Of a stretch of DNA of 21,439 nt, positions 1 to 21,439 are shown piece after piece. The translations under genes and the position numbers were made by a program. Origin of the DNA: a virus; IMG/VR virus record IMGVR_UViG_3300030107_001018, positions 1-21,439 of that record; one strand, 5' to 3'. How positions within the stretch are numbered: the first letter of the stretch is position 1; every line of letters starts with the position of its first letter. The notes below the pieces were generated by a model. The model did not search any database. It saw nothing but the letters and a program-made list of their open reading frames with translations, and was not told where the DNA came from.

Positions 1-600
1 TGGGTAATGGAATGGGCCGAAATTGACGGGGTAACTTCTAAAAAACACGCTGGTCATATTAAAGCCTTTTTATCTCGCTCTACCGATTTTTTAAGAGTTC
101 CCTACGGTAAAGCTGTTGAAGAATGGCCTCGCCGTGGAATTATTGTTGGAAGCTCAAATAAAGAATCTGGTCTGTTATTTGATGACACTGGAAACCGCCG
201 CTTTCATGTTATCCCTTGCACTGCGACATCCATTGATCTTGATTCACTTCAATTAGAGAGGGATTCTATTTGGTGCGCAGCAGTTCAATCTTGGAAAAAT
301 AAAGAGTCACATTTCCTAACCTTTGAACAGGAAAATCAGATCGAAAAAGAGAATTTAGGTTACATGGTTGATTCACCTTGGTTAACCGTCATTAATCAAT
401 GGTTGAATAATCCTGTTAATCAAAGCACCGATATAACCATCGAAAAACTACTTACCGAGGCCATCGAAAAACCAGTGGAACGCCAAACAAAATCCGACAC
501 CATGACCGTCTCATCTATTCTCAAAAGTCTGAAGTATGAGAGAAAGAAAAAAAGAGTCGAGGGAACGCCTAAGTGGGTTTGGAACTTGCAAAAGTCGTAA
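1..600 (+). CDS. VapE/D5-like phage replication ATPase (primase-helicase), C-terminal part
   Basis: The open frame runs off the left edge (WV precede the first Met), so only the last 199 codons are present. The visible part matches the second half of the VapE/PF05272 P-loop ATPase: MEWAEIDG (the acidic Walker B-like strand), then KAFLSRSTDFLRVPYGK, then RRGIIVGSSN (sensor-1-like, ending in Asn) and LFDDTGNRRFHVI with the arginine pair expected of this family. The Walker A loop and any N-terminal primase domain lie upstream of the window. The last ~50 residues look like a winged-helix tail with a basic end (YERKKKRVEGTPKW). In phages such proteins act as DNA-replication helicases or primase-helicases. 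The gene lies just upstream of an iteron-like region, which fits a replication role. Family is fairly sure; the exact role is inferred. Confidence 0.82.
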   Translation, partial: WVMEWAEIDGVTSKKHAGHIKAFLSRSTDFLRVPYGKAVEEWPRRGIIVGSSNKESGLLFDDTGNRRFHVIPCTATSIDLDSLQLERDSIWCAAVQSWKNKESHFLTFEQENQIEKENLGYMVDSPWLTVINQWLNNPVNQSTDITIEKLLTEAIEKPVERQTKSDTMTVSSILKSLKYERKKKRVEGTPKWVWNLQKS

Positions 601-651
601 GTTCCCTCCTGTTCCCTCCTTTGTTCCTACGGGTGGGAACGCTCAAAAACC

Positions 652-680
652 TTGATACACCTCTCTTCTCTTTATATGTT
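652..680 (+). promoter_or_regulatory. Possible sigma70-type promoter before the terminase genes
   Basis: TTGATA (652-657; five of six matches to the -35 consensus) is followed after 17 bases by TATGTT (675-680; four of six to the -10 consensus). The -10 box overlaps the GTTCCC copy at 678-683, so a protein binding these repeats could control it. It would transcribe the terminase and head genes. This is a by-eye prediction only. Confidence 0.3.
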
Positions 681-695
681 CCCTATGTTCCTATG

Positions 696-742
696 TTTTT
701 ATATATAAATATAGAGATAGGTATATATGGGGTATATATATA
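696..742. other. AT-rich core, candidate DNA-unwinding element of a replication origin
   Basis: This 47-base stretch has no C and only eight G on the + strand (about 83% A+T) and is built of TATATA-like runs. It lies between the paired GTTCC words at 678-691 and the inverted pair at 779-791, inside the only sizeable non-coding stretch of the window (601-815), just after a replication ATPase gene. That arrangement resembles iteron-type origins, but function is inferred. Confidence 0.35.
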
Positions 743-815
743 GCTCAGGTAAGTTTGCAAGGAAGGTGGTACACAGTAGGAACGTGGGAACACTATCTAA
801 TCTCATTTCTGTCTC

Positions 816-1034
816 ATGCACGTCTCAAAAAAGAATCAGCCCGTTGTTGATCGCCTCATTCTTCTCCTCGCTCAATCCGAACATGTCGCGGACGCAATCT
901 TGGATAATGCCCTTGATGATCAAGAGCGTTTAGATCCAAAAGTTGCTGCTGGTTTAACTCAGTATTTGGTACGAATTGCAGATATCCTTAATTGCGCCGA
1001 AGAGGCCGATCTCAAACCTTTATCCAATGAATAA
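816..1034 (+). CDS. Small protein of unknown function upstream of terminase
   Basis: A 72-residue frame that is mostly helical by composition (ILLLAQSEHVADAILDNALD; GLTQYLVRIADIL) and mildly acidic, with no family I recognise. The ATG at 816 has no clear Shine-Dalgarno site, but no better start exists. It is the first gene after the iteron-like non-coding region and ends 14 bases before the small terminase gene, so it probably shares that transcript. The natural amino-acid composition supports a real gene over the competing 68-codon frame at 727-933. A packaging or regulatory accessory role is possible but only guessed from position. Confidence 0.6.
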   Translation: MHVSKKNQPVVDRLILLLAQSEHVADAILDNALDDQERLDPKVAAGLTQYLVRIADILNCAEEADLKPLSNE

Positions 1035-1048
1035 GCTATATTTTGCTT

Positions 1049-1372
1049 ATGGCTAAGAAAGCAACAGACAGAGAAATTGATTGCAGGGTTAATTCTGTCT
1101 ACAACTTATTAATTAATGGCCACAGTAAAACCCAGGTGGTGCAGTACTGCGCGGAAAATTATGGTGTCAAATTAAGGCAATCAGAAGAATATATTTCAAG
1201 AGCGCGTAAATTGCAGCAGCTAGACGCAGAGCTGGAACGTCCGCAGTGGCTCTTATCCGCTTTATCTCGTTTACAAAATTATGAAGCTCAATCTGCAAAA
1301 CGTGGTAATCATCAAGCAGCCTTACGCGCTGTGGAATTGCAAGCTCGGTTATTGAGGTTTGAGTTAAGTTGA
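1049..1372 (+). CDS. terS: Terminase small subunit-like DNA-binding protein
   Basis: A 107-residue protein from the ATG at 1049; a TTG two codons upstream is less likely. Residues ~10-50 form a helix-turn-helix-like segment (VYNLLINGHSKTQVVQYCAE, then RQSEEYISRARK) as in phage small terminase subunits, followed by a coiled helical C-terminus (QNYEAQSAKRGNHQAALRAV). It sits directly before the large terminase gene and overlaps its start within TTGA, which is the usual position of a packaging-site recognition subunit. Its expected role is to bind the phage packaging site and hand DNA to the large subunit. Sequence similarity among small terminases is low, so the call rests on both motif and position. 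Confidence 0.75.
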   Translation: MAKKATDREIDCRVNSVYNLLINGHSKTQVVQYCAENYGVKLRQSEEYISRARKLQQLDAELERPQWLLSALSRLQNYEAQSAKRGNHQAALRAVELQARLLRFELS

Positions 1373-2730
1373 CTTCATTAATTGCTGGAATATGTGACAA
1401 CGAACCGCTTACTGCTTTTGCTTATCAATCTTCTATTAACAGTCTTCCTACTGCGGAAGAAGTAAAGGCTCGAATACTTGAAGGACTCTTACCGCACCAG
1501 GAGCAATTCTGCCTGAATACTGAATCAAGAAAACTTGGACTTGTGTGTGGTTTCGGTGCAGGAAAAACACATGCTTTAATCGCAAAATTAGGAATGATTG
1601 CGGCGGATAATGTTGGGTTTGTTTCGGCTATCTTCGAGCCAACAAATGTCATGCTAAGAGACGTTCTTTATAGATCATTAATTGACTTATTAGATCAATG
1701 GGAGATCCCGTTTACTTATAGAGCATCACCAATGCCTGAATGTCAGCTTCATTTTAAAGAAGGAAATCATACCGTCCTATTAAGAACAATTCTTACTTAT
1801 CAGCGTTTGCGGGGACAGAATCTCTGTGCAGCACTTTTCGACGAGGCAGATACTATCCCAATGGGTGAAGCTACAAATGCCATGAATATGGCACTGGCAA
1901 GATTGAGATCAGGTAATAATCAACAATTCTGTGCTGCCACAACTCCAGAGGGTTATGGTTGGGCGTTTCATACATTTGATAAAGAAGCAACAGAAGACAC
2001 TGCATTAATCAGAGCAAGAACAATGGATAATCCTTATTTGCCTGATACGTTTATTCCTTCTTTGCAACAGAATTATTCTGAGCAATTAATCAAGGCTTAT
2101 TTAGAAGGGCAGTTTGTCAATTTAACAACAGGTCAAGTTTATGATCGGTTCTCTAGGGATATTCACGTTAAAGATAATTTGCCTGATTACAGTCAGGAAA
2201 TATTGAAAATAGGCATTGATTTCAACGTAGATAATACAAACGCTGTTGTATGTGTGCGGGACGGAAATAAGCTCGTCATAATAGATGAAATCGTTAAAGC
2301 CCACGACACCGACGCGCTCGCGCAGGAAATCGTTAGGCGTTATCCAGATCGTAAAATTCAGGTATTTCCCGATGCTTCAGGTTCGCAACGCTCAACCAAC
2401 GCAAATGCCTCTCGGACAGATATATCCATACTCCAATCTTACGGGTTTGAAAATATGTCGCCGCGCTCGAACCCCGCAATCAAAGATCGAGTCCAGACTT
2501 TGCAAAATCTTCTCTGTAACTCCAAAGGGGAATCACGCTTGGAGGTTAGCTCCCGTTGCGGAAGGGTGATTGAGTGCCTTGAGCTTCAATCGTGGGATGA
2601 AAAAACACAACTTCCATGTAAAAATACAGGTTTCGATCACACTAATGACGCATTAGGATACTGTGTATATCGAGAGTTCTCTATTCTGTATGCCCGTGCG
2701 GGTAGCAGAACAGGAATTAGAATCTATTAA
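1369..2730 (+). CDS. terL: Terminase large subunit (packaging ATPase-nuclease)
   Basis: The 453-residue protein has all expected motor and nuclease motifs. Walker A is GFGAGKT (61-67), Walker B with catalytic Glu is ALFDEAD (155-161, Glu159), and the coupling motif is CAATTPEG (188-195). The RNase H-like nuclease domain begins at IGIDFNVDNT (281-290, Asp284), with VFPDASG (332-338, Asp335) and DHTNDALGY (423-431, Asp427) supplying the metal-binding acids. Together with the portal it pumps DNA into the prohead and cuts the concatemer. The start is a TTG overlapping the TGA stop of the small subunit (TTGA); no in-frame ATG exists until beyond the Walker A motif (Met76), so coupled translation from TTG is the best reading. 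Length is typical for the family. Confidence 0.96.
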   Translation: MTSLIAGICDNEPLTAFAYQSSINSLPTAEEVKARILEGLLPHQEQFCLNTESRKLGLVCGFGAGKTHALIAKLGMIAADNVGFVSAIFEPTNVMLRDVLYRSLIDLLDQWEIPFTYRASPMPECQLHFKEGNHTVLLRTILTYQRLRGQNLCAALFDEADTIPMGEATNAMNMALARLRSGNNQQFCAATTPEGYGWAFHTFDKEATEDTALIRARTMDNPYLPDTFIPSLQQNYSEQLIKAYLEGQFVNLTTGQVYDRFSRDIHVKDNLPDYSQEILKIGIDFNVDNTNAVVCVRDGNKLVIIDEIVKAHDTDALAQEIVRRYPDRKIQVFPDASGSQRSTNANASRTDISILQSYGFENMSPRSNPAIKDRVQTLQNLLCNSKGESRLEVSSRCGRVIECLELQSWDEKTQLPCKNTGFDHTNDALGYCVYREFSILYARAGSRTGIRIY

Positions 2731-2745
2731 AGAGGATTTAACGCC

Positions 2746-4176
2746 GTGGCTTTCAGTGCATACAGTGGATATAGAACTTATAGAGGTATTGCGGAAGCAA
2801 AAGTTAATAAGGTATCTGATCCTAACCAGCAATGGTTGAATCAAGAGCCGCATTGGATTCTGCCTGAAACGATTGTTCAAGGGACTTACGAGATTAGATC
2901 TAAACACCGAAAATATTTACCGCAAGAGGAACGTGAATCAGATTTAAGTTATGACGCTCGGTTAGCAAGAAGCGTTTTATCTCCTTACTTCATACGAATT
3001 GAAAGGATGTTGGCGGGGATGTTAACTCGTAAACCTGTTCAGTTGAATGACACTGCTGACGTTATACGGGAAGCCTTGTTCGATGTGGATTTGGGCGGAA
3101 ATGACATCAGCATTTTCTGTTACGAATTAACGCGCAAGCTCTTACGCTACGGACATATTGGCTGTCTTGTTGATAGTCCATCTTTAGAGACAGGCGAAGG
3201 CCGCCCATATTGGAGCATTTACACACCAAGGGACATTATTGGTTGGAGAACAGAAAAGAAAGATGGAAAAGATGAATTAACACAGCTTCGATTAGCTGAA
3301 CAAGTGTTAGTTGAAGATGGTTTGTATGGAGTGAAAGAGGTTCAACAGATCAGAGTATTGACGCCAGGTAATTTTGAAATTCATCGTAAGAATAAAGAGA
3401 AAAGCGATTGGGTTATTCAGGAAGAGGGAACAACATCACTTGATTACATTCCTTTTTCTGTTGCTTATGCAAACAAGGTTGGCTATATGGAATCAAGACC
3501 ACCGATGAGCGATATAGCTGAATTAAATTTGAAACATTATCAAATACAGAGCGATTACGACAATATCTTGCATATCTCGGCTGTTCCGATGCTATCTATT
3601 TTTGGGATGCCGCCAAGTGATAGTGAAATTAGTGCTGGACCAGGAGAAGCTTTTGCAATGCCAGCCGAAGCAAGAATTGAATATATAGAACCAGGCGGTA
3701 GTAGTTTTTCAGCACAACAAGAACGCCTTAAAGAGATAGCATCTCAGATCAATGAATTGGGTTTAGCGGCAATATTAGGCCAAAAACTCAGTGCTGAAAC
3801 GGCTACTTCTAAGGCCATCGACCGTTCTCAATCAGATGCCACGATGCTTTATATCGCGCAGCAGGTTCAGGATTTAATTGATAATAGTTTGCGTTTTCAT
3901 GCTGATTATTTAGGTGTTGAGGCGGGTAGTTCTTATGTCAATCGCGACTTCTTAGCATCTCGTTTAGATCCTCAAGAAATTAATAGCGTTCTTCAACTTT
4001 ATACAGCAAATACAATCAGCCAAGAAAGCTTGCTAAAGATGTTGGCCGAGGGCAATGTGTTACCTGATGAGTTTGATGTTGAAGAAGAAGTTGAAGCAAC
4101 ACAAGTAGCAGGATTAATTGAAATGGAACCACCTGAGAAGAAGGAAAAAGAAGAAACAGTACAAGTTGAAGAGTGA
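2746..4176 (+). CDS. Portal protein, DUF4055-like
   Basis: 476 residues from a GTG start with AGAGGA (2731-2736) upstream. Residues ~57-98 hold the conserved block typical of DUF4055 portal-like proteins (YDARLARSVLSPYFIRIE then AGMLTRKPV), followed by RYGHIGCLVD (134-143) and SIYTPRDIIGWR (157-168). The C-terminus is strongly acidic (EEEVEATQ... EPPEKKEKEE), as in many portals whose end is disordered. The portal forms the dodecameric ring at one capsid vertex through which DNA passes and to which terminase and connector proteins bind. Its position between the large terminase and a MuF-type protein is canonical. Confidence 0.9.
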   Translation: MAFSAYSGYRTYRGIAEAKVNKVSDPNQQWLNQEPHWILPETIVQGTYEIRSKHRKYLPQEERESDLSYDARLARSVLSPYFIRIERMLAGMLTRKPVQLNDTADVIREALFDVDLGGNDISIFCYELTRKLLRYGHIGCLVDSPSLETGEGRPYWSIYTPRDIIGWRTEKKDGKDELTQLRLAEQVLVEDGLYGVKEVQQIRVLTPGNFEIHRKNKEKSDWVIQEEGTTSLDYIPFSVAYANKVGYMESRPPMSDIAELNLKHYQIQSDYDNILHISAVPMLSIFGMPPSDSEISAGPGEAFAMPAEARIEYIEPGGSSFSAQQERLKEIASQINELGLAAILGQKLSAETATSKAIDRSQSDATMLYIAQQVQDLIDNSLRFHADYLGVEAGSSYVNRDFLASRLDPQEINSVLQLYTANTISQESLLKMLAEGNVLPDEFDVEEEVEATQVAGLIEMEPPEKKEKEETVQVEE

Positions 4177-4179
4177 TAA

Positions 4180-6420
4180 ATGGCCCCACAAATAAAGAAA
4201 GAAGGCACACCAGCGATTCTTTATCGGAACGCTATTGACTTAAATCGCTTTAGTAATGGGGTTCAAAATAGACTTGTAAAAGCTAATAAAAAAGTCCTTG
4301 TTCGTGCAATTGAGCAGTTAGCAAAGATTGATGATTCAGAGAAGCCGTCATATAAAGCCGCAAGATTAAGAGCATTATTGAAACAGACAAAAGAATCACT
4401 AGGCACTTGGAGAAAAGAAAGTGTTGCGGTGATGATTAAGGAGTTAGAAGGAATTGCAGATGTTCAAGCTGGTTTTGTAGAAAGTCAAATAGAAAAGGCA
4501 TTACCTAGCGGAGTATTGAGAAGCGAATTAAATCCAGCAGGTTATAGCGTTCAAACTGTTGCAGTAAGTCCAGATTTTGCGAAGGCTGTGGTCACAAAAG
4601 ATCCTAGTGTTGTCACGTTAAGAGCAACAGGCCCATTTGATTTAACAGCAGCGCAAGGAGCGCAACTAACACTGCCTAATGGTGACACTGTTGAAAAAGC
4701 ATTTAGAGGAATTGCATCTAGAGAGCTAAGTAACTTTAAACAAACGGTTAGAACAGGTCTTTTATCTGGTGAACCTACAGAAGATATTGTTCGTCAGTTA
4801 ATGGGTAATTTGGAGTTTGGTCAAAGAGCTGGAACACCGTTACAAGCGGCGTTATCTGGTGACGCTGGCTTTAAAATGGCTAGGCATCAAATCAGGACAG
4901 TTGTTAGAACAAGTGTTAATCAGGTTTCTAATGCAGCAAGTAAGCAAGTTTACAAAGCAAATGAAGATGTAACAGAGAAGTACCGTTATGTTGCGACGTT
5001 AGATAGTAGAACCTCGGCTTTATGTGCATCGCTTGATGGACAAGAGTTTGAATATGACAAAGGGCCAGAACCACCACAGCATTTTAATTGCAGGTCAACA
5101 ACTGTTGCTGTTATTGATTGGGATGGATTAAGGAAGAAATATCCAAAATTAAAATTTGATGATCCAGCCGAAGGAAAAAGAGCCGCAGCAGGAGGGATGG
5201 TTCCTGCTGACACTACTTATGGGAAATGGTTGCATGGACAAAGGGCTAGAACCAAGTCAGGAAAATTATCTCAATTCACACCTGGACCAAGACAGATTGA
5301 AGCATTAGGAAAAGAAAAGGCAAAATATTTTAATCGTTTGGCTAATAAGTATGGAGCAGATGAAGCAATTAAAAAGTTTGTAAGAACGGATGGAACAGAG
5401 ATCAGCTTGGCGCAACTAAAGAAGCGTTATCCAAAACTGACAAGCATTAAGAAGAAAACAGTGGCAAAGGTCAAAGCAGTAAAAGTTGCAGCTTTTGATC
5501 AAGATTCGATAGCTTCCGTCTCAATGGGATCTCCTGCTGTTGATGAACATCTTCAGAAACTTATTTCTTACAGAGAGAAAGGAATAAAAGGAATGGTTGA
5601 ATCTAGTTGGAATGAATTAGAGGCATTAGGAGGAGAAACAGCCGTGAACGCTAAGAAAACTAGAGAGTTTATGGTTAAACATAAGATTTTTAATAATTTC
5701 GCAATGAAAGGGGAGAAATGGAAATCTTCAAATGCTTCTTGGTATTACAACAAACAACTAAAAGAAAGCATGAAAGCGGCTGTAAAAGATTTAGAAAAAT
5801 ATAGTGATAACAATAGGACGTATGTAGGGAAACACAAAAGATGGTTCTTGCGTAATGTTGACAAGTTGGAAGATAGCTCGACACGAAATCAAGTTTTACA
5901 AAGGTTTTTAGATCCTCCTTCTGGTAGAGCTAATGGATATACAAATATGCAGTCCAGTATTATCAACACTCAGTTAACACCTTTATCAGCAAGAATTACT
6001 GCCTCTAACGCAAAAGAGATGAAGAAGATTGCTGCTGATGTTTTAACAAAAACAGTAGAAATTATCGAGAAGAAAACAGAAGTAGCAAGACAACTTGCTT
6101 TTCTTGATCCTATAGATTTAATTGATTGGACAACAGGTTGGAAGATAGGACAAGAGCAGAAGGGCAGCAGTTGGTTTATTACAATGATCCATGAAACAGG
6201 GCATCAAGTTCATGCAAAAGCATCTGGAGGTGTTGCGTTAGGCAGTAAATGGAAAGGAAAGGGAGGCATTACAAAAGTTACAGGCTATGCTCATAAGAAC
6301 CCTAGAGAACAATTTGCAGAAGGTTTTGTGCAGTACGTTTTAAATCCCGAAGGTTTGAAAAAATCAGCTCCAAGGGTTTATTCTTGGATTGAAGAGGCAT
6401 TAGAGGAGGCTCTAAAATGA
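4180..6420 (+). CDS. MuF-like head protein fused to a C-terminal zinc-metallopeptidase-like domain
   Basis: 746 residues, much longer than ordinary MuF/SPP1 gp7 proteins. The N-terminal half (about 1-320) is a MuF/SPP1 gp7-type head morphogenesis domain, ending in the diagnostic block RTSVNQVSNAASKQVY (243-258), TLDSRTSALCASLDG (273-287) and PPQHFNCRSTTVAVI (298-312). A Lys-rich linker lies near 424-437 and an unrecognised region at ~440-575. The C-terminal domain has an HExxH motif, HETGH (671-675), followed by NPREQFAEGF (707-716), where Glu714 could be the third zinc ligand of a gluzincin-type peptidase. MuF proteins enter the head at the portal and may be ejected with DNA; MuF-toxin fusions with C-terminal effector domains are known in temperate phages. 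Here the peptidase could be an injected effector or a head-maturation protease. The domain call comes from motif reading. Confidence 0.85.
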   Translation: MAPQIKKEGTPAILYRNAIDLNRFSNGVQNRLVKANKKVLVRAIEQLAKIDDSEKPSYKAARLRALLKQTKESLGTWRKESVAVMIKELEGIADVQAGFVESQIEKALPSGVLRSELNPAGYSVQTVAVSPDFAKAVVTKDPSVVTLRATGPFDLTAAQGAQLTLPNGDTVEKAFRGIASRELSNFKQTVRTGLLSGEPTEDIVRQLMGNLEFGQRAGTPLQAALSGDAGFKMARHQIRTVVRTSVNQVSNAASKQVYKANEDVTEKYRYVATLDSRTSALCASLDGQEFEYDKGPEPPQHFNCRSTTVAVIDWDGLRKKYPKLKFDDPAEGKRAAAGGMVPADTTYGKWLHGQRARTKSGKLSQFTPGPRQIEALGKEKAKYFNRLANKYGADEAIKKFVRTDGTEISLAQLKKRYPKLTSIKKKTVAKVKAVKVAAFDQDSIASVSMGSPAVDEHLQKLISYREKGIKGMVESSWNELEALGGETAVNAKKTREFMVKHKIFNNFAMKGEKWKSSNASWYYNKQLKESMKAAVKDLEKYSDNNRTYVGKHKRWFLRNVDKLEDSSTRNQVLQRFLDPPSGRANGYTNMQSSIINTQLTPLSARITASNAKEMKKIAADVLTKTVEIIEKKTEVARQLAFLDPIDLIDWTTGWKIGQEQKGSSWFITMIHETGHQVHAKASGGVALGSKWKGKGGITKVTGYAHKNPREQFAEGFVQYVLNPEGLKKSAPRVYSWIEEALEEALK
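6402..6409 (+). promoter_or_regulatory. Perfect Shine-Dalgarno for the 63-aa overlapping gene
   Basis: AGAGGAGG ends 7 bases before the ATG at 6417, inside the last codons of the MuF-metallopeptidase gene. Most starts in this window have weak or no such site, so this one is unusually strong and supports the small downstream frame as a translated gene. Confidence 0.75.
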
Positions 6421-6608
6421 CTCTCTCTGAAGTGATGAAAATGACAAGAGCATGGCCGAAGGATAAAACAATTCCTCGGAAACTTGCTGCTGCAATAAAT
6501 GAAGCAAAGGAAGAAGATAAGGAGAAGATGGAATTTTTAATTGAAGGATTATATGTTGATTGCGAATCAGATAAAGATATAAGTATTTTGAAAGATGTCT
6601 TTGACTAG
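6417..6608 (+). CDS. 63-aa protein overlapping the MuF-metallopeptidase gene, possible immunity/partner
   Basis: The ATG overlaps the upstream stop as ATGA and is preceded by a perfect Shine-Dalgarno, so the two genes should be translationally coupled. The protein is small, helical in composition and slightly acidic (15 Asp/Glu against 11 Lys/Arg), with no family I recognise; one Cys sits in YVDCESDKD. In MuF polymorphic-toxin loci the gene directly after the toxin commonly encodes immunity, so a protective or inhibitory partner for the C-terminal metallopeptidase is a reasonable hypothesis. It could also simply be a small virion or assembly factor. Real gene: likely. Function: unknown. Confidence 0.7.
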   Translation: MTLSEVMKMTRAWPKDKTIPRKLAAAINEAKEEDKEKMEFLIEGLYVDCESDKDISILKDVFD

Positions 6609-6614
6609 CAAAGG

Positions 6615-6631
6615 TTAACCGTAACGGTTAA
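6615..6631. promoter_or_regulatory. 17-bp near-perfect palindrome, operator-like
   Basis: TTAACCGTAACGGTTAA has perfect 8-base arms around a single central A. It lies in the 50-base gap between the 63-aa gene and the basic-protein gene. There is no T-run after it and the loop is too small for a good hairpin, so a dimeric DNA-binding protein site is more likely than a terminator. No promoter boxes are convincing around it. Confidence 0.4.
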
Positions 6632-6658
6632 ACTGTTTGTAATGTTTGATTTTTGGTC

Positions 6659-7696
6659 ATGGCACGTCGATATGTCAGGGATAAGATAGGCCGCTTTGCT
6701 TCTTCTGGAGGAGGAGGAAGTTTTGGCGGTGGCGGAAAAATAGGCAAGTCAGCTAAGAATGTAAAAGCAAGGGCGGCTTATAAGAATCAGGCAGGGAAGT
6801 TAAGAGAAGCGAAGAAGATGGCTAAAGGGCGGATGACGACAAAGCGTGAGCAGAAATATTGGAATCAACAATTAGGCGGCGCAAAGTCAGGAATGACTCG
6901 TGTAAGTAATAGGTTGACGGGAAGAGGTGCAGCAAAAGCAAAAAGAGGGGCAGCAAATCCTAATAAGCTTGCTTCTTCTAAGAAATTTGCAGCCGCTAGA
7001 AAGGCTCCTAAAGGATCAGCAGTTAGGAAGGATGCGGTAGCTTCTGCAAAGATAAAAAGAGGAGAAAGGAGAGTAAGAGCAGCAAATAAGCCAGTAGTAG
7101 GGAGGAAAACCTATAAAAAAGGCCCAGGAGCAACCGAAAGAAAAGCGGCGGTTACGGGTAAGACTATGAAATCAACAGTAGGTAGAAAAGAAAAAGCTGC
7201 TTACAAAAAGCAACGAAGTAAAAATCAGCCAACTTATAGAGTCTTAGCTCAATCAAAAGGAGATAAATCTCCTAGTGCTTTCATCTATAAAGATGCAAAA
7301 GCGGCTAGGAAGTTTGCAGGTAGTTTCAAAAACGATGGAAAAGCTACATTTAAGGCATTAGGTGGTGGAAACAAGCAACCGCGTGGCGTTAAGAAAAGAA
7401 GAGGCGCAAAGGTTTATGACAACACGACAAACACATCTATCAAGATGAAGACGGTCAAGAAAAATTTAAGACGTAAATATCCAGAATCGAAGGCTGCTAA
7501 ACGCTTAGAATCAAAAGTAAAAAGAGGTTCAGCCGCTACGAAAAGAGATCGCATCTTAAGAACGGCTAAAAAGAATGTACTTAAAAGCGGAGGTATAAAA
7601 AGCGCAGCGTTTGATAGGAGAGTGAAACGCCTTCAGAAAGCAGAAGATATTATGACTAAGGCAATGGGCGGAAGTACAGCTTGGAAGAATTTCTAA
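6659..7696 (+). CDS. Extremely basic Lys/Arg/Ala-rich virion-type protein
   Basis: 345 residues from the ATG at 6659 (a TTG two codons earlier is possible). By count, 102 residues are Lys or Arg (about 30%) against about 17 Asp/Glu, giving a histone-like charge. The N-terminus MARRYVRDKIGRFASSGGGG followed by a Gly-rich run matches a motif (RDKxGRFAsxGG) often seen at the start of phage head-associated proteins. Most of the rest is low-complexity, with one more ordered-looking patch at ~191-240 (TYRVLAQSKG... AFIYKDAKAARKFAG). It sits between the MuF gene and the scaffold, so it is probably a head or internal protein that contacts DNA. No family assignment is possible by eye. Confidence 0.75.
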   Translation: MARRYVRDKIGRFASSGGGGSFGGGGKIGKSAKNVKARAAYKNQAGKLREAKKMAKGRMTTKREQKYWNQQLGGAKSGMTRVSNRLTGRGAAKAKRGAANPNKLASSKKFAAARKAPKGSAVRKDAVASAKIKRGERRVRAANKPVVGRKTYKKGPGATERKAAVTGKTMKSTVGRKEKAAYKKQRSKNQPTYRVLAQSKGDKSPSAFIYKDAKAARKFAGSFKNDGKATFKALGGGNKQPRGVKKRRGAKVYDNTTNTSIKMKTVKKNLRRKYPESKAAKRLESKVKRGSAATKRDRILRTAKKNVLKSGGIKSAAFDRRVKRLQKAEDIMTKAMGGSTAWKNF

Positions 7697-7941
7697 TCGT
7701 CAGCAATAAAATCGTCTAGCGTTTCAAGGTCTTCCATCACGTTGGCCCAGAAACCAGGCACTAATAACACATCGTCTTGGCTGTCGGCTTTACCTAATGT
7801 AATAACGTCAGCCATTTCGTTCCCTGTGACGACGTAAACCATTGTTTCGTTTCCTTCACCGTCAACATCTGGAACTTTTGATAATAAATCTCTTAATTCT
7901 CGAACAGTGAAGCCTTCTTCTTTAATGATTTGGCTAGGCAT
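7693..7941 (-). CDS. 82-aa acidic protein on the opposite strand
   Basis: The only convincing minus-strand gene. It reads as a natural globular protein (GFTVRELRDLLSKVPD; ETMVYVVTGNEMADVITLG; DDVLLVPGFW) and resembles small FTVxELxxLL-type proteins found in phages, though I cannot name a family. It carries about 20 Asp/Glu and 5 Lys/Arg. Its start has AGGA at a suitable distance upstream on its own strand. Its stop converges with the stop of the basic-protein gene, overlapping by four bases, and its start diverges from the scaffold gene, so it must have its own promoter, probably in 7942-8000. Being antisense inside a structural operon suggests separate timing or a cargo (moron-like) gene. 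Confidence 0.68.
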   Translation of the reverse strand: MPSQIIKEEGFTVRELRDLLSKVPDVDGEGNETMVYVVTGNEMADVITLGKADSQDDVLLVPGFWANVMEDLETLDDFIADD

Positions 7942-7959
7942 GGGGTTGATTCCTAGTGG

Positions 7960-7980
7960 TTTCTGCTAACTTAGTAGAAA
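7960..7980. promoter_or_regulatory. Inverted repeat in the divergent intergenic region
   Basis: Arms TTTCTGCTAA (7960-7969) and TTAGTAGAAA (7971-7980) are inverted copies with one mismatch (G-U capable in RNA), separated by one base. The repeat lies between the divergent starts of the minus-strand acidic gene and the scaffold gene, a natural place for an operator shared by two promoters. It has no T-tract, so it is not an intrinsic terminator. No strong -35/-10 pair is visible in 7942-8000. Confidence 0.4.
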
Positions 7981-8000
7981 ACTGACCTTACGGGTTATTT

Positions 8001-8693
8001 ATGTCTGACGAAAACATTCAAGAGCCTACGGCTGTTGATCAATCCGAACTTGATGCACTAAAAAGAAGTATCGACAATCTGGAAAAGAAAAATTACGAAC
8101 TGATAGGCAAATTAAAGAAAAAAGAAACGCCTGATGTTCCTGCTGATTATCAAGAATTACTTGATTTTAAACAAAAGGCAGAACAAAAAGAATTAGAGGC
8201 AAAAGGTGATTATTCAAAAGCATTGGAATCAAGGGAGGGCCAATTCCGTGATGCTGTAAAAGAAAAAGACGACAAGATCAAAAAGCTTGAGGCGAAGATT
8301 CGTGATCTTGAATTGATCTCACCTGCTATGGCTGCTTTATCTAATGCGGTGCATGATACAGATTATGCGTTAGAGAAATTAGGTAAAGATAAATTTGAAG
8401 TAGCAGAAGATGGTTCTGTTGTCTATGTCGATGAATTTAGTCGGATGACAGTAGAAGAAGCCGTTCAAAAGAAACTTGCTGCAAACGATAGAACAAAGTG
8501 GGTTGTTAAAAAGCCTATTGCAAGAGGCAGTGGAGCAGTTGGCGGTGGAACTGTTTCGGGTAGCAAAATCTCAGAAGGTGACTTGAAATATTTCTTACCT
8601 GAAACACAAAATATGGATGAACAGACAAGGATTTATAGACAACAAGGCGCAGAAGTTTGGAGAAAGTATAGGGAAATGGCCGAAAGCCGCTAG
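8001..8693 (+). CDS. Capsid scaffolding protein
   Basis: A 230-residue, charged, mainly helical protein. Residues ~14-110 form a coiled coil rich in Glu and Lys (LDALKRSIDNLEKKNYEL; VKEKDDKIKKLEAKIRDLE), followed by a compact segment (SPAMAALSNAVHDTDYALEK, VYVDEFSRMTVEEAV) and a Gly-rich stretch ahead of a basic/aromatic C-terminus (AEVWRKYREMAESR), the pattern of phage scaffolds of the DUF4355 type. Its position directly before the major capsid gene is canonical. It should guide capsid protein assembly and then leave the prohead. The start lacks a clear Shine-Dalgarno, but the N-terminus MSDENIQEP is natural. Confidence 0.85.
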   Translation: MSDENIQEPTAVDQSELDALKRSIDNLEKKNYELIGKLKKKETPDVPADYQELLDFKQKAEQKELEAKGDYSKALESREGQFRDAVKEKDDKIKKLEAKIRDLELISPAMAALSNAVHDTDYALEKLGKDKFEVAEDGSVVYVDEFSRMTVEEAVQKKLAANDRTKWVVKKPIARGSGAVGGGTVSGSKISEGDLKYFLPETQNMDEQTRIYRQQGAEVWRKYREMAESR

Positions 8694-8704
8694 TATAGGA
8701 AGCA

Positions 8705-8750
8705 ATGACTCGTCTGATGGTTACGCCGAAGGGTGAGTAAGGGTTACGCC
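8705..8750 (+). other. Leader before the capsid gene: 11-codon micro-ORF and GGTTACGCC direct repeat
   Basis: The 87-base gap between scaffold and capsid genes contains GGTTACGCC twice (8719-8727 and 8742-8750). A tiny frame from the ATG at 8705 to the TAA at 8738-8740 (MTRLMVTPKGE) is preceded by AGGAAG. Whether the micro-ORF is translated is unknown; it may be chance. The repeat may bind a protein or shape the capsid mRNA leader. Confidence 0.25.
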
Positions 8751-8780
8751 CAAACTGTAAAACTATTTTAGGAATCAAGC

Positions 8781-9809
8781 ATGGCCCCTACAAGGAGGAG
8801 CGATGTCATCATTCCAGAGGTTTTTGTCCCCTACGTTGTTCAAGCGACCACAAACTTAGACCGCTTCTTGCAGTCTGGTGTGGTTCAACCGTTGGCGGAG
8901 TTAAATGCTTCTGAGGGTGACTTTATAAATGTACCTTTCTGGGGTGCAAACTTAGCTGGTGATCAAGAGGTTCTAACTGATAGCACTTCATTAACACCTG
9001 GCAAGATTTCAACAGGTAAGCAGATAGCGGTTCAACTCCATCGCGGACGTGCCTTCGAAGCAAGAGATTTAGCTTCTATTGCTGCGGGTTCTGATGCAAT
9101 GGCTGCAATCGGTAATAAGCTTGCTGCTTATATTGCCAACCAAAAGCAGAAAGATCTTCTTGCTGCATTAGAAGGTTGCTTTGGATCTCTTAACGCTAAT
9201 GATTCAAATAGCGCATTTTTCTCAATGTGCGTTGATTCAGAAAGTGGAGATTCACCAACTGTTTTAAGTCCAAGAACTGTTGCTGCTGCCAGAGCAAAAT
9301 TTGGTGAGCAAGGCGACAAATTGACTGCTGTTGCAATACATAGCAACACTTATTACGACTTGGTTGAGCGTAAGTTAATTGATTACGTTTCTACTGCTGA
9401 TGCCCGTGGTACTACCACAACTCAGTCAGGCGGATCAATGGCTAATGCTTATGGTGGTGACGATAAAGTTCCTACCTTCTGCGGCTTGAATGTATTAGTT
9501 TCAGATGATGTAACTAAAACAGGTAGCGGCTCAAGTCAGGAATATGCCTGTTACTTCTTCCAGCCTGGTGCTGTAGGTAGTGGCGAAATGCAAGCGTTAG
9601 ACATTGAGCAAGACAGAGACATCTTGGCCAAGTCTGATGCGATCAGTTACGACGCGCACTATTGCTATCACCCTGTTGGTAGTAAATGGGCGGTGACTAC
9701 GACGAATCCGACTGTTGCTCAGCTCCAGACTGTTGCAAACTGGTCAGCCGTGTATGAAAACAAGAACCTCGGTATAGCTCGCGCTACCGTAGTTTCTAAC
9801 TACGACTAA
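8781..9809 (+). CDS. Major capsid protein (HK97 fold, Gp13-like family)
   Basis: 342 residues with the sequence style of Gp13-like (PF20036-type) major capsid proteins: VVQATTNLDRFLQSGVVQPL (19-38), GDFINVPFWGANLAGDQEVL (46-65), ALLGR-like block ISTGKQIAVQLHRGRAFEAR (76-95), then the long spine helix region AIGNKLAAYIANQKQKDLLA (109-128). The family adopts the HK97 fold and forms the icosahedral shell. TTTTAGGAATCAAGC before the ATG gives an AGGA site at good spacing. The position after a scaffold and before a decoration-type protein fits. The N-terminus has no long helical delta domain, consistent with a separate scaffold gene. Confidence 0.93.
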   Translation: MAPTRRSDVIIPEVFVPYVVQATTNLDRFLQSGVVQPLAELNASEGDFINVPFWGANLAGDQEVLTDSTSLTPGKISTGKQIAVQLHRGRAFEARDLASIAAGSDAMAAIGNKLAAYIANQKQKDLLAALEGCFGSLNANDSNSAFFSMCVDSESGDSPTVLSPRTVAAARAKFGEQGDKLTAVAIHSNTYYDLVERKLIDYVSTADARGTTTTQSGGSMANAYGGDDKVPTFCGLNVLVSDDVTKTGSGSSQEYACYFFQPGAVGSGEMQALDIEQDRDILAKSDAISYDAHYCYHPVGSKWAVTTTNPTVAQLQTVANWSAVYENKNLGIARATVVSNYD

Positions 9810-9822
9810 GGGGTATTAACAA

Positions 9823-10188
9823 ATGACATCTGTTTTTGAAGCCGTAGGAGGCAAGGCTATTGGTTACGTCTCAGGTGGAGCCGTAACACAAGCCACAAAC
9901 AAATCGACTGCTGTAACGCTTAACCAGCAAGGCGGTCAGATCACTATGAATAACGCTGCACTAGCTGATGGTGCAGAAGTTACCTTCCAGGTGAACAATG
10001 ACAAAGTTGCTGCAACTGACGTTATTGTCGTTAATCATGGTTCTGCTGGTACTGCTGGCGCGTATTGGCTGGTTGTTTCAGCAGTTGCGGCTGGATCTTT
10101 TAAGATCACAGTTGGCAACTTGTCTGGTGGCTCATTAAGCCAAGCAATTGTGCTTAATTATGCTGTTATCAAGAGCGCAGCAAGCTAA
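9823..10188 (+). CDS. Capsid decoration/head-associated beta-rich protein
   Basis: A 121-residue Gly/Ala/Ser/Thr/Val-rich beta protein with the recurring phage motif of Gln-x-Thr-Met-Asn (GGQITMNNAALADGAEVTF at ~37-55), ATDVIVVNHGSAGTAGAY (63-80) and AAGSFKITVGNLSGGSLSQA (88-107). I recognise this pattern from small proteins, or domains of larger ones, encoded beside phage capsid genes, where they are thought to decorate the head or other virion surfaces. AGGGG upstream of the ATG gives a reasonable Shine-Dalgarno. It ends in TAATG, which starts the next small gene. A surface decoration role is inferred. Confidence 0.75.
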   Translation: MTSVFEAVGGKAIGYVSGGAVTQATNKSTAVTLNQQGGQITMNNAALADGAEVTFQVNNDKVAATDVIVVNHGSAGTAGAYWLVVSAVAAGSFKITVGNLSGGSLSQAIVLNYAVIKSAAS

Positions 10189-10355
10189 TGGGCTTGTTCG
10201 CTTTTAGGCGACTAAGAGAACGCGAGGCTGCTGCAGAAGTAGCGGCCTCAACTTCTGTTATTGAGAAGCCCAAACCAAAACGCAAGCGCAAATCTAAAGT
10301 AATCACTGATGGCAATAACAATTCATCACACGGCGGGAGCAGCGAACGCAAATAG
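10188..10355 (+). CDS. 55-aa basic small protein of the head-connector module
   Basis: Start ATG at 10188 shares a base with the TAA of the decoration gene. It begins MGLFAFRRLREREAAAEV and has a very basic middle (PKPKRKRKSK) and a hydrophilic Ser/Asn/Gly tail. The last 47 bases overlap the next gene in another frame. Small proteins with this MxLFxFRRLREREAA-type start recur next to capsid genes in phages, so I consider it real although it is short. It fills what would otherwise be a 120-base gap in a tightly packed operon. Function unknown; a head-tail connector accessory role is a guess. Confidence 0.65.
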   Translation: MGLFAFRRLREREAAAEVAASTSVIEKPKPKRKRKSKVITDGNNNSSHGGSSERK

Positions 10356-10875
10356 CTACATCTCATTGACGGAAGCAAATGAACTGATTGAAGGTTTAGT
10401 TGCTACGGATGATGTTGTTGCCTGGGAAGCTGGTTCAACAAGTGACGATTATAGAAATCGTGCTCTTTATAGTGCAGCGCAACGGATTGACCGCGAAAGA
10501 TTTTTAGGTGCTAGGGCTACAGATACTCAAGCAATGCAATGGCCTAGAACTGGAGTAAGAAAACCTGATACTTATATCAACAACTATAATTTGGGCTTTC
10601 CTTTTACTATTACTGAGGATTATTTCACAGATACAGAGATACCAGATCAAGTAAAGAAAGCACAGGCGGTATTAGCTGCTTATTTGAATAACAATAAAGA
10701 TGCTTTAGATTTAACAGGTTTAGAATCCTATAGCACATTAAATGTTGGAAATATTTCAATTACTCCTTACAGATTCGGAGCTGTAGGGTTTAATGCTGTT
10801 CCACCTATGTTTGAACGCTACTTCAGGGGTATTAGAATAAGTGGACCAAGTAACATTGCAGTAAAACGCAGCTAA
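10309..10875 (+). CDS. Head-tail connector (adaptor), annotated in databases as DnaT-like
   Basis: 188 residues with the block ANSYISLTEANELIE (14-28), WEAGSTSDDYRNRALYSAAQ (39-58), then RIDRERFLGARATDTQAMQW (59-78) and PRTG, the signature of a family often labelled putative DnaT-like ssDNA-binding protein but found at the head-completion position of siphoviruses. The helical bundle VKKAQAVLAAYLNNN (~115-129) fits adaptor proteins that dock on the portal. Its place after the capsid and before stopper/neck genes supports the adaptor role; the DNA-binding label is probably historical. Confidence 0.8.
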   Translation: MAITIHHTAGAANANSYISLTEANELIEGLVATDDVVAWEAGSTSDDYRNRALYSAAQRIDRERFLGARATDTQAMQWPRTGVRKPDTYINNYNLGFPFTITEDYFTDTEIPDQVKKAQAVLAAYLNNNKDALDLTGLESYSTLNVGNISITPYRFGAVGFNAVPPMFERYFRGIRISGPSNIAVKRS

Positions 10876-10877
10876 CC

Positions 10878-11108
10878 ATGATTTATCCAGCAGCAACAAT
10901 CATCACTGACACAAACGCACATACAGGGCGTTTTGGGAAAGTTCATGCGTTGGCAGATGCTTCTTGTACTTTTGTTTCAAGTGATCTAACAGAGAACGGC
11001 TCATCAACAATTAACGGGATCACGATGAACGCAGGAACAGAGATCGAAGGTATTGTGATTACAAGTATCACATTGGCAAGCGGCCAGGTTGTTGCTTATC
11101 GCTTGTAA
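10878..11108 (+). CDS. Small beta-rich virion protein
   Basis: 76 residues: TGRFGKVHALADASCTFVSS near the N-terminus and MNAGTEIEGIVITSITLASG towards the C-terminus. The pattern AGTxIxGxITSITLASGxVxAY is familiar from small proteins near capsid and connector genes of marine phages, but I know no assigned function. The gene begins two bases after the previous stop and its TAA overlaps the next ATG (TAATG), so it is part of the head-completion operon. It is likely a structural protein. Confidence 0.65.
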   Translation: MIYPAATIITDTNAHTGRFGKVHALADASCTFVSSDLTENGSSTINGITMNAGTEIEGIVITSITLASGQVVAYRL

Positions 11109-11467
11109 TGGCAGTCAAACCAAAAGGGCTAAGGAAAGGCGTTAGCAAAGCGTTAAAAGCGACAGGTGGCGGCGTCATTATTCGCAAGGTAACTGCTGCT
11201 GCTTACAACACAACCACTGGAGCTGTTGGTGAAACAACTGCTGATACAACGGTTAAAGGGGTCGTTGGAAATGTCTCGGCAAGAGAAGTGAAGGGCTTGA
11301 TTAAGGCAAGCGATAAAAGGTTAACAATTGCGGCGGAAGACCTGGATTACACCCCAACGGCTTCTGATCGTGTTGTTATTTCTTCTATCGTTTATCAAAT
11401 TATTCAGGTCGAAACAACGGAACAAGCTAATACTGCTATTAAGTACGATTTGGTATTGAGGGCATGA
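11108..11467 (+). CDS. Head closure (stopper)-like protein
   Basis: 119 residues with a basic N-terminus (MAVKPKGLRKGVSKALKATG), then beta strands (GVIIRKVTAAAYNTTTGAVG; TTVKGVVGNV) and a C-terminal block LTIAAEDLDYTPTASDRVVI followed by SSIVYQIIQVE. The combination AEDL...P...DRVxI...YxIxxV is typical of small beta-barrel head-closure/stopper proteins of siphoviruses. It lies between the adaptor and the gp10-like neck protein, the usual stopper position, and its end overlaps the next gene as ATGA. It would seal the portal after packaging and provide the tail docking surface. Confidence 0.65.
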   Translation: MAVKPKGLRKGVSKALKATGGGVIIRKVTAAAYNTTTGAVGETTADTTVKGVVGNVSAREVKGLIKASDKRLTIAAEDLDYTPTASDRVVISSIVYQIIQVETTEQANTAIKYDLVLRA

Positions 11468-11934
11468 CAAAGAAAATTTCATTACAGGAGATGGTTGATC
11501 TTCCTGAAGAAGTCTTAAACGATATTGTTAAGAGGGTTGTGCCTTGGACAGATAGTTTATTAAAGCAAGGAACACCCGTTGATACTGGAAGATTACGCGC
11601 TAACTGGCAGATCGGAGAGAATACAGATTCAGGGAAAATTATTAGCGAAGGAAGTTATGATAAATCGAAACCAATTCCTTTATCACAAGTTTCTAAGACT
11701 GGAGGAGGATCGGGGAAACTTCGAAGGGCTAATTATCAAAGAGAAAAACTAGGGCCAACGTATTCAATATTTAATAACTTACCTTATGCAGAACCAAACA
11801 TTTTAGGAACTAATTTCCCTCCATCATGGGGCGGTAAGTTTAGAAGTAGAGAGAACCAAGTTCAAAAAGGTTGGTTTCATAGTGTAGAAAAACAGGTTAA
11901 AGATCAAGTTCAATCTTTTAGATGGGAGGATTAA
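11464..11934 (+). CDS. HK97 gp10-like neck/tail-completion protein
   Basis: 156 residues. The signature GTPVDTGRLRANW (36-48) and the later YSIFNNLPYAEP (100-111) identify the HK97 gp10/minor-tail-Z-like family of head-tail joining proteins. A middle stretch (~67-97) rich in Lys/Ser/Gly is probably a loop. The start overlaps the upstream stop as ATGA. These proteins cap the head end of the tail tube so the completed tail can join the filled head. C-terminal RENQVQKGWFHSVEKQVKD fits the amphipathic helix seen in the family. Confidence 0.86.
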   Translation: MTKKISLQEMVDLPEEVLNDIVKRVVPWTDSLLKQGTPVDTGRLRANWQIGENTDSGKIISEGSYDKSKPIPLSQVSKTGGGSGKLRRANYQREKLGPTYSIFNNLPYAEPNILGTNFPPSWGGKFRSRENQVQKGWFHSVEKQVKDQVQSFRWED

Positions 11935-12360
11935 ATGAGCAGCACATTTAATGACGTTAGGGCAGCTATAGAAGGCCGTATTGCTACAGAGATGGCATTA
12001 AGTCCTGCTTATCCTGTTAGTTATCAAAACGCTCCATTTACTCCACCTAATAACACACCTTGGATTGCTGTTTATCTTCTTTTTGGTGCAAATAATTATG
12101 CAACTTTAGAAGCACCTGCTACGGGTAAATCATTTAATAGACAAACAGGAACTATAACAATTGATATTTTTACACCTCTTGGAGTAGGAGCTGGAGCGAA
12201 TTACACCATAGGAGAAAGAGTGAAAGATAAGTTTGACAGAGCTAAGTTTAGTAGTCTTATTTTTGAACCTTGTTCAGGATTAGCTACAATACAACCAGCA
12301 GAGCAAGAAGCGTTCTTTCAAACGCAATTCTCAGCTACATTTGACGCATACTTAGACTAA
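11935..12360 (+). CDS. Tail terminator-like protein (DUF4128 type)
   Basis: 141 residues with a strong Shine-Dalgarno GGGAGGA (11924-11930) ahead of the ATG, which abuts the previous stop. MSSTFNDVRAAIEGRIATEM (1-20), NNTPWIAVYLLFG (~39-51) and GTITIDIFTPLGVGAGANYT (~71-90) followed by IGERVKDKFD match the alpha/beta architecture of tail terminators (lambda gpU-like, DUF4128). The protein would stop tail tube growth and provide the joining interface. Its position between the gp10-like protein and the tail tube gene is canonical. Confidence 0.83.
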   Translation: MSSTFNDVRAAIEGRIATEMALSPAYPVSYQNAPFTPPNNTPWIAVYLLFGANNYATLEAPATGKSFNRQTGTITIDIFTPLGVGAGANYTIGERVKDKFDRAKFSSLIFEPCSGLATIQPAEQEAFFQTQFSATFDAYLD

Positions 12361-12369
12361 TTTAATCCA

Positions 12370-13128
12370 ATGGCTGTCACTGTTTTATCAGGTACGTCTG
12401 GAGCTTTGTACTACAAACCTGCTGGTACAACAGGGACATTCTCTCCGTCAGACGTGACCATAGGCACAGAAACTATGGTTGTTCAATCTTACTTAAATCT
12501 AAAAGTAGGAGATCCAGTTAAATTTCAAGTTGTTGATTCTTCTTCTGGAGGATCAGGAACAGGGACTTTACCTGCTGGATTAACTGCTGGAACCACTTAC
12601 TACGTTAGTGCTTATACCGCAAGTACTGGGGCTTTGAAAGTTTCTGCTACTAATGGTGGTTCTGATGTAAACCTAACTGATGTTGGAACAGCAGCAGCTC
12701 CTAATGAATTTGAGGTCTATTACAACGATTATGCTGCCATTGGACAAGTTCAATCTTGGTCTTTTGAAGTAACAAGAGCTGAAATTGACGTAACTACTAT
12801 TGGTCAAACCGTAGGACAAACAGCACCATTCAAGGCTTATATACCTGGTTTTGCTGATGGCTCTGGTAATGCAAGTGTTTATGTTACAGATGAAGATGCT
12901 GCCTTATCTAACAGACTTGTAGAAGATGTTTTGCAACGCCAGCAAGTTGGAGCTGCATTTAGGCTTTACACAGATAAGCAATCAACTGAAGCATTAAGTA
13001 GAAGCATTTCAATGGATGCTGCTTTACTTTCTGCAAGCTGGAACATTAACCCAGACGACGCGCAGATGGTTGAGATTGCATTTAGGCCAACAGGTGTTCC
13101 AACCTTTGATCTAAGTTCTTCTTCTTGA
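12370..13128 (+). CDS. Major tail tube protein with an inserted beta domain
   Basis: 252 residues. The first strand GALYYKPAG (11-19) is followed by a ~90-residue insertion, and the tube core resumes at VQSWSFEVTRAEIDVTTIGQ (127-146) and continues through FADGSGNASVYV (161-172) and a C-terminus with WNINPDDAQMVEIAF (224-238). The insertion contains VGDPVKFQVV (46-55) and PAGLTAGTTYYVSAY (68-82), a motif common in surface domains of phage virion proteins. Many copies of this protein stack as rings around the tape measure. The gene is followed directly by a strong terminator, fitting its high expression. Confidence 0.85.
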   Translation: MAVTVLSGTSGALYYKPAGTTGTFSPSDVTIGTETMVVQSYLNLKVGDPVKFQVVDSSSGGSGTGTLPAGLTAGTTYYVSAYTASTGALKVSATNGGSDVNLTDVGTAAAPNEFEVYYNDYAAIGQVQSWSFEVTRAEIDVTTIGQTVGQTAPFKAYIPGFADGSGNASVYVTDEDAALSNRLVEDVLQRQQVGAAFRLYTDKQSTEALSRSISMDAALLSASWNINPDDAQMVEIAFRPTGVPTFDLSSSS

Positions 13129-13141
13129 TAGTGTTATTTCA

Positions 13142-13170
13142 CCCCTTGGCCTGTTGCTAAGGGGTTTTTT
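13142..13170 (+). terminator. Strong intrinsic terminator after the tail tube gene
   Basis: CCCCTTGGC (13142-13150) pairs with GCTAAGGGG (13156-13164) in a 9-base stem with one G-U pair and a CTGTT loop, followed by six T (13165-13170) and ATT. This is a textbook rho-independent terminator. It separates the abundant tail tube message from the chaperone and tape-measure genes. Confidence 0.92.
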
Positions 13171-13208
13171 ATTGTCTAGATTTGTACATACAACCCCAAC
13201 TCTTTGAA

Positions 13209-13559
13209 ATGGCAGCACCAAAGGCAAAGTCTCTTAGCCCTTTAGAGCGTTTAAAAAAGGCGGCAAATTTAACTGCTACAAAAAAAGAAGTTACTTTATC
13301 CAATGGTGATGTCTTTGAGTTTTGGACAACGCCTTTAACAATGGCAGAAAGAGAATATGCACAGAAAGGCACGAAAGACGATTTAAACGCTTTTGCTTTG
13401 CGTTTGTTTGTGCAGAAAGCTACCGATGAAAATGGTCAAAGGCTTTTTACTGCTGGTCATACTGCTGAGTTAAAGAATGAAGTAAGAGATGCTGATTTGC
13501 AATCATTAATGCTTGCCGTTATCGAAGACAAGGGAGAAGAAGTAGACCCAAAAAAATAA
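13209..13559 (+). CDS. Tail assembly chaperone, short form (gpG-like)
   Basis: 116 residues from the ATG at 13209; a TTG nine codons upstream is unlikely because it lies against the terminator. It has a basic N-terminus (MAAPKAKSLSPLERLKKAAN), a beta segment (KEVTLSNGDVFEFWTTPLTM at 26-45), then helices (AEREYAQKGTKDD, AFALRLFVQKATDENG). It lies directly before the tape measure gene and ends in a run of seven A that allows a -1 frameshift into a second frame, the hallmark of gpG/gpGT tail chaperones. The short form coats and keeps the tape measure soluble. Sequence similarity between such chaperones is low, so position and frameshift carry the call. Confidence 0.87.
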   Translation: MAAPKAKSLSPLERLKKAANLTATKKEVTLSNGDVFEFWTTPLTMAEREYAQKGTKDDLNAFALRLFVQKATDENGQRLFTAGHTAELKNEVRDADLQSLMLAVIEDKGEEVDPKK

Positions 13560-13741
13560 AGGAAGAACTAAAGAAAAATGACTTAACAAAATTGCAGTTA
13601 GGTGTTGCCCGTGAATTGGGTTATACGCTTTCTGAATTAGTAAACAAAGTAACGCTAGAAGAGCTGTATATTTGGTCGGCTTATTTTGATCTTTTAAACG
13701 AAGAACAAGCTGCGGAGATGAAACGGGCCAAGTATCGTTAG
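13209..13741 (+). CDS. Tail assembly chaperone, -1 frameshift long form (gpGT-like)
   Basis: If the ribosome slips back one base in the A-run at 13550-13556, translation passes the TAA at 13557 and continues in the -1 frame as IKEELKKNDLTKLQLGVARE (from 13556) to KRAKYR and TAG at 13739-13741. This adds 61 residues to give about 177. The extension is a well-formed helical domain (LGYTLSELVNKVTLEELYIW) and has no start codon of its own near its beginning, so frameshifting is the natural way to make it. In lambda the G-T fusion, made at low frequency, recruits tail tube subunits to the chaperone-coated tape measure. The same role is inferred here. Confidence 0.85.
13531..13556 (+). promoter_or_regulatory. 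Programmed -1 frameshift signal
   Basis: The in-frame heptamer A AAA AAA (13550-13556) fits the X XXY YYZ rule and is followed at once by the UAA stop; C CCA AAA (13547-13553) overlaps it. About ten bases upstream is a Shine-Dalgarno-like AGGGAGAAG (13531-13539), as in dnaX, which can stimulate backward slipping. The stop in the next codon also favours pausing. No strong downstream hairpin is evident by eye. Confidence 0.83.
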
Positions 13742-13765
13742 AATAAATAAAAAAGAACGAAACAA

Positions 13766-15913
13766 GTGGCTGTTGCTTCAGTAAAATTTGATTTTATTAC
13801 GGGGCCAGCCGCAGCCGCAGCCGCGAAGTTAAAAGTCAAGACAGAACAATTAGCAAAGTCGGTGACAAAGCTCCAGCGTATTAATGAAGCCGCTTGGACA
13901 AAATTTGGGAACAAGGTAAGGAAGACAAGGCGAAAAGTGCAGACAGATATGGAGAAGTTAAAACGTGCAATAGGTGGTTTAAATATTGGAAGTTTAGTTG
14001 CAGGAGCAGGATTAGGTTTCTTTGCTAAAAATGCAGTTCAAACGGCGGGAAAAGCGCAAGCGTTAGAAGTTCGGATGAAGTTATTAACAGAGCAATATGG
14101 GGAATATGAAAAAGCGCAAGCGATAGCTTCAAGAGCTTCAAAAGTCTTTGGAATGTCAAATATTGAAGCGGCTGACAGTGTTACAAATATCATTGGCCGA
14201 TTAAGACCATTAGGTGTTTCGATGGAAGACATTGAAACAACTTTCTTTGGCTTTAATACAGCAGCAACAACGGCTGGAGTTTCTGCGGCGGAAGCTTCAG
14301 GAGCTTTTAGGCAGTTGGCTCAGGCGTTAGGTTCTGGAAGATTACAAGGTGATGAATTTAGAAGTTTGGCGGAACAAGTTCCTACGCTGTTAAAACCAAT
14401 TGCGGATGAATTAGGTACAACGGTTGGAGGATTAAAAGAACTTGGTTCTCAAGGAAAAATAACTTCAGATGTTGTTATTCGGGCGTTAAAAACAATTGAG
14501 GAAGAAGGAGGAGGAGCTGTTGAAGCAATCGTTTCTCAAAGTGCTCTACAAAGATTTAAAGAATTTCAAAACGCAATGGAAGATCTTTCTGTTGCTGTTG
14601 GTAAACAACTTCTTCCAGCTATTACACCTGTTATAAAAGCAATGACAGCGTTAGTTGGCTGGTTTGCAAAATTAGATCCTTTTGTTCAAAAAATAGTAAT
14701 TGGTTTAACAGCCTTAGCAGGTGTTGTTGTAATCGTTGGGCCAGCAATCGTGACGTTGGCTTCTGGTATCGCCGCGCTAAAAGTTGGAATTGTAGCGGCT
14801 GGTGGTTTAGGAGTCCTTACGACGGCGGCTATTGCCTTGACAGGTAAATTCTTATTAGCTGCTGCTGCTGTTTGGGGTCTTTATAAAGCAATTAAATGGC
14901 TTGTTGACAAAATAAAAGGTGTTGATAGTCCTATGGATAAATTTGAAAAAGGAATCCAAGAGGGGTCAGTATCAGCAGAAGACGCAAAATGGAAAATAAG
15001 AGAATTAGGAACTGAGATTGAATTGTTGCAAAAGAAGTTGGATAAATTAGGAGATTCAAGAGGTGAAAAGAAACTAGCGGCAAGACTTAAATCACAAATA
15101 GAAGGCAAAGAAGGAGAGATAACAGGTATAAAAGACGCTGTTGCGGGACAAGATCAAATGAAGGCATGGGAGGATGCAACTGGCAAACAATGGGAAACCT
15201 ACGAAGTTGAAGGAGTTGGCACGTTTAACCGCTTAACGGGAGCGTATGTAGGAATGACGGCAAAGATGAAGCAAGCAGCAGAAGATTTAGCTGCAACAGA
15301 ATCAGCAGCCGCTAAGAAGAGAGAAGAGGATACAAAAAAATGGGAAGAAACTTTATTGCAAGTAAAAACAACAATTGCTGATGGATTACACGGAGCAATT
15401 ATGGGACTAATAGATGGAACTAAATCTCTTGGCGAATCACTTGCTGGAGTCGCTAAACAGCTTGCAAGTATGTTCTTGAAGAAAGCGATTTTCTCAGCGT
15501 TTGGTCTTCCTATGGCTGAAGGTGGCTATGCCTCTGGAGGATTTAAAGCATTTGCCTCTGGTGGAATGGTTACAAAACCAACAATGGGACTTGTGGGAGA
15601 AGCAGGTGAGGATGAGTACGTTATTCCAGCCTCTAAGATGGCTCAGTCAATGCAACGGTATTCAGCAGGTGCTAGGGGTGATTCTGTTATCCCTGGTACT
15701 GGTCAATCATCCTCAGGAGGAGCATCTGGTTCGTCAACAACAGTCAACTACTCTGGGCCAATATTGAACTTTAATTCTGAAGAATTTGTTCCTAAATCTG
15801 CTATCGGTCAAATCATCAATTCAGCAGCATCTAAAGGTGCGTCAGCAGGAGAAGCACGAACATTATCTACACTAAGAAATAGTAGAAGCACTAGATCAAG
15901 GATTGGAATGTAA
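13766..15913 (+). CDS. Tail length tape measure protein
   Basis: 715 residues from a GTG start. Residues ~95-260 form the tape measure N-terminal domain, with KVFGMSNIEAADSVTNIIGR (126-145) and the diagnostic SGRLQGDEFRSLAEQVPTLL (190-209), GGLKELGSQGKITSDVVIRA (221-240). Hydrophobic membrane-like helices span about 308-378. The C-terminus carries Gly-rich repeats (GGYASGGF near 586) and LVGEAGEDEYVIPASKM (~608-624), as in lambda-type tape measures. It sets tail length: at about 0.15 nm per residue the tail would be roughly 100 nm. It also helps DNA cross the inner membrane. It follows the chaperone frames by 24 bases. Confidence 0.94.
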   Translation: MAVASVKFDFITGPAAAAAAKLKVKTEQLAKSVTKLQRINEAAWTKFGNKVRKTRRKVQTDMEKLKRAIGGLNIGSLVAGAGLGFFAKNAVQTAGKAQALEVRMKLLTEQYGEYEKAQAIASRASKVFGMSNIEAADSVTNIIGRLRPLGVSMEDIETTFFGFNTAATTAGVSAAEASGAFRQLAQALGSGRLQGDEFRSLAEQVPTLLKPIADELGTTVGGLKELGSQGKITSDVVIRALKTIEEEGGGAVEAIVSQSALQRFKEFQNAMEDLSVAVGKQLLPAITPVIKAMTALVGWFAKLDPFVQKIVIGLTALAGVVVIVGPAIVTLASGIAALKVGIVAAGGLGVLTTAAIALTGKFLLAAAAVWGLYKAIKWLVDKIKGVDSPMDKFEKGIQEGSVSAEDAKWKIRELGTEIELLQKKLDKLGDSRGEKKLAARLKSQIEGKEGEITGIKDAVAGQDQMKAWEDATGKQWETYEVEGVGTFNRLTGAYVGMTAKMKQAAEDLAATESAAAKKREEDTKKWEETLLQVKTTIADGLHGAIMGLIDGTKSLGESLAGVAKQLASMFLKKAIFSAFGLPMAEGGYASGGFKAFASGGMVTKPTMGLVGEAGEDEYVIPASKMAQSMQRYSAGARGDSVIPGTGQSSSGGASGSSTTVNYSGPILNFNSEEFVPKSAIGQIINSAASKGASAGEARTLSTLRNSRSTRSRIGM

Positions 15914-16383
15914 TGACTGTTGTTGCCTTAACTGCTTTCCTCACTGTTAAAAAATCTAATGGTGATGTTGAACATAGATTTCAAAATGGCAAACATGAAG
16001 GTGTAGACGGGTATGACTTCCTGTCTTTTATATATCAAGGAGCTGCAATGAATCGTTCTGGTGATAACTTAGAAGCTTCAATTATCCTTGCTAATAATCC
16101 TATAAGCATGGGTCATGTTAAAGAGTTTGTGACAAATAAATATCAGATATTGGTTGAAACATTCTTAATGGATACCAATTTTAATAAAGATACTGCTGCA
16201 AAAAATGATGGAAAGCTAACAGGTGAGCAATGGTTAGCAGCTTCAATGAGATACGATCCACAGTCGATTGAGTTGTTGTTAAGTTCTGCTATAGATGCCG
16301 TTGGTGCAAACGCTCCACAGCAAACACTGACTAAAAGTAGGTGTTCTCATCTCCCTTTGACTGGACAGATTCAAAATCTTTGA
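15913..16383 (+). CDS. Minor tail protein (distal tail, lambda gpL/M-position)
   Basis: 156 residues, starting in the TAATG that ends the tape measure gene. Beta-rich: VALTAFLTVKKSNGDVEHRF near the N-terminus, GYDFLSFIYQGAAMNRSGDN (~33-52), then QILVETFLMDTNF and a C-terminal segment SIELLLSSAIDAVGANAPQQ followed by LTKSRCSHLPLTGQ. The LTxxxxxxLPxTGxI-type end and the position between tape measure and NlpC-like gene indicate a minor tail protein that caps the tube below the tape measure. Unlike lambda gpL, only one Cys is present near the C-terminus, so an Fe-S cluster is unlikely. The exact counterpart is uncertain. Confidence 0.7.
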   Translation: MTVVALTAFLTVKKSNGDVEHRFQNGKHEGVDGYDFLSFIYQGAAMNRSGDNLEASIILANNPISMGHVKEFVTNKYQILVETFLMDTNFNKDTAAKNDGKLTGEQWLAASMRYDPQSIELLLSSAIDAVGANAPQQTLTKSRCSHLPLTGQIQNL

Positions 16384-16778
16384 AGCCTTACGAATTAATT
16401 GGTCTTCCTTATCGTTTAGGTGCTGATCCTGTAAAACATAAAGCTGGTGATTGCTTATCTTTGGTTCGTACAGTATTAGCTAATTATGGTTTTACTGTTC
16501 CTCAAGGAGAGCGTGATTGGTATCGAAGATTAAAGAAAAAAGACTACAGTATCTTTTTTGAAGAATTAAATAGGTGGGGAGTTGAATCACCCCCTAAACT
16601 AGGAACAATTGGCTTATGCAAATCAGATGATGGTTATGGCATGGCTGCTTATTACGAGGACGGATGGCTGAGTTACCGAAGGACATTAGAAGACCAGGTG
16701 GTGATATGGTCTCCGCTAGAAGCCCTTTTGGTCGTAGGGTGCTACTTCCAACGGAAGCCGACCTTTGTAATTCTTTAG
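16341..16778 (+). CDS. NlpC/P60-like tail protein (lambda gpK-position), possibly inactive
   Basis: 145 residues from a GTG start overlapping the upstream gene by 43 bases. YELIGLPYRLGADPVKHKAG (17-36) leads into GDCLSLVRTVL (36-46), where Cys38 aligns with the catalytic Cys of NlpC/P60 peptidases in phage tail tips. ERDWYRRLKKKDYSIFFEEL (57-76) is typical of the phage subgroup. The place where the catalytic His would be expected reads GYGMAAYYEDGWLSY (98-112) with no His, so enzyme activity is doubtful and the domain may be structural. In active relatives it opens peptidoglycan during DNA entry. The end overlaps the J-like gene by 115 bases. Confidence 0.72.
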   Translation: MFSSPFDWTDSKSLKPYELIGLPYRLGADPVKHKAGDCLSLVRTVLANYGFTVPQGERDWYRRLKKKDYSIFFEELNRWGVESPPKLGTIGLCKSDDGYGMAAYYEDGWLSYRRTLEDQVVIWSPLEALLVVGCYFQRKPTFVIL

Positions 16779-19700
16779 GTTTAACAGAAGAAGAATATTT
16801 TAAATTTTTAGAAGGTGTAGAAGCAAAAGTAAAAGAACGTCCAGAAGCTTATGGATTAGTACCTGATATTGTTAATGGTCCTGCTGCTGTTGCTGTTTTT
16901 TGGAAAGCGGGAGCTTTGACTATTTGGGGGCAAATCGCTGTTGGTGTTGCTTTAACTTATGTATCCCATTTATTAACGCCAAAACCTCCTAGTCAAAAAC
17001 AAGGGCAAGCTGTAAGAACAGCAGATATAGCAGGATCTAAAAGGTTTGCTCCACAACATAGCTTCAACAGTGTTCAAGAATTAGCACTTTTAGGAGATTT
17101 AGTTCCTCTTGTTTTTACTAAATATCAAGAACTAGGTGGTCGAGAGTATGGCGGTATTAGGGTTAATTCTCAAGTGATGTGGTCACAGCTTCTTAGCTTT
17201 GGTCGTTTTCAACAATTAAAAATTCTTGCTTTATTTTCATTAGGTGAATTAGGTTTAAAGTATGATGGACCTGATTTTGAAGGTTACGCAATTGGTGATT
17301 TATTAATCTCTAATTATCACGCTGAGAAAATATATAAAGTTCGTACAATTGATAACGCTTATTTACCTGGAAGTGAAACAAGTATTCCTTTCTTATCAGG
17401 AGGGAAAACGGACAATAATGTTTTTAACGATGATGTTTTTAAGATTGATGATGGAACTGGGCATTTTGAAGAATATTTTTGTGGGACAAGAAACCCAACA
17501 ACACAAGCTGCTTTTGGTTTAAGTTCACCAATGCCTAACTGCACTTGGTTTGGTCTTCCTTATGAATTAATTCGTTGGGGTGATATTAATAAAGACACTA
17601 GACCTGGAATTAGAATACAAGTTCGTAAACGAGTAAAAAACTTAGGCTTATGGCCTATGAGGGCTGGTTTTGCTGCTGGTGGAACTACTAATCAAAAAGC
17701 AGGTTTAGATCCAGTGCCTGTTGGAACTGAGTTAACTTATCAAGTTGTAGGAGGTTCTGATAATAGTGAGACAAGCGATGATAATGTCCTTGCTTTTCAG
17801 AAAAATGATACAAGACATATTGGTCGTCATGGTGTTGAAGATGTTGATGCAATCAGTATTTCTGTAAGAGAAGCAACTGACGGGTACATATCAAAAGGAG
17901 AGCAATATATGGCTGGAACAGCTTTAGTCACATGCACAATGGGAGGCGACAATTTAGCTTATCCTGGTGCTCCGTGGGAAGGTCGTAAGTCACAAACAAG
18001 ACAGTACACTTTCAAGGTTATTCAAAAGGGATATTACGAGTGCTTGCCTAATGCAGATTTATCTACGCATTGTTTAAACCCTGAATGGAATACAAGCGGT
18101 AATCATTGGACCGTTCCAAATAGCAACCCTAATGAATTTTATTACGAACAAAATAAAAATGAAATCTTTCCTCCACATACAAGATATGCCTTGCAAAAAA
18201 CAACAATAGGTAGTGTTTCTAACAATAGAGATTGTGATATTACAGAAATAGGTTTGAAGTCAAAAGTTTTTAAACAGATGCAGTTTGCAAACGTAAATAG
18301 TAAGCCTACAGAAGGAGATATTGTTAGTGCAATCAATGATAGAAATCCTATATCATTAGGACAAGTTCAAACTTATTTAAACAGAATAAGTTTCTTTAAA
18401 TTATTAGTAAGAAAAGCTGGATCAGATGAAGAATGGTCTGATGATCATTGGGTTAAACCTAATAATGTAAATAATCATTCGGGGCTATTTTGTGTAAAAG
18501 GAAACACCCCTGAATTTCAATATAACTATATAAGAATTGCTCATCCCAATGGTCAGTATGAATATAGATTTTTCCCTTGGCCTGGTAATGATGTCATTAG
18601 AAAAGTTGCAGGAGGAGAAAGTTTAACCGCATGTTTGTTAAACGCAAATGGAGCGTCAAGTTTAGACTTAGCAGCTAAGTTTTCTTCAGGGCCAAATAAT
18701 ATTTATACGATTTATTTTGCTGGCCTTTTAGAGTTTGGATTAACAAAACAATCTTTAAGTAATAAAGAATGGAATTTAGGCAATCCTGGTGTTGCTGATA
18801 CTGTTACTTATGATGTAGTTAGCTTGGCAAAAAATACTTATCAGGAAAGATCTAGCTTTGGAGCTGGAGATATTAGTACTAAAAGACAAAATACATTTGT
18901 TTGGAATTGGCAGGGTAATGCTAAATTCTATGGACCACAAGCAACAAGTTATCCAACATCTTATACGGATGCGACAGATAATCATACATTAATAAAACAT
19001 TTTGATATTCCTGGAGATCCTGCCCGTCGTTTCGTACTATATATAAATCCTTCAGACGTTACTCCTAACAATGAGGGTAGGGACGGACCAGAGTGGCCTG
19101 TAGCGATAGGAGTTTTTGCTGCTGATGCAACATCTCATCAACAGGTAAAGTTTGAATATACAATCGCAGAAAGTGGCTTTAAAGGTTATTACGAACCAAT
19201 ATTAAATGACAGCCTTCCTGGTGCAGGTGGAAATGGACATCCAGGTGGAATTACTGATCTTTATTATGTAAGAAAAGTTGAAGAAATAAGTGTCCCAAAT
19301 GATCCTTTAATTAATGGACTAATAGTACCAACACATAATGAAGATGATAATGAAGATGAGATTGCAAAAGGAGATGGTTTAACTGTAAAAATGAATGTAT
19401 GGGAAAACCCTACTTATGGATATATTTATGCAAATTGGACCATAGAAAATAAAGGTGATGGAGATTATAGACCAGGAGATAAAGTTTATATTCCTGCTGT
19501 AGAACATCCATCAGATGATTCTGTTGTTGTTCCTGCTCAAATTGTCGATCTTAATATTGATGAAATTACAACTAGAGATGATATAGGAAGTGATATTCCT
19601 TCTGAATTAAATCCTTATGATGTTGCTGCTGATTTCTGGAAATATCAAGGAGATAGATCAAGTCATTTAGATGGCCCTGAACATCGTGTCGTGTATGTAA

Positions 19701-20902
19701 ATGAAATCATAAAAACAACAGGAAACGAAAGAGCAACTTATAGAGATTTAGCTTATGCAGGGTTAAGAATTGATAGTTCAAAAGAGTGGACAAATTTCAC
19801 TCAGTTTTCTGCCTATTTTAGAAAAGGAATAAAAGTTACAAAAGCACCTTTTATTACTTATGGTAATAAAGAAGAAACAAATTTATTTCCTGAAATTGCT
19901 TACGCTTTATTGACAGATAAAAAGCTAGGAGCAGGAAAAGTTATTCCAAAAGAGTCAGTAAATATTGTGGATATGGATAAAGCTGCACAGTTTTGTCAAG
20001 CTAACCGTTTCTTCTGGGATGGAATGATCTCAAACAGGGTTAATTTAAGAGACTTTATTTTTGAACAAGGGACTTATTGCTTATTAGATTTCACGATTGT
20101 TGGAGGTCAATTTAGCTTGTATCCTACTGTTCCTTTTAATAGTGATTACACAATAAATTACATTGCTAAACCTGAAATAAAAGCAATGTTTACCGATGGA
20201 AATATTAAAGATTTACAAGTTAATTTCCTTGCCCCTGAAGACAGACAAACATTTAGAGCAAATGTTTTATGGAGAAAAGAAAAGTTAAATGGTTTTGCTG
20301 AAACTAAATCAGTCATTGTCAGGCTTGAAGGATCGGACCATGAAGACGATCCAGTAGAAACGTATGACTTAAGTGGTTTCTGTACTTCTTTAAATCATGC
20401 AATAATTTATGCAAAATATGTTTTAAGCGTTAGAGAATATACAGACCATTCAATTAATTTTAAAACGGCTCCTCATTATGTAAACGGTCTAAAGCCAGGT
20501 GATTATATAAGGGTATTTTCAACAACAAATCATACAAGTCGATTTAATAATGGAGCGATTCTTGAAGATGGCACTGTTGTAAGTAAAGACACAATTACAG
20601 GCTCTAAAGATTTTTATTATTGGAATCCTTCTAGTGAAGAAGTGCTAGAAGCCACTGTTGATTTTTCTAATGCAAGTGCAGTCAAAGCATACGCTGGAAC
20701 GTTATTTACTATTAAAGAAACTGGGAATACAGATCAATGCTATAAAGTTGAAAGTATTACGTTTGGAGAAGATGGTTTGATTGATCTATCTGGTTCGTAC
20801 GTCAAATTAACTGATGCAAGTCATGTGAACGGAGAAGGCAGGTTGGCTATATTGCAAGGATGGGGGCAGGGGTCTTCATCTCGTTTTGTTATTGAGGATT
20901 AA
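16664..20902 (+). CDS. J-like tail tip / central host-specificity protein
   Basis: 1412 residues, longer than lambda J (1132). The N-terminus (SARSPFGRRVLLPTEADLC, 17-35; LGLTEEEYFKFLEG) and a hydrophobic helix (ALTIWGQIAVGVALTYVSHL, 84-103) are typical of phage tail-tip J proteins, followed by SFNSVQELALLGDLVPLVF (133-151) and VNSQVMWSQLLSFGRFQQLK (167-186). A core with HRVVYVNEI, ATYRDLAYAGLRID and the tail_3-like block NLFPEIAYALLTDKKLGAGK (~1070-1090) lies near 1000-1150, and a beta-rich C-terminus with GLKPGDYIRVFS follows. Residues ~350-960 are an unrecognised beta-rich region that may hold receptor-binding parts. Two starts are possible: ATG 16664 (GAGGA upstream) or ATG 16706 (AGGTGGTGAT upstream). 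Confidence 0.9.
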   Translation: MAELPKDIRRPGGDMVSARSPFGRRVLLPTEADLCNSLGLTEEEYFKFLEGVEAKVKERPEAYGLVPDIVNGPAAVAVFWKAGALTIWGQIAVGVALTYVSHLLTPKPPSQKQGQAVRTADIAGSKRFAPQHSFNSVQELALLGDLVPLVFTKYQELGGREYGGIRVNSQVMWSQLLSFGRFQQLKILALFSLGELGLKYDGPDFEGYAIGDLLISNYHAEKIYKVRTIDNAYLPGSETSIPFLSGGKTDNNVFNDDVFKIDDGTGHFEEYFCGTRNPTTQAAFGLSSPMPNCTWFGLPYELIRWGDINKDTRPGIRIQVRKRVKNLGLWPMRAGFAAGGTTNQKAGLDPVPVGTELTYQVVGGSDNSETSDDNVLAFQKNDTRHIGRHGVEDVDAISISVREATDGYISKGEQYMAGTALVTCTMGGDNLAYPGAPWEGRKSQTRQYTFKVIQKGYYECLPNADLSTHCLNPEWNTSGNHWTVPNSNPNEFYYEQNKNEIFPPHTRYALQKTTIGSVSNNRDCDITEIGLKSKVFKQMQFANVNSKPTEGDIVSAINDRNPISLGQVQTYLNRISFFKLLVRKAGSDEEWSDDHWVKPNNVNNHSGLFCVKGNTPEFQYNYIRIAHPNGQYEYRFFPWPGNDVIRKVAGGESLTACLLNANGASSLDLAAKFSSGPNNIYTIYFAGLLEFGLTKQSLSNKEWNLGNPGVADTVTYDVVSLAKNTYQERSSFGAGDISTKRQNTFVWNWQGNAKFYGPQATSYPTSYTDATDNHTLIKHFDIPGDPARRFVLYINPSDVTPNNEGRDGPEWPVAIGVFAADATSHQQVKFEYTIAESGFKGYYEPILNDSLPGAGGNGHPGGITDLYYVRKVEEISVPNDPLINGLIVPTHNEDDNEDEIAKGDGLTVKMNVWENPTYGYIYANWTIENKGDGDYRPGDKVYIPAVEHPSDDSVVVPAQIVDLNIDEITTRDDIGSDIPSELNPYDVAADFWKYQGDRSSHLDGPEHRVVYVNEIIKTTGNERATYRDLAYAGLRIDSSKEWTNFTQFSAYFRKGIKVTKAPFITYGNKEETNLFPEIAYALLTDKKLGAGKVIPKESVNIVDMDKAAQFCQANRFFWDGMISNRVNLRDFIFEQGTYCLLDFTIVGGQFSLYPTVPFNSDYTINYIAKPEIKAMFTDGNIKDLQVNFLAPEDRQTFRANVLWRKEKLNGFAETKSVIVRLEGSDHEDDPVETYDLSGFCTSLNHAIIYAKYVLSVREYTDHSINFKTAPHYVNGLKPGDYIRVFSTTNHTSRFNNGAILEDGTVVSKDTITGSKDFYYWNPSSEEVLEATVDFSNASAVKAYAGTLFTIKETGNTDQCYKVESITFGEDGLIDLSGSYVKLTDASHVNGEGRLAILQGWGQGSSSRFVIED

Positions 20903-20905
20903 AAA

Positions 20906-21310
20906 ATGACAACTCACTTTCCTTCAATAGCTCCATCAAGCCGAACATTTACACCTGGAAGGTTCCCAAGTACTGATTTTGAATCATTAGACGGAACAAA
21001 AACACATATTCGTTTTGGTAATAAACGTGTTAATGCCACGATGACTCTTGGTTTTTCTAATCTTTCAGAGTCAGAAGTTTGGGATATTATTGAAAACTAT
21101 GAAACTGTAAACAGCACATGGGATAACCTTGAATTTTTCAATGACAAGGGTTTGCAAGGTCTTCACACTAACGACTTAGTAAGGGAGATTAGAGGCACTT
21201 ATACAGGTCTTACTTGGAGATATTCAGCACCGCCAACTGTTACAAGTACATTTAATGGATTGAGTAATGTTAGCTGCAGTTTTGTTGCTTGCTTGGATGC
21301 ACCCATATAA
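20906..21310 (+). CDS. Minor tail protein of the FTPG type
   Basis: 134 residues with GAGGA upstream of the ATG. The N-terminus PSIAPSSRTFTPGRFPSTDF (6-25) and the following IRFGNKRVNATMTLGFSNLS (35-54), then SEVWDIIENYETVN, match a small tail protein that recurs after J-like genes in marine and cyanobacterial siphoviruses; the family has no experimentally assigned role that I know of. The fold is likely a beta-sandwich, possibly a distal-tail or tail-hub part. It starts three bases after the J-like stop and is followed at 21337 by a tail-tube-like gene. Confidence 0.72.
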   Translation: MTTHFPSIAPSSRTFTPGRFPSTDFESLDGTKTHIRFGNKRVNATMTLGFSNLSESEVWDIIENYETVNSTWDNLEFFNDKGLQGLHTNDLVREIRGTYTGLTWRYSAPPTVTSTFNGLSNVSCSFVACLDAPI

Positions 21311-21336
21311 TAAGAACAACGTTTTAATTTAAGGTT

Positions 21337-21439
21337 GTGGGTTTTTATTCTGGACGTGATGGAGAGCTCTACATAGGGAGCACCGTTTTAAACGCCACTA
21401 AAGCAGCCAAGGTTCAATCTTGGTCTTTTTCTAGTTCAA
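21337..21439 (+). CDS. Second tail-tube-like protein, N-terminal fragment
   Basis: Only the first 34 codons are in the window, reading from a GTG at 21337 after an in-frame stop at 21325-21327. The visible protein MGFYSGRDGELYIGSTVLNA then TKAAKVQSWSFSSS has the same strand pattern as the tail tube protein at 12370 (GALYYKPAG ... GQVQSWSFEV) but without its ~90-residue insertion. The two genes share the 18-base word GTTCAATCTTGGTCTTTT (12748-12765 and 21412-21429). It is probably a paralogous tube-like or tail-fibre-adaptor protein. The rest lies beyond the window. Confidence 0.62.
   Translation, partial: MGFYSGRDGELYIGSTVLNATKAAKVQSWSFSSS

Follow-up and report, generated by a model that had tools for sequence, protein, structure and literature searches.

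The replication origins of uncultured phages are rarely located, and the DNA described here raises the question of whether one can be recognised in the gap that follows a primase-helicase gene. The window, by which we mean the whole analysed stretch of 21,439 nucleotides from an IMG/VR virus record of 22134 b (IMGVR_UViG_3300030107_001018), opens with the 3' part of a vapE/D5-type gene and continues into a cluster of GTTCC/GGAAC words on both sides of a C-free stretch. A sequence-only reading had proposed that this arrangement is an origin of replication. Of the explanations weighed below that reading is the best supported: the repeats would be iterons around a core suited to melting, the layout recurs 3' of vapE, and the repeated word co-varies with a predicted DNA-binding domain of the helicase. 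The features on which the argument turns are as follows.

1..600, plus strand: 3' part of the vapE/D5-type (PriRep-like) primase-helicase gene (PF05272, PHROG), whose start lies upstream of the window
376..597, plus strand: predicted C-terminal winged helix, putative iteron-binding domain (AF2 model, VIA-align)
541..543, plus strand: codon of Arg181, at model position 348, which co-varies with the variable base of the iterons (column scan, pre-set test)
562..691: left iteron arm, with GTTCC on the plus strand at 601, 611, 623, 678 and 687 and on the minus strand at 562, 581 and 636 (word count)
692..743, plus strand: candidate unwinding element, a C-free core of 52 nt with 81% A+T (longest C-free run)
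779..791, minus strand: right iteron arm, two words (779 and 787) inverted relative to the inner left pair
816-1034: small ORF
1043-1372: TerS-like ORF, so labelled from its place and look; it matches one family only, a PHROG of unknown function

The array and its surroundings

Ten GTTCC/GGAAC words lie within 230 nt (562-791), exactly as first counted, and they include, as had been described, a tandem pair (GTTCCCTCCT, 601-620) and pairs in mirrored orientation (678-691 and 779-791); two of the ten, at 562 and 581, fall within the 3' end of vapE. The clustering stands out against shuffled sequence: dinucleotide shuffles of the window (n=1000) gave at most six words per 230 nt and none of 2000 local shuffles reached ten. 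Outside 556-800 the rest of the window holds 46 words (2.17/kb), with three or fewer in any 230 nt. Overall the word is somewhat over-represented (56 against 29.4 expected), yet dispersed; all of these counts cover the window only. When an unsupervised test accepts any 8-mer with one mismatch the array is only modestly unusual, with six copies (p=0.01) and as good a score in 14 of 95 control windows.

The C-free A+T-rich core between the arms is present, although its bounds (692-743) make it slightly longer than the 696-742 originally given. We defined the core as the longest C-free or G-free run, having dropped an earlier automatic core score that, for the window clade, chose the left arm; runs of at least this length occur in 2 of 95 control windows of the window. 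In a DNA fold of the single strand from 556 to 800 the inner arms (678..791) can form a long stem and leave the core in its loop (z -2.83, 0/200 shuffles as good), a result that inverted iterons alone would produce. Between the core and the right arm, at about 752-759, lies an AAGTYT element, found again at this place within the window clade as well as in many clades whose module is inverted. Three TCTCA words (ATCTCAT..GTCTCAT..GTCTCA, 799-827) stand right before the start of the ORF at 816, and GTCTCA-like words occupy the matching place in relatives; they may represent a signal of their own, for regulation or for packaging.

The GC skew that had been put forward as a check did not bear the origin out: the window shows no clear switch, and there is no sign change at the array beyond the near-zero skew of the first kilobase. 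In Synechococcus phage S-LBS1, a relative discussed below, the cumulative skew has its minimum at 34063, near the array, and its maximum at 5029; the curve is asymmetrical and the record linear. GC skew is uninformative on the origin.

Beyond the TerS-like ORF the window encodes a terminase large subunit (TerL) and a portal. TerL shares 52% identity with those of Prochlorococcus and Synechococcus siphoviruses, and the VapE part 49.7% with that of S-LBS1, identities which suggest a marine cyanophage-like siphovirus. A blastn search of positions 1-1400 against phage records returned no matches, and no Rfam families were found in the window. Further along, at 4180-6420, a Mu F-like head protein has a C-terminal stretch that weakly resembles ATLF zinc metalloproteases, below the Pfam cut-off, with an HETGH motif inside.

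A predicted winged helix at the C-terminus of the helicase

The VapE part matches Pfam PF05272 (E 1.1e-33) and a PHROG for DNA helicase (3.6e-34), and full-length relatives have 676-690 amino acids. An AlphaFold2 model of one relative, L005 (39 rows, mean pLDDT 84), places a helix-helix-helix-strand-strand domain at residues 293-366 (block pLDDT about 79-92), and the window coordinates of the winged helix come from counting back along the C-terminus shared with L005. The best structural match of the model is 7pds, PriRep1 with dsDNA (Foldseek 3e-18; VIA-align Z 26.2 over 292 residues, span 60..366), at an rmsd of 9.3 A that is probably due to shifts between domains; the next matches, NrS-1 and the SaPI5 primase-helicase, reach a Z of about 13. 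The window helicase itself matches 7pds by profile at E 6.4e-34. That entry carries the names 'Similar to D. nodosus vapE' and PriRep1, and we take it to be a staphylococcal-island protein.

The layout is conserved and the words are clade-specific

Eighty viral loci share the VapE C-terminus at 80-99% identity. Within the window clade (26 sequences) no variation is seen in 43 of 50 word columns; the exceptions are apparent changes at 601/611, which result from a one-base alignment shift, and one member that differs at 581; the core is invariant in 38 of 51 columns and the spacers in 62 of 139. In the sister clade, at about 80-84% identity, the layout is kept with a left arm that is mostly GTTCT and lies partly inside an extended vapE 3' end. 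Conservation of the array among relatives with the same helicase, the lack of which would have counted against the sequence-only reading, is therefore found for the layout, while the word itself is kept in the closest clade only.

The same layout recurs directly 3' of vapE, with clade-specific words, in viral relatives to about 50% identity. In S-LBS1 and its relatives (80 loci) arrays lie at the equivalent place and are made of CCTAACC, CCAACC, CCCTACC, GTCCTATC, TTCCTACC and similar words; three loci of this type (L121, L138 and L147), whose match lies at or near the end of the available DNA, were left out. The collection of 161 loci, of which 154 were usable and seven had less than 400 nt after the vapE stop, fell into 40 groups at 85% identity. 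Word enrichment (any 8-mer, one mismatch) reached p<=0.01 in 27 of the 40 clusters and was not significant in 13, and 19 of 40 exceeded all of their own control windows; an exact 6-mer test was too strict, with 19 of 40 clusters at p<=0.01. At 35 of 43 loci the longest C-free or G-free run surpassed that of every control window, 26 of the 1011 controls overall being equal or better; among clusters collected later, 24 of 24 beat every control (0/420).

Words facing the core point in opposite directions to its left and to its right. Read in the orientation of the C-free strand, the nearest site to the left of the core is pyrimidine-rich in 22 of 24 loci and the nearest to the right purine-rich in 23 of 23. 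This test covered 24 loci, after exclusion of the 13 clusters without a significant word and of L111, L122 and L155, where the core was not picked automatically; the word was set by hand to GTTCC for the window, L025 and L041. The module as a whole stands in either orientation relative to vapE: among 37 clusters scored (L111, L122 and L155 by hand, L063 unscored) 21 are arranged as in the window and 16 are inverted. At least three changes of orientation are needed on the best tree, of which well-supported branches force only one.

Freedom of orientation bears on the proposal that the region is an operator or promoter controlling the downstream genes, a proposal that suits an intergenic, A+T-rich stretch with repeated words and an ORF just beyond it. 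Promoter-like sites occur there at chance level and no terminator was found, the genes downstream differ among relatives, and the words, as described below, co-vary with the winged helix of the helicase; we regard this explanation as exceedingly improbable.

Further from the window the layout thins out. By eye, an array is present in 4 of 7 distant VapE phages and none is there in the other 3, and among relatives in bacterial genomes, with L255 and L256 left out, the core is unusual in only 24 of 78. Iteron arrays were seen by eye after vapE in the alphaproteobacterial genome contigs L191, L197, L244 and L247, and Rhodobacterales loci L213 and L225, with a VapE of another subfamily, are without them. 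Just past the vapE stop in five loci (L082 at about 3605-3660, L088, L091, L106 and L109) two inverted iterons are followed by a T run and look like an intrinsic terminator built of iterons. Inspection by eye shows a stretch of about 127 nt, running through the iterons, to be repeated at the end of the S-LBS1 record (L082, 3629-3755 and 3882-4008), possibly as an assembly artefact.

The module goes with vapE and not with the terminase genes

Repeats of the cosB type near terS are well known, and in the window the terminase genes start within 0.8 kb of the array, so that the words might be a packaging site (pac/cos) bound by the small terminase subunit encoded just downstream. The module nevertheless follows vapE in clusters without a terminase homologue in the flank examined, a TerS-like homologue being present in 8 of 40 and TerL in 12 of 40. 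Conversely, the cyanophages MED4-184, KBS-S-2A and S-H1, with a TerL about 52% identical to that of the window, lack a GTTCC cluster (three or fewer per 250 nt), and the 13 kb examined contain no annotated vapE. These two observations indicate that the module goes with vapE, and the co-variation of words and helicase also speaks against packaging. Since the repeats do not travel with the terminase genes we rejected membership of the pac/cos class, and we give a packaging role very little credence indeed.

One helicase residue tracks one iteron base

The iteron word and the winged helix change together, one residue tracking one base. Comparison of the winged-helix sequences with the words suggested that residue 348 (Arg181 in the window) predicts N, the variable base of [CT]C[CT]N-AC. 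In the first set most words had a pyrimidine there in 19 of 20 cases with Arg, and most had a purine in 15 of the 16 decided cases with Lys, Gln or another residue (one tie, one with too few). The rule was fixed in writing before new loci were fetched and was then tested on 24 new clusters, where it agreed in 7 of 9 with Arg and 12 of 14 with other residues, with one tie (19 of 23 decided, p 0.0066). Over all clusters it agrees in 53 of 59 and is broken in 6; among the controls, vapE coding sequence gave 16 of 44 and downstream sequence 20 of 32. Natural variants include an L129 type, Arg with CCCTACC, and an L109 type, Gln with CCCAACC.

On the tree the residue needs 12 changes and the base 13. 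Seven independent pairs on well-supported branches gave a mean of 5.9 concordant, none contrary and 1.1 without a difference (median p 0.031); S-2L (L083) and L168, whose C-termini differ, were kept out of the tree and code tests. A scan of 355 columns, which takes in the discovery loci, put the column of residue 348 at the top on two measures, agreement (0.898, with the runner-up at 0.763) and mutual information; on the latter the first ten columns are all within 295-352, inside the winged helix or beside it. This co-variation supports the proposed binding of the repeats by the VapE C-terminal domain.

It also bears on the alternative of an origin at this place whose initiator would be some protein other than VapE, from the host or not, DnaA being one example. 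Triplets in the cores of the first set resembled a DnaA-trio, for which the consensus in the available text of PMC10201434 served as comparison: lags in multiples of three numbered 130 against 65.1 expected in 36 cores, and 67 against 38.4 in 24 dissimilar ones (L063, L111, L122, L155, L170, L172 and L174 left out). The signal was absent from 24 new clusters (56 against 50.3 expected, p 0.24; runs of three or more in 1 of 24 against 1.1 expected), a failure to replicate that is not fully clean because in about five of them, by eye, the automatic pick of the longest run resembles an iteron arm. We make no claim for a DnaA-trio-like motif. Perfect trinucleotide runs do occur within single cores, of the different triplets TGA, TAG and TTG, in L125 near +111, L392 near +90 and L196 near +100, numbered from the vapE stop. 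With the word changing along with the C-terminal domain of VapE, recognition by another initiator appears most unlikely.

Discussion

Positions 601-791, together with the 3' end of vapE, very probably form the replication origin of this cyanophage-like virus; its VapE/PriRep-type helicase would bind there and read the GTTCCY words with its C-terminal winged helix. The window has a VapE/D5-type gene immediately upstream, a predicted winged helix and repeats on both sides of a candidate unwinding region, and the proposed origin is a further example of the known SaPI-type plan. We found no description of the origin of VapE-type cyanophages in the open-licence literature, which is weak evidence of absence.

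According to the available text of PMC7581432, citing Ubeda 2007, the C-terminal domain of SaPI Rep reads iterons directly downstream of its own gene, and the window likewise has iterons directly downstream of the gene for a VapE-family initiator helicase. It differs in being from a marine cyanophage-type tailed phage and in having other words and a C-free core. As regards SaPI, the comparison of orientation covers only the relatives of the window, across which the module occurs both ways. SCCmec Cch2 and its putative origin are similar, in that short iterons (AAGTG) of the downstream intergenic region are bound by the isolated C-terminal domain; this system has a separate primase-polymerase and three direct repeats, and the available text mentions no core flanked by inverted arms (PMC7581432). 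S-LBS1 is closer to the window: the stop codon of its primase-helicase gene is followed by CCTAACC words, a C-free purine-rich core and inverted GGTTGGG words. Its word is different, and its tracking residue is Lys instead of Arg.

For pRN1 (orf904) and the proposed BIP-1 phage origin, replication depends on a noncoding region, with a stem-loop, on the 3' side of a gene for a primase-SF3 helicase-winged-helix protein (PMC4234260, in the text available). The stem-loop of the pRN1-type origin is about 100 nt long and no iterons are reported in that text, whereas the stem in the window would consist of iterons; since the inner arms can pair with the core in the loop, a pRN1-like stem-loop and inverted iterons are maybe two views of one thing. 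The winged helix of P4 alpha protein binds origin repeats before unwinding and priming (available text of PMC4234260); its primase is of the Toprim type and the likeness is drawn from the initiator, not from the layout of the origin.

By analogy with SaPI Rep, Cch2, P4 alpha and pRN1, the VapE/PriRep-type SF3 primase-helicase would dock on the GTTCCY words through its winged helix, and the inverted arms would place initiator complexes on either side of the 52-nt core, which would then melt, allowing the helicase to load and its primase to start. As a speculation, the strand asymmetry of the core may show the primase which of the two strands comes first. For the SCCmec primase, synthesis is reported to begin mostly with a purine, set opposite a cytosine of the template (PMC7581432, in the text available), and if this rule were valid here the C-free strand would be unprimable in the core and its complement primable, which is speculation.

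A broader proposal, to which we commit ourselves only tentatively and which is rather doubtful as a whole, is that these viruses share a self-contained, flippable origin cassette in which words and winged helix co-evolve, Arg at one wing position going with a pyrimidine and Lys or Gln with a purine, and in which the C-free strand sets the strand that is primed first. If the cassette rule is true, the origin words of uncultured phages would be predictable from the helicase sequence. Our findings point to a large family of VapE-encoding viruses from metagenomes that keeps its origin in one predictable place, and in which the sequence of the helicase predicts part of the word that it recognises. 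Should binding be confirmed, these viruses would offer a natural panel of matched pairs of initiator and origin with which to learn how SF3 primase-helicases choose, melt and prime their origins.
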